NCBI RefSeq assembly: GCF_022024235.1
Contig: NZ_CP091799.1
Span: 2,049,001 to 2,113,000 of the forward strand
DNA: 64,000 nt
Source of the DNA: Segatella baroniae B14
GTDB lineage: Bacteria; Bacteroidota; Bacteroidia; Bacteroidales; Bacteroidaceae
Reading direction: 5' to 3'
Position numbers and translations under genes: made by a program. This document shows positions 1 to 64,000 of this stretch, piece by piece (position 1 is the first letter of the stretch; every line of letters begins with the position of its first letter). Below the pieces are notes generated by a model. It was not told where the DNA came from, made no database searches, and saw nothing but the letters and a program-made list of their open reading frames with translations.

Positions 1-1323
1 CTACTTATCATCATTCTGACCTATGGAATGGAAACCACATTCTTCCGTTTTATGAGTAAAGATGGTGAAGAACCTAAAAAAGTATATGCCACAACGCTGA
101 AAATGGTGGCTACGACTTCCATTCTCTTTGCAGCTATTATCATTCTCTTCAATCAGCAAATAGCAGGGTGGCTAGGATACACAGATCATCCAGAATACAT
201 TTTGGTAATGTATGTCACTGTGGCTATCGATGCCTTTACCGCTATCCCATTTGCTTATCTGAGATATGCACATCGCCCTATGAAATTTGCAGCATTGAAA
301 GTACTGAATATCACGTTAAATATAACTTTCAATTTACTCTATCTCATCATTCTACCATACTTCAAGTGGAATTTATTTGGTATCTATGATGCTAACTTTA
401 CTCTCGATGTAGTATGGGTGTTCTATATCAACCTAGCTTGCTCTACCATCGTATTGCTTATGCTGGGACGAGAATTAAAAGAAATCAAAAACCCATTTGA
501 TACAGCTACATGCAAGCGCATGCTCAATTATACATGGCCTTTACTCGTAATGGGATTAGCTGGCCAACTTAACCAATGTGCGTCACAAATTATATTCCCT
601 TACGTATATGACGGTAATGCGGCAGATGCCCGAGTACAACTTGGTATCTATGGCGCCTGCATCAAAATTGCCATGATTATGGTTATGATAACCCAAGCAT
701 TCCGTTATGCTTATGAACCATTTGTATTCGGTAAATCTAAAGATAAAGATAATAAGGACACCTATGCTTCTGCCATGAAATACTATATTATCTTTACCCT
801 ATTAGCTTTTCTCTGTGTTATGGGCTATATGGATATTTTACGCTACATCGTAGGAAAAAGTTATTGGGATGGATTGGAAATTGTACCTATCGTCATGGCT
901 GCAGAAATCATGTTTGGCATCTTCTTCAACCTAAGTTTCTGGTACAAACTCATCGACAAAACGATTTGGGGAGCATACTTTTCAGGTATTGGAGCTGTCA
1001 TTCTGATTGTAGTAGATATTCTACTTATTCCAAGATTCAGCTATTGGGCTTGTGCATGGGCAGGATTTATATCCTATGCCATAAGTATGATTATCAGCTA
1101 TATCTTTGGTCAGAAATATTATCCTATTAAATATCCATTAAAAGATATCGCACTTTATGCTGGTGTAACCCTTATCATTTTTGGAGCTATATCTGCAACC
1201 AATAACTATCTTCCAATGATAGCTGCATTAGCTATCAACACTATACTGATTATGCTTTTTATTGCACTCATTGTGAAGAGAGATCTTCCATTGGGACCTA
1301 TTATAAAAAAAATCAAAAAATAA
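1..1323 (+). CDS. Polysaccharide/oligosaccharide flippase (MATE/Wzx-like), 5' end outside window
   Basis: Integral membrane protein of the MOP exporter superfamily, probably moving lipid-linked surface-polysaccharide units across the inner membrane. The frame is open from base 1, so the true start lies upstream. The first in-frame ATG here (base 28) is inside the protein. The visible 440 residues are a series of hydrophobic segments separated by short charged loops, with a lysine-rich end. This matches the C-terminal two thirds of a 480-510 residue, 12-14-helix flippase. The S46 peptidase follows after 28 bases and could be co-transcribed. Substrate cannot be told from sequence. The family call comes from overall pattern, not from a catalytic motif. 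Confidence 0.8.
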   Translation, partial: LLIIILTYGMETTFFRFMSKDGEEPKKVYATTLKMVATTSILFAAIIILFNQQIAGWLGYTDHPEYILVMYVTVAIDAFTAIPFAYLRYAHRPMKFAALKVLNITLNITFNLLYLIILPYFKWNLFGIYDANFTLDVVWVFYINLACSTIVLLMLGRELKEIKNPFDTATCKRMLNYTWPLLVMGLAGQLNQCASQIIFPYVYDGNAADARVQLGIYGACIKIAMIMVMITQAFRYAYEPFVFGKSKDKDNKDTYASAMKYYIIFTLLAFLCVMGYMDILRYIVGKSYWDGLEIVPIVMAAEIMFGIFFNLSFWYKLIDKTIWGAYFSGIGAVILIVVDILLIPRFSYWACAWAGFISYAISMIISYIFGQKYYPIKYPLKDIALYAGVTLIIFGAISATNNYLPMIAALAINTILIMLFIALIVKRDLPLGPIIKKIKK

Positions 1324-1351
1324 TATTAATCAAAACAAATTATAACGAGAG

Positions 1352-3487
1352 ATGAAAAAATTAATGATGAAGGGACTGACAATGTCTCTCCTCGTAGCAG
1401 CATCCATACCTGCAGTTCATGCAGACGAAGGTATGTGGACTCTTTACAACCTGCCTCAACAAGTGTATGAGACTATGCAGGCAGAAGGCTTCACTATGCC
1501 TTATAACGATTTGTATAATAGTAAGAATTCACTTAAAAATGCAGTAGTTAACTTTTCGGGCTTTTGCTCTGGTGTCGTTGTATCTCCAGATGGTCTGGTC
1601 TTCACAAACCACCACTGTGGTTTCGAAGCTATCCGTAGCCATTCTACCGTAGAACATGACTACATGCTTAATGGTTTTGTAGCCAATAGCTATGCAGAGG
1701 AATTGCCTAATAAAGATATGTTTGTAAGTTTTATGAAAGAACAGAAAGACATTACAGACTATATCAACGCACAACATATTGACAAATTAAATTCTGACCA
1801 GAAAGCTCTACTTATAGACTCTCTACAGAATGCCATGACAGATTCTATCAAGAAAATCGACTCAACCCTACACATTGATATCGATGCATTCTATGAGGGC
1901 AATAAATGGTATGCTACCACCTACCAAGACTTCACCGACCTCCGATTAGTCTTTACAGTACCTAAGAGTATGGGTAAATTTGGTGGTGAAACAGATAACT
2001 GGATGTGGCCACGCCAAACTTGCGACTTTTCTGTGTTCCGTATCTATGCAGATCCTAAAACTAATGGTCCTGCAGCCTATAGCAAAGACAACGTACCTTA
2101 CAAGCCTGAACGCTGGGCACAAGTAAGTCTACAGGGTTATCAGGATAAAGATTATGCCATGACCATCGGTTATCCAGGTAGTACTAGTCGTTATCTTTCT
2201 AGCTATGGCATTCAAGAACGCCGTAATTCGCTCAACACACCAATGGCTCAAGTTCGTGGTGTAAAACAAGAAGTGATGCAGAAACACATGCGTGCTGACG
2301 AAGGTGTACGTATCAAGTATGATTCAAAATTCGCTCATAGTGCCAATTACTGGAAAAACTCACTGGGTATGAACAAATGCATCGATTCTATCGGTCTGAT
2401 TAATCAGAAGCAAATATTCGAAGCTAAAATACGAGCTTGGCAAGATACTGCTAAGGATTTAGAACACAAAGTAGATTTCGATCTTCTGGCTCGTCTCTAT
2501 AAGAAACGTATGGAGATTTCATACGTACTGACCAACTGGTCAGAATCTTTTAGCCGCAGAAGTGATGTTGAGTTCTCTGTAAGAGCACTGAAATTGAACA
2601 ATGGTATGGAAGTAAAGGGTCCTAAGGATAATGCCAAAAAACAATACTTCCAGTTTGAAGATAATAGCAATGACTGGGACGCACCTCTTGACAAAGAAGT
2701 ACTCGCAACCCTGCTTAAGAATTATCGCGAACATGTAGACAGTAAATATCTGCCTAAATTCTATCAAACTATTGATAAAAAATTTGGTGGCAACTATACA
2801 GAATACGTAGACTTCCTTTATAATAAGTCTATCATCATGAAAAAGGATGCCAAAATCTACTTCAATAGCAAAAGCTATAAGAAAGATCCAGGTGTCATCT
2901 ATGGCGAAGACCTCATGGATATACGTGAAGACCTTCGCGAGGGTATCGGTCTCCTCAACGATAGTATCGACGAACAGGAGAAATATCTCTGCGCTGCAAA
3001 AATTCGTATGGAACAGGATTTACCACACTATAGCGATGCCAACTTTACCATGCGTCTGAGCTATGGTCAGGTTAGCAGCTTTGATCTTGGCGGTAAAGAT
3101 TCTGGTTATTACACTGTAGCTGAAAGTATCGTAGAAAAGATGAAGAAAGGTGAAAAAATCTTCGATTATCAGGCTGAACCTATTATGCAGCAGCTCATGA
3201 GTGAGAAAGATTTTGGCCAGTATCAGGATAAAAAGACTGGTAAGATGCAACTCTGTTTCTTGACCAATAACGATATTACAGGTGGTAACTCTGGTAGCCC
3301 TATGTTTAACGGTAAAGGTGAACTAATCGGTTTGGCTTTTGATGGCAACTGGGATAGCTTGAGCAGTGATATCAATTTCGATAGCCGCTTGGCAAGATGT
3401 ATTGGTGTAGATATTCGTTATGTACTCTATATGATTGACAAATGGGGACATGCAGACCGTCTGATTAAAGAAATCAACGCAAAATAA
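1352..3487 (+). CDS. S46 family dipeptidyl-peptidase, DPP7-type
   Basis: Secreted or periplasmic serine exopeptidase releasing dipeptides from peptide N-termini, part of the amino-acid-scavenging metabolism of asaccharolytic Bacteroidales. A signal peptide is visible (MKK start, hydrophobic core, cleavage likely after AVHA at about residue 24). The catalytic set of the chymotrypsin-like fold is present: TNHHCG (His87/His88), the Asp of CDFS (Asp225) and GNSGSP (Ser647). Length (711 aa) is normal for S46. Eighteen residues after the catalytic serine lies Gly (AFDGNW), where the acidic-specific DPP11 has Arg. This predicts DPP7-like preference for hydrophobic or neutral P1 residues. Specificity is inferred from this one position. 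Confidence 0.93.
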   Translation: MKKLMMKGLTMSLLVAASIPAVHADEGMWTLYNLPQQVYETMQAEGFTMPYNDLYNSKNSLKNAVVNFSGFCSGVVVSPDGLVFTNHHCGFEAIRSHSTVEHDYMLNGFVANSYAEELPNKDMFVSFMKEQKDITDYINAQHIDKLNSDQKALLIDSLQNAMTDSIKKIDSTLHIDIDAFYEGNKWYATTYQDFTDLRLVFTVPKSMGKFGGETDNWMWPRQTCDFSVFRIYADPKTNGPAAYSKDNVPYKPERWAQVSLQGYQDKDYAMTIGYPGSTSRYLSSYGIQERRNSLNTPMAQVRGVKQEVMQKHMRADEGVRIKYDSKFAHSANYWKNSLGMNKCIDSIGLINQKQIFEAKIRAWQDTAKDLEHKVDFDLLARLYKKRMEISYVLTNWSESFSRRSDVEFSVRALKLNNGMEVKGPKDNAKKQYFQFEDNSNDWDAPLDKEVLATLLKNYREHVDSKYLPKFYQTIDKKFGGNYTEYVDFLYNKSIIMKKDAKIYFNSKSYKKDPGVIYGEDLMDIREDLREGIGLLNDSIDEQEKYLCAAKIRMEQDLPHYSDANFTMRLSYGQVSSFDLGGKDSGYYTVAESIVEKMKKGEKIFDYQAEPIMQQLMSEKDFGQYQDKKTGKMQLCFLTNNDITGGNSGSPMFNGKGELIGLAFDGNWDSLSSDINFDSRLARCIGVDIRYVLYMIDKWGHADRLIKEINAK

Positions 3488-3491
3488 AGAA

Positions 3492-3557
3492 AATTTTATA
3501 TATCAAAAAAAGGCTTGCTCCATATTGGAAGTAAGCCTTTTTTTGATATATAAAATT
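3492..3557. terminator. Bidirectional terminator between S46 peptidase and LOG gene
   Basis: A nearly perfect inverted repeat with arms of more than 20 bases ending in AAGGCTT / AAGCCTT and a loop of about a dozen bases. A-runs on one flank and T-runs on the other give a U-tract in both directions. It lies between two convergent genes. Confidence 0.85.
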
Positions 3558-3577
3558 CTGATTGATATCATCAAACA

Positions 3578-4114
3578 CTAAATATCTGCTATTATTCTCT
3601 GAATATCTTCAAGAGAAGATGCTATCTCTATGCTATCATGATAATCACCTCGGATAAATCCTTTCTGCTGCAAATCATCCAATACTTGAATAAAAGGGTT
3701 CCAAAAGCCTTTTAAATTATAAAGGATAACCTTTTTCTGATGATATCCTATCGTATGAGAAGCTGCCATAGAAAGTATTTCATCCAACGTACCAATACCA
3801 CCAGGAAGAGCGATAGCAATATCACTTTGTGTAAGCATCAAGTCCTTACGATCACTTAAGTTCTCACAAGGAATCTCTACATCCACAAACTTACTGGTAC
3901 GACCAGTGCTCTCAATCAGCGTAGGTATTATGCCAATCGTCATAGCACCACTCTCCTTACAAGCTTTGCCGATACACTCCATCAAGCCCATATTACAACC
4001 ACCATAAACTAATGTATGGCCTTCAGACCCCATCCATTTACCTAATTCATCCGTTGCTGTGAAGAAATCAGGGTCAATATTACGATTTGCTGAACAATAT
4101 ACTGCTATTTTCAT
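3578..4114 (-). CDS. LOG family protein (TIGR00730, Rossmann-fold nucleotide-binding)
   Basis: Member of the LOG / 'lysine decarboxylase-like' family. Characterised members hydrolyse nucleoside 5'-monophosphates (cytokinin riboside phosphoribohydrolase activity). Visible motifs are VYGGCNMGLM near residue 45 and PGGIGTLDE near residue 100, the family's nucleotide-binding and catalytic signature. The open frame extends to 4153, but those 13 codons are hydrophobic and unlike the family. The start at 4114 (MKIAVYCSAN) matches the usual N-terminus and gives 178 aa. Bacterial substrate unknown. It is divergent from the DEAD-box helicase, with which it shares the upstream region. Confidence 0.88.
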   Translation of the reverse strand: MKIAVYCSANRNIDPDFFTATDELGKWMGSEGHTLVYGGCNMGLMECIGKACKESGAMTIGIIPTLIESTGRTSKFVDVEIPCENLSDRKDLMLTQSDIAIALPGGIGTLDEILSMAASHTIGYHQKKVILYNLKGFWNPFIQVLDDLQQKGFIRGDYHDSIEIASSLEDIQRIIADI

Positions 4115-4211
4115 ATCATGCAAAGATAAAAATATGATAGGAGAAAAAAGCAAAAAAGGAAAATATTTTTTTATTTATTCAACTTTTGGAAATTATTCCA
4201 ATGTTTTTTAG

Positions 4212-4332
4212 TAACTTTGCAACCGATAAAACTTACACTTTGTAAGTTCCGTTTTTATAACGAAGGAAATACACTCTATTTAAATGGCTGGGAAGGGTGT
4301 TTGTCCTTCACATTTAAATACAGGTTAAAAGA
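4212..4332 (+). promoter_or_regulatory. Promoter -7 box and structured leader of the DEAD-box helicase
   Basis: TAACTTTG at 4212-4219 fits the Bacteroidetes -7 element; no TTTG box at the usual spacing is seen. The leader of about 110 nt then holds two hairpins. The first has perfect 8-bp arms (4230-4237 / 4241-4248, 3-nt loop). The second has perfect 10-bp arms TATTTAAATG / CATTTAAATA (4277-4286 / 4311-4320) enclosing a GAAGG / CCTTC stem. The second hairpin ends 12 bases before the start codon, over or next to the ribosome-binding region. Cold- or auto-regulation is a plausible inference, as for other DEAD-box helicase genes. Confidence 0.6.
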
Positions 4333-6201
4333 TTGAAGACATTTGAAGAATTAGGTGTAAGCAAAGATATTTGCCGCGCCATCAGTGAACTTGGATTTGA
4401 GCATCCAATGCCAGTCCAGGAAGAAGTTATTCCATACCTATTAAGTCGCGAAAGTGATGTTATTGCATTGGCACAAACAGGTACAGGTAAAACCGCAGCC
4501 TATGGATTGCCAGTATTACAAAATACAGACCCTTCCACCAAAATTACACAGACTGTTATTCTGAGTCCTACTCGCGAACTCTGCCTGCAAATTGCTGACG
4601 ATTTAAACGAGTTTGCCAAATACATAGATGGCATGCACATCGTTGCCGTATATGGCGGTACAGATATTGGTTCACAGATTCGTACCCTGAAACACGGTGT
4701 ACAAATCATTGTAGCAACTCCAGGTCGTTTGGTTGACCTGATGAATCGCGGTGTAGCCAAGCTGGAAAACGTTCAGAATATAGTACTTGATGAAGCTGAC
4801 GAGATGCTGAACATGGGTTTCTCCGAAAGTATCAATACCATTTTTGAAGGATTGTCTAAAGACCATATTACCCTACTTTTCTCTGCCACAATGAGCAAGG
4901 AAGTAGAGCGTATCGCCAAGAATTACCTCCATAATCATAAGGAAATCGTAGTAGGCAGCCGTAATGAAGGTGCAGAACACGTAAATCACATCTACTATAT
5001 GGTAAGTGCCAAAGATAAATATTTGGCATTGAAGCGTATCGTAGACTTTCACCCACGCATTTTCGGTATTATCTTCTGTCGCACCAAGGTAGAGACACAA
5101 GAGGTTGCCGATAAGCTGATTAAGGACGGATACAATGCAGAAGCACTTCATGGTGACTTGAGCCAACAGCAGCGTGACCTTACTATGCAGAAATTCCGCA
5201 ATCATCTTACCCAGTTCCTCGTAGCCACAGACGTTGCAGCTCGCGGTCTTGATGTAGATGAATTGACTCACGTTATTAACTATGGATTACCTGATGATAT
5301 CGAGAGTTATACTCACCGAAGTGGTCGTACTGGCCGTGCCGGTCGCAAGGGTACATCAATCAGTATTATCCATGTGAAGGAAAAGTGGAAAGTACGCCAA
5401 ATCGAAAAGCAAATTGGTAAGGAATTCATTGCTGGTGAGCTTCCTAAGGCAGAGGAAATCTGCAAAAAGCAGCTCTACAAGGTGATGAACGATATCATGA
5501 AGACTGATGTAGATGAAGATATGATAGCTCCATATATGGAAGATATCAATCGCCAGTTTGAATATATTGACAAGGAAGATATCATCAAAAAGATGGTAGC
5601 TGTAACTTTCGGCAAATTCTTAGATTACTATAAGAATGCACCAGAGATTATCCAGCCTACAGGAAAGAGTAGTGAGATTCGCTCTGAACGTGGTGGAAAA
5701 GGTGATCGACGAAACGATAGGAGCAGAGGTCCACGCAAAGCAGAACCTGGTTATCGCCGACTATTTATCAACTTAGGTAAAGCTGATGGTTTCTACCCTG
5801 GTGAGGTCATGCAATTCTTGAACAAAAATATGAAGAACCGCCAAGCTGTAGGTCATATCGACTTACTTTCTAAGTTCTCATATATCGAAGTTCCAGAAAA
5901 AGATGCCAACAAGGTTATCTCCACGATTAATGGTCTAGAATATAAGGGCCGTGAGGTAAGATGTAATGATGCAGACGAAGCTGGACACGGAAGAAACAGC
6001 GGCAGAAGCGAGCGTAGAGGTAGTGGACGTAAAGGTGATCGTCATGACCGTAAAAATAGTTACCCAAAAGGTGGCAAAAAAGAGGACTGGAGAGATCTGA
6101 TAAACAAAGCTAAGAATGTAAAGTTCAAGGATAATGAGCCTGATTTTAGTGAAGAAGGTTGGGCTATTCGCCGCCCCCGCAAAGGTAACAGAGGAAAATA
6201 A
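4333..6201 (+). CDS. DEAD-box ATP-dependent RNA helicase with DbpA-like RNA-binding domain (DeaD/CsdA type)
   Basis: Cytoplasmic RNA helicase, likely for ribosome assembly or mRNA unwinding. Helicase motifs appear in order: AQTGTGKT (Walker A, near 50), PTRELCLQ, TPGRLVDL, DEAD, SAT, IIFCRTK, the VATDVAARGLD block, and the arginine-finger motif YTHRSGRTGRAG near 335. A DbpA/CsdA-like RNA-binding domain follows at about 475-550 (YRRLFINLGKADGFYPGE). The tail is about 70 residues rich in Arg, Gly, Lys and Ser. The start codon is TTG: an in-frame stop lies 18 bases upstream and the next ATG is at codon 30, after the conserved N-terminus. A rare start plus a hairpin leader suggests translational control. 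Confidence 0.95.
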   Translation: MKTFEELGVSKDICRAISELGFEHPMPVQEEVIPYLLSRESDVIALAQTGTGKTAAYGLPVLQNTDPSTKITQTVILSPTRELCLQIADDLNEFAKYIDGMHIVAVYGGTDIGSQIRTLKHGVQIIVATPGRLVDLMNRGVAKLENVQNIVLDEADEMLNMGFSESINTIFEGLSKDHITLLFSATMSKEVERIAKNYLHNHKEIVVGSRNEGAEHVNHIYYMVSAKDKYLALKRIVDFHPRIFGIIFCRTKVETQEVADKLIKDGYNAEALHGDLSQQQRDLTMQKFRNHLTQFLVATDVAARGLDVDELTHVINYGLPDDIESYTHRSGRTGRAGRKGTSISIIHVKEKWKVRQIEKQIGKEFIAGELPKAEEICKKQLYKVMNDIMKTDVDEDMIAPYMEDINRQFEYIDKEDIIKKMVAVTFGKFLDYYKNAPEIIQPTGKSSEIRSERGGKGDRRNDRSRGPRKAEPGYRRLFINLGKADGFYPGEVMQFLNKNMKNRQAVGHIDLLSKFSYIEVPEKDANKVISTINGLEYKGREVRCNDADEAGHGRNSGRSERRGSGRKGDRHDRKNSYPKGGKKEDWRDLINKAKNVKFKDNEPDFSEEGWAIRRPRKGNRGK

Positions 6202-6213
6202 GAATAAGTTTAT

Positions 6214-6269
6214 TCGAAACAATAAATCGGGTTTGCTTCTTATGAAGTGAACCCGATTTATTGTTTCGA
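6214..6269. terminator. Bidirectional terminator between helicase and PfkB kinase
   Basis: Perfect inverted repeat with 20-base arms (beginning TCGAAACAATAAATCGGG, ending TTATTGTTTCGA). A small CTTC/GAAG stem sits in the loop. Located between the stops of two convergent genes, so it probably ends both transcripts. Confidence 0.85.
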
Positions 6270-6288
6270 CACTATAGAAAGTGATATA

Positions 6289-7227
6289 TTATTTCAATAA
6301 CGCTTTCATATTTGCGCCAAACTCAGGTGAAATATAATTATAGATATCCTTACAACACTCTGTGGAAAACTGCTGTCCTGCCGTAACAATACTATCCCAT
6401 TGTTCCTCTGTCAATCCATGATCTATATCGTCACGGGTAATATGATTTCTAATCATACCATAAATCAGACCCGCATTAAAGTTATCACCAGCTCCGACTG
6501 TACTTACAGTATCCGTATCTGAAACAGGGTAACTTTTCTTGAAACCACCCTCCGCACGCAGCTGTATAGGTTGAGCGCCAAGGGTACAGATAAACTTCTT
6601 ACAATAAAAAGAAATCTCTGACGTATATACTTTATCCGGATCTGGCATCTTATAAAGCACATCAAAATCTTCATGACTACCACGAACAATATCCGCAAAC
6701 TCAAGATTATCTAGCAAATTTGGAGTAATCTTCATAATATCTGTACGATGAGATGGGCGATAATTAACATCGTAGTACAAGATAGCACCATGCTCTTTAG
6801 CATACTCCAAAAAGCCAGCTACCTGTGGACGAACAACAGGATTAACAGCAAAGAAGGAACCAAAAAGAACAATATCATCGCGATTTACCTCAGGAAAAGA
6901 AAACTCGAGTTGATCGTGAGGATGATCTTTATAGAAGATATAATCAGCATTATTATTCTCATCCAAAAAAGCTAATGCTAATGGTGTCCGACTATCCGGA
7001 AATACACTAACATTGTCAGAGCTAACACCATTTTTCTTCATAAAATTAATAACCTGATCACCCACTCTATCATTACCCGTCTCACTAATAAATGTGGTAT
7101 TTACTCCAGAACGAGCCAACGAAATAATGGCATTAAATGTTGAACCACCTGGCAGAGCACTTACAGGCTTGCCCTGCTTGAATATAATATCGAGAACGGT
7201 CTCGCCTATTCCTATAACTTTACGCAT
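6289..7227 (-). CDS. PfkB family carbohydrate kinase (fructokinase-like)
   Basis: ATP-dependent sugar kinase of the ribokinase/PfkB superfamily, cytoplasmic. The N-terminal signature GGSTFNAIISLARSG near residue 25 and the C-terminal anion-hole/catalytic motif GAGDNFNAG near 245 are both present, so it should be active. Length of 312 aa from the start at 7227 (MRKVIGIGE) is typical. The open frame runs on to 7281, but the extra 18 residues are hydrophobic and untypical. Fructose is the most common substrate of close Bacteroidales homologues, but the sequence does not settle this. It is divergent from the M16 protease gene. Confidence 0.88.
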   Translation of the reverse strand: MRKVIGIGETVLDIIFKQGKPVSALPGGSTFNAIISLARSGVNTTFISETGNDRVGDQVINFMKKNGVSSDNVSVFPDSRTPLALAFLDENNNADYIFYKDHPHDQLEFSFPEVNRDDIVLFGSFFAVNPVVRPQVAGFLEYAKEHGAILYYDVNYRPSHRTDIMKITPNLLDNLEFADIVRGSHEDFDVLYKMPDPDKVYTSEISFYCKKFICTLGAQPIQLRAEGGFKKSYPVSDTDTVSTVGAGDNFNAGLIYGMIRNHITRDDIDHGLTEEQWDSIVTAGQQFSTECCKDIYNYISPEFGANMKALLK

Positions 7228-7299
7228 AATTATAAATATTTGCAATGCAAATATAACAAAAAGAAAAGTCACCCGAACCAATTAATGAAAGTTTTTTTG

Positions 7300-7315
7300 T
7301 AATTTTGTATATGAT
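7300..7315 (+). promoter_or_regulatory. Promoter -7 box very close to the M16 start codon
   Basis: TAATTTTG at 7300-7307 matches the Bacteroidetes -7 consensus, and the ATG of the next gene starts only 8 bases after it. Transcription from this element would begin almost at the start codon, giving a leaderless or nearly leaderless mRNA. No -33 TTTG box is seen at the expected distance. Confidence 0.55.
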
Positions 7316-8545
7316 ATGAAATATAACACGTATACGTTGAAAAATGGTCTCCGAGTTATTCACCTCGGAAGTACATCACCTGTTGTTTATTGCGGATATG
7401 AAATAAATGCTGGTACTCGACTGGAAAAAGCTGGTGAGGAAGGATTAGCTCATTTCTGTGAACATACTACTTTTAAGGGTACTACACGAAGAAAAGCCTG
7501 GCATATTTTAAATTGTTTAGAAAGTGTGGGTGGCGACTTGAATGCCTTTACCAATAAAGAAGGAACAGTGTACTATGCTGCAGTTCTTAAAGATCATATC
7601 AATCGCGCTGTTGATATATTAACCGATATCGTATTTCACAGCGTTTATCCACAAGCTGAAATAGATAAAGAAGTAGAAGTAATCTGTGATGAAATAGAGA
7701 GCTACAACGACTCTCCTGCTGAACTTATCTACGATGAATTCGAAAATATTGTATTCAAAGGTCATCCATTAGGTCATAACATCTTAGGAAAAGCTGAACA
7801 GGTACGCCAATTTAAAACAGAAGATGCCTTGCGCTTTACACATCAATATTATCGTCCAGAGAGAGCAATATTCTTTATCTATGGGGATGTAGACTTTAAA
7901 CGAGTAATAAAATTGCTTGAAAAGTATACAGCTGATTTTCCAGAACAGAAGCCATTTATTGAACCTGAAAAAGAACCTCTACCATTACGCTATCAACCAG
8001 GAAAATATATTTATGATAAAGGTACTCATCAAGCTCACGTCATGATTGGTAATCAAGGCTATGCCATCCATGATCAACGCCGCATGCCACTCTACCTGCT
8101 CAATAATATATTAGGCGGACCTGGTATGAATGCTAAACTCAACTTAGCGCTTCGAGAACATAACGGTCTCGTATATACAGTAGAAAGCAGTATGGTAAGC
8201 TATGGCGATACAGGACTATGGTGTACCTACTTTGGTTGTGATCCGAACGATGTAAATCGGTGTCTGCGTATTGTTCGCCGAGAACTGAAAAAATTTACAG
8301 ACAAACCGCTATCCCAACATCAGTTACAAGCTGCAAAGAAACAGATTAAAGGCCAAGTAGGTGTAGCCTGTGATAATAGAGAAAACTTCGCCATAGACTT
8401 TGGTAAAAGCTTTCTCTATTATGGATGGGAGAAAGATATTACGAATCTCTATGCACAAATAGAGGCTATTACAGCTGAACAGATACAAGCTGTAGCTCAA
8501 GAAATATTCGACGAGAATAAAATGACGACTCTAATCTTCAAATAA
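7316..8545 (+). CDS. M16 family zinc metallopeptidase (insulinase/processing-peptidase family)
   Basis: Zinc protease of the pitrilysin family. The inverted zinc motif HFCEH (HxxEH) is near residue 47, and the distal glutamate lies in the EVICDEIES segment about 75 residues later, so the catalytic site is complete. At 409 aa it is a short M16B-type protein comprising one active and one inactive half. No signal peptide is seen (start MKYNTYTLKNGLRV), which suggests a cytoplasmic or membrane-associated location. The natural substrate is unknown. The gene converges on the secreted protein at 8563. Confidence 0.92.
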   Translation: MKYNTYTLKNGLRVIHLGSTSPVVYCGYEINAGTRLEKAGEEGLAHFCEHTTFKGTTRRKAWHILNCLESVGGDLNAFTNKEGTVYYAAVLKDHINRAVDILTDIVFHSVYPQAEIDKEVEVICDEIESYNDSPAELIYDEFENIVFKGHPLGHNILGKAEQVRQFKTEDALRFTHQYYRPERAIFFIYGDVDFKRVIKLLEKYTADFPEQKPFIEPEKEPLPLRYQPGKYIYDKGTHQAHVMIGNQGYAIHDQRRMPLYLLNNILGGPGMNAKLNLALREHNGLVYTVESSMVSYGDTGLWCTYFGCDPNDVNRCLRIVRRELKKFTDKPLSQHQLQAAKKQIKGQVGVACDNRENFAIDFGKSFLYYGWEKDITNLYAQIEAITAEQIQAVAQEIFDENKMTTLIFK

Positions 8546-8562
8546 ATGAGATATATCGCATT

Positions 8563-10497
8563 TTATTTAATAGTAAAATTGACACGATGATGTAAACGCT
8601 CTCCCTTAAACAACTTTTTTTTCTCACTTTTGGCAAAAGGATATACTTTAATCGTATTAATCGAATTTTCCACGGATCCATCGCCTATTTCTGCTGACAA
8701 AGGCGTATCAGCTTTAACTTCCAACAAGCCATCAATACTTGTTTTACCTTTTTTCTGATAAATCTCTCTCTCTGTACAGGTAAAAGCATCTGTGCTAATA
8801 GCTATCATACCAGTACGATCAGCCTGAATTTCTGTATCACGAAGCACTAAAACCTCATCACGATAATCTAATCCATGCCCATTACTAGTTAATGTGAACG
8901 AACGCTTCAAGGTAGAATCATTCTCTATTAAAAGCCCCTTAACCTGAAAATAATTTCCTTGAAGCATAAAATGAGGAGTATCTATAGGACGTGCATTAAT
9001 ATTCTTATTCTGCAGTTGTATATAGCCTAAAAGGTTACCTGTATTAAACTTGCGAAAAGGAACGACCAAATTATTATTACTCAAGTCTAAAGGAGCAATA
9101 TAACCCGTATAACTATTTTTACCCTCACTCCATGAAAAACAAGCAAAATAATTCTTAGTTAACGTACGAACTATCCTTTGACATGGAAAAAATTTAGCTT
9201 CAGCATGTCGCTTCTGAAATTCACTCCACACTGTAGGTTGCATCTCAGAAGTAGATAACATCTCATGCATCAACCAACTCATCATGACACGATGAGACTG
9301 AACCCCCATCCTACGTCCACCTACATCTGGTCGTAAAAGCCAACTACCATCAGAAGTCGTCAACTGGCGATGTCGAATCTGCTTATAAGCCTGATTCTCA
9401 AAATAAAGCGCATCAACATCCCTAAGCATACAAGCCATAGTAGAATAACTTGTTAACTGATCATACAGAAACAAGCTCCAGTCGTTTCCATTCGGCATAG
9501 CTTGCTCGCCATCAGGCAACGTAAGCCAATTCAAAACATTCTTCGTCACTTGATCGCAATTATGCAATAAAGCATTTGACTTCCATTTAATATGTTCACC
9601 TTGAAACAGACGCAGAGCCAAAGCAGCTTCACCTAATTCCTGAATAACAACATTCTGATAACTTGTATGGAAAAAACCGTGATTCTGAAGTGTCCAATCC
9701 TCATAAAGATTAGCCCCTTGATACAAATCGGCAACCGTTTTAGAATCAAACCAAGGATCGATAACCTTATTATTCGTAGCATCAGAAGGATGAGAATAAC
9801 TATTGATAGCAAAAGCACGCATACGCTCAAACCAATGAGATGCAAGAGAGTCATTTGGAAAAAGACCTATAGCAGCAGCCAAGACACCTACTTCCCAACC
9901 ATTTTCCTCCGCCTTAGTATCACCTTGATAACCAGTAGGAATGTCACGCTCTAACTCATAATTACATTCAGCCTTTAACAGGCGATATAATTTATCCTTT
10001 TGCGCAGAAGACAACTTGTTCCATTGGAAAAAAGCAGAATACGCTACCGACAAAGCCCAAAGACTACTTTCCCACTGATGATCTTTCTTGCTTACAGAGC
10101 CCCAATAACGCTTATCCCTACAAGTTCTTAGATGTACCGCTTTATGCGTATCTAAAGCGAAAGAAAGCGATTTATAGGCGATACTATCTATTCTCTGCCA
10201 AGTTACCGGATGAGGCAGCTTTACTTTTCCCTGTGCATAATGGGACAAGAATGCGCATACCATGCTCAAATCAGCATTGGTACGCACTCCTCTTTCATCA
10301 CTTCCCATCGTATTCTCTCCACGAAAACAACCATATTTTTCATCGATATCTTGATAATCAGTACTGACATATTGAGTAAAACGAGCCAACATGCCCAACA
10401 AAGAATCTTTTAATGCATGCTCCTTTACAAAAGAAGAATGAGCTGATAAAGATATTGTCATTAAAAACGACAAAAATAATAGGATAATTTTCTTCAT
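8563..10497 (-). CDS. Secreted protein of unknown function, possible alpha/alpha-toroid fold
   Basis: 644-aa protein with a clear signal peptide (MKK, hydrophobic core, likely cleavage after SLSA). The middle is rich in Trp, Tyr and His: QWESSLWALSVAY near 145, ENGWEVGVLA near 205, DWTLQNHGFFHTSYQN near 270. This pattern resembles the helical (alpha/alpha) toroid domains of polysaccharide lyases of the hyaluronate/heparin type, with a beta-rich C-terminal half. I do not recognise a specific family and see no confirmed catalytic set. No carbohydrate-utilisation genes (SusC/SusD) are nearby. The wbqC-lepB-dapB operon lies upstream on the same strand with a 43-base gap, so read-through is possible. 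Confidence 0.6.
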   Translation of the reverse strand: MKKIILLFLSFLMTISLSAHSSFVKEHALKDSLLGMLARFTQYVSTDYQDIDEKYGCFRGENTMGSDERGVRTNADLSMVCAFLSHYAQGKVKLPHPVTWQRIDSIAYKSLSFALDTHKAVHLRTCRDKRYWGSVSKKDHQWESSLWALSVAYSAFFQWNKLSSAQKDKLYRLLKAECNYELERDIPTGYQGDTKAEENGWEVGVLAAAIGLFPNDSLASHWFERMRAFAINSYSHPSDATNNKVIDPWFDSKTVADLYQGANLYEDWTLQNHGFFHTSYQNVVIQELGEAALALRLFQGEHIKWKSNALLHNCDQVTKNVLNWLTLPDGEQAMPNGNDWSLFLYDQLTSYSTMACMLRDVDALYFENQAYKQIRHRQLTTSDGSWLLRPDVGGRRMGVQSHRVMMSWLMHEMLSTSEMQPTVWSEFQKRHAEAKFFPCQRIVRTLTKNYFACFSWSEGKNSYTGYIAPLDLSNNNLVVPFRKFNTGNLLGYIQLQNKNINARPIDTPHFMLQGNYFQVKGLLIENDSTLKRSFTLTSNGHGLDYRDEVLVLRDTEIQADRTGMIAISTDAFTCTEREIYQKKGKTSIDGLLEVKADTPLSAEIGDGSVENSINTIKVYPFAKSEKKKLFKGERLHHRVNFTIK

Positions 10498-10540
10498 GGT
10501 TTTGATAGAAAGAATAATAAGGATGGACTAATGAGCCGAA

Positions 10541-11167
10541 CTATAGATAGAATATAGCCTCATTACCTTCGTTAAAAAGAAGGTCTAGAACACTCATATT
10601 CGGTTGAAACCCAAAACGCTGTTGATATACTTGATAATAAGTATTTGGTACAAAATCGGTATCCTCTCCTGGGTGTTTCGGACGAATAACATCACGGAAA
10701 TCCGTCATATCAATTACAGAATCTGCCATGACATAGCTCTCAGTAAAATCAATAGATGGATGAATGTCGAGCAACTCACACATTTTCTCCATTATCGCCT
10801 GATTATAATCAAGCAGAAATTCCCACTTTCTTTCGAAAAAAGGACGAATGTCATCCGCATAATACTCAAAAAAAGGACTTTCTCCATAAGCAGATAACAA
10901 TGCATTCCAATGCTGATGACGCCAGTTATCATGGTCACTGATACGAACATCTTTCATCGGAGTCTTATCCAGTCTGCCATCAACAGGACGCTCTACTGGG
11001 ATAGAAAGAGCCTGAACTCCATTAGTAGTAGGAATAAGACAACGATTACGAAACGTCTGCTTCATAAAGTTATCATGCTGTTCTATCAAGCAATGTTCAA
11101 AACGATTCAATTTCTGGTACCACTGAACAGGTCCGAAATAAGTAGAAGAAAGTAATGCTGTTTTCAA
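10541..11167 (-). CDS. WbqC family protein
   Basis: Matches the WbqC-like family (PF08889), often found near O-antigen or cell-envelope genes; its biochemical activity is not established. The family's opening block is visible (STYFGPVQWYQKL at residues 8-20), then IPVER near 57 and DHDNWRHQHWNAL near 79. 208 aa is normal. The start overlaps the last 4 bases of the upstream gene (ATGA overlap at 11164-11167), showing translational coupling within the dapB-lepB operon. It has no signal peptide or membrane segment and is likely cytoplasmic. Confidence 0.85.
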   Translation of the reverse strand: MKTALLSSTYFGPVQWYQKLNRFEHCLIEQHDNFMKQTFRNRCLIPTTNGVQALSIPVERPVDGRLDKTPMKDVRISDHDNWRHQHWNALLSAYGESPFFEYYADDIRPFFERKWEFLLDYNQAIMEKMCELLDIHPSIDFTESYVMADSVIDMTDFRDVIRPKHPGEDTDFVPNTYYQVYQQRFGFQPNMSVLDLLFNEGNEAIFYL

Positions 11168-11592
11168 AATTTTAAATGATATATTTTTTTAGCTTTGCCA
11201 ATAATCTGATGCTTATGCACCAACACACGTTGTTTACCAATCCTTACCAAATATAGTTTACAATCCTTGCACCCACATCGCCTGCAACAAATAAGTGGAA
11301 TACGATAGAGTTCCTTACCATACTTAATAGTATCGCCGGGGAGATATAATACCCTACCTATATTAGTTGTAGCATCTACTGTATCTGTAAAGGCTATGAT
11401 ATCACCCTTAAGAATAGGAGCATTAGAAATTCTATTCACTATAACACGATCACCAGCTTCAAAATCAGGACGCCAATCTTGATTAGGCACAGTATAGATA
11501 GTGAATATAAAGGTTCTGATAGCCAACATCACAAGCGTGGCAATAATCAAAGCCAGAAGAAATTTAAAAATCTGCCCTATGTGCATTGACAA
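11164..11592 (-). CDS. Small S26 signal-peptidase-like protein lacking catalytic residues, with a cysteine cluster
   Basis: 142-aa protein related to the adjacent LepB. It has one N-terminal membrane helix (about residues 8-28), then the signal-peptidase beta core: FEAGDRVIVNRIS corresponds to the LepB box around its LTGDYLFVSK, and GRVLYLPGDTIKYG to the KRxVGLPG box. The catalytic serine is replaced (VPNQDWRPDF where LepB has IPSSSLEKSL), and the general-base lysine position is Gly-Arg. Protease activity is therefore unlikely. A compact cluster CCRRCGCKDC near residue 100 could bind metal or form disulfides outside the membrane. Probably a partner or regulator of LepB; this is inference. Confidence 0.72.
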   Translation of the reverse strand: MSMHIGQIFKFLLALIIATLVMLAIRTFIFTIYTVPNQDWRPDFEAGDRVIVNRISNAPILKGDIIAFTDTVDATTNIGRVLYLPGDTIKYGKELYRIPLICCRRCGCKDCKLYLVRIGKQRVLVHKHQIIGKAKKIYHLKF

Positions 11593-11636
11593 AACGAGGG
11601 ATGGACATAAAAATCCACCCCTGCGTATTTTAGAGT

Positions 11637-13136
11637 TTATTTGATATTATCTACAAAAGTAAACAAACGGTTCCAGCGGATTCCACTAAAACCCGGATGA
11701 TCTGGATTATGCGACCACCAAATAAAAATAGGTTTACCCACAATATGATCCTCTGGCACAAATCCCCAATAGCGAGAATCGGCACTGTTGTGACGATTAT
11801 CACCCATCATCCAATAGTAATCCATCTTAAAGGTATAGCTCTTAGCCTCATGACCATTAATGTAAATCTTATTATTCTTTACTTCTAACTGATTATGCTC
11901 ATATACCTTGATAGGACGCTCATAGATGGCGATATTCTTCATATTAAGCGCAATACTTTCTCCCTTTTTAGGAATCCAAATAGGCCCATAATTATCACGT
12001 GTCCAACCTGTTACAGCATTCAACGGATAGACGTCACCGGTTGTCGCATCTGTATTAATTCGAATCTCTGCTACCAAATCCTTACGAGCTTTCAAAGCAT
12101 TATAAGCACGCTTAGTAAGAGGTAAGTAACCATTCTGATTAAGCGATGTAAGATCTTCCATAGTAATGCCATACTCATCTAAGAATTCCTCTGGTAGATC
12201 TTGCTTCAACTTAACATAATAAGTGTACTGTACATTATCTGGCTCCTTATTAGCTATGCCATTGAGATAGACAATACGATTCTTTATCTGAAGCGTCTGA
12301 CCAGGAAGACCCACACAACGTTTCACATAATTTTCTCTTCTGTCAGTAGGACGAGAGATTACATCGCCATATTCACCCGGATTATCAATGATATACTTTC
12401 TTCCAATAGCATACAACTGAGCAAAGAAATCATACTGTTGCTGTGGATTAAGTTTGGCAACATCTACAGGAACATTATTCTGTTGTTCATAAATCTGCTG
12501 ACCGAAAGAATAAGCCATCTGATAGAAATCTGCAGCCTGCCATTTCTCTTCATTGCATAGAGTATCGCCTGCAGGATAATTGAATACAACAATATCATTG
12601 AGTTCGACATTACCCAAACCCTTAACACGGCGATAATCCCAATGAGGCCATTCTATATAACTCTTCACATTCATCAGAGGCATAGTATGCTGAGTAAGCG
12701 GCATAGTCAGTGGTGTCTCTGGAATACGAGGACCATAACTAACTTTGCTCACAAAGAGGTAATCGCCAGTAAGCAAAGACTTCTCCAAAGATGAAGAAGG
12801 AATTACATAGTTCTGAAAGAAGAATAAATTAATAAAATATACAGCTACAAGTGCAAAGACCAAAGCATCCACCCAACTCATAATAAAGCGAACTGGTCCC
12901 TCAGCATCTTTCCACCACTGCCAACGTATCTTCTTGCTGATATAAACATCATAGATGAAAGGAACTACAATAAGTCCCAACCAACTTTTCACCCAAAATA
13001 GGAACAGAAAGTACAAAGCCAATACAATAGCAAATTTGGTCCACTGTACCTTCATATTAAGTGACTTTTTCTTGTCACTCATATCATAATTCAGTTTTCC
13101 ACTGAAAATAGAATGCTTTTTTTCGTTATCTGCCAT
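11637..13136 (-). CDS. lepB: Signal peptidase I
   Basis: Membrane serine protease that removes signal peptides from exported proteins. Two to three hydrophobic segments occupy about residues 30-110, followed by the catalytic block IPSSSL with Ser116 and the KRCVGLPG block with Lys272. The conserved MMGDNRHNSADSRYWG region near 440 follows. The catalytic dyad is intact. At 499 aa it is much longer than E. coli LepB (324 aa), mainly because about 100 extra residues separate Ser and Lys, a usual feature of Bacteroidales LepB. It starts 2 bases after the dapB stop and is followed by the degenerate paralogue, so the three genes form one operon. Confidence 0.95.
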   Translation of the reverse strand: MADNEKKHSIFSGKLNYDMSDKKKSLNMKVQWTKFAIVLALYFLFLFWVKSWLGLIVVPFIYDVYISKKIRWQWWKDAEGPVRFIMSWVDALVFALVAVYFINLFFFQNYVIPSSSLEKSLLTGDYLFVSKVSYGPRIPETPLTMPLTQHTMPLMNVKSYIEWPHWDYRRVKGLGNVELNDIVVFNYPAGDTLCNEEKWQAADFYQMAYSFGQQIYEQQNNVPVDVAKLNPQQQYDFFAQLYAIGRKYIIDNPGEYGDVISRPTDRRENYVKRCVGLPGQTLQIKNRIVYLNGIANKEPDNVQYTYYVKLKQDLPEEFLDEYGITMEDLTSLNQNGYLPLTKRAYNALKARKDLVAEIRINTDATTGDVYPLNAVTGWTRDNYGPIWIPKKGESIALNMKNIAIYERPIKVYEHNQLEVKNNKIYINGHEAKSYTFKMDYYWMMGDNRHNSADSRYWGFVPEDHIVGKPIFIWWSHNPDHPGFSGIRWNRLFTFVDNIK

Positions 13137-13138
13137 AA

Positions 13139-13894
13139 TTAGAATTTGAACATATCGCTAATGGTCAAAAGGCCTGTATGGTTTGCAGTATACTCTGCAG
13201 CAAGCACAGCACCCAAAGCAAATCCCTTACGTGAATGTGCATCATGAGTAATTGTAATCTTATCAGCTTCGCTATCATAAGTAATGCTATGAATACCTGG
13301 TACTTCATCACGACGAATGCTGGCAATAGCTAATTCGTCAGCTGCAACATCATTACTACCCTCTTCTGTACCATCAGCATTATGTTGGAAGCCTTTAACC
13401 CACTTATCTTTACGATTAAGATTGTCAATAATCTCCTCAGCTAAAGTTATCGCTGTTCCTGATGGAGCATCCAACTTATGAACGTGGTGAGTTTCTTCCA
13501 TCTCTACACCATACTGAGGAAAACCATTCATGATCTTTGCCAAATATCTGTTAACCGCAGAGAAAATGGCAACACCAATAGAAAAATTAGAAGCCCAGAA
13601 CAAAGTTTGTTTACCGTCTTTAGTCAAAGCTTCAACATCTGCCTTATGATCTGCCATCCAACCAGTAGAACCAGAAACAACCTTCACATTATGCTTGAAA
13701 GCCTTCAAATAGTTGTCGTAAGCAACTTTAGGATTAGTAAACTCAATGGCAACATCAGCCGAAGCAAATGCTGAAGATTCAAAATCTTCTTGGTTATTCA
13801 CATCAATTGTACAAACGATTTCATGGCCACGCTCAAGAGCGATCTGTTCGATCATATGTCCCATCTTGCCGTAACCGATTAAAGCTATTTTCAT
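13139..13894 (-). CDS. dapB: 4-hydroxy-tetrahydrodipicolinate reductase
   Basis: Catalyses the NAD(P)H-dependent reduction step of the diaminopimelate/lysine pathway in the cytoplasm. The N-terminal nucleotide-binding motif GYGKMGHMI (residues 7-15) and the substrate/catalytic region HHVHKLDAPSGTA near residue 135 are present. 251 aa is normal for the family. It is the first gene of the dapB-lepB-(S26-like)-wbqC operon, with a two-box promoter 30 bases upstream. The grouping of dapB with lepB recurs in Bacteroidales. Confidence 0.96.
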   Translation of the reverse strand: MKIALIGYGKMGHMIEQIALERGHEIVCTIDVNNQEDFESSAFASADVAIEFTNPKVAYDNYLKAFKHNVKVVSGSTGWMADHKADVEALTKDGKQTLFWASNFSIGVAIFSAVNRYLAKIMNGFPQYGVEMEETHHVHKLDAPSGTAITLAEEIIDNLNRKDKWVKGFQHNADGTEEGSNDVAADELAIASIRRDEVPGIHSITYDSEADKITITHDAHSRKGFALGAVLAAEYTANHTGLLTISDMFKF

Positions 13895-13924
13895 TGTTTA
13901 CGTATTTATTCCGATTAATCACCG

Positions 13925-13955
13925 CAAAGATAGTACTTAATCAGATAAGTACAAA
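13925..13955 (-). promoter_or_regulatory. Two-box promoter of the dapB operon
   Basis: Reading the minus strand: TTTG (13955-13952), 19 bases, then TATCTTTG (13932-13925). Both boxes and the spacing match the Bacteroidetes primary sigma consensus. The leader to the dapB ATG would be about 25 nt. Confidence 0.8.
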
Positions 13956-14064
13956 GAATACAACTATAATTTAATGAATTTTTGTGATATAAAAGTTATC
14001 AATCTATTACTTTTTTCAGTATCTTTGCAGATTGCGACGACTATTTGTACGCTTTTAGATAGAA

Positions 14065-15375
14065 ATGGAATTATTATTACACTATGTGTGGAAACACAAG
14101 TTGTTTCCCCTAACAGAACTTACTACAACTGATGGAAAACGAGTTGAAATTATCGACACCGGACTCCATAATCAGAATGCAGGCCCTGACTTTTTTAATG
14201 CAAAGATCAAGATTGACAATACAATTTGGGTTGGCAATATTGAGATTCATGAAAAGGCTAGCGACTGGTATGTACATGGTCACCACCAGGATGAACGATA
14301 CAATAACGTTATTCTGCACGTATGTGAAACTATCGATACCGATTGCCAGACTCAAAAAGGAGACTATCTTCCACAAATAAAACTATCAATACCTAGCTAT
14401 GTACAAGAGCATTATCATGAATTATTGAGCATAGACCAATATCCACCATGCTATAAAATTATTCCAAACCTCACCCGACTCATGATACACAGTTGGATGA
14501 GCGCACTACAGACAGAACGACTGGAACAAAAGACTGTAGCCATACTTCAACGCGTCAATGCTTGCGATGGAGACTGGGAAAAAGGCTATTTTGTCACCTT
14601 AGCCCGAAGCTATGGATTTGGCATTAACGGCAATGCCTTTGAAGAATGGGGAAAACACATTCCATTACATGATGTGGACCACCATCGCGATGACTTATTT
14701 CAAATAGAAGCTATATTCATGGGACAAGCAGGATTGCTGGAACTCAACACGATACCACAACACTATCAACAGAAGGCACTCATTGAAGGATATTTCTCGA
14801 AACTACGAAATGAATATCTTTATCTTGCTCATAAGTTTTCACTTACACCGATGGATTACAAATACTGGAAATTTCTTCGGCTCCGCCCACAAAATTTCCC
14901 ATATATACGAATATCTCAACTAGCCAACTTATATTATTCACGCAAAGCAGGTTTAAGCAGATTAATAGAATGTGAAAGTGTAAAAGATATCAAACAGATA
15001 TTCAAGACATCAGTAACCAAATATTGGGAAACACACTATATATTCGGCTCTAGCAGTGAAACAAATACGAAGATACTATCGCCTTTTTCTCTCAATCTAT
15101 TGATGATTAATACAGCCATTCCGATGCTTTTCGCTTATGGACGTTATAAAGGCTATGATAAACTTTGCGACAGAGCTTTCGATTTTTTAGAAGAACTTAA
15201 AGCCGAAAATAATTATATCGTAAGAATGTGGAAGTCTGTTGGCCTAAACGTGGAAAATGCAGGTGATTCACAGGCTCTCATTCAATTGAAAAATGAATAT
15301 TGCGATAAAAAAGAATGCCTAAGGTGCCGTATCGGATACGAGTATCTAAAAACACGACATGATAAACTTGAATAA
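14065..15375 (+). CDS. DUF2851 family protein
   Basis: 436-aa cytoplasmic protein of a Bacteroidetes-specific family (PF11013) with no established function. The diagnostic N-terminal block is visible: MELLLHYVWKHKLFP, then TGLHNQNAGPDFFNAKI near residue 30-45 and WVGNIEIHEKASDW near 58. A CxxxxCLRCRIGYEYLK segment lies at the C-terminus. The N-terminal GPDFxxAxI...GxIEIHxxxxDW pattern resembles a nuclease-like (PD-(D/E)XK-type) core, but that is only a suggestion. A -7 box TATCTTTG is at 14020-14027. It probably shares a transcript with the thioesterase and dprA downstream. Confidence 0.88.
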   Translation: MELLLHYVWKHKLFPLTELTTTDGKRVEIIDTGLHNQNAGPDFFNAKIKIDNTIWVGNIEIHEKASDWYVHGHHQDERYNNVILHVCETIDTDCQTQKGDYLPQIKLSIPSYVQEHYHELLSIDQYPPCYKIIPNLTRLMIHSWMSALQTERLEQKTVAILQRVNACDGDWEKGYFVTLARSYGFGINGNAFEEWGKHIPLHDVDHHRDDLFQIEAIFMGQAGLLELNTIPQHYQQKALIEGYFSKLRNEYLYLAHKFSLTPMDYKYWKFLRLRPQNFPYIRISQLANLYYSRKAGLSRLIECESVKDIKQIFKTSVTKYWETHYIFGSSSETNTKILSPFSLNLLMINTAIPMLFAYGRYKGYDKLCDRAFDFLEELKAENNYIVRMWKSVGLNVENAGDSQALIQLKNEYCDKKECLRCRIGYEYLKTRHDKLE

Positions 15376-15448
15376 GATAATAAAAGATAAAGAAAAAAGT
15401 TATAAATACAAATAATGACAACTTATCAAATCACGAAAAATTAAAAAT

Positions 15449-15862
15449 ATGGAAAAATACATCTACGAAACAAAAATGGAGGTTAGAGATTATGAATGCG
15501 ATATCGAAGGTATCGTTAACAATGCTAACTATCTACATTATTTTGAACATACCCGTCATCGCTTTCTGAAAACTACAGGTCTTAGTTTCAGCGAGATGCA
15601 CAACCGTGGCATAGATGCCGTAGTGGCCCGTATGAATCTGCAGTACAAAACCCCTTTACAATGTGACGATATTCTCGTATCACGTCTTTGGATTGAAAAA
15701 CAAGGTGTAAGATATATATTTCATCAAGATATCTTCCGCGAAAAAGATGAGAAACTTTGCTGTAGAGCTACCGTGGAACTTGTATGCCTCATTAATGGTA
15801 AACTGGGTAATAGCGATGAATACGACCGTGCCTTTGCCCCTTATTTTGCAAAGAAAGATTAA
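15449..15862 (+). CDS. Acyl-CoA thioesterase of the 4HBT/YbgC hotdog family
   Basis: 137-aa single hotdog-fold enzyme likely hydrolysing acyl-CoA or acyl-ACP thioesters. The signature near residues 15-32 (CDIEGIVNNANYLHYFEHTR) corresponds to the family's D-x-x-G-x-V-N-N-x-x-Y box with the catalytic acidic residue, followed by the helix-forming FL segment. No signal peptide. It begins 73 bases after the DUF2851 gene and stops 12 bases before dprA, so it is probably co-transcribed with both. Substrate chain length is not predictable. Confidence 0.88.
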   Translation: MEKYIYETKMEVRDYECDIEGIVNNANYLHYFEHTRHRFLKTTGLSFSEMHNRGIDAVVARMNLQYKTPLQCDDILVSRLWIEKQGVRYIFHQDIFREKDEKLCCRATVELVCLINGKLGNSDEYDRAFAPYFAKKD

Positions 15863-15874
15863 CTTTAACACTCA

Positions 15875-17002
15875 ATGAATCAACAAGAGATACTTAATAC
15901 TATTGCTTTAACCCGAATTAATTATTTCACCCTTTCAGGTCTATTAGAACTTTATCGCGAGCTCGGTTCTGCTACAGCTGTCATCGAGCATCGCCATAAT
16001 ATTAAGGATATTCTGCCTAATGCCTCTCAACGTTTGATAGATGCATTACAAAACTTAGATGAACCTCTTAAAAGAGCAGAGGTAGAAATGGAGTTTGACT
16101 CCAAACATGACATTCTTCCACTCTGCCTTATCGACCCACGATACCCACAAAGACTGAAAGACTGTCCTGATGCTCCACTGGTACTATTCTATAAAGGTAA
16201 TGCTGACCTAAACCAGAAAAGAATTATTAATCTAGTGGGAACACGACACTGCACACTCTATGGCAAAGACCTTATCCGTAAATTCATCAGTAACCTAAAA
16301 TACATCTGTCCTAAAGTACTTATTGTCAGCGGACTGGCGTATGGAGTTGACATTAATGCCCATCAGCAGGCTTTAGAAAATAATTATGAAACAGTTGGCG
16401 TCTTAGCACATGGACTTGATACCCTTTATCCACGACAGCATATTACCACTTCCAAAAAGATGGTAAACCAAGGTGGACTACTAACAGAATTTCTCACGCA
16501 GACCAATGCTGACAAAATAAATTTTGTACGACGAAACCGTATCGTTGCGGGTATGAGCGATGCCACCATACTTGTAGAAAGTGCCGCTAAAGGTGGCGGA
16601 CTAATTACGACAGAAATAGCACAAAGCTATGGCCGTGACGTCTTTGCTTTCCCAGGACGCATTGGTGATGAATACTCTACAGGGTGCAATAACCTGATAC
16701 GTGATAACGGAGCTGCCTTGCTCACTTCGGCCCAAGACTTTGTTAAAGCCATGGGATGGGAAGAAGACAAAGTGCTCGATAAGGCAATACAACAAGGCAT
16801 AGAACGACAACTCTTCCCTGAACTGAACAAGGAAGAACAAGCTATCGTTAATCTGCTCAAAAAGACAAACGACTTGCAGACTAATATTATCTCTGTAAAA
16901 ACGAATATACCAATCAACAAACTCACAAGCATGCTCTTTACACTTGAAATGAAGGGTGTAATCAAGGGGCTAGCTGGTGGTATGTATCATCTTTTAAAAT
17001 AA
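15875..17002 (+). CDS. dprA: DNA-processing protein DprA (Smf)
   Basis: Binds single-stranded DNA and loads RecA during natural transformation or recombination. The Rossmann-like DprA core is visible at about residues 110-290: VGTRHCTLYGKDL, VSGLAYGVDINAHQQAL, GVLAHGLDTLYP, FVRRNRIVAGMSD, VESAAKGGGLITTEIA, FPGRIGDEYSTGCN. A C-terminal winged-helix-like domain (about 305-375) completes the standard architecture at 375 aa. It sits 12 bases after the thioesterase. Presence of dprA alone does not prove competence. Confidence 0.96.
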   Translation: MNQQEILNTIALTRINYFTLSGLLELYRELGSATAVIEHRHNIKDILPNASQRLIDALQNLDEPLKRAEVEMEFDSKHDILPLCLIDPRYPQRLKDCPDAPLVLFYKGNADLNQKRIINLVGTRHCTLYGKDLIRKFISNLKYICPKVLIVSGLAYGVDINAHQQALENNYETVGVLAHGLDTLYPRQHITTSKKMVNQGGLLTEFLTQTNADKINFVRRNRIVAGMSDATILVESAAKGGGLITTEIAQSYGRDVFAFPGRIGDEYSTGCNNLIRDNGAALLTSAQDFVKAMGWEEDKVLDKAIQQGIERQLFPELNKEEQAIVNLLKKTNDLQTNIISVKTNIPINKLTSMLFTLEMKGVIKGLAGGMYHLLK

Positions 17003-17043
17003 GTTCTTGCTACAGGATAGAAAAGTAATGCTATATTATAAAA

Positions 17044-17085
17044 ACTCCTAACTCCTATCCCCTAACTCCCAACTATTTACTATCT
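17044..17085. repeat. Degenerate heptamer tandem repeat merging into the dusB promoter
   Basis: Six consecutive 7-base units beginning ACTCCTA, ACTCCTA, TCCCCTA, ACTCCCA, ACTATTT, ACTATCT. The last unit overlaps the -7 box TATCTTTG (17081-17088). The dusB ATG is 8 bases past that box. Confidence 0.7.
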
Positions 17086-17096
17086 TTGCAGCCGAA

Positions 17097-18098
17097 ATGG
17101 AAATAGGTAATATTAAATTTGGAGAAAGACCCGTCTTCCTCGCTCCGATGGAAGATGTTACTGATATCGGTTTTCGTAAACTTTGTAAACGTTATGGCGC
17201 TGCTATGATGTATACGGAGTTTGTCTCTGCTGATGCTATCATCCGTTCCATCAAGTCAACTTTAAACAAGATGATCATCGATGACGATGAACGGCCTGTA
17301 GGTATACAGATTTATGGTAAAGAAGTTGAGTCTATGGTAGAAGCTGCAAAAATTGTTGAGCAGTTTCATCCTGATGTTATCGATATTAATTTCGGTTGTC
17401 CCGTTAAAAAGGTAGCAGGTAAAGGTGCAGGAGCAGGTTTGCTCCGTAATATACCATTAATGCTTGACATCGCTAAGCATGTAGTAGAGGCGGTCAATGT
17501 ACCAGTAACAGCTAAGACTCGCCTTGGATGGGATCAAGATAATCTGGTCATTACTGATTTGGCAGAACAATTGCAAGACTGTGGTATACAAGCACTTACT
17601 ATTCATGGCCGCACAAGAAGCCAAATGTATACCGGAGAAGCAGACTGGAGCTTAATTGGTGAAGTAAAAAAGAATCCTCGTATACATATCCCAATTATCG
17701 GTAATGGAGATATTACTACCCCAGAAGAGTGTAAACGAGCTTTTGATGATTTTGGGGTAGATGCAGTTATGGTGGGTAGAGCTACCTTTGGCCGTCCGTG
17801 GATTTTCAAGGAAATACGCGATTACCTGGACGGAAAGCCTGATGACAAATTGCTTGATATCAATAAGAAAATTGATATTCTAGAAGAGCAATTGAAAATT
17901 AACGTAGAGCGCATCGACGAATATCGTGGTATTCTACATACTCGTCGCCATTTGGCTGCCAGTCCAATATTCAAAGGTATACCTGACTTTAAACAGACTC
18001 GTATCGCAATGCTAAGAGCCACAAAAACCGATGACCTCATCGAAATTTTAGAAAACTGCAGAATTCTATTAGCTAACTCACAAGAAAATATCTTGTAA
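17097..18098 (+). CDS. dusB: tRNA-dihydrouridine synthase (DusB-like)
   Basis: FMN/NADPH-dependent reduction of uridines in the tRNA D-loop. Motifs of the Dus TIM barrel: APMEDVTDIGFRKLC (residues 16-30), INFGCPVKKVAGKGAGAGLL (near 100, with the catalytic Cys), AKTRLGWD (near 139), ALTIHGRTRSQMYTG (near 165) and GNGDI with VGRATFGRPW (200-228). The C-terminal helical domain includes RRHLAASPIFKG. 333 aa is normal. The -7 box lies 8 bases before the ATG, suggesting a leaderless message. Assignment to the DusB subgroup is by overall similarity. Confidence 0.93.
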   Translation: MEIGNIKFGERPVFLAPMEDVTDIGFRKLCKRYGAAMMYTEFVSADAIIRSIKSTLNKMIIDDDERPVGIQIYGKEVESMVEAAKIVEQFHPDVIDINFGCPVKKVAGKGAGAGLLRNIPLMLDIAKHVVEAVNVPVTAKTRLGWDQDNLVITDLAEQLQDCGIQALTIHGRTRSQMYTGEADWSLIGEVKKNPRIHIPIIGNGDITTPEECKRAFDDFGVDAVMVGRATFGRPWIFKEIRDYLDGKPDDKLLDINKKIDILEEQLKINVERIDEYRGILHTRRHLAASPIFKGIPDFKQTRIAMLRATKTDDLIEILENCRILLANSQENIL

Positions 18099-18177
18099 GT
18101 ATACCACAGATACATTAGCTCTATAAATGGTTATCATACCAAAAGAATATTACAGAAAGATGTTATCCTAAAAATAA

Positions 18178-18236
18178 CGGCTGAAAAATACTTGCTTTAA
18201 TAAACGTAAATGTTAAAGGCAAATATTTCTCAGCCG
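18178..18236. terminator. Hairpin between dusB and the DUF4252 gene
   Basis: Outer arms CGGCTGAAAAATA and its near complement ending TCTCAGCCG, inner arms GCTTTAA / TTAAAGGC, central loop about 12 bases. Lies between two convergent genes. Confidence 0.6.
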
Positions 18237-18253
18237 CATTTCTTATAACCATG

Positions 18254-18730
18254 TTAGTCGTCCATATTTAAGTCGAGAACACTACTTACATCCTTAGGTG
18301 AAATGTGACCATCTACTTTCACAAACTTACAATCACCATCGCTAACATCGATGAATACTACTGAAGTTATTACCGTTTCATCACCCTTAACTAAAAGTCT
18401 AGTTCCCTTTTTCTGTTGACCGGAACGAACAAATTCGACATAATCGCCTTTATCGAGCTTTTCAACAGCCTTACGGAATTTTTTACGTATCGATTTCTTA
18501 CAATTATCAAGTTCTAGAAATTTCACAGCATCCACTTTCTGGAGCACCTTATTCTTTTCAGTATTCGTACCAACTTTAACAAGCGACATCATATACTTTG
18601 GAATAGTAATACTCTTTGCCCCTTTGACATCAGAAAAAGTACGATAAAGCCCATCTATTGTCGTTTGAGAAAAGGCACAAATACTGACCAATAAGAGGGC
18701 CAGACTCATCAATATTTTTTTCATTAGCAT
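18254..18730 (-). CDS. DUF4252 domain-containing exported protein
   Basis: 158-aa protein with an N-terminal signal peptide (MKKILMSLALLLVSICAFS, cleavage near residue 22). The mature part is small and lysine-rich, matching Bacteroidetes DUF4252 proteins: the opening TTIDGLYRTFSDVKGAKSITIPKYM, a central FVRSGQQKKGTRLLVKGDE and a short beta-rich end. Family function is unknown. Two possible starts six bases apart (18730 and 18724) do not change the mature protein. A -7 element TATATTTG on the minus strand (18754-18747) sits between this gene and the upstream symporter gene, so it can be transcribed on its own. Confidence 0.85.
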   Translation of the reverse strand: MLMKKILMSLALLLVSICAFSQTTIDGLYRTFSDVKGAKSITIPKYMMSLVKVGTNTEKNKVLQKVDAVKFLELDNCKKSIRKKFRKAVEKLDKGDYVEFVRSGQQKKGTRLLVKGDETVITSVVFIDVSDGDCKFVKVDGHISPKDVSSVLDLNMDD

Positions 18731-18763
18731 ATATTTTAATTAAATGCAAATATACAAACTTTT

Positions 18764-19735
18764 TTATTGATGGTCATGCGTTTGATCCCATTTAAGATAA
18801 AGTCCTGCTAAGATTGTACCAGAAATGCTATGCCATGCACAACTGATAGCACAAGGCAATACTGCAAGAGGCTGAGCTGCAAAAAAGTTACCAGCCAAGA
18901 CTGTAGCCAAACCTGCATTCTGCATACCTACCTCTATGCTAATAGTACGCTTCTTATCGATGCTAAAACCAGCAAACTTTCCCGACAAATAACCCATGAT
19001 ATATCCTAGCGTATTATGGCAGAATACCACAGCAAACGTCCAGATGAAAAGATAAAAGCCACGAGCTACCAATTTATCGTGTACAGTAGAAATAACTCCA
19101 CCAACAATGAAAGCTAAACAAATAACACTCACACCAGGCATGAATGATTGTATTTTAGGAAAAACATCACGCTTACTATAAAAATAATTCAGCATACATC
19201 CTATCGCAATCGGAAAAATTGTCACAATAAAAATATCCATAAACATACGAACAGCATCTATAATGATTATCTCGCCTGCAGTAAGTTTCATTAGAAATGG
19301 TGTCATAAAAGGTGCTAATATGGTAGAAGCACAAGTCATACCAACCGAAAAGGCAACATCACCACGACACAGAAAGCTCATCACGTTACTTGAGACACCT
19401 CCTGGACAACATCCTACCAAAAGAATACCCAAAGCCAAGGCCGGTTCTAATCTCCACACACGAACCAATAAATACGCAATACCTGGCATAATAATAAACT
19501 GGGCACAGGCACCTACAAAAATATCAAGTGGACGCTTAGCCAAAACTTTAAAATCATTAGTAGACAAAGTCAGCCCCATCGTCAACATGATGATTCCCAA
19601 AATAACCGTCTGTGTCTTTCCTCTAACCCAATCAAAAAGATGAGGAAAGAAAAAGGTAACTACTGCAATACCAATAATAAAAGCTGAAGTGTAATTAGAC
19701 AACCAGCGACTGATACTCTGTAAAGATTTCAACAT
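18764..19735 (-). CDS. Bile acid:sodium symporter (BASS) family transporter
   Basis: 323-aa inner-membrane protein with about ten hydrophobic helices. BASS hallmarks are present: GCCPGGVSSNVMSFLCRGD near residue 108-125, and EVGMQNAGLATVLA near 268-281, the unwound-helix Na+-binding motif. Characterised relatives carry bile acids, pantoate or other organic anions; the substrate here is unknown. A minus-strand -7 box TAATTTTG lies at 19797-19790. The DUF4252 gene follows after 33 bases with its own promoter. Confidence 0.9.
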   Translation of the reverse strand: MLKSLQSISRWLSNYTSAFIIGIAVVTFFFPHLFDWVRGKTQTVILGIIMLTMGLTLSTNDFKVLAKRPLDIFVGACAQFIIMPGIAYLLVRVWRLEPALALGILLVGCCPGGVSSNVMSFLCRGDVAFSVGMTCASTILAPFMTPFLMKLTAGEIIIIDAVRMFMDIFIVTIFPIAIGCMLNYFYSKRDVFPKIQSFMPGVSVICLAFIVGGVISTVHDKLVARGFYLFIWTFAVVFCHNTLGYIMGYLSGKFAGFSIDKKRTISIEVGMQNAGLATVLAGNFFAAQPLAVLPCAISCAWHSISGTILAGLYLKWDQTHDHQ

Positions 19736-20061
19736 ACTTATTTTTTTTAAACGAGGCGAAATATTTCAATTCGTCATAAATTCGACTTACAAAATTACAA
19801 CTAAATTAGTTAATAAAAGAATAGTTTGAAAGAAATTATTATCAGATGTTTTAAGATTGATACATTTTCACAAAAACTTCTACTCTTTAATCAATATAAG
19901 CATCTATAAAGGCGCAAACTCGAAATCAGCAAGGTTGGAAGCATATTCTGTGCTTCATTTACGATATTCTTACCCTTTAACCATGGTATTCTTTATGATT
20001 TTCTGATATTTGTCAATTAAAATAAGTAACTTTGCACCATAAGAAAAACGTAAGAAACTGA
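19736..20061. other. Divergent promoter region between BASS transporter and ruvB
   Basis: 326 bases without a gene. It contains a minus-strand -7 box (19790-19797) for the transporter and a plus-strand -7 box TAACTTTG (20027-20034) about 28 bases before the ruvB ATG. Nothing else recognisable. Confidence 0.6.
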
Positions 20062-21096
20062 ATGGTAGAAGATTTTGACGTAAGAAACGAAAATATATCT
20101 CCCGCAGAAAAGGAGTTTGAGAATGCACTCAGACCATTACAATTTAATGACTTTAGCGGTCAACAAAATGTAGTGGAAAACTTACGTGTATTCGTAGAAG
20201 CTGCTAAATATCGTGGGGAACCTCTCGACCATACCCTGCTCCATGGACCTCCTGGTCTAGGTAAAACGACACTGAGCAATATTATTGCCAATGAACTGGG
20301 TGTAGGATTCAAGATAACCAGTGGACCAGTACTAGACAAACCTGGTGATCTTGCAGGTATACTAACTTCTTTAGAGCCAAATGACGTACTATTTATCGAT
20401 GAGATTCATCGATTATCTCCTGTAGTTGAAGAGTATCTTTATTCGGCTATGGAAGACTATCGCATCGATATTATGATTGACAAAGGTCCATCAGCTAGAA
20501 GTATCCAGATAGACTTGAACCCATTTACACTAATTGGTGCAACTACACGAAGTGGACTTCTTACAGCTCCTCTTCGAGCACGCTTTGGCATTAATCTGCA
20601 TTTACAATACTACAATCCAGATACTCTTCAGCGCATTATAAAGCGTAGTTCTAGCCTACTCAATGTACCAATAGAAGACGAAGCTGCAGTAGAAATATCT
20701 AGACGGTCACGAGGAACCCCTCGTATAGCCAATGCTCTACTTCGAAGAGTACGAGATTTTGCCCAAGTGAAAGGAAATGGAACCATAACGCCTGAAATTG
20801 CCAAATTTGCACTTCAAGCTCTCAATATAGATCAGTATGGGCTTGATGAGACAGACAATAAGATATTGCTTGCCATTATCGACAAATTTAGGGGTGGTCC
20901 TGTAGGACTAAGCACAATCGCTACTGCTATCGGTGAGGATACAGGCACAGTAGAAGAAGTTTACGAACCATTTCTTATCATGGAAGGTTTTATAAAACGA
21001 ACTCCTCGTGGACGAATGGCAACTAAACTTGCCTTTGAGCACTTGGGAAGAAATATTATAGCTAGCAATATTGTCGAGCCCGATTTATTCGATTAA
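20062..21096 (+). CDS. ruvB: Holliday junction branch migration DNA helicase RuvB
   Basis: Hexameric AAA+ motor that drives RuvA-bound Holliday junctions. Walker [10 protein letters not shown] (near residue 64), Walker B FIDEIHR (near 115), GATTRSGLL (sensor 1 region) and the arginine-finger stretch RARFG follow in order. A C-terminal winged helix is present ([22 protein letters not shown]). 344 aa is normal. First gene of a tight ruvB-coaD-ybeY operon: coaD begins 3 bases after its stop. ruvA and ruvC are not in the window. Confidence 0.97.
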
Positions 21097-21099
21097 AAT

Positions 21100-21549
21100 A
21101 TGAAAAAAATAGGTGTTTTTACAGGTACTTTCGACCCTTTTACTATAGGGCATCAAAATATCGCAGACCGAGCAAAAGGATTGTTTGATCTGCTGATTAT
21201 AGCTGTAGCTGTAAGCAAATTAAAACATACGCAAGAAGAAGTGGCACAACGAATGACTGATATTGAAAAGATTTATACAGATGACCCAAAAATAAAAGTT
21301 ATCTCATATAGCGATCTGACAATAGAAATGTGTCATCGTGAAGGAGCCCAATACATCGTAAGAGGTGTTAGAAGCGTAAAAGACTTTGAATATGAACGCG
21401 AACAAGCCGATATCAACAAACAACTTGGTAATATCGAAACTATTCTTCTCTTCTCTGAACCGCAATATAGCAGTATCAGTAGTACTTTGGTACGAGAACT
21501 GAAATTCTTTGGCAGAGACGTCACAGAATTTCTTCCAAAAGTGAAATAA
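21100..21549 (+). CDS. coaD: Phosphopantetheine adenylyltransferase
   Basis: Penultimate step of coenzyme A synthesis, transferring AMP to 4'-phosphopantetheine. Nucleotidyltransferase motif FTGTFDPFTIGHQNI (residues 8-22) carries the T/HxGH signature, and the C-terminal SSISSTLVREL (near 127) is the family's ISSTxVR motif. 149 aa is slightly short but normal for Bacteroidetes. Located 3 bases after ruvB and 11 bases before ybeY. Confidence 0.96.
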   Translation: MKKIGVFTGTFDPFTIGHQNIADRAKGLFDLLIIAVAVSKLKHTQEEVAQRMTDIEKIYTDDPKIKVISYSDLTIEMCHREGAQYIVRGVRSVKDFEYEREQADINKQLGNIETILLFSEPQYSSISSTLVRELKFFGRDVTEFLPKVK

Positions 21550-21560
21550 AACATTTGATT

Positions 21561-21998
21561 ATGATTACATACAATGTAGATGGCGTGAAAATGCCTAAAA
21601 TCAAAAAACGTGAGACAAATGCCTGGATTAAGGCAGTAGCTGCTGACCATGGTAAAAAAGTTGGCGATATCGGCTATATGTTTGTTGATGATGAAAGAAT
21701 TCTGGAATGTAATCGCCAGTATCTTGGACATGACTATTATACCGATGTCATTACCTTTGACTATGATGACGACTACGAAGAAGAAAACATAATAGGTGGC
21801 GATATCGTAATTTCCTTGGATACAATACGCACTAATGCAGAAAAATTCGGTAAAACGTATGAAGACGAGCTCTATCGTGTTATTATCCACGGCATTCTTC
21901 ATCTTTGTGGTATTAATGACAAGGGACCTGGTGAAAGAGAAATAATGGAAGCACATGAGGATAAAGCCCTTAAAATGCTAACTGAAATGAAAAAATAA
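21561..21998 (+). CDS. ybeY: Endoribonuclease YbeY (rRNA maturation factor)
   Basis: Metal-dependent endoribonuclease for 16S rRNA maturation and ribosome quality control. The UPF0054 signature is near residue 113: HGILHLCGINDKGPGER. Two metal-binding histidines are present; the usual third histidine (HGxLHxxGYDH) is replaced by Asp-Lys, a common Bacteroidetes variant. An upstream in-frame TTG at 21555 exists, but the ATG at 21561 is the better start and gives 145 aa. Last gene of the ruvB-coaD-ybeY operon, ending at a strong shared terminator. Confidence 0.93.
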   Translation: MITYNVDGVKMPKIKKRETNAWIKAVAADHGKKVGDIGYMFVDDERILECNRQYLGHDYYTDVITFDYDDDYEEENIIGGDIVISLDTIRTNAEKFGKTYEDELYRVIIHGILHLCGINDKGPGEREIMEAHEDKALKMLTEMKK

Positions 21999-22008
21999 AA
22001 TCATTCAA

Positions 22009-22072
22009 AAATATACAATAGAAAAAGGTGATCCTTAAGTGTTAAGAATCACCTTTTTTCTATTGTATATTT
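22009..22072. terminator. Bidirectional terminator between ybeY and the ctp protease
   Basis: Near-perfect inverted repeat with arms of about 24 bases (beginning AAATATACAATAG, stem top AAGGTGAT / ATCACCTT) and a loop of roughly 15 bases. Lies between two convergent stop codons. Confidence 0.85.
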
Positions 22073-22094
22073 CTAAAAAACTTTTACTACTACT

Positions 22095-23669
22095 TTAATT
22101 AGTTATCACTTCTATTGCTTTTTTTACAACATCATTATCTTCATTGATAATTTGGTAATAACGGTTCATATCCCAGATATCTCGTGCTATAAGAGCTTTT
22201 AACTGCAATTTGAGTACTGGTAAGCTCTTGACCATTTCCTTATCATCCTTAGCCTTAATTCCAGCTTTTTCACCCTCTTTGATAATATTATCAATTAATT
22301 CCTGCGGTATCTTAAAACTTCTCTGATAGGTAGAAAAATCTCTGTAGCTTGCCTTAAGCGACTTACGATGAACATCGATATACTTTAAACTAGTATTAAT
22401 AACAAGTCCTTTCAGCACAAGTTGACGATAATATTTACTATACTTTGCTGTATCAAGAGGAACAAAGAAATCTGGCATAATACCACCTCCACCATAAACC
22501 AAACGATGTTTCTTGAGGGTATAGAATTTCTGCGTCTCATCAAAATGAATACTATCCTTATTCACAAGTTCACCATGTTTATAACGCTTATCCAAATCCA
22601 TCTCATAATCCTTCAAATCACCCTTACGATATGGTTTCTGAATACATCTTCCTGAAGGCGTATAATAATGTGCTATGGTAAGACGAATCATACTACCATC
22701 TTCAAAGTTGATTGGACGCTGAACCAATCCCTTTCCGAAGGAACGACGACCAACAACTATACCACGATCATGATCCTGTATAGCACCAGTAACAATTTCG
22801 GAGGCAGAAGCACTTAATTCGTCCACAAGAATAACAAGCTTACCCTTCTCCATTTTTCCTCCTCCTAATGCTTTATAATCCTCTCTTGGAGCTACACGAC
22901 CTTTAGTATATACTATCAAATCGTCTTTGGGTAGAAACTGTCCAGCTATCTCTACTGCTGCATGCAGAAATCCTCCACCATTCTCCTGAAGATCAAATAT
23001 CAAACTATTCATTCCTTGCTTTTGTAAGGACGTCAAAGCTTCTAACACTTCTTTAGCACTCGTCAATCCAAAACTACTTAGGCGAATATAACCTACTCCC
23101 GGACGAATCATGTAGAAAGCATCTACTGTTTTCAAAGGTATTTTGTCTCGTGTAACAACAAAAGATAGAAGCCCAGATGCTCCACGACGAACAATTTTAA
23201 GATTAACCTTAGTACCTTTAGGACCTCTTAGACGACGCATAATCTCGCTACGATCCATCTTAACACCAGCTATAGCTGTATCATTAACCACTACAATACG
23301 GTCACCAGCCAAAATACCTACTTTTTCTGATGGTCCACCGACTACAGGCTGAATAACCACCAGTGTATCTTCTATCATATTAAACTGCACACCAATACCA
23401 TCAAAATTACCCTGTAAAGGCTCATTCATAGATTTGGTTTCCTTAGCTGTAGAATAAGAAGAATGCGGATCGAGTTTTTCAAGCATACCCTGAATAGCAT
23501 CTTCTACCAGTTTCTGCTCATTGACAGAATCGACATAAAATTTATTAATGGCCATTTCAGCAATTTGTAACTTGCGAGAAGGACTATCCTTACCAAAGTT
23601 TAGACGCAACTGCGCTATTGCTGAAATCGACATAAACAACAGAAAAAGAGAAAGAATTCCTTTCTTCAT
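22095..23669 (-). CDS. S41 carboxy-terminal processing protease (CtpA/Prc family)
   Basis: Periplasmic serine protease that trims or degrades proteins from the C-terminus. Signal peptide at residues 1-20 (ending SAIAQ). A PDZ domain spans about 85-165, then the S41 core. Ser288 (in ELSASASEI) and Lys313 (in RRSFGKG) are 25 residues apart, the same spacing as Ser430/Lys455 in E. coli Prc, so the catalytic dyad is intact. A C-terminal helical region completes 524 aa. It lies 70 bases downstream of parE on the same strand and may be co-transcribed. Confidence 0.94.
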   Translation of the reverse strand: MKKGILSLFLLFMSISAIAQLRLNFGKDSPSRKLQIAEMAINKFYVDSVNEQKLVEDAIQGMLEKLDPHSSYSTAKETKSMNEPLQGNFDGIGVQFNMIEDTLVVIQPVVGGPSEKVGILAGDRIVVVNDTAIAGVKMDRSEIMRRLRGPKGTKVNLKIVRRGASGLLSFVVTRDKIPLKTVDAFYMIRPGVGYIRLSSFGLTSAKEVLEALTSLQKQGMNSLIFDLQENGGGFLHAAVEIAGQFLPKDDLIVYTKGRVAPREDYKALGGGKMEKGKLVILVDELSASASEIVTGAIQDHDRGIVVGRRSFGKGLVQRPINFEDGSMIRLTIAHYYTPSGRCIQKPYRKGDLKDYEMDLDKRYKHGELVNKDSIHFDETQKFYTLKKHRLVYGGGGIMPDFFVPLDTAKYSKYYRQLVLKGLVINTSLKYIDVHRKSLKASYRDFSTYQRSFKIPQELIDNIIKEGEKAGIKAKDDKEMVKSLPVLKLQLKALIARDIWDMNRYYQIINEDNDVVKKAIEVITN

Positions 23670-23739
23670 ATTATAATGGACAAACTAATAAATCTATAAA
23701 TCGGATATCACTCATTTAAAATTATACATCCCCAAAAAA

Positions 23740-25704
23740 TCAATCTAACGGATCTGTATCAGCTTCTGGTTTATCTTCTTCAATAACCAAATTATCTATA
23801 ATGAAATTCTGTCGCTCCATGGTATTTTTACCCATGTAGTACTCAAGTAATTTCTGTACTTGGTCGTTCTTATGAAGGGTTACCTGCTCTAATCGCATAT
23901 CAGGTCCTATGAAATGTACGAACTCGTCTGGAGATATTTCTCCAAGCCCCTTGAATCGCGTGATTTCTGGATCAGGTCCTAGTTCTTGAATAGCCTCTTG
24001 ACGCTCTTCCTCTGAATAGCAATAACGAGTGATAAAATCATTTTTTTTCTCACCCTTTGCCAACAACTCATCAGCAGCAGCTATCACTTTCTTATTTTTA
24101 ATTTTCGTTCTACGATTGCGCACTCGAAACAATGGTGTCTGGAGCACATATACATGTCCTTTCTTTATCAAATCAGGATAGAATTGCAAAAAGAAAGTAA
24201 TAATTAGTAAACGAATATGCATACCGTCCACATCGGCATCGGTAGCCACAATCACTTTATTATAGCGCAAATCATCCAATCCATCCTCTATATTAAGAGC
24301 AGCCTGAAGCAGATTGAATTCTTCATTCTGATAAACAATTTTCTTGGTTAATCCAAAACAATTGAGAGGTTTACCACGCAAAGAGAATACTGCTTGCGTA
24401 TTCACATCACGGCTCTTAGTAATACTACCACTGGCAGAATCACCCTCTGTAATAAAGATAGAACTAGCTTCTTTCAGAGGATTTTTGACATCGGAGAAGT
24501 GTACTCGACAATCACGAAGTTTACGATTGTGAAGATTAGCTTTTTTTGCTCGTTCACGTGCTAATTTTGTAACACCAGCCATCGCTTTACGCTCATGCTC
24601 ACTTTCCTTAATTTTATTCTCTATAACCTCAGCTACATCAGTATGGATATGCAAATAGTTGTCTACTTCTTTTTTGATAAAGTCACCAACATACTTATTA
24701 ATAGAATCGCCATCAGGTGACATCTGAGTACTTCCAAGTTTAATCTTGGTTTGACTCTCGAATACAGGCTCTTCCACATTAATTGCGATAGCTGCTACAA
24801 GTCCATTTCTGATATCAGTATATTCATATTTATTAAAATATTCCTTTATGGTCTTTGCAATATGTTCCTTGAAAGCACTTTGGTGGGTACCACCTTGAGT
24901 AGTATGCTGACCATTAACAAACGAGTAATACTCTTCACCATACTGGTTTGTGTGAGTAAAGGCGATTTCTATATCATCGTCTTTCATGTGGATAATAGGA
25001 TACAAGCCGTCTACAGTCATATTATCCGTCAATAGGTCTTCAAGTCCATTACGACTATGAATACGACAACCATTATACATAATCGTCAAACCAGAATTCA
25101 GATAAGTATAATTTCGAAGCATTGTTTCCACTATGTCATCATGGAAAGAATAGTTCTTGAACAAAGTGTTATCTGGTTCGAAATAGATAAAAGTACCATT
25201 TTCATCATTAGATTTATTGGTATGATCACTAATCTTATTACCTTTTTCAAATTCTATTTCACGGACTTTACCTTCTCGATACGAGCGAACAGTAAAATGG
25301 GAACTCAAAGCATTAACTGCTTTAACACCTACACCATTCAGACCGACACTCTTCTTAAAAGCCTTACTATCGTATTTACCACCAGTATTAAGTACACTGA
25401 CAGCTTCTACAAGTTTACCCTGAGGAATACCACGTCCATAATCACGAACAGAAACACGAAGATTATCTTCGATATCCACCTCAATGCGGCTACCAGCTTT
25501 CATTTTAAACTCGTCAATTGAGTTATCAATAACTTCTTTCAGAAGTACGTAGATACCATCTTCCGGCAGATTGCCATCACCCAATCGACCAATATACATA
25601 CCAGGACGAGTCCTGACATGCTCCATGTCTGAAAGGTGTCGGATATTGTCATCAGTATATTCTACAGGTTGCTGGTTTTGTATATTTACGCTTTCTTCTG
25701 ACAT
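23740..25704 (-). CDS. parE: DNA topoisomerase IV subunit B (type IIA, GyrB/ParE family)
   Basis: ATPase subunit of a type II topoisomerase. The GHKL ATPase is visible in [13 protein letters not shown] (near 28), DNSIDEF (Asn in the Bergerat fold) and GRGIPQGK. A transducer domain follows, then the TOPRIM domain: [10 protein letters not shown] near 420, DADVDGMH near 492, and the C-terminal RFKGLGEI. At 654 aa with no insertion between TOPRIM motifs it fits ParE/short GyrB. The HTxxGGTH segment is also conserved. The partner subunit is not in the window. ParE rather than GyrB is judged by overall similarity to Bacteroidales sequences. Confidence 0.88.
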
Positions 25705-25730
25705 AATCTAATATGTTATATTTTTATTAA

Positions 25731-26876
25731 TTAAATATTCTTTTTATAACAACGACGACGCTTATGATTAATTGGATCTAGTGGTCCCCACTGGCTCTGT
25801 ACATGAGAATTATATTCCATTTCTACATGTGTCTCACCCCACTTGATACCATATTTTTGGTATCTTGGAATTAAATCGTAGAATAGTAAGGAATTAGCAC
25901 CCTTAGAACGATATTCCGGCAAAACACCAAGAAGAAGAAGATCCACACAGTCAGTCTTATGAAACTTGATAGCTCGTAGAATATGCCACCATCCAAATGG
26001 TAAAAGTCTACCACGACGACACTTCTGCAAAGCCTTAGTTAAAGATGGCATGGTAATACCAAAACCTATAACCTTATTATCTGCATTTGCATCTTCAATT
26101 ACAGTCACTAGTTTTAAGTCAATAACAGGGAGATACATCCACACATATTGCTTAATCTGTTTTTCACTTAAACCAGAATAGCCATATAAATTAGCAAATG
26201 TTTCATTGAGAACAGTAAAGATCTTGTGTCCATAACCTCTGAAAAAAACATCATAAAGTGTAATTTTCTTAATTTTAAGATTATATCGCTTCATAATCAT
26301 TTCAGCAACCTTACGATATTTATCAGGCATTGTCTTAGGAACAGGAAGATAATACTCTACATAGTCATTATCTTTTTCAAATCCTCCTAAATGATCAATA
26401 TGCTTTGGATAATAGTCATAATTATATAGTGTCGCCATAGTACCCAATTGATCGAATCCATAAGTTAACATACCTTCTGGATCCATATCGGTAAAACCTA
26501 ATGGACCCTGTATCATATTCATCCCTTTTGATTTACCATAGTCTTCTACAGCCTTCATTAAGGCTGCTGACACTTCATAATCATCAACAAAATCTATCCA
26601 ACCAAAACGAACAGCTTTACGATTCCACTTTTCATTTGCTTTATGATTGATTATAGCAGCAACACGACCAACAAGTTTACCGTCCTTATAGGCCATAAAG
26701 TATTCAGCTTCACAAAATTCAAAAGCTGCATTTTTGTCTTTACTTAATGTATTAAAATCGTCGCTAAACAGATTAGGTGCATCATAGGGATTGCCGTTAT
26801 ATAAATCATAATGAAATTCTATAAAATCTTTTAAATCCCTTTTGGTTGCAACCTTTTTTATCTCTATTGTTGACAT
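25731..26876 (-). CDS. GNAT-fold acetyltransferase-like protein
   Basis: 381-aa cytoplasmic protein common in Bacteroidales and annotated as N-acetyltransferase. It looks like two tandem GNAT-like halves. The first (about 1-190) includes FMAYKDGKLVGRVAAIIN and FIDFVDDYEVSAALMKAVEDY. The second (about 200-375) ends with LLLGVLPEYRSKGANSLLFYDL, the probable acetyl-CoA loop with a Q/RxxGxG-like RSKGAN. Substrate unknown. It lies 26 bases upstream of parE but has its own two-box promoter. Confidence 0.75.
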   Translation of the reverse strand: MSTIEIKKVATKRDLKDFIEFHYDLYNGNPYDAPNLFSDDFNTLSKDKNAAFEFCEAEYFMAYKDGKLVGRVAAIINHKANEKWNRKAVRFGWIDFVDDYEVSAALMKAVEDYGKSKGMNMIQGPLGFTDMDPEGMLTYGFDQLGTMATLYNYDYYPKHIDHLGGFEKDNDYVEYYLPVPKTMPDKYRKVAEMIMKRYNLKIKKITLYDVFFRGYGHKIFTVLNETFANLYGYSGLSEKQIKQYVWMYLPVIDLKLVTVIEDANADNKVIGFGITMPSLTKALQKCRRGRLLPFGWWHILRAIKFHKTDCVDLLLLGVLPEYRSKGANSLLFYDLIPRYQKYGIKWGETHVEMEYNSHVQSQWGPLDPINHKRRRCYKKNI

Positions 26877-26911
26877 TGATTCGATTTGTTGTTATTATAT
26901 GCTTTAACGTG

Positions 26912-26943
26912 CAAATATACAAAAAAAATAAAACCTTACCAAA
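26912..26943 (-). promoter_or_regulatory. Two-box promoter of the GNAT gene (possibly GNAT-parE-ctp)
   Basis: Minus strand: TTTG (26943-26940), 20 bases, TATATTTG (26919-26912). Fits the Bacteroidetes consensus; leader about 30 nt. Confidence 0.75.
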
Positions 26944-27024
26944 GCGTGGATCCAAAATCCTATTGTTTTACAGTTTTTTGTAGATTATACTCAATTATCA
27001 ACTTATTTACAAACATGAAGCTTA

Positions 27025-28311
27025 CTACTTACGCTTACAAATAAGAATAACATGTTGCTTTTCAGCGATTGTCGTTGCAAAAATATAGGTATATCCACCA
27101 TCCTTTAATTTCAGACGCTTACGTAAATCGTCTACTTTAATAGGAAAATTCCTAACAGCTATATTTGCTTTGGTTATTCCCTTTAATTTTTCTTTTAATT
27201 CCTTTTTATTGAAAGTAGCTACGGCTTCTATCTTAAAAACACGACCAGGGAAATAATCAACAGGATTTATCGCTGTAAAGAGACGCGTATTTTGACTTAA
27301 AGCCATCACACCATAACGTTTTGCTAATTCAGTAAAACACCCAGCTTTCATGAGTGAAGCATTAGGCTCGTAAAGTTCATAACCAACTATATCTGTCATA
27401 TCAGACAAAACCGGTATAGATTTGTGAGAAGAATATGTAGAATCAGTTTGTGCATAAGATGAAGGTATACTGTAATCAAAAATATGGCAGTCATTAACTC
27501 CATAAACATGAATATACTCTTTGGCACGACGTGCCAATACTATCAACAATTCCTTACATTCATTGCTCACAGAGATAATATGTACTTCTGCCACTGTATT
27601 CTTACGGTCAGATATCCCCATATTTGCCTTCTGATTCAAATCTTCTACAGCCTTATGCCAATCAAGCATAGGAGATAGCTTCAACACTACATAATCAGCC
27701 TTTTTCAAAAGAATACTCACTAACATGAGTACATCAGGAGTACAATCTTCTATAGCATATGTTTTTCCTCCATGGTTATCTCTACGAGCTGGATCCATGA
27801 AAACGAGAGAGACTGGAGACATCACTTCAAGATATTCTTCTGAATCTTGACAAACGATATTTACATGCTGAAGACCAAAAAGGGCAAAATTATGTTTTGC
27901 AACATCACAAAGATGACTCTGACGCTCTACATAGGTAGCATGCTGAAATAGAGGAGCTAAAAAAGAAAAATCTACTCCAAAACCACCAGTTAAGTCAACC
28001 ATACTCCCAAAACACGACTTATCATCTTGTGGAATATTCATAAGCCGCCTAACCAGGGTGGCTTTATATCGCCCTGTTTGTTCAGACGAACATTGTTCCA
28101 TAGAAAGCCCAGGAGGATAAAGAACACCATCTATAACAGTCCATGAAGGGAGTTTTTTACAAGCTTTCTGCCATCCTTCAATTTGCTGAAGAATAAAACA
28201 AAGCTCGTTATTACTAAATTTCCCAGAAGCCGTCAAAGCCAAATTTCGAACATTATCCTTACGATGTTGCTGAATATATTGGATTATTGCAGAAGATATT
28301 TCCATCATCAA
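27025..28311 (-). CDS. Class I SAM-dependent methyltransferase with THUMP-like domain (PG_1098 family)
   Basis: 428-aa protein of a Bacteroidetes family with three parts: a helical N-terminus, a Rossmann methyltransferase core (about 115-260) and a ferredoxin-like plus THUMP-like C-terminus. SAM-binding motif DLTGGFGVDFSFLAP is near residue 107. The following VERQSHLCDVAKHNFALFG marks beta-2/helix C, and VFMDPARRD near 174 is the DPPY-like catalytic motif (here DPAR). RNA is the likely substrate because of the THUMP-like end; the position methylated is unknown. Three start codons lie within 6 bases (MMMEIS). Confidence 0.85.
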   Translation of the reverse strand: MMMEISSAIIQYIQQHRKDNVRNLALTASGKFSNNELCFILQQIEGWQKACKKLPSWTVIDGVLYPPGLSMEQCSSEQTGRYKATLVRRLMNIPQDDKSCFGSMVDLTGGFGVDFSFLAPLFQHATYVERQSHLCDVAKHNFALFGLQHVNIVCQDSEEYLEVMSPVSLVFMDPARRDNHGGKTYAIEDCTPDVLMLVSILLKKADYVVLKLSPMLDWHKAVEDLNQKANMGISDRKNTVAEVHIISVSNECKELLIVLARRAKEYIHVYGVNDCHIFDYSIPSSYAQTDSTYSSHKSIPVLSDMTDIVGYELYEPNASLMKAGCFTELAKRYGVMALSQNTRLFTAINPVDYFPGRVFKIEAVATFNKKELKEKLKGITKANIAVRNFPIKVDDLRKRLKLKDGGYTYIFATTIAEKQHVILICKRK

Positions 28312-28323
28312 AAAAACAAAAAA

Positions 28324-28359
28324 GGTTCGCTATAATACCCGAAGGCATTACAACGAACC
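28324..28359 (-). terminator. Terminator after frdB
   Basis: 6-bp arms GGTTCG / CGAACC around a loop of about 24 bases. On the minus strand it is followed by a long T-rich run, as expected for intrinsic termination of the frd transcript. Confidence 0.6.
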
Positions 28360-28385
28360 CCGTATTATCAATTCACTGTATCGAC

Positions 28386-29144
28386 TTAATCACTCAGCTT
28401 AGCTGAGATATACTCACGATTCAAGCGAGCAATATTAGCAATACTTTCATTCTTAGGACAAACAGCCTCACAAGCACGAGTATTGGTACAGTTACCAAAA
28501 CCAAGTTCTTCCATCTTAGCAATCATGTTCTTAGCACGCTTAGCAGCTTCAGGACGACCCTGAGGAAGAAGTGCCAACTGACTTACCTTAGAACTCAAGA
28601 ACAACATAGCAGAACCATTCTTACAAGCAGCAACACAAGCACCACAACCGATACATGTAGCACAATCCATAGCTTCGTCCGCAGCCTCCTTAGAAATAAG
28701 AAGAGCGTTTGCATCCTGAGCCTGACCTGTACGGATAGTGTTATAACCACCTGCAGCAATAATCTTATCAAATGCAGAACGATCTACCATACAATCCTTA
28801 ATTACAGGGAATGCTGCAGAACGCCAAGGTTCTACTGTAATTACATCACCATCGTTGAAACGACGCATATAAAGCTGGCATGTTGTAGCACCACGCTCTG
28901 TCTTACCATGAGGAGTACCATTAATGTAAAGTGAACACATACCACAAATACCCTCACGACAATCGTGATCAAATACGAACGGCTCTTCGCCAGCCTCGAT
29001 TAATTCCTCATTGAGGATATCGAGCATTTCGAGGAAGGATGTATCATCTGGAATATCCTTCATTTCGTGTGTATCAAAATGACCTTGAGCTGTAGGACCG
29101 TTCTGACGCCAATATTTTATTGTGAAACTAATATTTCTTGCCAT
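28386..29144 (-). CDS. frdB: Fumarate reductase / succinate dehydrogenase iron-sulfur subunit
   Basis: Electron-transfer subunit carrying a [2Fe-2S], a [4Fe-4S] and a [3Fe-4S] cluster between quinone and FAD. The plant-type 2Fe-2S motif is near residue 60-75 (CREGICGMCSLY, with the distal Cys in TTCQLY). The ferredoxin motifs are near 151 (CATCIGCGACVAACK) and 207 (CTNTRACEAVCPK). 252 aa is typical of the Bacteroidetes enzyme. Start is 5 bases after frdA. In anaerobic Bacteroidales this complex runs mainly as fumarate reductase, making succinate. Confidence 0.95.
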   Translation of the reverse strand: MARNISFTIKYWRQNGPTAQGHFDTHEMKDIPDDTSFLEMLDILNEELIEAGEEPFVFDHDCREGICGMCSLYINGTPHGKTERGATTCQLYMRRFNDGDVITVEPWRSAAFPVIKDCMVDRSAFDKIIAAGGYNTIRTGQAQDANALLISKEAADEAMDCATCIGCGACVAACKNGSAMLFLSSKVSQLALLPQGRPEAAKRAKNMIAKMEELGFGNCTNTRACEAVCPKNESIANIARLNREYISAKLSD

Positions 29145-29149
29145 AGTTT

Positions 29150-31129
29150 TTAATTCTTATAGTTACGTGTTTGTACCTTGATTGCCTCATACTCGAGAGG
29201 TTCCTTGATGAGTTCTGGAGCTGTTGTATCATTACCCTGATACTTCCAACAACCTACATAGAAGTAGTTTTCATCGTCACGAGCAGCCTCACCCTCTGGT
29301 GTCTGATGCTCCTCACGGAAGTGACCACCACAACTTTCATTACGAGAGAGTGCATCATAAGCAATAAGTTCGCCCATCAGAATAAAGTCACGAAGGTGAA
29401 TAGCTTTATCAAGCTCAACATTCAAACCATCTTTAGAACCAGGAACGAAAAGGTTTGTATTAAATTCTTCACGAACCTGTTTCAATAAGCGCAAACCTTC
29501 CTCAAGACCTTCCTTTGTACGACCCATACCTACATGTTCCCACATAATATGACCAAGTTCCTTATGGATAGAATCAACAGAACGCTTACCCTTAATATTC
29601 ATTAAGCGATCAATCTCTGCCATTACACCCTTCTCTGCTTCATCAAATTCAGGAGCTGTAGTAGGAACTTTAGGCCAAATAGCTTGATCGGCTAGATAGT
29701 TCTGAATGGTATATGGCAATACAAAGTAACCATCAGCAAGACCCTGCATCAATGCAGAAGCACCCAAACGGTTTGCACCATGATCAGAGAAGTTACACTC
29801 ACCAATAGCAAACAGACCTGTAATAGATGTCTGGAGCTCATAATCTACCCAAATACCACCCATAGTGTAGTGGATAGCTGGGAAAATCATCATAGGCTTG
29901 TAATACTTCACACCATTGATTTCCTTACCAAGTTCACCTGGGAATACGTCAGTGATTTCCTCATACATTTCGAAAAGGTTACCATAACGCTGCATGATTT
30001 CATCAAGACCTAAACGGTTAATAGACTCAGAGAAGTCTAGATATACAGCAAGACCTGTATTGTTAACACCAAAGCCCTTATCACAACGTTCCTTTGCAGC
30101 ACGTGATGCAACATCACGAGGCACCAAGTTACCAAATGCAGGATAACGACGTTCCAAATAATAATCACGATCTTCCTCTGCAATATCCCAAGGGTTAATT
30201 TCACCCTTCTGAAGTTTCTTGGCATCTTCGAGTTTCTTAGGAACCCAAATACGACCATCATTACGAAGAGATTCAGACATCAATGTCAATTTACTCTGCT
30301 TGTCACCGTGTACAGGAATACAAGTAGGATGAATCTGTACATAACAAGGATTAGCGAAATAAGCACCTTTACGATATGCTTGAATAGCAGCTGTACAGTT
30401 ACAACCCATAGCATTGGTTGACAAGAAGTAGGTATTACCGTAACCACCAGTTGCGATAACTACTGCATTAGCAGAGAAGCGCTCTAATTTACCAGATACC
30501 AAATTCTTAGCTATAATACCACGAGCACGGCCATCTACGATAACAACATCTTCCATCTCATAACGAGTGTAGAGTTTTACCTTGCCCGCATTTACTTGGC
30601 ACATTAAAGAAGAATAAGCACCAAGAAGCAACTGCTGACCAGTTTGACCTTTAGCATAAAATGTACGAGAAACCTGAGCACCACCGAATGAACGGTTAGC
30701 TAACATACCACCATACTCACGAGCGAAAGGAACACCCTGAGCGACACACTGATCAATGATATTGTTACTAACCTCTGCCAAACGATATACGTTAGCTTCA
30801 CGAGCACGGTAGTCACCACCCTTTACAGTATCGTAAAACAGACGGTAAACAGAGTCACCATCATTCTGATAATTTTTAGCAGCATTGATACCACCCTGTG
30901 CAGCGATAGAGTGAGCACGACGTGGAGAATCCTGAATACAGAAATTCAGTACGTTGAAACCCATCTCACCAAGAGAAGCTGCAGCACTAGCACCAGCAAG
31001 ACCTGTACCTACAACAATAATATCAAGCTTCAGTTTGTTTTTAGGGTTCACCAAACGCTGGTGAGCTTTATAATTAGTCCATTTCTCGGCCACTGGGCCC
31101 TCTGGAATCTTAGAATCTATTTGTGACAT
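29150..31129 (-). CDS. frdA: Fumarate reductase / succinate dehydrogenase flavoprotein subunit
   Basis: Catalytic subunit with covalently bound FAD interconverting fumarate and succinate. The dinucleotide-binding motif [14 protein letters not shown] lies near residue 41. [15 protein letters not shown] near 72 contains the flavin-linking His. The active-site regions [14 protein letters not shown] (near 263) and [11 protein letters not shown] follow. 659 aa matches the long Bacteroidetes/epsilon-type enzyme. It lies 39 bases after frdC and 5 before frdB. Confidence 0.96.
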
Positions 31130-31168
31130 AATCTTTTTCTATTATAAATTATGAATAAAGAATCTCAA

Positions 31169-31855
31169 TTAGGCACAGCACATACTTGGTGCAAAGCCGA
31201 GCCAGAATGAGAGAACAAGGAATACAAACACAGCCATCAGGATAGAAACATAAACGAAACCGATGCACTGCCAACGCTTCTGCCATATTTTACCACTAAC
31301 ACCAAGTGTCTGCATAGCACTCCAGAATCCATGAGTAAGGTGGAACCAAATTGCAACCATCCAAATGATGTAGAGAATAGAGAATACAGGATTAGCGAAA
31401 GTGTCCTTAATCCATGCAAAACCATCAGATGGACTGTGAGCAAGACCTTCCATACCTACCAACTCGGCAAACATCATGTTGTACCAGAAATTGAACAGGT
31501 GAAGGAGAAGACCTAAAGCAATGATAATACCCAAAACGAGCATGTTCTGAGAAGCCCAACTTACCTGTGAGTAAGAACCAGTAACCTCATAACGAGAGTT
31601 ACCACGAGCACGACGGTTTTGTGCTGTTAGGATGAATGCGTAAACGATGTGAGCGACAGCAAGGACTGCCAAACCGAGAGTACCAGCAACGGCATACCAG
31701 TTAGAACCCAAAAACTCACATACCATGTTGTATGCTTCTCCAGAAAAGAAAGCAGCAACATTCATACAGCAGTGGAATGTCAGGAATAGAATAAGGCATA
31801 CGCCAGTAACCGACATAACAACCTTTCTACCGATAGGTGAATTGATTAACCACAT
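31169..31855 (-). CDS. frdC: Fumarate reductase / succinate dehydrogenase cytochrome b subunit
   Basis: Membrane anchor with about five helices binding heme b and quinone (B-type complex, single large anchor of 228 aa). His residues suited to heme ligation occur in helices: LTFHCCMNV near residue 27, AHIVYAF near 68, LHLFNFWYN near 118, and WFHLTHGFWS near 170. First gene of frdC-frdA-frdB, the order known from Bacteroides. Promoter with perfect boxes about 140 bases upstream. Confidence 0.93.
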   Translation of the reverse strand: MWLINSPIGRKVVMSVTGVCLILFLTFHCCMNVAAFFSGEAYNMVCEFLGSNWYAVAGTLGLAVLAVAHIVYAFILTAQNRRARGNSRYEVTGSYSQVSWASQNMLVLGIIIALGLLLHLFNFWYNMMFAELVGMEGLAHSPSDGFAWIKDTFANPVFSILYIIWMVAIWFHLTHGFWSAMQTLGVSGKIWQKRWQCIGFVYVSILMAVFVFLVLSFWLGFAPSMCCA

Positions 31856-31995
31856 AAATGATTGAATTTTAAATATTTAACTGTTAGAAACTATTATCTA
31901 CTAATATCTTTCCTTATACAACAGAGCTGAATGCAAAATGTCGAAATGTAAAATCGACTCCACTTTTTTAGGTATTGTCAGCACATACAGCACTG

Positions 31996-32026
31996 CAAAA
32001 ATACTATATTTTGATGATAAATCAAA
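31996..32026 (-). promoter_or_regulatory. Two-box promoter of frdCAB
   Basis: Minus strand: TTTG (32026-32023), 19 bases, TATTTTTG (32003-31996). An exact fit to the Bacteroidetes consensus. It implies a leader of about 135 nt before frdC, long enough for regulation of the message. Confidence 0.75.
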
Positions 32027-32088
32027 GTTTTTTATAAAAAAATCAAATTAAAATTCTTACTTTTGCCAAAAAATAGGAAACAACAATC

Positions 32089-33960
32089 ATGAAATTTAAT
32101 TATGACGTCATTGTCATCGGTGGTGGGCACGCTGGGTGTGAAGCTGCAGCTGCTTCTGCAAACATGGGAGCCAAGACATGTCTAGTAACAATGGACATGA
32201 ACAAAATTGGCCAGATGAGTTGTAATCCTGCCGTTGGTGGTATTGCAAAAGGACAAATTGTTCGCGAGATCGATGCCCTCGGTGGTCAAATGGGTCTTGT
32301 TACAGACAAGACAGCCATCCAGTTTCGTATGTTAAACATAGGAAAGGGGCCTGCTGTGTGGAGTCCACGTGCACAATGTGACCGTGGAAAGTTTATATGG
32401 GAATGGAGAACTGTTTTGGATAACACTCCAAACTTGAAAATTTGGCAAGATCAAGCCGACAAACTGCTCGTCGAAAACGGAGAAGCTATTGGCGTGCATA
32501 CTATCTGGGGGGTAGAACTATATGCCAAGAGTATCATTGTTACTGCTGGTACATTTCTCAATGGTCTGATGCATATCGGACGTAAAATGGTAGAAGGTGG
32601 ACGTTGTGCCGAACCAGCTGTTCATAATTTCACAGAAAGCATTACTCGATGGGGTATAACATCTGCAAGAATGAAAACAGGTACTCCTGTACGAATAGAT
32701 AAGCGTTCCGTACATTTTGAAGACATGGATGTTCAAGATGGAGATTCTGATTTTCATCAATTTTCTTACATGGGCCCACATCGCGTACTGCAACAGTTAC
32801 CATGTTGGACAACCTATACAAATAAAGAAGTACACGATACATTGAAAGAAGGTCTTGCAGACTCTCCACTTTTCAATGGTCAAATTCAAAGTACAGGGCC
32901 ACGTTACTGCCCTTCTATAGAAACCAAACTTGTAACTTTTCCTGACAAAGAACAACATCCCCTATTCTTAGAGCCAGAAGGTGAAGATACAAACGAAATG
33001 TACTTGAATGGTTTTTCTTCTAGCATGCCGATGGATGTGCAATTGAATGCCATTCGTAAAATTCGAGCATTCCGTGATGTAGAAATCTATCGTCCAGGTT
33101 ATGCCATCGAATATGATTATTTTGATCCTACACAACTCAAACATTCATTGGAATCCAAGATTATCAAAGGGCTTTTCTTTGCTGGTCAGGTAAACGGAAC
33201 CACAGGTTATGAAGAAGCAGGAGGTCAAGGTACCATAGCAGGTATAAATGCGGCTATTTACTGCAATAATGGTGAACCATTTATCATGAAACGAGATGAA
33301 AGCTATATAGGTGTTCTTATCGATGATTTAGTAACAAAGGGTGTTGATGAACCTTACAGAATGTTTACATCACGTGCCGAATATCGCATTCTCTTACGTC
33401 AGGATGATGCTGATGCACGACTAACAGAAAAAGCATACCACTTAGGTATTGCTAAAAGAGACCGATATGATTGGTGGATACAAAAGAAACAAGCTGTCGA
33501 TGAATTAATACAATTCTGCGAACAAATGCCAATCAAAGCAAAGGATATCAATTCTCAGCTTGAAGCACTTGGCACCACCCCACTTCGAGCTGGCTGTAAA
33601 CTTATAGATCTCATTGCACGCCCACATCTTAATCTGCAAAATCTTGCCGAAATTATTCCTGCCTTAAAGGAAAAACTTCATATGCCAGAAAATAGAAAAG
33701 AAGAGATTGCAGAAGCTGCTGAAATCAAGATGAAATATAAAGGCTACATAGAGCGAGAGAAAATAGTAGCAGAAAAAATGCATCGATTGGAAAATATCAA
33801 GATTAAAGGTAGATTCAATTATGCAGAACTTCATGAAATTTCTACTGAAGGACGCCAAAAACTCACCAAGATTGATCCAGAAACGTTGGCTCAAGCAAGT
33901 AGAATACCAGGCGTTTCTCCGAGTGACATCAACGTATTATTAGTTCTCCTCGGCAGATAA
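32089..33960 (+). CDS. mnmG: tRNA uridine-5-carboxymethylaminomethyl modification enzyme MnmG (GidA)
   Basis: FAD-dependent enzyme that with MnmE makes cmnm5U34 in tRNA anticodons. The FAD motif GGGHAGCEAAAASA lies at residues 11-24. The family blocks CNPAVGGIAKGQIVREIDALGG (45-67) and TGTFLNG plus VEGGRCAEPA follow, then GTIAGINAA near 384 and the C-terminal helical MnmE-binding domain. 623 aa is normal. A -7 box TACTTTTG is at 32058-32065. The stop codon is directly followed by a parS palindrome. Confidence 0.97.
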   Translation: MKFNYDVIVIGGGHAGCEAAAASANMGAKTCLVTMDMNKIGQMSCNPAVGGIAKGQIVREIDALGGQMGLVTDKTAIQFRMLNIGKGPAVWSPRAQCDRGKFIWEWRTVLDNTPNLKIWQDQADKLLVENGEAIGVHTIWGVELYAKSIIVTAGTFLNGLMHIGRKMVEGGRCAEPAVHNFTESITRWGITSARMKTGTPVRIDKRSVHFEDMDVQDGDSDFHQFSYMGPHRVLQQLPCWTTYTNKEVHDTLKEGLADSPLFNGQIQSTGPRYCPSIETKLVTFPDKEQHPLFLEPEGEDTNEMYLNGFSSSMPMDVQLNAIRKIRAFRDVEIYRPGYAIEYDYFDPTQLKHSLESKIIKGLFFAGQVNGTTGYEEAGGQGTIAGINAAIYCNNGEPFIMKRDESYIGVLIDDLVTKGVDEPYRMFTSRAEYRILLRQDDADARLTEKAYHLGIAKRDRYDWWIQKKQAVDELIQFCEQMPIKAKDINSQLEALGTTPLRAGCKLIDLIARPHLNLQNLAEIIPALKEKLHMPENRKEEIAEAAEIKMKYKGYIEREKIVAEKMHRLENIKIKGRFNYAELHEISTEGRQKLTKIDPETLAQASRIPGVSPSDINVLLVLLGR

Positions 33961-33976
33961 TGTTTCACGTGAAACA
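33961..33976. other. parS centromere site (perfect 16-bp palindrome)
   Basis: TGTTTCACGTGAAACA is a perfect palindrome matching the conserved chromosomal ParB-binding consensus TGTTNCACGTGAAACA. It begins at the first base after the mnmG stop codon. A second copy is at 35418. Confidence 0.9.
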
Positions 33977-34102
33977 ATTTATAGAAACAAAATACTGTAA
34001 CTGACTGAAATAGGAATAATTAGAAAAACAAAAGATATTACTACTTCAAGCCAATAAAACGTGTTTCACATAGTAAATACTAGAGATAAAAATAAAACAA
34101 AA

Positions 34103-34633
34103 ATGAACGAAAAGCTATTATTAGACAATCTGCGTTGCATTCCAGATTGGCCTATCAAAGGGGTTAATTTTAGAGATGTAACAACACTCTTCAAAAGTGC
34201 AGAATGTGTGAAAGAAATTTGCGATGATATGTACGAGCTTTATAAAGATAAAGGGATAACTAAAATCGTTGGAATCGAAAGCCGCGGCTTTGTAATGTCA
34301 TCAGCTCTTGCTATACGTCTTGGCGCCGGAATAGTTCTCTGTCGTAAACCAGGAAAGCTTCCTTGTGAAACAGTACAGGAGAGTTATGCCAAAGAATATG
34401 GTATGGACACTATTGAAATTCATAAGGATGCCATCAATGAAAACGATGTAATCCTACTCCATGATGATCTACTAGCTACAGGTGGAACTATGAAAGCAGC
34501 TTGTCAACTTGTTAAGAAATTCCATCCTAAAAAAATATATTGCAATTTTATCATTGAATTAGAAAGCGAATTTCCAAATGCCAGAAAAGAATTTGGAGAT
34601 GACATTGAAGTATCCTCTCTCCTAAAATTCTAA
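34103..34633 (+). CDS. apt: Adenine phosphoribosyltransferase
   Basis: Purine salvage: adenine plus PRPP to AMP. The PRPP-binding motif VILLHDDLLATGGTM (near residue 117) and the upstream GIESRGFVMSSALA (near 55) define the family. The open frame begins at 34061, but the ATG at 34103 (MNEKLLLDNLRCIPDWP) matches the family N-terminus and gives 176 aa. It is flanked on both sides by parS sites and followed by a hairpin terminator. No clear promoter boxes between the parS site and the gene. Confidence 0.93.
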   Translation: MNEKLLLDNLRCIPDWPIKGVNFRDVTTLFKSAECVKEICDDMYELYKDKGITKIVGIESRGFVMSSALAIRLGAGIVLCRKPGKLPCETVQESYAKEYGMDTIEIHKDAINENDVILLHDDLLATGGTMKAACQLVKKFHPKKIYCNFIIELESEFPNARKEFGDDIEVSSLLKF

Positions 34634-34680
34634 AATGATAGTACAAGCAATTAGTTATAAAAACTAGCTATAAGGAATAA

Positions 34681-34715
34681 TAAATGGCCAACTATATAAA
34701 AAGTTTGGCCATTTA
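34681..34715 (+). terminator. Terminator after apt
   Basis: Perfect 10-bp arms TAAATGGCCA / TGGCCATTTA around a 15-base loop, then TTTTG. Located 47 bases after the apt stop. Confidence 0.75.
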
Positions 34716-35473
34716 TTTTGTAGCATACTTAGAAATCAATCTATTCTACGTAATATTAAAATACAATTTAAATAATCTTCAAAAAAAACATTTAGAGAAG
34801 ATTCAAATACAAACCGACATTTACAAAAAACTCTAATCAAGATCTCACTAGTTTTAGTACCCTATTAAACATACAAGAAAATATAGCACACGAATAAATT
34901 ATCAAAATTATACGTTTTAGCAAAAGCTAAAATAAGCGCAGGACAAATAAGAAAAACCAAAACATTCTATTTATACATTGTTGTTATAAATAGAAACGTG
35001 TTTTAAAAAAACTACATTCAACAAGTATTATACATACTTAATTAAACTTTGATATATTTGTAGATAAGAATTCTCATATCTTTTGTAACTATTAGTACTT
35101 ATATAATAAAAATAATATTAACACCTAAAATTCAATAATCAACTACAACATTTAAGATAAAGCAAATCAAAATTATCACTTGCTTTAGTGATATCAATCT
35201 ACGCCACAATATTAAGCGTACAAATGCCTAACTTAAATTTTACTATAAACAAGACACACAAAAAAAAGCATGCTATCATATAAATAATAATCCATAAAAT
35301 ACTGTTTATTCACTAATTTTATGATATATAACTTTCTACTTTAAATTAAAATTATTATCTTTGTTTAAGCGTGCCAAACATATACTTTTAAGTACTACAC
35401 ACGTCACATAACGTTAACGTTTCACGTGAAACAAGATAAAGTAAAGTTCCTATAAATAAACGGTTTACGAAAA
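34716..35473. other. Gene-free, very AT-rich region between apt and uvrC containing parS
   Basis: About 760 bases with no credible reading frame. It contains small inverted repeats (TTTTAGC / GCTAAAA at about 34915-34932; CTATTTATA / TATAAATAG at about 34968-34994), a -7 box TATCTTTG at 35356-35363 for uvrC, an ACGTTAACGT palindrome at 35411-35420, and the second parS. No DnaA-box cluster and no tRNA or other RNA gene that I can recognise. Confidence 0.6.
35418..35433. other. Second parS site (15 of 16 bases)
   Basis: CGTTTCACGTGAAACA differs from the perfect copy at 33961 only in its first base; the inner 14 bases are a perfect palindrome. It lies in the probable uvrC leader, 40 bases before the uvrC ATG. 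Confidence 0.82.
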
Positions 35474-37303
35474 ATGACTAAAGAAGAAAATGAGAAAAGA
35501 GTCACCTATCTCAAGAATATTGTTTTAAACATGCCAGAGAAGCCTGGAAGCTATCAATTTTACGATAGTGAAGGAACTATTATATATGTAGGCAAAGCTA
35601 AGAAACTAAAAAGTAGAGTTTCTACTTATTTTCACAAAGAAGTAGACCGATTTAAAACGAAAGTATTAGTCAGCAAAATACATAATATATCATATACCGT
35701 GGTTAATACTGAAGAAGATGCCCTTTTACTAGAAAACAGCCTGATCAAGAAATATAATCCAAAATATAATGTACTTCTAAAAGATGGGAAAACCTACCCT
35801 AGTATTTGCGTTACCAACGAATATTTTCCTCGTATTTTTAAAACTAGAACAATAAATAAAAAATTCGGCACATACTATGGTCCATATCCTCATATTACAA
35901 GTATGTATGCTGTATTAGACATCATAAAAAAAGTATATAAACCACGTACTTGCCGCTTTCCTATTACTAGAGAAGGTGTTTTACAGGGCAAATATAAGCC
36001 TTGTTTGGAATACCACATACACAATTGCGGAGCACCCTGCATCAATAAGCAGTCATATGAAGATTACCAAGAAAACATACGACAAGCGCGAGAAATATTG
36101 AAAGGAAACACTCGAAAAGTAGAAGAGTTTCTTTACCATCTCATGCAAAAAAATGCTGAATTATTAAAATTTGAAGTTGCAGAAAAATACAAGAAGAAAT
36201 ACCTTCTTCTTAACGATTTTGTAGCAAAAAGTGAAGTCGTAAGCCATACAATAGACGACGTTGATGTATTTACTATTACAGATGATGATAATCATAAGAA
36301 CGCATATATCAACTATATTCACGTCAAAAATGGTACCATTAACCAAAGTTTCACATTCGAATATAAACGTAAATTAGACGAAACTGATGAGGAATTACTG
36401 ATTACAGCTATTCCAGATATTCGACAACGTTTTCATAGTCAAGCTAAAGAAATTATCGTTCCTTTCGAAATGGAATGGAAAATTAAGAATGCAGAATTCT
36501 TTGTTCCACAAAGAGGCGATAAACACCACCTGCTAGAATTATCTGAAATGAACGGAAAACAGTATAAATTCGATCGACTTAAACAAGCAGAAAAACTTAA
36601 TCCTGAACAAAAACAAACACGACTCATGACCCAGCTTAAAAAGGCTCTTAAACTCGATAAGCTACCATATCACATAGAATGCTTTGATAACTCCAACATA
36701 TCGGGTTCTGATGCCGTAGCAGGATGCATTGTATATAAAGGTATGAAACCATCACGCAAAGACTATCGCAAATACAATATCAAAACCGTTGTAGGCCCAG
36801 ACGATTATGCATCCATGCAAGAAGTAGTTCGACGAAGATACACAAGAATGGTGGAAGAGAAAACTCCACTACCCGACCTAATTATAACGGATGGTGGAAA
36901 AGGACAAATGGATGTAGTAAGACAAGTTATAGAAGGTGAACTACATCTCAACATACCAATAGCAGGTTTGGCAAAAAATGATCGTCACAGGACAAACGAA
37001 TTACTTTATGGTTGGCCACCACAAGTAATAGGAATCAAGACAGATTCCGAACTGTTCCGTGTACTTACTCAAATACAAGACGAAGTACACCGATATGCAA
37101 TAACATTCCATCGAGACAAACGAAGTAAACATGCATTACACAGTGAACTAGATGATATCAAAGGATTTGGTCCAAAATCAAAAGAACTAATTTTGAAAAA
37201 GCTAAAAACAGTAAAATCGATAAAAGAAGCTGATATCCAGAAACTTACGAGTATACTCGGCCCTTCAAAAGCGGAAATATTATACCATCATTTTCATGAA
37301 TAA
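35474..37303 (+). CDS. uvrC: Excinuclease ABC subunit C
   Basis: Dual-incision nuclease of nucleotide excision repair. The GIY-YIG domain is at about 15-100 (GSYQFYDSEGTIIYVGKAKKLKSRV), with a YGPY motif near 135. A UVR-like helical region lies near 205-245. The UvrC/RNase-H-like nuclease core holds ECFDNSNISGSDAV near 398 and LIITDGGKGQ near 473. A C-terminal helix-hairpin-helix (DDIKGFGPKSKE) closes it. 609 aa is normal. Its promoter region contains the second parS, so ParB could affect its expression. Confidence 0.96.
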   Translation: MTKEENEKRVTYLKNIVLNMPEKPGSYQFYDSEGTIIYVGKAKKLKSRVSTYFHKEVDRFKTKVLVSKIHNISYTVVNTEEDALLLENSLIKKYNPKYNVLLKDGKTYPSICVTNEYFPRIFKTRTINKKFGTYYGPYPHITSMYAVLDIIKKVYKPRTCRFPITREGVLQGKYKPCLEYHIHNCGAPCINKQSYEDYQENIRQAREILKGNTRKVEEFLYHLMQKNAELLKFEVAEKYKKKYLLLNDFVAKSEVVSHTIDDVDVFTITDDDNHKNAYINYIHVKNGTINQSFTFEYKRKLDETDEELLITAIPDIRQRFHSQAKEIIVPFEMEWKIKNAEFFVPQRGDKHHLLELSEMNGKQYKFDRLKQAEKLNPEQKQTRLMTQLKKALKLDKLPYHIECFDNSNISGSDAVAGCIVYKGMKPSRKDYRKYNIKTVVGPDDYASMQEVVRRRYTRMVEEKTPLPDLIITDGGKGQMDVVRQVIEGELHLNIPIAGLAKNDRHRTNELLYGWPPQVIGIKTDSELFRVLTQIQDEVHRYAITFHRDKRSKHALHSELDDIKGFGPKSKELILKKLKTVKSIKEADIQKLTSILGPSKAEILYHHFHE

Positions 37304-37434
37304 TTAACAAAAAGAAATATAAGTAGTAACTTAACCAAATAACATATAAAAAGAAAACCCTAAAATCGAAATAAATTCGTATATTTGCAAGGTTATAGTA
37401 ATACGAAAAGACGCAAGTACAAAATAAATAAAAA

Positions 37435-37887
37435 ATGAGAATAGTAATACAACGTGTTTCACACGCTTCCGTAACTATCGAAGGACAAGTTAAATCATCT
37501 ATCGGAAAAGGGTATCTTATTCTACAAGGAATTGAAGAAGGCGATACAGAAGAAGATATAGAATGGCTTGTAAAAAAGGTAAAGGGACTACGTATTTTTG
37601 ATGATGAAAATCATATCATGAACAAGTCTATTATGGATGTTAACGGAGATATAATTGTCGTCAGCCAATTCACACTCATGGCAAGCTACAAGAAAGGAAA
37701 TAGACCAAGCTGGATAAAAGCTGCCAAACATGAAATCTCCATCCCACTCTATAATCACTTTGTAAAGCGCTTAAGCGAAGAGATAGGTAAACCTGTAGGC
37801 ACAGGTGAATTCGGAGCAGACATGAAGGTAGAATTACTTAACGATGGACCTGTGACGATATGTATGGATACCAAAAATAAAGAATAA
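37435..37887 (+). CDS. dtd: D-aminoacyl-tRNA deacylase
   Basis: Removes D-amino acids mis-charged on tRNA. The signature motifs SQFTLMASYKKGNRPSW (near residue 77-93) with the active-site SQxT, and NDGPVTI (near 138) with the GP-motif, are present. 150 aa is typical. A -7 box TATATTTG lies at 37380-37387. A MazG-like gene follows after 23 bases, probably in the same transcript. Confidence 0.95.
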   Translation: MRIVIQRVSHASVTIEGQVKSSIGKGYLILQGIEEGDTEEDIEWLVKKVKGLRIFDDENHIMNKSIMDVNGDIIVVSQFTLMASYKKGNRPSWIKAAKHEISIPLYNHFVKRLSEEIGKPVGTGEFGADMKVELLNDGPVTICMDTKNKE

Positions 37888-37910
37888 ATAATATAACTCA
37901 AATAAATAAT

Positions 37911-38234
37911 ATGACTATACAAGAGGCACAAGAAAAAGTAGATAAATGGATCAAAACCTATGGTGTAAGATACTTCAATGAGCTCACCAACATGGCTTGT
38001 CTTACAGAAGAAGTTGGTGAACTAGCCCGTGTTATAGCAAGAAAATATGGAGACCAAAGTTTCAAAGAGGGAGAAAATACTAACCTTGGAGAAGAAATGG
38101 CAGACATATTATGGGTATTAATCTGTCTTGCCAATCAAACAGGAATAAATCTCACTGCTGAACTCCAAAAAAGTTTCGACAAAAAAACAAAAAGAGATTC
38201 TGAAAGACATCTCAACAATCCCAAATTAAAATAA
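37911..38234 (+). CDS. MazG-like nucleotide pyrophosphohydrolase
   Basis: 107-aa single-domain all-helical NTP-PPase, probably clearing unwanted (d)NTPs. Metal-binding residues are in the EExxE helix (ACLTEEVGELARVIARKYG, near 30-47) and the ExxD helix (LGEEMADILWVLICLAN, near 64-80). The ending KRDSERH is typical of small Bacteroidetes MazG proteins. Substrate not determined. It lies 23 bases after dtd; deoC follows 104 bases on. Confidence 0.9.
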   Translation: MTIQEAQEKVDKWIKTYGVRYFNELTNMACLTEEVGELARVIARKYGDQSFKEGENTNLGEEMADILWVLICLANQTGINLTAELQKSFDKKTKRDSERHLNNPKLK

Positions 38235-38338
38235 AAGCAAAATATTAAAAGTCATTTTACAACTAAAAAATAATATACGAGTGATAACACTCATCAATTA
38301 AAGTAATCAGAAATAAAAAAATCATAAAATTAAATATT

Positions 38339-39304
38339 ATGGAACTAGGAAAAAAAGGTAATATTACAGACCAAGTAATGAAGGATAAGGCCAATTCTGA
38401 AAAGGCTAAGATTCAAGAATTAAGTATATACGATCAAGCTTTAGCAAAGTATAATACTGACATCAAAGATGAAGATATCAAAGCTGCAGTAGAAGACATT
38501 ATTGCTAATAAAGTAGCAGAAAATGATACTGTTGAGGTAAAGAAATTCCTCTTTGGCAGTGTCGAACTTACTTCACTCAACACAGCCGATACAGAAGAGA
38601 AAATCTTGGCAATGGTAGAAAAAGTAAACAGTTTCGCTCACGATTACACAGATATGCCACACGTTGCTACTGTAGTCACCTATCCTTCTTTCACCAAATT
38701 GGTACGCAATACACTTGAAGTAGATGGTGTAAATATCGCTAACGTAAGCGGTTGTTTCCCTTCATCACAGGCCCGCATGGAAGTAAAAGTAGCAGAAACA
38801 GCTTTGGCTATTCAGGATGGTGCTGATGAGATAGATATCGTTATGCCTGTTGGTAAATTTCTTAGCGAAGACTATGAAGGCGTAGCTGAAGATATTATGG
38901 AATTAAAGTCTACCTGCGGCGAAGAAATACCTATGAAAGTAATTCTTGAGACTGGCGATTTACTTAACTGCAGCAACATAAAGAAGGCTTCAATACTATC
39001 TATGTATGCTGGTGCAGACTATATTAAGACCTCTACAGGTAAAGAAAAGATTTCTGCTACTCCTGAAGCCGTTTACGTGATGTGTACAGCCATTAAAGAA
39101 TATTTTAAAGAAACTGGCAATAAGATTGGTTTGAAGCCTGCTGGCGGCTTAAATACTGTCCAGGATGCACTTATATACTACACTATAGTAAAAGAAGTCT
39201 TAGGCAAAGAATGGCTTACTAACAAGATGTTCCGCCTTGGTACATCTCGTTTAGCTAATCTTCTCCTTAGTGCAGTACAGGGTAAAGAGGTTAAATATTT
39301 CTAA
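38339..39304 (+). CDS. deoC: Deoxyribose-phosphate aldolase
   Basis: Cleaves 2-deoxyribose-5-phosphate to acetaldehyde and glyceraldehyde-3-phosphate in deoxynucleoside catabolism. The TIM-barrel motifs are VVTYPSFTKLV (near 105), DGADEIDIVMPVG (near 157), KVILETGDL (near 198) and YIKTSTGKE (near 228, Schiff-base Lys region), followed by GLKPAGGLNT. At 321 aa it carries an N-terminal extension of about 60-70 residues compared with E. coli, as in other Bacteroidales. A short hairpin terminator follows. Confidence 0.94.
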   Translation: MELGKKGNITDQVMKDKANSEKAKIQELSIYDQALAKYNTDIKDEDIKAAVEDIIANKVAENDTVEVKKFLFGSVELTSLNTADTEEKILAMVEKVNSFAHDYTDMPHVATVVTYPSFTKLVRNTLEVDGVNIANVSGCFPSSQARMEVKVAETALAIQDGADEIDIVMPVGKFLSEDYEGVAEDIMELKSTCGEEIPMKVILETGDLLNCSNIKKASILSMYAGADYIKTSTGKEKISATPEAVYVMCTAIKEYFKETGNKIGLKPAGGLNTVQDALIYYTIVKEVLGKEWLTNKMFRLGTSRLANLLLSAVQGKEVKYF

Positions 39305-39339
39305 GCAGACCATCTTAACAAAACAAACTAAAATATTAT

Positions 39340-39370
39340 AAAGGGTAAGATTGACTTAATCTTACCCTTT
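39340..39370. terminator. Terminator between deoC and polyprenyl synthase
   Basis: Perfect 13-bp arms AAAGGGTAAGATT / AATCTTACCCTTT with a 5-base loop, between convergent genes. Confidence 0.8.
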
Positions 39371-39426
39371 AATATAATATTTAGAAGCAGTTGTTATGTA
39401 AAAAAAATATTCTTACTATTCCATAT

Positions 39427-40404
39427 TTAAAAGGAACGCTCACTAACATAATCAAGATATGCAGTAATAGATTTCTTAATTTCTGGATTAGTAACATATT
39501 CATCGATAAAAATCATACACTCTTCATGAAGTCTATCCATAATCTTATAAGCATAGTTTATACCACCATTTTCCTTTGTAAACTGCACTAATTGTGCAAC
39601 TTCTTCATCAGTTACCGTATGATCTTTTACTTTATATGCCAACTCTAACATTTCCTTATTATCAGTAGAATTTAAAGCATATATAACAGGCAAAGTGAGC
39701 TTACCTTCAACCATATCATTACTAGTTGGCTTACCAATTTCCTTAGAATCATAGTAATCGAAAATATCATCACGAATCTGAAAAATAAGTCCAAGTTTTT
39801 TACCAAATTCGCGTGCAGCCATAGTATCTTCATGTGAAGCACCAGCTGATTCTGCACCAATAACAGCACAAGCTTCGAAAAGAGCAGCCGTCTTCATACT
39901 AATAACATCATAATAAGCATCTTCAGAAATCGTTCTATTCTGAATATTCGATAGCTGAAGGATTTCGCCATTAGATAAAGTTCTACCCAATTCTGATAAA
40001 TACCTTACTATTACTTCTGAATGAGTATAAGAAACATAAAGCAAAGCTGTAGAAAGTAAATAATCACCTACTAACACTGCAACCTTATTATTATAACTTG
40101 CATTAACACTAGCCTGCCCTCGACGCTCATCACTTTCATCTACGACATCATCATGTACTAAAGATGCAGTATGAAGAAGTTCGAGACCAACAGCTGCATT
40201 CAAACTCACATCAGAAACTTTGCCAAAATTTTTGGCCATAAGTAAGATGAGCATAGGCCGCATACGCTTACCCGCACGTTGCTTAATATGATCAAGAACC
40301 TGCGATAAGAGTCCGTCAGTATGACTCAAAGACTGGTTAAACAAAGCTACAAAATCATCTAAATCAATAGAAATAGAAGATTTGATGAGAGATAAATAAT
40401 CCAT
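39427..40404 (-). CDS. Polyprenyl diphosphate synthase (trans-isoprenyl, IspB-like)
   Basis: Makes long-chain isoprenyl diphosphate, most likely the menaquinone side chain. Both aspartate-rich motifs are intact: LVHDDVVDESDERRG near residue 83 (first DDxxD) and FQIRDDIFDYYD near 208 (second). GKRMRPMLILL near 47 is the substrate-binding KRxRP motif. 325 aa is normal. The small residues preceding the first motif suggest a long product, but chain length cannot be fixed by eye. Confidence 0.92.
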   Translation of the reverse strand: MDYLSLIKSSISIDLDDFVALFNQSLSHTDGLLSQVLDHIKQRAGKRMRPMLILLMAKNFGKVSDVSLNAAVGLELLHTASLVHDDVVDESDERRGQASVNASYNNKVAVLVGDYLLSTALLYVSYTHSEVIVRYLSELGRTLSNGEILQLSNIQNRTISEDAYYDVISMKTAALFEACAVIGAESAGASHEDTMAAREFGKKLGLIFQIRDDIFDYYDSKEIGKPTSNDMVEGKLTLPVIYALNSTDNKEMLELAYKVKDHTVTDEEVAQLVQFTKENGGINYAYKIMDRLHEECMIFIDEYVTNPEIKKSITAYLDYVSERSF

Positions 40405-40492
40405 TACTTCGTGAAATTTGATACAAAATTAATCAAATAATCTCGATTTATGGTATTTTTTTAGTAATTTTACGGGATAATATAAAATTATA

Positions 40493-43255
40493 ATGGAAAA
40501 ATTATTTCTTTTAGATGCCTACGCATTAATATATCGCTCTTACTACGCTTTACTTAGAGCTCCTAGAATTAATTCTAAAGGGTTAAACACATCTGCCATT
40601 ATGGGCTTTTGCAACACGCTCAACGAGGTATTGACAAAGGAAAATCCTACTTATATAGGAGTAGCATTCGATCATGGAAAGACTTTTAGACATGATGCAT
40701 TTCCTGCCTATAAGGCTCAGCGAGAAGAAACTCCTGAAGATATTAAAGCCAGTGTCCCTATTATAAAGGATATATTACGTGCTTATAAAATTCCTATATT
40801 ACAGGCTGATGGTTTCGAAGCAGATGATATTATCGGAACAATAGCTATTCAAGCTGGCGAAAAAGGTATCGACACATATATGCTGACTCCTGATAAAGAT
40901 TATGGACAGCTCATACGAAAAAATGTAAAGATGTATCGCCCTCAACATGGTGGCGGATATGAAATTTTGGGCGAAAAGGAAATCGCTCAGAAATATGGTA
41001 TCTCCTCCTCTACTCAAATTATCGATTTGCTTGCCCTCATGGGTGACTCTGCTGATAATTTTCCAGGCTGTCCCGGCGTAGGCGAAAAAACAGCTGCTAA
41101 ATTGATTAACCAATTTGGCTCTGTCGAAAATCTTTTAAACAATACTTCTCAGCTCAAAGGCAAACTAAAAGAAAAAGTAGAAAACGCTGTCGAAGATATT
41201 AAGATGAGTTATTTCTTGGCTACTATCCGTACAGATGTTCCCACCGACATTAAAATGGAAGATTTAAAGCTGCAAGAACCTGATGCCGATAAACTTGATG
41301 AAATTTTCACTGAACTCGAGTTTAAGAGTTTCAAAAACAAAATTCTTAATAAATCAGAAAATAAGAAAAAAAATGCAATTCAAGAATTGGATTTATTTGC
41401 CGTAGAACAGACCGATGGTCAAACCATTTCTAAAAACGCGAGTTTTGAGACCATAAAAACACATTCTCATGAATACAAACTTATTGATAATGAAGAAGAT
41501 AGTAAGATTTTATGTGACTTTTTATTGACATTTAAAAATCTCAGTCTAGACACAGAAACAACATCTACCAATGCTATAGACGCAGAATTGGTGGGTTTAA
41601 GCTTTGCTGTAGAAGAAAATAAAGCATTTTACGTTGCAATTCCTGCTGAAAGAGAAAAAGCTTTAAGAATAGTTAATATTTTTAAACCGCTCTATGAAAA
41701 TAAGAAAATTCTAAAAATAGGGCAAAATATTAAATATGATTACGAAGTACTCTTGAATTATGATATTGAAATAAAAGGCAAAATGTTTGATACCATGATT
41801 GCACATTATCTTATCCAGCCCGAACTGCATCACAACATGGATTATCTAGCCGAAGTATTTCTTAATTATCAAACTATACATATTGAAGAGCTCATAGGTC
41901 CTAAAGGAAAGAATCAAAAAAATATGCGAGATCTCAACCCTAAGGATGTATATGAATATGCTGCAGAGGATGCTGATATAACATTGCGATTAAAAAATGT
42001 ACTCGAACCAAAATTAGGAGAGGTAAAAGCCGAACACTTATTTTGGGAAATTGAGATGCCATTAATACCCGTTTTGGCTGACATGGAAAGAAATGGCATA
42101 TGCCTCGATACCAATGCTCTACAAGAAACTTCAAAAGTTTTCACAGAAAGAATGCGCAAATATGAAGAAAAAATATACGAAGAAGCTGCTGAAAAATTTA
42201 ACATATCTAGTCCAAAACAAGTGGGAGATATTCTCTTTGGCAAAATGCATATCATGGAAAAGCCAAAGAAAACCAAGACCGGTCAATATGTAACATCTGA
42301 AGAAGTTTTACAATCTATAAGGGCAAAAAATCCGATTGTTGAAAATATACTTAACTACCGAGGTATGAAGAAGTTACTAAGTACTTATGTAGATAATCTT
42401 CCTACACTTATCAACAAACGTACAGGTCATATCCACACTTCATTCAACCAAGCATTAACAGCTACAGGTAGACTTTCTTCTAGCGACCCTAATCTGCAAA
42501 ATATTCCTGTGAGGACTGACGATGGCAAAGAAATACGAAAGTGTTTCATTCCAGAACCAGGATGTTTATTTTTTTCAGCAGACTATAGTCAGATAGAACT
42601 TCGCATTATGGCTCATCTCTCAGGCGATGAGAATATGATCGAAGCCTTTCGAGAAGGTTTCGATATTCATCGTGCGACAGCAGCTAAAATATGGCACGAA
42701 GAGATAGATAAAGTAACCGACAGTCAACGTAAGAAAGCAAAACAAGCCAACTTTGGTATCATTTACGGTATCACAACCTATGGTCTAGCCCAACGAATGA
42801 ACATCAGTAATAGCGAAGCTAAAGACTTGATTACTGATTACTTTAAAACTTTTCCTAAGGTGCAAGCCTATATGGAAAAAGCAAAAGAAGCCGCTCGAAA
42901 AAACGGCTATGCAGAAACCATTTTTGGCCGTAGACGCTACTTAGCTGATATCAACTCACATAATGGTACAGTACGAGGCTTTGCAGAGCGTAATGCTATC
43001 AATGCCCCTATTCAGGGATCTGAAGCTGATATTATAAAAGTTGCCATGATTAAAATATGGAACCGATTCCGCCAAGAAGGTATTAAGAGTAAGATGATTC
43101 TTCAAGTACACGACGAATTAAACTTCTCAGTCTATCCAGAAGAAAAAGAAAAGGTAGAACAAATTGTAATACAAGAGATGCAAAATGCCTTCCACCTTGA
43201 TGTACCACTCACTGCCGATGCAGGATGGGGTAATAACTGGTTAGAAGCTCATTAA
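40493..43255 (+). CDS. polA: DNA polymerase I
   Basis: Repair and Okazaki-fragment polymerase. The 5'-nuclease domain is at 1-290 (ADGFEADDIIG near 103, DSADNFPGCPGVGEKTA near 185). The 3'-5' exonuclease domain is at about 330-520 with its acidic residues present (LDTET, GQNIKYDYEVL, AAEDADITL), so proofreading is likely active. The polymerase domain at 540-920 has DYSQIELR (motif A), the O-helix KKAKQANFGIIYG (motif B) and VHDELNF (motif C). 920 aa is normal. Weak -7 box TAATTTTA at 40465-40472. Confidence 0.97.
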   Translation: MEKLFLLDAYALIYRSYYALLRAPRINSKGLNTSAIMGFCNTLNEVLTKENPTYIGVAFDHGKTFRHDAFPAYKAQREETPEDIKASVPIIKDILRAYKIPILQADGFEADDIIGTIAIQAGEKGIDTYMLTPDKDYGQLIRKNVKMYRPQHGGGYEILGEKEIAQKYGISSSTQIIDLLALMGDSADNFPGCPGVGEKTAAKLINQFGSVENLLNNTSQLKGKLKEKVENAVEDIKMSYFLATIRTDVPTDIKMEDLKLQEPDADKLDEIFTELEFKSFKNKILNKSENKKKNAIQELDLFAVEQTDGQTISKNASFETIKTHSHEYKLIDNEEDSKILCDFLLTFKNLSLDTETTSTNAIDAELVGLSFAVEENKAFYVAIPAEREKALRIVNIFKPLYENKKILKIGQNIKYDYEVLLNYDIEIKGKMFDTMIAHYLIQPELHHNMDYLAEVFLNYQTIHIEELIGPKGKNQKNMRDLNPKDVYEYAAEDADITLRLKNVLEPKLGEVKAEHLFWEIEMPLIPVLADMERNGICLDTNALQETSKVFTERMRKYEEKIYEEAAEKFNISSPKQVGDILFGKMHIMEKPKKTKTGQYVTSEEVLQSIRAKNPIVENILNYRGMKKLLSTYVDNLPTLINKRTGHIHTSFNQALTATGRLSSSDPNLQNIPVRTDDGKEIRKCFIPEPGCLFFSADYSQIELRIMAHLSGDENMIEAFREGFDIHRATAAKIWHEEIDKVTDSQRKKAKQANFGIIYGITTYGLAQRMNISNSEAKDLITDYFKTFPKVQAYMEKAKEAARKNGYAETIFGRRRYLADINSHNGTVRGFAERNAINAPIQGSEADIIKVAMIKIWNRFRQEGIKSKMILQVHDELNFSVYPEEKEKVEQIVIQEMQNAFHLDVPLTADAGWGNNWLEAH

Positions 43256-43287
43256 TTTGGCTGTTTCGAAATTATATTGTAATTTTG
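43256..43287 (+). promoter_or_regulatory. Two-box promoter of ychF
   Basis: TTTG (43256-43259), 20 bases, TAATTTTG (43280-43287), starting at the base after the polA stop. Shows ychF-lgt can be transcribed independently of polA. Confidence 0.75.
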
Positions 43288-43332
43288 CATACTGAATTTT
43301 AACGTTAAAAATCAAAGATTTAAAATAAAAAT

Positions 43333-44436
43333 ATGGCTTTAAAATGTGGTATTGTAGGCCTTCCAAACGTAGGTAAGTCTACTCTATTCAATTGTCTGTC
43401 AAGTGCTAAAGCACAAGCAGCTAACTTCCCTTTTTGTACTATAGAACCAAACTTAGGTGTCATCACCGTACCAGATGAGCGTCTTAACAAATTGGCAGAA
43501 ATCGTACATCCAGGACGTATTGTTCCTGCTACCTGTGAAATCGTAGACATCGCAGGTTTGGTTAAGGGCGCCTCAAAGGGTGAAGGTCTTGGCAACAAGT
43601 TCTTAGGTAACATTCGTGAGTGCGATGCAATTATTCACGTTATCCGTTGCTTCGACAATGACAACATTGTACGCGAAAGTGGAGCTCCTGTTGATCCATT
43701 AGAAGACAAGAGTATTATCGATACAGAATTACAGTTGAAAGATCTCGAAACCATCGAGTCTCAACTGGCTAAGCAGCAAAAAATAGCAGCATCAGGCAAC
43801 AAAGACGCTAAAGTTCTTGTATCTGTACTCGAAGCTTATAAAGCCGTTTTGGAACAGGGTAAAAACGCACGCTCAGTAACCTTTGAGAGCAAGGAAGAGC
43901 AGCAGGCTGCCCATGATTTATTCCTTCTAACAACTAAGCCTGTTCTTTACGTAGCTAACGTAGACGAAAACAGTGCTAAAAATGGTAACCAATACTCTCA
44001 ACTCGTAGAGAAAATTGCCGCAGAAGAAGGTGCTGAAGCCCTTGTTATTGCTGCAAAGACTGAAGAAGATATAGCAGGTCTTGAAACATACGAAGACAAA
44101 CAGATGTTCTTAGAGGAACTAGGTTTGGAACAAAGTGGTGTTAACCGTCTCATTCAAAAAGCTTACAGCCTTCTTAACCTGCAGACCTTTATTACTGCAG
44201 GTGAAATGGAGGTAAAGGCATGGACATTCCACAAGGGTTGGAAAGCCCCTCAGTGTGCAGGTGTTATCCACTCAGACTTCGAAAAGGGCTTTATTCGCGC
44301 CGAAGTAATCAAGTATGAAGATTATATCCAGTATGGCTCAGAAAGTGCTGTACGTGAAGCTGGTAAACTCGGCATTGAAGGTAAAGAGTATATTGTTCAA
44401 GATGGTGATATCATGCACTTCCGCTTCAATGTTTAA
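43333..44436 (+). CDS. ychF: Redox-regulated ATPase YchF (Obg-like)
   Basis: P-loop NTPase of the Obg group that prefers ATP. Walker A GLPNVGKSTLFN is at residues 7-18, DIAGLVKGASKGEG near 72 is the G3 region. The TGS domain at the C-terminus (about 280-365) contains AWTFHKGWKAPQCAGVIHSDFEKGFIRAEV. 367 aa is normal. Associated with ribosomes and stress responses in other bacteria. Its codon usage looks like that of a well-expressed gene. lgt follows after 11 bases. Confidence 0.96.
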   Translation: MALKCGIVGLPNVGKSTLFNCLSSAKAQAANFPFCTIEPNLGVITVPDERLNKLAEIVHPGRIVPATCEIVDIAGLVKGASKGEGLGNKFLGNIRECDAIIHVIRCFDNDNIVRESGAPVDPLEDKSIIDTELQLKDLETIESQLAKQQKIAASGNKDAKVLVSVLEAYKAVLEQGKNARSVTFESKEEQQAAHDLFLLTTKPVLYVANVDENSAKNGNQYSQLVEKIAAEEGAEALVIAAKTEEDIAGLETYEDKQMFLEELGLEQSGVNRLIQKAYSLLNLQTFITAGEMEVKAWTFHKGWKAPQCAGVIHSDFEKGFIRAEVIKYEDYIQYGSESAVREAGKLGIEGKEYIVQDGDIMHFRFNV

Positions 44437-44447
44437 TACCTAGGCTT

Positions 44448-45311
44448 ATGTTTACAGATTTAGTAAACTATATAGTATGGAACCCAGACCCAATTATTGG
44501 CTCTCTGGGTCCTATTACATTGCGTTATTATTCGCTCTGCTGGATTATCGGTCTAGCGCTTGGCTATGTGCTCATGCAGAAGCTATATCGCCAGCAGAAA
44601 CTCTCAGATGAACAGTTTGAACCACTCTTTATCTATATCTTCCTCGCAATTCTGCTAGGAGCACGCTTAGGTCATTGTCTCTTCTATGAGCCAGACTACT
44701 TTCTAAGTAGTGGCACTCATCTCCTCGAGATGCTTCTTCCGGCTCGATATGGCGCTGATGGTAGTTGGCACATTACAGGTTATGAAGGACTTGCATCTCA
44801 TGGTGGTGTTTTTGGACTCTTTGTCGGACTTTGGCTCTACTGTCGCAACTTTAAGGTTCCAGGATGGGTTGTACTCGATAATATGGGTATCTGCTCAAGT
44901 ATAACAGCTTTCTTTATCCGCCTCGGTAACCTCATGAATTCAGAGATTATCGGCAAAGTAACCGACGTACCATGGGCCTTTATTTTTGCCCGTGTAGATG
45001 GCTACCCACGCCACCCTGGACAACTTTATGAGGCTATCTGTTATCTACTCTTTTTCTTCATCATATTGATAATATACAAGAAGAAGGGTACTCAGAGTAT
45101 AGGTTCTGGGCTCTATTTTGGTCTCTGCCTTACCTTGATTTTCATTGCACGATTCATTATTGAGTACACCAAAGAAATTCAAGTTGCATTCGAGTCAAGT
45201 CTACCTATGGATATGGGGCAAATTCTCTCTATTCCACTCATTATTATCGGTGTATATAGCATTGCCACAAGTGGTAAGAGGATGAAATTAAAAGAAGTTA
45301 TTCGTAAATAA
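44448..45311 (+). CDS. lgt: Prolipoprotein diacylglyceryl transferase
   Basis: Inner-membrane enzyme attaching diacylglycerol to the lipobox cysteine of prolipoproteins. About seven hydrophobic segments. The family motifs are ARLGHCLFYEP near residue 67-77, SHGGVFGLFVGLW near 123, and RLGNLMNSEIIGKVTDVPWAF near 163-183 (the Lgt signature). 287 aa is normal. Second gene after ychF; ends at a terminator shared with mutS. Confidence 0.95.
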   Translation: MFTDLVNYIVWNPDPIIGSLGPITLRYYSLCWIIGLALGYVLMQKLYRQQKLSDEQFEPLFIYIFLAILLGARLGHCLFYEPDYFLSSGTHLLEMLLPARYGADGSWHITGYEGLASHGGVFGLFVGLWLYCRNFKVPGWVVLDNMGICSSITAFFIRLGNLMNSEIIGKVTDVPWAFIFARVDGYPRHPGQLYEAICYLLFFFIILIIYKKKGTQSIGSGLYFGLCLTLIFIARFIIEYTKEIQVAFESSLPMDMGQILSIPLIIIGVYSIATSGKRMKLKEVIRK

Positions 45312-45330
45312 CCATCATTATACTATATAT

Positions 45331-45368
45331 CATAAAAGGCGTACCCATGAAGGGATATGCCTTTTATG
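45331..45368. terminator. Bidirectional terminator between lgt and mutS
   Basis: 10-bp perfect arms CATAAAAGGC / GCCTTTTATG, extended inward by GTACC/GGATAT pairing, loop about 7 bases. Lies in the 58-base gap between convergent genes and reaches the mutS stop region. Confidence 0.75.
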
Positions 45369-45369
45369 A

Positions 45370-48033
45370 TTATTTGCCTGAAACAATTTTCTTAATTTCA
45401 TTCAGTTTGTTGAGAGCTTCTACAGGTGTAAGATTATTAATATCTAAACCAAGTATCTCATCACGCACCTGACAGAGTATAGGATCATCAAGTTGAAAGA
45501 AACTAAGTTGCACATCCTGTTGGGTTGAAGCGATCTTCTCTACCTGAGGTCGCCCTACACTACCCACATTTGAATTTTCATTCTCTAACTGTTTCAATAT
45601 TACATGAGCACGCTTTACTATACTCTTCGGCATACCAGCAATTTCTGCCACGTGAATACCAAATGAATGGTTACTTCCTCCCCTTTCAAGTTTACGTAAG
45701 AAGATAACCTTACCATCAACTTCTTTCACACTTACATTATAATTCTTGATACGTGAGAAAAGCTTTTCCATCTCGTTAAGTTCATGATAATGAGTAGCAA
45801 AAAGAGTACGGGCATTAGCCGATGAATGTTCATGAAGGTATTCCACAATAGCCCATGCAATAGAGATACCATCATATGTAGAAGTACCCCTCCCCAACTC
45901 ATCAAAGAGTACCAAACTGCGAGGAGTAACATTATTCAGAATATTAGAAGCCTCTGTCATCTCAACCATAAAAGTAGATTCTCCCAAGGAAATATTATCA
46001 GATGCACCTACACGAGTAAAGATTTTATCCACCAAACCAATTCTAGCACCTTCAGCGGGTACGAAACAACCTATTTGAGCTAATAATACGATAAGGGCCG
46101 TTTGACGCAGTAGTGCTGATTTACCAGCCATATTCGGACCAGTTATCATCATCACTTGCTGTTTATCATTATCTAGATACACATCATTAGGCACATACTG
46201 CTCTCCTATTGGCAACTGTGTTTCGATAACAGGATGTCTCCCCTGCTTGATATCTATAATTTCAGAATCATCTACTACAGGACGCACGTAATGATTTAAC
46301 TCTGAGATTGCAGCAAAACTCAACAAACAATCGAGTTGAGCTATCAGGTTAGCATTAATCTGAATCTGAGGAATGAAAGCCTGCATATCAACTATTAACT
46401 CGCTAAAAAGTTTTGCTTCAAGCGATAAGATACGCTCATCAGCTCCAAGAATCTTTTCTTCATACTCCTTGAGCTCCTGAGTAATATAACGTTCTGCTTG
46501 AGCTAATGTCTGCTTACGAATCCACTCAGCTGGAACTTTATCTTTATAAGTATTTCTTACCTCTAAATAATAGCCAAAAACATTATTATAGCCCACTTTT
46601 AACGAACTAATACCAGTCTTCTCAGTTTCCTGTTCCTGTATCTTCAACAGATAATCTCTACCATTGCGACTAATACTTCTCAGCTCATCAAGCTCAGCAT
46701 TATAACCATCTGCTATAACATCACCCTTATTCACAAGCTGTGGTGGATCTGGCTGTATTTCCTGCTCAATCCTATTTTTTAAACTCTCACAAAGATTCAG
46801 CTGTTCTCCTATTCGCTTCAAATCTTCGTTCTTAGCATAAAGACAGGCCGTCTTTATCGGTCGTAAGGCATCTAATGCAACTCTTAATTGTACTACTTCA
46901 CGAGGCGATACTCTACCAACTGCCACTTTTGAGATAATACGCTCTAAATCGCCTATACGATGCAACTGATCATCTATGCACTCACGAAATTCTGGTTCAC
47001 GAAAGAAATACTCTACAACATTCAGTCGCTCATCAATAGGCTTTACACTCTTTAGAGGGAACACAACCCATCGTCTCAACATACGTCCACCCATTGGCGT
47101 AATGGTATGGTCGATAACTTTCAACAAAGAACTACCCTCCTCCTGCATCGGAGAAACAAGTTCTAAACTTCGTATCGTAAAGTTATCCATACGTACATAT
47201 TTTTCCTCTTCAATTCTAGAGAGCGAAGTAATATGATTAATATGAGTATGTTGTGTAATTTCAAGATATTGCATGATAGCACCACTTGCAATTACACCAT
47301 TTTTGAGATGTTCTACACCAAAACCCTTCAAGTTTTTAGTACCAAAATGCTTTAAAAGTTTTTGGCGAGCCGTCTGCTCAGTAAACACCCAGTCATCAAG
47401 TTCAAAAGTAACTAGTTTGGTACCAAAAAAACGTTCAAAATCTTCTTTTTTGGCACGATCATACAGTATCTCCTTCGGCATAAAGTTGCCAATGAGTTTT
47501 TCTACATAATCATAAGTACCTTCTCCTGTGAGAAATTCACCAGTTGAAATATCAAGAAAAGAAATACCACAAGCATTCTTACCAAAATGCACTGCAGCCA
47601 AAAAATTATTTTCTTTATAATTCAGGACATTATCATCGAGGGCGACACCTGGCGTAACCAATTCTGTTATACCACGTTTCACCATCTTATCCATCTCTGT
47701 AAGGCCTTTCTTTCCTTTCAATGCCTCCCGCTTCTTTTTGGGATCTTCCAACTGATCACATATAGCAACACGCTTACCTGCACGAATCAACTTAGGCAAA
47801 TAAGTATCAAGGGCATGATGTGGGAAACCTGCCATTTCCATCTGCCCTGTATTACCACCATTATTTCTGCGAGTCAAAGTAATTCCCAATACTTTAGAGG
47901 CTTCTATAGCATCGTCACCATATGTCTCATAGAAATCACCACATCTAAAAAGCAAGAGCGCATCAGGATGTTGGGCTTTCATCGAGAAGAATTGCTTCAT
48001 CATCGGAGTAAGTCCTGAAGTATCTTTAGCCAT
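45370..48033 (-). CDS. mutS: DNA mismatch repair protein MutS
   Basis: Mismatch-recognition ATPase. The N-terminal mismatch-binding domain carries the Phe-x-Glu motif in [10 protein letters not shown] (near residue 30-39) and an early FFSMKAQ. The connector, lever and clamp domains follow. The ATPase domain at about 590-800 shows GPNMAGKS (Walker A), [12 protein letters not shown] (Walker B) and a THYHEL switch. 887 aa is normal for MutS1. Two-box promoter 21 bases upstream of the start. Confidence 0.97.
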
Positions 48034-48054
48034 AATATTTATTGATTTAGGCTA

Positions 48055-48085
48055 CAAAATTACTCAAAAAGAGAATAAACACAAA
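48055..48085 (-). promoter_or_regulatory. Two-box promoter of mutS
   Basis: Minus strand: TTTG (48085-48082), 19 bases, TAATTTTG (48062-48055). Exact consensus match. Confidence 0.8.
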
Positions 48086-48427
48086 ATTATAACTCATTTT
48101 TCTCTGTATCATTATCCATTATGCATAAACCTACATAGACTTTATAGTATATAACCACCTCTATCCTCCCCACCACTACTCTTAAAAAGAGTATTACAAT
48201 TTTCAAAAAACGTCAGAAAAATATCATTAATTTTTAACATCGTAACCACCCCATCTAGAAAAAACGCAAATAAAATGAAATAATTCAGTATAAGATTTTG
48301 AATACCGAGGGATTAAATACAAAAGCTTGACTTTTAGTGATTAAAGTGAAAGCTTTTACCTTTAAATTTTATTGGATAATTTGTAAAATAATTTAGATAA
48401 AAAAATACATATTTCAGAAGAAAGTCA
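48086..48427. other. Gene-free region between mutS promoter and glucosaminidase gene
   Basis: 342 bases. The part next to the glucosaminidase stop contains a hairpin (about 48320-48358; arms AAAAGCTT..ACTTT and AAAGT..AAGCTTTT) that could terminate that gene's transcript. A small CTCTTAAAAAGAG palindrome lies near 48178. No open frame of note. Confidence 0.5.
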
Positions 48428-48949
48428 CTAGATTTTCCAAGGAAGACGATCAGCAATAATACGCACCTTCGAAACATAGCGAGGATCCTCAGCATAACCG
48501 ATACGACGAAGAAAAAGATAATAATCACCTGAATTATACTTATACTGTACATCATCACGATAAGCCTTTACACTCTCCTTCCAATTATTAAATTCATAAT
48601 AGCTTCCATCAGAAGGATGACGAAGACCAAATAAATTATGATGCGTAAGACATACATGACTAGAAAAATTACCCGTTTCAAGAATGGCTTGCGCAACGAC
48701 AATCTTCTTGAAAAGTACACCATATTCTTCAAGGGTTTTGTAAAGATTTTCAATAGTCAACTCTTCCCCATTATCATCTACCTCACCTTCGATAACATAT
48801 TGTGGCGGAAATTCCAATATCTCAGGATGCAGAAAAGATCTATCATTGATTGCTTTCTGTGGAATCATATCTTGAGCTTGCGAGCTCAAAACAAACACGC
48901 CGAACACGCAAACCATAATAAGACGAAATAAAAATATTTTTACCTGCAT
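48428..48949 (-). CDS. Exported glucosaminidase-domain protein (GH73-like)
   Basis: 173-aa protein with a signal peptide (hydrophobic residues 5-24, cleavage after SSQA). Its single Glucosaminidase domain (PF01832 type) cuts N-acetylglucosaminyl bonds in peptidoglycan. VVAQAILETGNFSS near residue 85-98 holds the presumed catalytic Glu. THHNLFGLRHPSDGSYYEF and the closing WKESVKAYRDDVQY...YLFLRRIGYAEDPRYVSKV block are the usual family features. No LysM or SH3 cell-wall-binding domain is present. Probably a cell-wall remodelling enzyme. Confidence 0.9.
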   Translation of the reverse strand: MQVKIFLFRLIMVCVFGVFVLSSQAQDMIPQKAINDRSFLHPEILEFPPQYVIEGEVDDNGEELTIENLYKTLEEYGVLFKKIVVAQAILETGNFSSHVCLTHHNLFGLRHPSDGSYYEFNNWKESVKAYRDDVQYKYNSGDYYLFLRRIGYAEDPRYVSKVRIIADRLPWKI

Positions 48950-49157
48950 ACCACTAATATAACGCTAGTTACTCTTTTTTAGTATATACTAAAAAGAAAT
49001 ATTTAGCTATAAAAAAATATTCTATGGATTATTAAATAATATTTAACAAATACATTCATCCATTATATGATTTATAGATTTTTCTATCCATTGATAAAAG
49101 TAACAAAATAAATAAATGAAACCAAAACTAATAATCCTTTTTATAAAGATGTGAAAA

Positions 49158-49189
49158 TTTGGATATATCACAAAAAAACAGTAATTTTG
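49158..49189 (+). promoter_or_regulatory. Two-box promoter of leuS
   Basis: TTTG (49158-49161), 20 bases, TAATTTTG (49182-49189). Followed at 49195-49208 by the perfect palindrome AATTCTTAAGAATT, placed around the expected transcription start or early leader. Confidence 0.8.
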
Positions 49190-49249
49190 CATCTAATTCT
49201 TAAGAATTATAAACCAAGATTTCGAAAATCATAAAATATCATTATAGAA

Positions 49250-52108
49250 ATGGATTACAACTTCAGAGAGATCGAGAAGAAGTGGCAACAGAACTGGGCT
49301 GAAAATAAGACCTATCATGTTACCGAAGACGAAAACAAAAAAAAGTTTTATGTGCTAAACATGTTCCCTTATCCATCAGGAGCTGGTCTTCACGTAGGCC
49401 ACCCTTTAGGATATATTGCAAGTGACATTTTTGCACGTTATAAGCGTCTTAAAGGCTTCAATGTACTCAACCCAATGGGTTATGATGCCTATGGTCTTCC
49501 TGCAGAGCAATATGCCATCCAGACAGGACAACATCCTGCTATTACTACAGAACAGAATATCAGTCATTATCGCGAGCAGCTCGATAAAATAGGTTTCAGT
49601 TTTGACTGGGATAGGGAAGTACGTACTTGTGATCCAAAATACTATCACTGGACACAGTGGGCTTTCGAGAAGATGTTTGGCAGTTTCTACTGCAACACTT
49701 GTAAGAGTGCTCAGCCTATCGAAAAACTTGTTGAGCGTTTTGAACAGAAGGGTACAGAGGGACTCGATGTAGCACAAAGTGAAGAACTGGAATTTACAGC
49801 AGGAGAATGGAATAGCTACGATGATAAGAAAAAACAACAGGTACTGATGAACTATCGTATCGCTTATCTAGGCGAAACTATGGTAAACTGGTGTCCAGGA
49901 CTTGGTACCGTATTGGCTAACGATGAAGTCGTAGATGGTGTAAGCGAACGCGGTGGCTATCCTGTTATTCAGAAAAAGATGATGCAGTGGTGTCTACGTA
50001 CCTCTGCTTACGCTCAGCGTCTGCTTGATGGTCTTGATACTGTAGACTGGACAGACTCTATTAAGGAAACACAGCGTAACTGGATAGGTCGCTCTGAGGG
50101 TACAGAGGTAGAATTCACTGTAAAAGACAGCGATGTGAAATTTACAATCTTTACCACTCGTGCGGATACTATGTTTGGTGTAACTTTCATGGTACTTGCT
50201 CCTGAGAGCGAATATGTACAGCAAGTTACAACAACCGAGCAAAAGGCTGCAGTAGAAGAATACCTAGAATATGTAAAGAAGCGTACCGAGCTTGACCGTA
50301 TGTCAGACCGTAAAGTTACAGGTGTATTCACGGGTAGCTATGCTATCAATCCATTTACCCAGGAAGCTATTCCAATCTGGATTGGTGAGTACGTATTAGC
50401 AGGATATGGTACTGGTGCTATCATGGCAGTACCTGCACACGACAGTCGCGATTACGCTTTTGCTAAGCATTTTAATCTGCCTATCATTCCATTGATTGAA
50501 GATGCTGATGTTAGCGAAGAGAGTTTTGATGCTAAAGAGGGCATCGTAAGTAACTCTCCTGTAGCAGGAAAAAATAGTCTTGATGGTTTTAGTCTGAATG
50601 GCCTTACAGTAAAAGAGGCTATTGCTGCAACCAAGAAGTTTGTAACCGAAAAGGGTATTGGCCGCATCAAGGTAAACTATCGTCTGCGTGACGCTATCTT
50701 CTCTCGCCAACGCTACTGGGGCGAGCCATTCCCTGTATACTACAAGGACGGTATGCCACAAATGATACCTGCAGAATGCCTACCTTTGGAATTACCTGAA
50801 ATCGATAAATATGAACCTACAGAAACAGGTGAACCACCATTGGGCCGTGCTAAGAAATGGGCTTGGGATGAAGCTAACAAGCAGATAGTAGATAAGAGTC
50901 TTATCGATAATGAAAAAGTATTCCCACTGGAACTTTCAACCATGCCAGGTTTTGCAGGTAGCTCTGCTTATTATTTACGCTATATGGATCCTAACAACAA
51001 CAAAGGACTAGTAGGAGAGAAGGCTGATAAGTATTGGCAGAATGTAGATCTCTACGTAGGTGGTACAGAGCACGCTACAGGTCATCTTATCTATTCACGC
51101 TTCTGGAATAAGTTCCTCTTTGATAATGGTGTAAGCTGCCAGGAAGAACCATTCCAGAAATTGGTTAACCAAGGTATGATCCAGGGGCGGTCTAACTTCG
51201 TATATCGCATAAATAGCGATGACCATAGTAAGGCACCGGTATTCGTTTCTAAGGGTTTGAAAGATCAGTATGAGACAACACCTATTCACGTATGGGTAAA
51301 TCTTGTTAAAAACGATATACTCGATACAGAAGCCTTTAAACAATGGCGTCCTGAATATGCCAATGCTGAGTTTATCCTTGAAGATGGTAAATACAACTGT
51401 GGTTGGGCTATCGAGAAGATGAGTAAAAGTATGTTTAATGTCGTTAACCCTGACGATATCGTTGAGGAATATGGTGCAGATACTCTTCGTCTTTACGAAA
51501 TGTTCCTAGGTCCTGTAGAAGCCAGCAAGCCATGGGATACTAATGGTATTGACGGTTGTTTCCGATTCCTTAAAAAATTCTGGAATCTCTTCTTCGAGCA
51601 CAATACAGATAAACTCATTATCAACGATGATGAACCTACGAAGGAAAATTTAAAATCTGTACACAAGCTCATCAAGAAGGTATCAGAAGATATCGAGAAA
51701 TTCAGTTATAACACAGCAATATCAGCCTTCATGATTGCCGTTAATGAATTAGGGCAACAGAAATGTCACAACAAGACATTACTCAAGGATATGGTTATCC
51801 TTATTGCACCATTTGCACCACATATTGCAGAAGAACTCTGGCACGTTTTGGGAGAAACTACTAGCGTATGCGATGCTGCATGGCCTACTTATGACGAAAG
51901 CTATCTCGCAGAAAGCGAAATGCAACTTACTATCAGTTTCAACGGTAAGGCACGTTATCAGAAAACATTCCCAGCTGATGCACAGAAAGATGCTATCGAA
52001 AAAGCAACTCTCGAAGATGAGCGCAGCCAAAAGTACTTGGATGGCATGCAGATAGTAAAAGTTATCGTAGTACCTAAGAAGATTGTCAATATCGTCCTCA
52101 AAAAATAA
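49250..52108 (+). CDS. leuS: Leucyl-tRNA synthetase
   Basis: Class I aminoacyl-tRNA synthetase for leucine. The HIGH-type motif is in [16 protein letters not shown] (near residue 42-57). The CP1 editing domain (about 225-430) includes the TTRADTMFG and [19 protein letters not shown] signatures. The KMSKS motif is in EKMSKSMFN near 725, followed by the anticodon-binding helices. At 952 aa it is longer than the E. coli enzyme (860) because of insertions typical of Bacteroidetes. First gene of a probable leuS-yitT-rdgB unit with its own two-box promoter. Confidence 0.97.
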
Positions 52109-52137
52109 TAAGAGGGTTAAATTATCGCTAAGAATAT

Positions 52138-53097
52138 ATGACAATAGATCAAATCGATCATAGAATGATACTCAATGAGGTTAAGGATTATATTTTTATA
52201 ACCCTTGGCCTCATGCTTTATGCATTTTCATTTACAGCATTTCTGCTTCCATACCAGATTGTTGCAGGAGGAGTGACTGGTATTTCAGCGATTGTACTAT
52301 ATGCGTCGAATATACCAATACAATACACTTATTTTCTCATCAATATAGCCTTGCTGGTAGTGGCACTAAAGATATTGGGATGGAAATTTCTGATGAAGAC
52401 TATCTATGCCATCTTCATGTTGTCATTTCTCTTGATGATAACAGGCGACTATATGCCGAAAGATGCTGCAGGACACTATGTTAAGATATTAGGCGAGGGA
52501 CAAGATTTTATGTCTTTGCTTATCGGCTGTACACTTACTGGTTCAGCATTAGCTATCGTTTTCATGAACAATGGTAGTACTGGTGGTACTGATATCATTG
52601 CAGCCAGCGTAAACAAATTCTATAATTTGTCGCTTGGCCAAGTTTTAATTGCTGTAGATATCTGTATCATAGGAAGTTGTATTTTCATACCTTCTTTCGG
52701 TGGACCACTAGACCGCATTCATAAAGTAGTTTTTGGTCTTTGTACTATGGTAGTGGAGAACTTTATGCTCGACTATGTGATGAATGCCCGAAGAGAATCT
52801 GTACAATTTCTTATTTTCTCTAAGAAATATCAAGAGATTGCCAATGCTATCATGATGGAAACAGATCATACTCTAACTATACTCGACGGACATGGATGGT
52901 ATACAGGAAAAGAAATGAAGGTACTCTGTCTTTTGGCCAAGAAGCGCGAAAGCACAAGTATCTTCAGACTTATAAAACTTATCGATCCAAATGCTTTTGT
53001 TTCACAGAGTAGCGTTATCGGTGTTTATGGCGAAGGGTTCGACCATATTAAAGTAAAGCTACCTAAATGTCGAAAAAAGGAAAATACAGAGGCATAA
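52138..53097 (+). CDS. YitT family membrane protein (DUF161/DUF2179)
   Basis: 319-aa inner-membrane protein. Five or six hydrophobic helices span about residues 15-210, with GGVTGISAIVLYASN near 44 and MNNGSTGGTDIIAASVNKF near 142, the repeated Gly-rich motif of this family. A soluble C-terminal DUF2179 domain follows (about 220-305: TDHTLTILDGHGWYTGKE). Function unestablished; a transport role is often suggested. It lies 29 bases after leuS. Confidence 0.9.
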   Translation: MTIDQIDHRMILNEVKDYIFITLGLMLYAFSFTAFLLPYQIVAGGVTGISAIVLYASNIPIQYTYFLINIALLVVALKILGWKFLMKTIYAIFMLSFLLMITGDYMPKDAAGHYVKILGEGQDFMSLLIGCTLTGSALAIVFMNNGSTGGTDIIAASVNKFYNLSLGQVLIAVDICIIGSCIFIPSFGGPLDRIHKVVFGLCTMVVENFMLDYVMNARRESVQFLIFSKKYQEIANAIMMETDHTLTILDGHGWYTGKEMKVLCLLAKKRESTSIFRLIKLIDPNAFVSQSSVIGVYGEGFDHIKVKLPKCRKKENTEA

Positions 53098-53165
53098 ACT
53101 TGCAAGAATTAACAGATGCATTTACTAATACATCTGTGATTAGCAACACATAAAAACTATGAAAT

Positions 53166-53765
53166 ATGAAAATCGTATTTGCAACAAATAATCAGCATAA
53201 ACTACAGGAAATCAGAGAAATTTTAGGCTCTGATTTCGAAGTAGTAAGTTTAAAAGATATTGGCTGTGATGTAGATATTCCTGAAACAGGAACTACTCTC
53301 GAAGCGAATGCCCACCAGAAAGCCAGTTATATATACGAAAACTATGGTCTAGACTGTTTTGCAGATGATACCGGTCTAGAGGTAGAAGCCTTAGATGGTG
53401 CCCCAGGTGTACATTCTGCACGCTATGCAGAGGGTACAGACCATGACAGCGAAGCTAACATGGCTAAACTACTTAAAGAATTAGAGGGTAAAAATAATCG
53501 TAAAGCTCGTTTTCGTACAGTCATCGCCCTTATCCAAAAAGAAGGTGACAGTACTATCTGTAGTAGAGAATATAGCTTTGAAGGCGAAGTAAAGGGAGAA
53601 ATCGCTACAGAGAAGAGTGGGAAAGGAGGTTTCGGATACGATCCAATCTTCGTACCTGAAGGGTACGATAAAAGTTTTGCTGAACTTGGTGAAGAAATCA
53701 AAAATAAGATTAGCCATCGTGCAAGAGCTGTAGCAAAACTTGCAGAACATCTGAAAGACGAATAA
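53166..53765 (+). CDS. rdgB: Non-canonical purine NTP pyrophosphatase (RdgB/HAM1)
   Basis: House-cleaning enzyme hydrolysing dITP/ITP/XTP. Family blocks: [12 protein letters not shown] (residues 4-15), [24 protein letters not shown] (near 61-84, catalytic Asp pair), [13 protein letters not shown] (near 157) and the C-terminal SHRARA. 199 aa is normal. Third gene of the leuS-yitT-rdgB group, ended by a U-tract hairpin. Confidence 0.95.
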
Positions 53766-53790
53766 CAACAAAATATTCGACCAACAATTT

Positions 53791-53839
53791 CGTTTGATAG
53801 AATAGGGGATTATTCCCCTTCTTCAAACGATTTTTTTTT
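53791..53839 (+). terminator. Intrinsic terminator after rdgB
   Basis: Outer arms CGTTTGA / TCAAACG, inner AGGGGA..TCCCCT pairing, then a run of nine T (53831-53839). A good plus-strand rho-independent terminator separating rdgB from the surface-protein cluster. Confidence 0.85.
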
Positions 53840-53860
53840 ATAAACTAAACAAATAGATAT

Positions 53861-55879
53861 ATGATCAAGAAAAGTACTATACTCACTATCATGGGATTGA
53901 TCATCACCATTGCACTGCAAGCATCTACCATTGGCACTTGGAAAAATTATATGGCTTATTACGATGTACAGGATGTACAGCAAGCAGGTAAACAGCTCTA
54001 TGTATTAGCTTCTAACGATTTATATGTCTATAACGAGAATGACCAAAGTATACAGACCTATGATAAAACTAATGGTCTAAGCGACACCGAAATACAAACT
54101 ATAAGCTATAATAAATCAGCTAAAAGACTCATCATATTGTATACAAACTATAATATCGATTTGTTAGACACAAATGGTGATATTACCAATATTGCCGCCT
54201 ACCACAAAGCTACTCTTACCACTGGAAAAACAGTAAACCATATAGATAATTATGGCAAATATGCTTACTTAAGCACTGCATTTGGTGTTATGAAAATTAA
54301 TGTAGCCAATGCTGAAATTTCAGAAACCTACAATCTTGGATTTAATGTAAACTGGACCCAAGTTAGCGGTAATTATATCTATGCTTACAGTAGTCAACAG
54401 GGACAATTTAGAGCACTTACCACCAGTAATCTTCAGGATAAGAGTAACTGGATAAGAGTAGGAGAGTATGTAGCTCCTACAGAAGAAGATAAGGACTCTC
54501 TCATAGCCTTTGCTAAAACACTTAACCCAGGTGGACCTAAGTATAACTATTTCGGATTCATGAAGTTTTATAATGGTAAATTATATACCTGTGGAGGAGG
54601 GTATGGTACAACAGAACTCAATAGAAACGGATGTATTCAGGTATTAAATGATAATAATTGGACTATATATGAAGATCAGTTAGAAAAGAAAACTGGTTAC
54701 TCATACGTAGACATAACAACCTTAGCGGTTGATCCTCTTGATAATAATCATGTATTCGCAGGAGGAAGAACTGGTTTATATGAATTTGACAATGGCAAAT
54801 ATATTCAAGCTTATTCCTATGACAATACGAATAATATACTACAACCAGCAAGTAGTGTAGAGTCCACAAATAAAAATTATGTTATCGTTAGCAGTTTAGA
54901 ATTTGACACTAATGGAAATTTATATGGATTTAATTCTAGAGCAAAAAGTTCAAACCTATTCAAACTAACCCATAATAAAGAATGGACATCACTATACAAT
55001 GCTGAGTTTATGTATAATAGCAACAATTCTCTACAAAATATGTCATCTATGATGTTTGATAGTAGAGGGCTACTATGGATAGGTAACAATCATTGGAATC
55101 ATCCTTATTTATTCTGCTATCAACCTTCAACCCAGGGATTAAATACATACAAAGAGTTTATTAACGAAGATGGTACAACTGTTAGTATAATAGAAGTAAG
55201 ATGCATAGCAGAAGATAAAAGTAAAAATATATGGATAGGAACAAATGTCGGTCCAATAGTACTTAAACCTAATCAAATCACTTCTTCCAATCCTATTTTT
55301 AATCAGATTAAAGTTCCAAGAAATGATGGTACCAACTTAGCTGACTATTTATTAAGTGGCATAGATATTACATGTATAGCTGTAGATGAAGGAGGCAGAA
55401 AATGGTTTGGAACAAATAATAAGGGAGTATATCTTATCAGCGAAGATAATTACACACAAGAAGAACACTTTACCACAGACAATAGTTTACTATTATCTAA
55501 TAACATAGAGAGTATCGCCATTAATTCTAGTACTGGAGAGGTATTTATAAGTACAGATAAAGGACTCTGCTCTTACATGAGTAGAGTAACTAAAACTGTA
55601 GATGATATGAATGACAATGAAACTTATGCTTATCCTAATCCCGTTAAACCAGGATATACAGGCCCTATCACAATTACAGGACTTAGTTATAACTCAAATA
55701 TTAAAATTGTTACAACCAACGGAACACTAGTTACAGAAGGAACAAGCACAGGAGGTTCATTTGTATGGGATGGAAAAGACTTAAATGGTAAAAGAGTAGC
55801 AAGTGGCATCTACATGGTAGAAATTGCAAAAGAAAATGGCGAAAAAGGATTCGTCTGCAAAATAGCTATAATTAATTAA
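53861..55879 (+). CDS. porZ: PorZ-like beta-propeller protein with type IX secretion C-terminal domain
   Basis: 672-aa exported protein. Signal peptide at 1-21 (ending LQAS). Two beta-propeller regions follow (about 25-310 and 320-590). Their repeats show the two-component-regulator-propeller pattern, e.g. NGLSDTEIQTISYN, GLLWIGNNH, NIWIGTNVGPI, GRKWFGTNNKGVYLI. The C-terminal about 80 residues (YPNPVKPGYTGPITITGL ... GKRVASGIYMVEI) form a type A T9SS sorting domain. Architecture and length fit PorZ, the P. gingivalis surface component of the T9SS attachment complex that handles anionic LPS. The symbol is by architecture. Two surface-modification genes follow within 15-35 bases. Confidence 0.75.
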   Translation: MIKKSTILTIMGLIITIALQASTIGTWKNYMAYYDVQDVQQAGKQLYVLASNDLYVYNENDQSIQTYDKTNGLSDTEIQTISYNKSAKRLIILYTNYNIDLLDTNGDITNIAAYHKATLTTGKTVNHIDNYGKYAYLSTAFGVMKINVANAEISETYNLGFNVNWTQVSGNYIYAYSSQQGQFRALTTSNLQDKSNWIRVGEYVAPTEEDKDSLIAFAKTLNPGGPKYNYFGFMKFYNGKLYTCGGGYGTTELNRNGCIQVLNDNNWTIYEDQLEKKTGYSYVDITTLAVDPLDNNHVFAGGRTGLYEFDNGKYIQAYSYDNTNNILQPASSVESTNKNYVIVSSLEFDTNGNLYGFNSRAKSSNLFKLTHNKEWTSLYNAEFMYNSNNSLQNMSSMMFDSRGLLWIGNNHWNHPYLFCYQPSTQGLNTYKEFINEDGTTVSIIEVRCIAEDKSKNIWIGTNVGPIVLKPNQITSSNPIFNQIKVPRNDGTNLADYLLSGIDITCIAVDEGGRKWFGTNNKGVYLISEDNYTQEEHFTTDNSLLLSNNIESIAINSSTGEVFISTDKGLCSYMSRVTKTVDDMNDNETYAYPNPVKPGYTGPITITGLSYNSNIKIVTTNGTLVTEGTSTGGSFVWDGKDLNGKRVASGIYMVEIAKENGEKGFVCKIAIIN

Positions 55880-55893
55880 TACTAAGATAAAAA

Positions 55894-57273
55894 ATGAAAA
55901 AAAAAATAATTATTACACTATGCTTATTAGCTTTTCTTAATAGCTTTGCTAACAAGTATGATAAAGATAGTATAAAAAAAATAGATATTCCAGTAATGGA
56001 AATATATACAGAGAATAAAGAAGAGCCGTCATGCGATTATATTTTTGCACCAGAAGGAGAAGATGGAATAAGTATAACTAATACGACAAAAATACCAGGC
56101 AGAATAATATTATCTAGACTCGGTATACCATACTATGACAGCGGCGAATATGAAAACAATAAAGGAGGTATGAAAATCAAAATAAGAGGAAATACTAGTG
56201 CTTATTGGAATCCAAAAAAATCATTTAAAATAAAACTAGAAAAAAAGGCCGACCTATTAAATAGAAATAACAAAAATTATGCAGATAAAGAATGGGTTTT
56301 AATAGATGAAGGCGGAGATGGTATGATAGCTGAAACAGCATTTAAACTAAGCGAAGAAATAGGAATGCTATGGACACCTCAACATTGCTACATAAATCTG
56401 TTTATAAACGATGATTACAGAGGTATATATATGCTTACTGAATCAGTCAAAAGAAATACATCCGCCAGATTGAATGTAACTGAAACTGGCTATATTATAG
56501 AAAAAGACGCTTATTGGTGGAATGAAGACAAATATCTTACAACAAACACAAACAGAAAATACACTTTTAAATATCCCGATAGTGATGATGTTACTGATAG
56601 CATAAGCAACTGTATAAAATTATCTGTAGACAACTTAGAATATTCACTTATATCAGGTAACTATGAAGACTATATAGATATTAATTCATTCGCAAAATGG
56701 CTTCTTTGCCATGATATATTAGGAGACAGTGATGCAGCAGGATCTAATATATATATAACAAAATATGATAATACCAATAACACAAAAATAATGATGGGAA
56801 ACATATGGGACTTGGGTGGCTCATTCAAAATAGCTGATAACTGGTCAGCTATACATACAAACCCATTATTTTACTATCCACAATTGATAGCTAGCTCCAA
56901 TCAAAAATTTATAGATACATATCAAGAATTATGGAATAGTGAGGCCATTAAGGCTATTGATAATACCATAGAATATCTAAAAGAATACTCTCAATCTCAA
57001 GAAGCTATAAATCTACAAAAATTAAGACCAATTAATTGTGAGAGATGGAATTTTACTTCAGAATCTATACAATATGATATACAAGTAGCTGTTAATTGGC
57101 TCAACAATAGAAAAAAATGGTTAGATAACCATATCAATATTAGCAATAATATAAACTCTATAGAATACAAAAAAAGAAATCGCCATAACATATTTTCTAT
57201 TAATGGAAAAAAAATAAACTATAACACGAAAGGTATAATAATTACGAATGGCATAAAATATTATCAACACTAA
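55894..57273 (+). CDS. Exported CotH kinase family protein
   Basis: 459 aa, signal peptide at 1-19 (ending NSFA). The CotH domain (PF08757) spans about 85-390: MKIKIRGNTSAYWNPKKSFKIKLEKK (substrate/ATP-binding opening), KEWVLIDEGGDG, LFINDDYRGIYMLTES and the catalytic-type IWDLGGSFKIAD late in the domain (family Asp in xxDxxxxF). CotH proteins are secreted protein kinases in spore coats; bacterial surface roles are largely unknown. The extreme C-terminus (FSINGKKINYNTKGIIITNG) resembles a shortened sorting domain common in Prevotella. Very A-rich, with many ATA and AGA codons. Confidence 0.85.
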   Translation: MKKKIIITLCLLAFLNSFANKYDKDSIKKIDIPVMEIYTENKEEPSCDYIFAPEGEDGISITNTTKIPGRIILSRLGIPYYDSGEYENNKGGMKIKIRGNTSAYWNPKKSFKIKLEKKADLLNRNNKNYADKEWVLIDEGGDGMIAETAFKLSEEIGMLWTPQHCYINLFINDDYRGIYMLTESVKRNTSARLNVTETGYIIEKDAYWWNEDKYLTTNTNRKYTFKYPDSDDVTDSISNCIKLSVDNLEYSLISGNYEDYIDINSFAKWLLCHDILGDSDAAGSNIYITKYDNTNNTKIMMGNIWDLGGSFKIADNWSAIHTNPLFYYPQLIASSNQKFIDTYQELWNSEAIKAIDNTIEYLKEYSQSQEAINLQKLRPINCERWNFTSESIQYDIQVAVNWLNNRKKWLDNHINISNNINSIEYKKRNRHNIFSINGKKINYNTKGIIITNGIKYYQH

Positions 57274-57307
57274 AGGCAAAATAATATAGAAAACTCATCA
57301 CAAAAAT

Positions 57308-58300
57308 ATGCCAAGAATACATTGGATAGATTTACTGAGAGGCATCTGTATGATAGCTATACTTTTATTTCATACAGAAATGTATATGGTAGGCAAAGCA
57401 ATTATACCCTATACTATGTACGTGACCAATGCGCTCATTATTTTTTATTTTATTTCAGGTTATCTGATATATAAAAAAAATGAATTTAAATTCATACATA
57501 AATTGAAATCCATTGGTCGAACAATGCTAATACCATACTTATTATTTACAAGTATAATAGGCATTGTTAAACCTTATGTAAAAGGACAACAGATTGATTT
57601 ACTTCAAATAGGAGAAAATATTGCATTGGGACAAGCCTCATGGTTTATTGCCGCACTCATCATAGCTGAGTTATTATTATGCATAACGTTGTGGATAACT
57701 CGTGGAAAATTATCATGGATATTCTGTGTAGCATTAATCTGTCTAATATTATCAATAGCTTTCTCTGAAAGAAATATTGATTTTCCTTGGCAGATAAACA
57801 ATGCTCTGCAAGCAGTATTCTTCCTTATTACAGGCTATGTATATCATCACTACGAGAAAAAAATCAAAGATATCAACAAACCATTATACAATATTTTATT
57901 ACTTATTATCTTAATAATAATAAAAAGATATGAATATATACATCATGTAAATATGATGATTTCACCATTACAAATAGATCTATATCCTCTTTTTTTATTG
58001 GACATAACAATATGTATCATTGTTATGGTTAATATTTGTAAAGCAAAAACAAGTAAAATAATAGAATGGACAGGCAGCCACTCACTCGTATATTATTTTT
58101 TGTGTGGAGGTGTTCCTCTACTTGTAAGCAAATATTGGAGACATACTGGACTGACTTATGGAGGAAGATACTGGGTCATACTCTTAGCCTTTATTATCGT
58201 CTATATGATAACAACACTACTTACTTGGACTATTTATACCTATATTTATTCAGCTATAAAAAAGAAGATTAATTTAAAATATTTATTTGAATTTTATTGA
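57308..58300 (+). CDS. Acyltransferase 3 family membrane protein (OafA/NodX-like)
   Basis: 330-aa polytopic protein with about ten hydrophobic helices. It opens with RIHWIDLLRGICMIAILLFHTEMYM, the conserved R-x10-H region of acyltransferase 3 enzymes that O-acetylate (or succinylate) surface glycans. FISGYLIYKK follows near 50. No SGNH domain is attached. Target glycan unknown. It follows the CotH gene by 34 bases and shares its very AT-rich composition. The three genes from 53861 look like one transcript. Confidence 0.87.
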   Translation: MPRIHWIDLLRGICMIAILLFHTEMYMVGKAIIPYTMYVTNALIIFYFISGYLIYKKNEFKFIHKLKSIGRTMLIPYLLFTSIIGIVKPYVKGQQIDLLQIGENIALGQASWFIAALIIAELLLCITLWITRGKLSWIFCVALICLILSIAFSERNIDFPWQINNALQAVFFLITGYVYHHYEKKIKDINKPLYNILLLIILIIIKRYEYIHHVNMMISPLQIDLYPLFLLDITICIIVMVNICKAKTSKIIEWTGSHSLVYYFLCGGVPLLVSKYWRHTGLTYGGRYWVILLAFIIVYMITTLLTWTIYTYIYSAIKKKINLKYLFEFY

Positions 58301-58339
58301 CATAATCCTTCCTGAGGTTTGCATATGATAGAAATGCAT

Positions 58340-58405
58340 GGCAAAACTATAATGTTTATGGGTTAAAAACATGATGTTTATACTGCAAAAGTATAGTGTT
58401 TTGCC
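58340..58405. repeat. Three imperfect palindromic units in one inverted repeat
   Basis: GGCAAAACTATA at 58340-58351 is mirrored by TATAGTGTTTTGCC at 58392-58405, and AAACATGATGTTT lies between them. Units begin about every 20-23 bases (AAACTATAATGTTT, AAACATGATGTTT, AAAGTATAGTGTTTT). Confidence 0.6.
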
Positions 58406-58667
58406 AGCTCAAGTGTTAGCTTTTCCCTTCATGAAGATTGAAGGTTGTTGAAAACACCAAACAGGCAGATTGAAAGTTGAAGATTTTGAGCCAGATGACG
58501 ATATTGGGCGACTATGTTTTTTTGATATATTTTTGAATATTCCATATTACTTGAAAAAACATCTTATAAAACTCACAGCCACATATAATCAGCAATTGAA
58601 GGCTGTTTTATAAGCACTATAAAGATTTAGCAGATACCAATAAAAAATATAAGTAAAAACAGAAAAA

Positions 58668-58699
58668 ATCCCTAAAGCTATGTTGATAACTTTAGGGAT
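58668..58699 (-). terminator. Terminator after nadA
   Basis: Perfect 10-bp arms ATCCCTAAAG / CTTTAGGGAT around a 12-base loop. On the minus strand it is followed by a T-rich tract. Confidence 0.8.
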
Positions 58700-58769
58700 A
58701 ACTATTTAATAGATCTCGTAATTATCCGATTTTCAACAATTTAAAGACATATAACTATCGAGATAAATC

Positions 58770-59762
58770 TTAGCAAAGACTCAACATCTTCTCGATAGGC
58801 TTAACTGCGTCTTTGGCTATAACAGGATCAACCTCTACAGATGGCCAACCGTACTTCAAAGTATTATAAATCTTCTGAAGCGTATTCATCTTCATAAATT
58901 CACACTCATTACAGCTGCATCCTAAGCTACCCTCGCTAACTTCTGGCGGTACAGGTATAAACTCAACTTCAGGACAAGAACGCTGCATCTCATGCAAAAT
59001 ACCAGCCTCTGTAGCTACAATGTACTGCTTTTGCTCAGGATGAGCCTTTGCATAATTGAGCATAGTAGCAGTACTACCCTTAATATCAGCTACTGCTAAT
59101 ACAGGTGCTTTACATTCCAAATGAGCCATAACCAATGCTTCAGGATTAGCCTTTTTAAGCTTAATAATCTCTTCTACAGAGAATTTCTCATGTACATGGC
59201 ATCCACCATTCCAGAGAAGCATATTTCGGCCTGTAACGCTGTTAATATAGTTACCAAGGTTGTAATCAGGACCAAAGATAATCTTTTCATCCTTAGGGAA
59301 AGCATTAATTACCTTTTCTGCATTGCCAGAAGTTACAACACAATCGGTAAGAGCCTTGACTGCTGCTGTGGTATTGACATAACTTACCACTTTATATCCT
59401 GGATGCTCTTCCTTATATTTTCTCAGATCTTCAGCCTTACAACTGTCAGCTAGACTACATCCTGCATTAAGATCAGGAGTAAGCACAATTTTATCTGGAC
59501 TAAGAAGTTTACAGGTTTCTGCCATAAAATGTACACCACACATCACCATGATATCTGCATTAGTTTCGGTAGCCTTACGTGCAAGTGCTAAAGAGTCGCC
59601 TACAAAATCAGCAATATCTTGAATATCACCAATAGTATAGTAATGGGCCAGAATAATGGCATTTTTTTCCTCGCACAGACGCCTGATTTCTTTCTTCAGA
59701 TCAATTGATTTGTCTACAGGTTCATCTATATAACCTTTCTCCATCCATTCTGTTTTCATCAC
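58770..59762 (-). CDS. nadA: Quinolinate synthase
   Basis: [4Fe-4S] enzyme condensing iminoaspartate and dihydroxyacetone phosphate to quinolinate in de novo NAD synthesis. HYYTIGDIQDIADFVGDS (near residue 40) is the family opening. Cysteines suited to the cluster lie in MCGVHFMAETC (near 94), NGGCHVHEKF (near 186) and GCSCNECEFM (near 284). 330 aa is typical. nadB and nadC are not next to it. Its upstream region is the DnaA-box cluster. Confidence 0.95.
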   Translation of the reverse strand: MMKTEWMEKGYIDEPVDKSIDLKKEIRRLCEEKNAIILAHYYTIGDIQDIADFVGDSLALARKATETNADIMVMCGVHFMAETCKLLSPDKIVLTPDLNAGCSLADSCKAEDLRKYKEEHPGYKVVSYVNTTAAVKALTDCVVTSGNAEKVINAFPKDEKIIFGPDYNLGNYINSVTGRNMLLWNGGCHVHEKFSVEEIIKLKKANPEALVMAHLECKAPVLAVADIKGSTATMLNYAKAHPEQKQYIVATEAGILHEMQRSCPEVEFIPVPPEVSEGSLGCSCNECEFMKMNTLQKIYNTLKYGWPSVEVDPVIAKDAVKPIEKMLSLC

Positions 59763-60202
59763 ATCAATATTATTATATTCTATATTATTTATTTAAAAGA
59801 AAAATAAAATGGGATATTATGATACGCTGTGGATTTGTTTATATCTTTTAGCCTCAAAATTTGGATATTTCGTTATCCACGTCTTATGATGGGTTATCCC
59901 TATGATATTATAAGCATATAGCTCTGATTTATGAGTACTTAGATAAGTTTTCCACATTATCCCCTTTTGGTGCAAAGGTAATAAGTTTATATCTTTTATC
60001 CATAAAAAAGCGTGGAAAAGTGATATAAAAGTTTCTCATAAATGTGTTGATATCCACATTTTTTGTCTGTCCAAACTGAGTGTGTTATTAACTCAAAAGT
60101 TATAAGTTATTTATGAGGAGTTTTTCCATAGGGTTATCCACATAGTTATGAGTAGTCTAAAATAAGGTAATTTTTGTAGTTCCTGTTATTGGGCTATTTG
60201 GT
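59763..60202. other. Candidate chromosomal replication origin (oriC): DnaA-box cluster
   Basis: Gene-free 440 bases between divergent-facing nadA and the GT9 gene. DnaA boxes against TTATCCACA: perfect at 60134-60142; 8 of 9 at 59873 (TTATCCACG), 59948 (TTTTCCACA), 59996 (TTATCCATA) and 60050 (ATATCCACA). 7 of 9 occur at 59828 (minus), 59860 (minus), 59894, 59957, 60011 (minus) and 60122. Most face the same way. GTTTATATCTTTTA occurs exactly twice (59837, 59985). ATTTATGAG occurs three times (59927, 60035 minus, 60109). The left edge (59768-59810) is almost pure A/T and could be the unwinding element. dnaA itself is not here. Confidence 0.65.
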
Positions 60203-60260
60203 ATTCTAAAAAAAGAGAGGTGTTACTCCATCCAGAAGTAACACCTCTCTTTTTTAGAAT
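60203..60260. terminator. Strong hairpin terminator after the GT9 gene
   Basis: Arms of about 24 bases (ATTCTAAAAAAAGAGAGG ... and its complement ending TTTTTTAGAAT) with a 9-base loop. It separates the minus-strand GT9 transcript from the DnaA-box region, which would keep the putative origin free of read-through. The 71 bases between it and the gene hold nothing recognisable. Confidence 0.85.
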
Positions 60261-60331
60261 ATAAAAGGTAGTATCATATATACTTACTTGATGTGTTTGA
60301 TATAATACATAATAAGTATAAGATAGATATG

Positions 60332-61387
60332 TTATTTTTGTATCAAAATATGTTCTACACGATTGACGATAAGATCTGGACTAATGTTTTTCATGCATGA
60401 GAAATCTCCTCGTAAACATGGTTTATTGCCGTAGATGCTACAAGGTCGACAAGGTAAATCTATTTGTACTGCATTATCAGGACTCTGCTTCCAGCCTAAA
60501 AAACCGGCATACGGATGTGTTGCACCCCAAACACTTACTACAGGGATATTGGTGAGTGATGCCAAGTGCATATTTGCACTGTCCATACTAATCATGACAT
60601 CAAGATGACTCATAAGAATAAGTTCTTGCATGATTCCAGATAAAGCTCCAGATGCATTTATGCAATTTTTATATTTTTGAGTCCACTCTTCAAATTGTTG
60701 AGTTTCTTTTTTCCCTCCGCCAAAGAGGAATATTCTAGCTGATGGATGATGGTTAATCAGTGTAGCGATAACCTGTTCCATTAGTCTAGGTGGATAGATT
60801 TTACCCTCATGGGCTGCAAAAGGTGCGATGCCTATCCATTGAGAGAAGGCTTGCTTCTTACCGATGATATGCTCTGGCAAAAGTCGAAGATTTCCGCCTC
60901 CAGGAGGAAAAATAGAAGTAAAGTTCATTTGGATAGGATAGCCAAGTTCGGCAAAGACATCAGCATAATTCTGAAAGGCTGTAGGCTGCTGTATCAACTT
61001 TTTATTATTAAAGGAACATAGCATATGTTTACCCTTGCGATGCTTGTCGATATGGGCTACTTTAAAATTATCTAGATTAAATCGTAAGCGTAGAAAATTG
61101 GAACGTAATACATTATGTAGGTCGGCAATCGCTGTAAAGTGCTTAGCCGTAAGTCGGCGATACAGTGCATTTAGGCCCTTAATACCATGATATTCCTGTT
61201 TTACGTCTGCCTCCATAAAACTTACATTAGGGGCTAGATTTTCATAGAAAGGTCGTGCAAAAGGTCGACTGAGCATAGTAATCCTTACATTTGGATACTG
61301 TTTAGCCAGTGAGTAAATCACTGGCACAGTCATAGCTACATCGCCTATGGCAGAGAATCTTATAACTAGGATATGCTCTGTTTTCAT
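60332..61387 (-). CDS. Glycosyltransferase family 9 (LPS heptosyltransferase-like)
   Basis: 351-aa cytoplasmic/peripheral enzyme of lipopolysaccharide core assembly. GT9 features: ILVIRFSAIGDVAMTVPVIYSL at residues 6-27, LSRPFARPFYENL, IGIAPFAAHEGKIYP near 180 and MISMDSANMHLASLTNIPVVSVWGATHPYAG near 270-300. The Cys-rich tail (CRPCSIYGNKPC, near 315) is typical of Bacteroidetes members. Sugar donor (ADP-heptose or other) is not determined. It lies 14 bases after the DUF4254 gene, clearly the same transcript. Confidence 0.88.
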   Translation of the reverse strand: MKTEHILVIRFSAIGDVAMTVPVIYSLAKQYPNVRITMLSRPFARPFYENLAPNVSFMEADVKQEYHGIKGLNALYRRLTAKHFTAIADLHNVLRSNFLRLRFNLDNFKVAHIDKHRKGKHMLCSFNNKKLIQQPTAFQNYADVFAELGYPIQMNFTSIFPPGGGNLRLLPEHIIGKKQAFSQWIGIAPFAAHEGKIYPPRLMEQVIATLINHHPSARIFLFGGGKKETQQFEEWTQKYKNCINASGALSGIMQELILMSHLDVMISMDSANMHLASLTNIPVVSVWGATHPYAGFLGWKQSPDNAVQIDLPCRPCSIYGNKPCLRGDFSCMKNISPDLIVNRVEHILIQK

Positions 61388-61401
61388 AAACGGATAATAG
61401 T

Positions 61402-62007
61402 TTATTTTTTAGCGTATAATACAGGATTTGTATCTGTATCATTATACATTTTCATCTGGCGGTATACCTTCATATACTTTCTACCAGCTTCAATATCATC
61501 GAGCAGTTGATCAATAGCTATAGATAAATCTTTTTGCTGTTCGAGTAGGACATTGAGTTTAGCCTGACATTTAGCAATATGATCAGCAGAAGCATCATTA
61601 CGTTCAGTCTGTTCCTTCATGTGATAAATTTTTAGTGCTAGAATGCTGAGACGATCAATTGCCCATGCAGGACTTTCAGTGTTGATGCGTGCATCATCTT
61701 GTATTTTAATCTCCTTATATTTATCACGGAAATAAGAATCAATCTGCTCAACTAAGTCGGTTCGGTCCTGATTACTCTTATCGATGCGACGCTTCAAAGT
61801 AAGAGCTTCAACAGGGTCGATTTCGGGATCTCTGATAATATCTTCGAAATGCCACTGTACAGTGTCAATCCAATTTTTGAGATATAAAATGTAATCGATA
61901 GTATTCTCGGCATAACGATTTTGGATGGGAGTGTCAATATTATCCTTTACATGATAATCTTGAATAGCTTCGTTAAATATAACGTTACAATGTTCTGAAA
62001 ATGACAT
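61402..62007 (-). CDS. DUF4254 family protein
   Basis: 201-aa mostly helical cytoplasmic protein of a Bacteroidetes family of unknown function. The open frame extends to 62175, but the extra 56 residues are Cys/Phe-rich and unlike the family. The start at 62007 (MSFSEHCNVIFNEAIQDYH) fits. Conserved-looking segments are NTIDYILYLKNWIDTVQWHFED (near 40-60), RRIDKSNQDRTDLVEQID and SPAWAIDRLSILALKIYHM. It sits directly upstream of the GT9 gene, so a role in LPS core synthesis or its control is likely but unproven. Confidence 0.85.
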   Translation of the reverse strand: MSFSEHCNVIFNEAIQDYHVKDNIDTPIQNRYAENTIDYILYLKNWIDTVQWHFEDIIRDPEIDPVEALTLKRRIDKSNQDRTDLVEQIDSYFRDKYKEIKIQDDARINTESPAWAIDRLSILALKIYHMKEQTERNDASADHIAKCQAKLNVLLEQQKDLSIAIDQLLDDIEAGRKYMKVYRQMKMYNDTDTNPVLYAKK

Positions 62008-62140
62008 ATTTAAGTATAAATTGATTTGTTCACAAAAGTAGTTATTTATTTGTAAATAAGCAAATAATTGGAGAAAAAAGCAAAAAAATGCACATTTAGG
62101 GTACCCCTGTGCAATGAAAGTCGCTTTTTTTTCAAATTTA

Positions 62141-62172
62141 TTTGCTATATTGGATTTAATTTTGTTTCTTTG
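62141..62172 (+). promoter_or_regulatory. Two-box promoter of acpP-fabF-rnc
   Basis: TTTG (62141-62144), 20 bases, TTTCTTTG (62165-62172; one base off TATCTTTG). An overlapping TAATTTTG at 62157-62164 matches the -7 consensus but has no TTTG at the right distance. Leader to acpP about 50 nt. Confidence 0.7.
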
Positions 62173-62225
62173 CACCCGAATTTTTTAATTAGAAATCATT
62201 TATAAACATTTTAAAAGTTACAATT

Positions 62226-62462
62226 ATGTCAGAAATTGAATCAAAAGTAAAGGCTATTATCGTTGATAAACTCGGTGTTGATGAGTCTGAAGTAAAGGCA
62301 GAAGCAAGCTTCACAAATGACCTGGGTGCTGACTCATTGGATACAGTAGAATTGATTATGGAATTTGAGAAAGAATTCAACATTTCTATCCCAGACGATC
62401 AAGCTGAAAAGATTGCAACTGTAGGTGATGCTATCTCTTACATTGAAGCAAACGCTAAGTAA
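62226..62462 (+). CDS. acpP: Acyl carrier protein
   Basis: 78-aa acidic carrier holding growing acyl chains on a 4'-phosphopantetheine arm. The attachment site is Ser37 in [15 protein letters not shown], followed by the usual [13 protein letters not shown] recognition helix. Length and charge are standard. Codon usage is that of a highly expressed gene. It precedes fabF by 20 bases, the conserved acpP-fabF-rnc order. Confidence 0.97.
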
Positions 62463-62482
62463 TTAGCACTTAAAAATATATA

Positions 62483-63745
62483 ATGGAATTAAAAAGAGTA
62501 GTAGTAACAGGACTTGGTGCCGTAACTCCATTAGGAAACACTCCTGAGGAGACATGGGAATCTATGGTTGCCGGCAAAAGCGGTGCTGCTCCTATTACAA
62601 ATTTTGATGCATCCCTTTTCAAGACTCAGTTCGCTTGCGAAGTAAAAAATCTTAATGTAAACGATTACATCGATCGTAAGGAAGCTCGCAAGATGGACCG
62701 TTATACTCAGTTTGCTATGATTGCTGCAATGCAGGGTGTAAAGGATAGTGGTCTTGATGCGGAATCAATAGACAAGAGTCGTGTTGGTGTTGTCTTTGGT
62801 GTAGGTATCGGTGGTATTCAAACATTCCAGGAAGAAGTAGGTTATTATGCTACTCATAAAGAGAATGGTCCTAAATTTAATCCATTCTTCATTCCTAAGA
62901 TGATTGCGGATATTGCTTCTGGTCAGATTTCAATCCATTTTGGATTCCATGGACCTAACTATACCACAACAAGTGCATGTGCTTCTTCTAGCAATGCTGT
63001 TGCTGATGCATTTAACTTGATTCGTTTGGGTAAGGCTGATGCTATCGTAACAGGTGGTGCAGAAGCTGCCATTTGTGAGACAGGTGTTGGTGGCTTTAAT
63101 GCAATGAAAGCATTGTCTACACGTAATGATGATCCAGAGCATGCGTCTCGTCCATTCAGTGGAAGTCGTGATGGTTTTATCATGGGTGAAGGTGCTGGTT
63201 GCTTAATTCTTGAAGAATTGGAGCATGCTAAAGCTCGTGGAGCGAAGATTTATGCTGAGATGGTTGGCGAAGGCATGAGTGCAGATGCTTATCATATCAC
63301 AGCTTCTCATCCAGAGGGCCTTGGTGCTAAACTTGTTATGCAAGCTGCACTTGAGGATGCCAACTTAAAGCCTGAAGACATTGACTATATCAATGTTCAC
63401 GGTACATCTACTCATGTAGGAGATATCTCTGAGGCTAAGGCTATTAAGGATGTCTTTGGTGAGCAGGCTTACAAGCTTAACATCAGTTCTACCAAATCAA
63501 TGACTGGTCACTTACTTGGTGCTGCTGGTGCTGTAGAGGCAATGGCATGTATACTAAGTGTGAAGAATGACATTGTTCCACCTACTATTAACCACGTTGA
63601 TGGTGATGAGGATCCTGAATTGGATTATAATATGAACTTTACGTTCAACAAGGCTCAGAAACGTACCGTACGTGCAGCCTTGAGTAATACATTCGGTTTC
63701 GGTGGTCACAACTGTTGTGTAGTATTCAAGAAATATGCTGAATAA
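62483..63745 (+). CDS. fabF: Beta-ketoacyl-ACP synthase II
   Basis: Elongating condensing enzyme of fatty acid synthesis. VVVTGLGAVTPLGN opens the protein. The catalytic triad is complete: Cys in TTSACASSSNAV (near 165), His in NVHGTSTHVGD (near 305) and His in SMTGHLLGAAGAVE (near 342). The closing NTFGFGGHN is present. 420 aa is normal. Its last 11 bases overlap the start of rnc. Confidence 0.97.
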   Translation: MELKRVVVTGLGAVTPLGNTPEETWESMVAGKSGAAPITNFDASLFKTQFACEVKNLNVNDYIDRKEARKMDRYTQFAMIAAMQGVKDSGLDAESIDKSRVGVVFGVGIGGIQTFQEEVGYYATHKENGPKFNPFFIPKMIADIASGQISIHFGFHGPNYTTTSACASSSNAVADAFNLIRLGKADAIVTGGAEAAICETGVGGFNAMKALSTRNDDPEHASRPFSGSRDGFIMGEGAGCLILEELEHAKARGAKIYAEMVGEGMSADAYHITASHPEGLGAKLVMQAALEDANLKPEDIDYINVHGTSTHVGDISEAKAIKDVFGEQAYKLNISSTKSMTGHLLGAAGAVEAMACILSVKNDIVPPTINHVDGDEDPELDYNMNFTFNKAQKRTVRAALSNTFGFGGHNCCVVFKKYAE

Positions 63746-64000
63746 TTTTATAGATAGAATAAAGCTCCCTTTCCGCAAGGATAAGGAGCTTTGTTCTTCT
63801 TTATATGATATTCTCGGTTTTTATCCTCACGACATTAAGCTCTATAAACAGGCTTTGATGCATAAAAGTATCATGCATCGCAATTCTAAAGGTAAGCCTG
63901 TGAATAACGAACGTCTAGAATTCTTAGGCGATGCTATTCTAGATGCTATTGTCGGTGACATTGTTTATCAGCATTTCCCTGGTAAAAGAGAAGGCTTTCT
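63735..64000 (+). CDS. rnc: Ribonuclease III, 3' end outside window
   Basis: Double-strand-specific endoribonuclease for rRNA and mRNA processing. The frame runs from the ATG at 63735 (MLNNFIDRIKLPF) to the end of the window. It contains the RNase III signature NERLEFLGDAILDAIVGD near residue 60-77, preceded by YKQALMHKSIMHRN. The gene overlaps fabF by 11 bases in another frame, indicating translational coupling. Only about 88 residues of the usual 230-330 are visible; the dsRNA-binding domain is off the edge. Confidence 0.93.
   Translation, partial: MLNNFIDRIKLPFRKDKELCSSLYDILGFYPHDIKLYKQALMHKSIMHRNSKGKPVNNERLEFLGDAILDAIVGDIVYQHFPGKREGF

Follow-up and report, generated by a model that had tools for sequence, protein, structure and literature searches.

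A very probable replication origin beside nadA on the main replicon of Segatella baroniae B14

Background

Where does replication of the main replicon of Segatella baroniae B14 begin? The question is raised by an intergenic gap beside the quinolinate synthase gene nadA, which an earlier reading of the sequence alone (here the sequence-only reading) had proposed as the origin because of its many DnaA boxes. Circular maps are drawn with oriC at the first base of dnaA in the excerpted text of PMC5771137. Origins far from dnaA have been predicted elsewhere in Bacteroidota, for Elizabethkingia (excerpts of PMC8994065) and, by Ori-Finder, for chromosome I of P. intermedia, such a distance being described as common in Bacteroidetes in the excerpts of PMC4755523. 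The P. intermedia case is at odds with the earlier statement that origins away from dnaA are poorly described in Bacteroidales. We found no paper that connects oriC with nadA in this group, a link that DoriC tables or supplements (e.g. the Ori-Finder 2022 lineage indicator genes) may record.

General features of the locus

The genome (assembly GCF_022024235.1) has 3.63 Mb in two contigs, C1 (NZ_CP091799.1) of 2,485,805 bases and C2 of 1,144,609 bases; no open frame of more than 80 codons crosses the joint of C1. The window, that is, the whole stretch of DNA analysed, comprises 64,000 nt of C1 (2049001-2113000), and the features discussed below are listed by their position within it in Table 1. 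On C1 the candidate origin lies at 2.109 Mb, with its antipode at 0.866 Mb. The sole dnaA gene found, at 1.741 Mb of C1, is 368 kb away and thus not adjacent; it encodes a protein with N-terminal, ATPase and C-terminal domains.

Table 1. Features in and around the candidate origin (positions in the window)
Feature	Position	Strand	Basis
Candidate oriC, intergenic, from nadA to the hairpin	59763..60202		Box cluster, skew switch, conservation upstream of nadA
nadA (quinolinate synthase), near-constant neighbour	58770..59762	-	PF02445, E 8.1e-116
A/T block, probable DNA unwinding element	59763..59812		90% A+T, computed stability
Box AAATCCACA, spacer GCG, then TAT-CAT-AAT; conserved array edge facing the A/T block	59816..59836	-	Alignment
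DnaA box TTATCCACG, 1 mismatch	59873..59881	+	Motif scan, alignment
DnaA box, 2 mismatches	59894..59902	+	Motif scan
Two adjoining boxes, 1 and 2 mismatches	59948..59965	+	Motif scan, alignment
Conserved 29-base core element, consensus AAAAGATATAAACTTATTAAYTTTGCACC; not a DnaA box	59969..59997	-	Alignment
DnaA box with 1 mismatch, in contact with the core element	59996..60004	+	Motif scan
Box TTTTCCACG; mostly AAGTTTTCCAC in relatives	60011..60019	-	Motif scan, alignment
Overlapping head-to-head boxes; palindrome TGTGGATATCCACA in several relatives	60045..60058		Motif scan, alignment
DnaA box with 2 mismatches, at a 12-base step from the perfect box	60122..60130	+	Motif scan
Perfect DnaA box TTATCCACA, start of a tandem array at 12-base steps	60134..60142	+	Motif scan
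Long hairpin, probably terminating the GT9 gene	60202..60261 (about)		Folding; absent conservation in aligned relatives
GT9 glycosyltransferase gene, neighbour in part of the relatives only	60332..61387	-	PF01075, E 3.4e-15

Both gene names given earlier, nadA and GT9, are correct. Beyond the GT9 gene and on the same strand lies the gene of a DUF4254 protein of unassigned function (61402-62175, minus), which may form a unit with it. The strong terminator said to flank the gap is real as a hairpin (-22.3 kcal/mol folded as DNA, z -11), and no conservation of it was seen in the relatives aligned. At the other end of the gap, the almost pure A/T block that had been noted beside the boxes was confirmed; within the region, stability is lowest in the 50-base segment starting at 59767, and only 0.02% of window positions have a lower computed stability.

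The DnaA-box cluster

If one mismatch is allowed, the 440 bases of the gap contain five DnaA boxes, all on the plus strand; with two mismatches allowed the number is 13, their start positions falling between 59828 and 60134. The earlier count of one perfect box (60134, +) and four one-mismatch boxes (59873, 59948, 59996 and 60050, all +) was reproduced, and that of the two-mismatch boxes rises from six to eight. Markov-1 sequences of the region carry on average 0.19 boxes with at most one mismatch and 2.30 with at most two; as none of 3000 such sequences reached 5 or 13, the cluster is indeed far above chance.

A 440-base frame was also moved in 20-base steps over 40 sampled 20-kb stretches and the rest of the window, about one quarter of the genome. 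Among the 42,290 frame positions no equal of the cluster was found by either count, and the runner-up frames have eight boxes (at most two mismatches) and three boxes (at most one mismatch). A stronger cluster elsewhere is therefore absent from the sampled stretches, and the core profile described below matches the genome at a single place. The perfect box itself occurs 55 times genome-wide, against 46 for its reversed control, so it is the clustering rather than the number of TTATCCACA that is special. Homologous tandem boxes 12 bases apart are present at two other loci (L129 and L247).

At the edge of the array that faces the A/T block, a box and a 3-base spacer are followed in the window by the triplets TAT CAT AAT. 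A basal unwinding system would call for three or more NAN triplets no farther than 16 bases from a box. In a first test, runs of DnaA-trios were shorter than in shuffles in 52 Prevotella loci. A looser scan gave runs above the shuffles in six of eight loci (P < 0.05), these loci having been picked by eye after the sequences had been viewed; other spacers gave similar runs, and a spacer of three was not clearly better in Prevotella. We make no claim to a DnaA-trio element here.

Nucleotide skew

Skew on C1 was sampled in 26 stretches of 20 kb (of about 124 possible) and in the window, which gives a resolution of tens of kb. If the origin is set at the candidate and the terminus at its antipode, 23 of the 26 stretches show the predicted sign of GC skew, and 23 of the 26 that of AT skew. 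The equal-arm fit places the best origin at 2.100-2.110 Mb by GC, by AT and by both together, with a score that 0 of 2000 permutations attained; the result was identical whether the window stretch was trimmed at the candidate or left whole. When the terminus was left free, the origin came to 2.10-2.13 Mb and the terminus to 0.86-0.87 Mb, AT alone giving a terminus at 0.74-0.85 Mb, slightly short of the antipode. The sampled skew thus puts the origin in an interval that includes the candidate, and not elsewhere. Over the 10 kb on the nadA side, AT skew is +0.105, as expected, and GC skew +0.038, against expectation.

The best-fit interval also includes the homologous place in four other genomes. 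In one of them (G004) the equal-arm fit gives 2.660-2.675 Mb and the locus lies at 2.666 Mb, GC skew being positive in both of the stretches sampled closest to it on the nadA side, some 11 and 76 kb away. In another (G108) the fit gives 1.500-1.520 Mb, around a locus at 1.510 Mb, and the signs are as expected in only 11 of 17 stretches by GC and in 13 of 17 by AT. The other two genomes belong to other genera and were tested at nadA itself, found at 434-435 kb within a best fit of 425-450 kb (G007) and at 578.5-579.4 kb within one of 570-590 kb (G006). The latter genome, whose nadA start has no box cluster upstream, was meant as a negative control and failed as such, its best-fit skew origin being also at nadA; this outcome favours the wider reading that the origin lies beside nadA beyond the genus. 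For Prevotella communis (G710) the best fit is 0.015-0.190 Mb, 19-194 kb from the locus (3.548 Mb, 4 kb before the circle end), and nearly ties with it (score 1.203 at the best fit and 1.186 at the locus).

Conservation in relatives

The relatives compared are the best 80 of 467 nadA loci, whose titles nearly all name Prevotella or a related genus. Within 600 bases upstream of nadA, 77 of these best 80 have at least three boxes with at most one mismatch and 57 have at least five, so that loss of the boxes in close relatives is not what is observed. Box density is 9.06 per kb upstream of nadA versus 0.45 in the rest of the loci, and positions relative to nadA recur in bins near -370/-360, -200 and -140. 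Three loci fall below three boxes: L091, with two boxes and the 29-base element kept, and L049 and L071, with no box in 1.5 kb upstream of nadA. In Leyella stercorea the box arrays upstream of nadA are expanded beyond those of other relatives, with 13 boxes in 440 bases at one locus (L061) and 18 within 1.5 kb at another (L098).

In 20 of the 80 loci a GT9 gene is found upstream, in the same orientation and no more than about 1.2 kb away, some loci being too short to show it, and nadA is a near-constant neighbour. The landmark is therefore nadA, and not the nadA/GT9 pair suggested by the sequence-only reading.

The window was aligned with 76 of the 80 loci (n=77; L049, L050, L051 and L071 were left out). 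Read on the nadA strand, the consensus order is: boxes in tandem with a 12-base step; TGTGGATATCCACA or a similar sequence, with two head-to-head boxes; AAGTTTTCCAC; AAAAGATATAAACTTATTAAYTTTGCACC; TTGTGGATAA; more boxes; a last box with a 3-base spacer and TATCAT; the A/T block; and the start codon.

The genomes of L049 and L071 each have a strong core match apart from that nadA (E 2.7e-21 and 1.9e-22), and those of L050 and L051 have weak core matches only (best 2.4e-4 and 6.5e-7). In the genome of L071 (G716), 10 boxes, the 29-base element with one mismatch and an A/T block precede a DUF3108 gene, the module being situated between that gene and the one for the ribonucleotide reductase small chain (L247 1290-1830). 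As the full arrangement stands there before DUF3108, the module keeps its form without nadA. By eye, an origin module without nadA was also seen beside a flavodoxin-like gene (L248 1380-1972).

The core element

The 29-base element is nearly invariant and lies at about -233 from nadA. With at most three mismatches it is present within 400 bases upstream of nadA in 72 of the 80 relatives, and at one place in the genome of Segatella baroniae B14. No printed account of it was found. A profile of the core (127 positions, 49 sequences, E <= 0.001) matches 217 of 247 genomes of the genus, some sources of the 49 being also among the genomes searched, and Segatella baroniae B14 once, on C1. Outside the genus, seven of the 28 genomes searched from other genera or families are matched, all weakly (best 3.3e-6).

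The 20-base core of the element, used as a pattern allowing one mismatch, is found in 69 of 199 genomes of the family and in 78 of 295 in the order sample. Within the family it matches 24 of 28 genomes in the genus and, almost always with one mismatch, 45 of the 171 from other genera. Because of these matches the pattern was rejected as a diagnostic marker outside the genus, and the 127-position profile separates the genus from outsiders better.

Interpretation and alternative explanations

The gap combines the features by which a bacterial oriC is recognized, namely a box cluster above chance, an unstable A/T-rich element, a skew switch opposite the terminus and an arrangement conserved in relatives. 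From these sequence characters we predict, with a probability of about 95%, that 59763-60202 is the oriC of the 2.49-Mb main replicon. A skew minimum elsewhere, a stronger cluster elsewhere and loss of the boxes in close relatives had been named in advance as grounds for abandoning the interpretation; none of the three was encountered in the stretches sampled and the relatives compared, and it is supported.

It could be argued that the gap is only the control region of nadA, with the core element as promoter and the boxes allowing DnaA or another protein to regulate the gene. The element does include TANNTTTGCA, pointing at nadA, its right part fits a Bacteroidota -7 promoter motif, and the -7-type motif TANNTTTG shows enrichment ahead of genes in this genome, at 237 of 546 starts versus 79 when shuffled. 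However, a -33 TTTG is absent from the window at the usual distance from the element, and the left part of the element would seem to be conserved beyond any apparent promoter need. A promoter would also not account for a best-fit skew origin that includes the locus in five genomes, nor for G716, where the whole arrangement stands before another gene, and is thus not merely a nadA promoter, while nadA itself lacks upstream boxes. We consider this explanation very improbable. The same box cluster might instead titrate or reactivate DnaA, in the manner of datA or DARS, near the origin and not at it. A box cluster alone is no proof of an origin, and the sampled skew resolves only tens of kb; against such a role, an A/T unwinding block adjoins the cluster, the skew switch falls within sampling error of it in several genomes, and the core profile has just one match in the genome. 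These observations leave the datA/DARS-like role with a minimal likelihood.

If the gap is the origin, initiation may proceed as follows. DnaA would occupy the tandem boxes toward GT9 together with those surrounding the core element, and would extend toward nadA. Strand separation would take place in the A/T block, which adjoins the nadA start codon; the helicase would be loaded there, and two forks would depart in opposite directions.

Occurrence beyond the genus

A search of thirty genomes from other genera and families found nadA in 22. Of the resulting loci, seven (L158, L159, L162, L165, L166, L169 and L170) align by eye with the Prevotella arrangement, showing an AAAGTT(T)TTAAYTTTG-like motif at about -200 to -255 and the edge of box, spacer and TAT/CAT; the boxes are more degenerate in most of them. 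In G006 the same box-spacer-A/T edge lies on the other side of nadA, downstream (L168 1000-1400), which suggests that the orientation of nadA relative to the origin has changed while the two remained neighbours. A similar edge is present at L153, L163 and L172, and nothing clear was seen by eye at the remaining 11 of the 22 loci. Three genomes from one genus of family f99 (L130-L132) have the full arrangement, including a perfect box near -384. The one-contig genome G446, from another family, carries the arrangement at nadA.

That the origin lies beside nadA throughout the order is plausible, the skew fits covering only two genera outside this one. More tentatively, and with the odds somewhat against it, a single ancestral origin module beside nadA may be common to the Bacteroidales. 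It would be marked by the element (AAAAGAT)ATAAACTTATTAAYTTTGCACC, not a DnaA box, placed between two box arrays and facing an unwinding edge of box, spacer and (YAT)n. The element would act in initiation itself, through origin transcription or as a site for DnaA or an unnamed initiation protein, and the module would move between neighbours as a unit.

The second contig

Two Rep_3-type initiator genes are found on C2 (1.14 Mb; L245 and L246) and none on C1. The skew of C2 is ordered (p 0.001-0.007), with a best-fit origin at 0.26-0.27 Mb by GC and by both measures and at 0.14-0.15 Mb by AT; one of the Rep_3 genes is located at 0.154 Mb and has imperfect tandem repeats nearby. C2 has the appearance of a second chromosome equipped with a plasmid-type initiator. 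For the small chromosome of P. intermedia, the excerpted account reports that no clear skew transition was seen (PMC4755523).

Significance

The origin described here is ordinary in kind, a DnaA-type oriC, and is convincingly placed; what raises it above the routine is a stable landmark and, distinct from the DnaA boxes, an element that hardly varies. Many guts and rumens harbour Prevotella and Bacteroides in abundance. Chromosome starts in the group can be drawn at dnaA, and an origin on the nadA side would be diagnosable from sequence. A fixed zero point beside nadA would be of use for growth-rate estimates from sequencing coverage, for genome orientation and for replicating vectors, and the core element offers a specific target for studying initiation in the phylum.

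Comparison with known origins

A close likeness is with P. intermedia OMA14, as described in the excerpts of PMC4755523: the predicted oriC of its first chromosome is a 476-base locus (1,498,452-1,498,927) with multiple DnaA boxes at a GC-skew transition, far from dnaA, and this organism too has two large replicons, with a Rep_3 gene on the smaller. Neighbouring genes and a core element are unnamed in those excerpts. The basal unwinding system, as presented in the excerpts of PMC8287927, shares with the present locus the succession of a box, a 3-base spacer, NAN triplets and an A/T block. It differs in that the triplets here read TAT/CAT in the box strand, unlike the published trio consensus 3'-GAT-5', and in that the Prevotella consensus keeps only two triplets constant. 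With bacterial oriC in general, as collected by DoriC and Ori-Finder, the locus has in common the box cluster, the A/T-rich unwinding block and the skew switch. It is distinguished from them by its position away from dnaA and by a 29-base element, distinct from a DnaA box, that is almost without variation.
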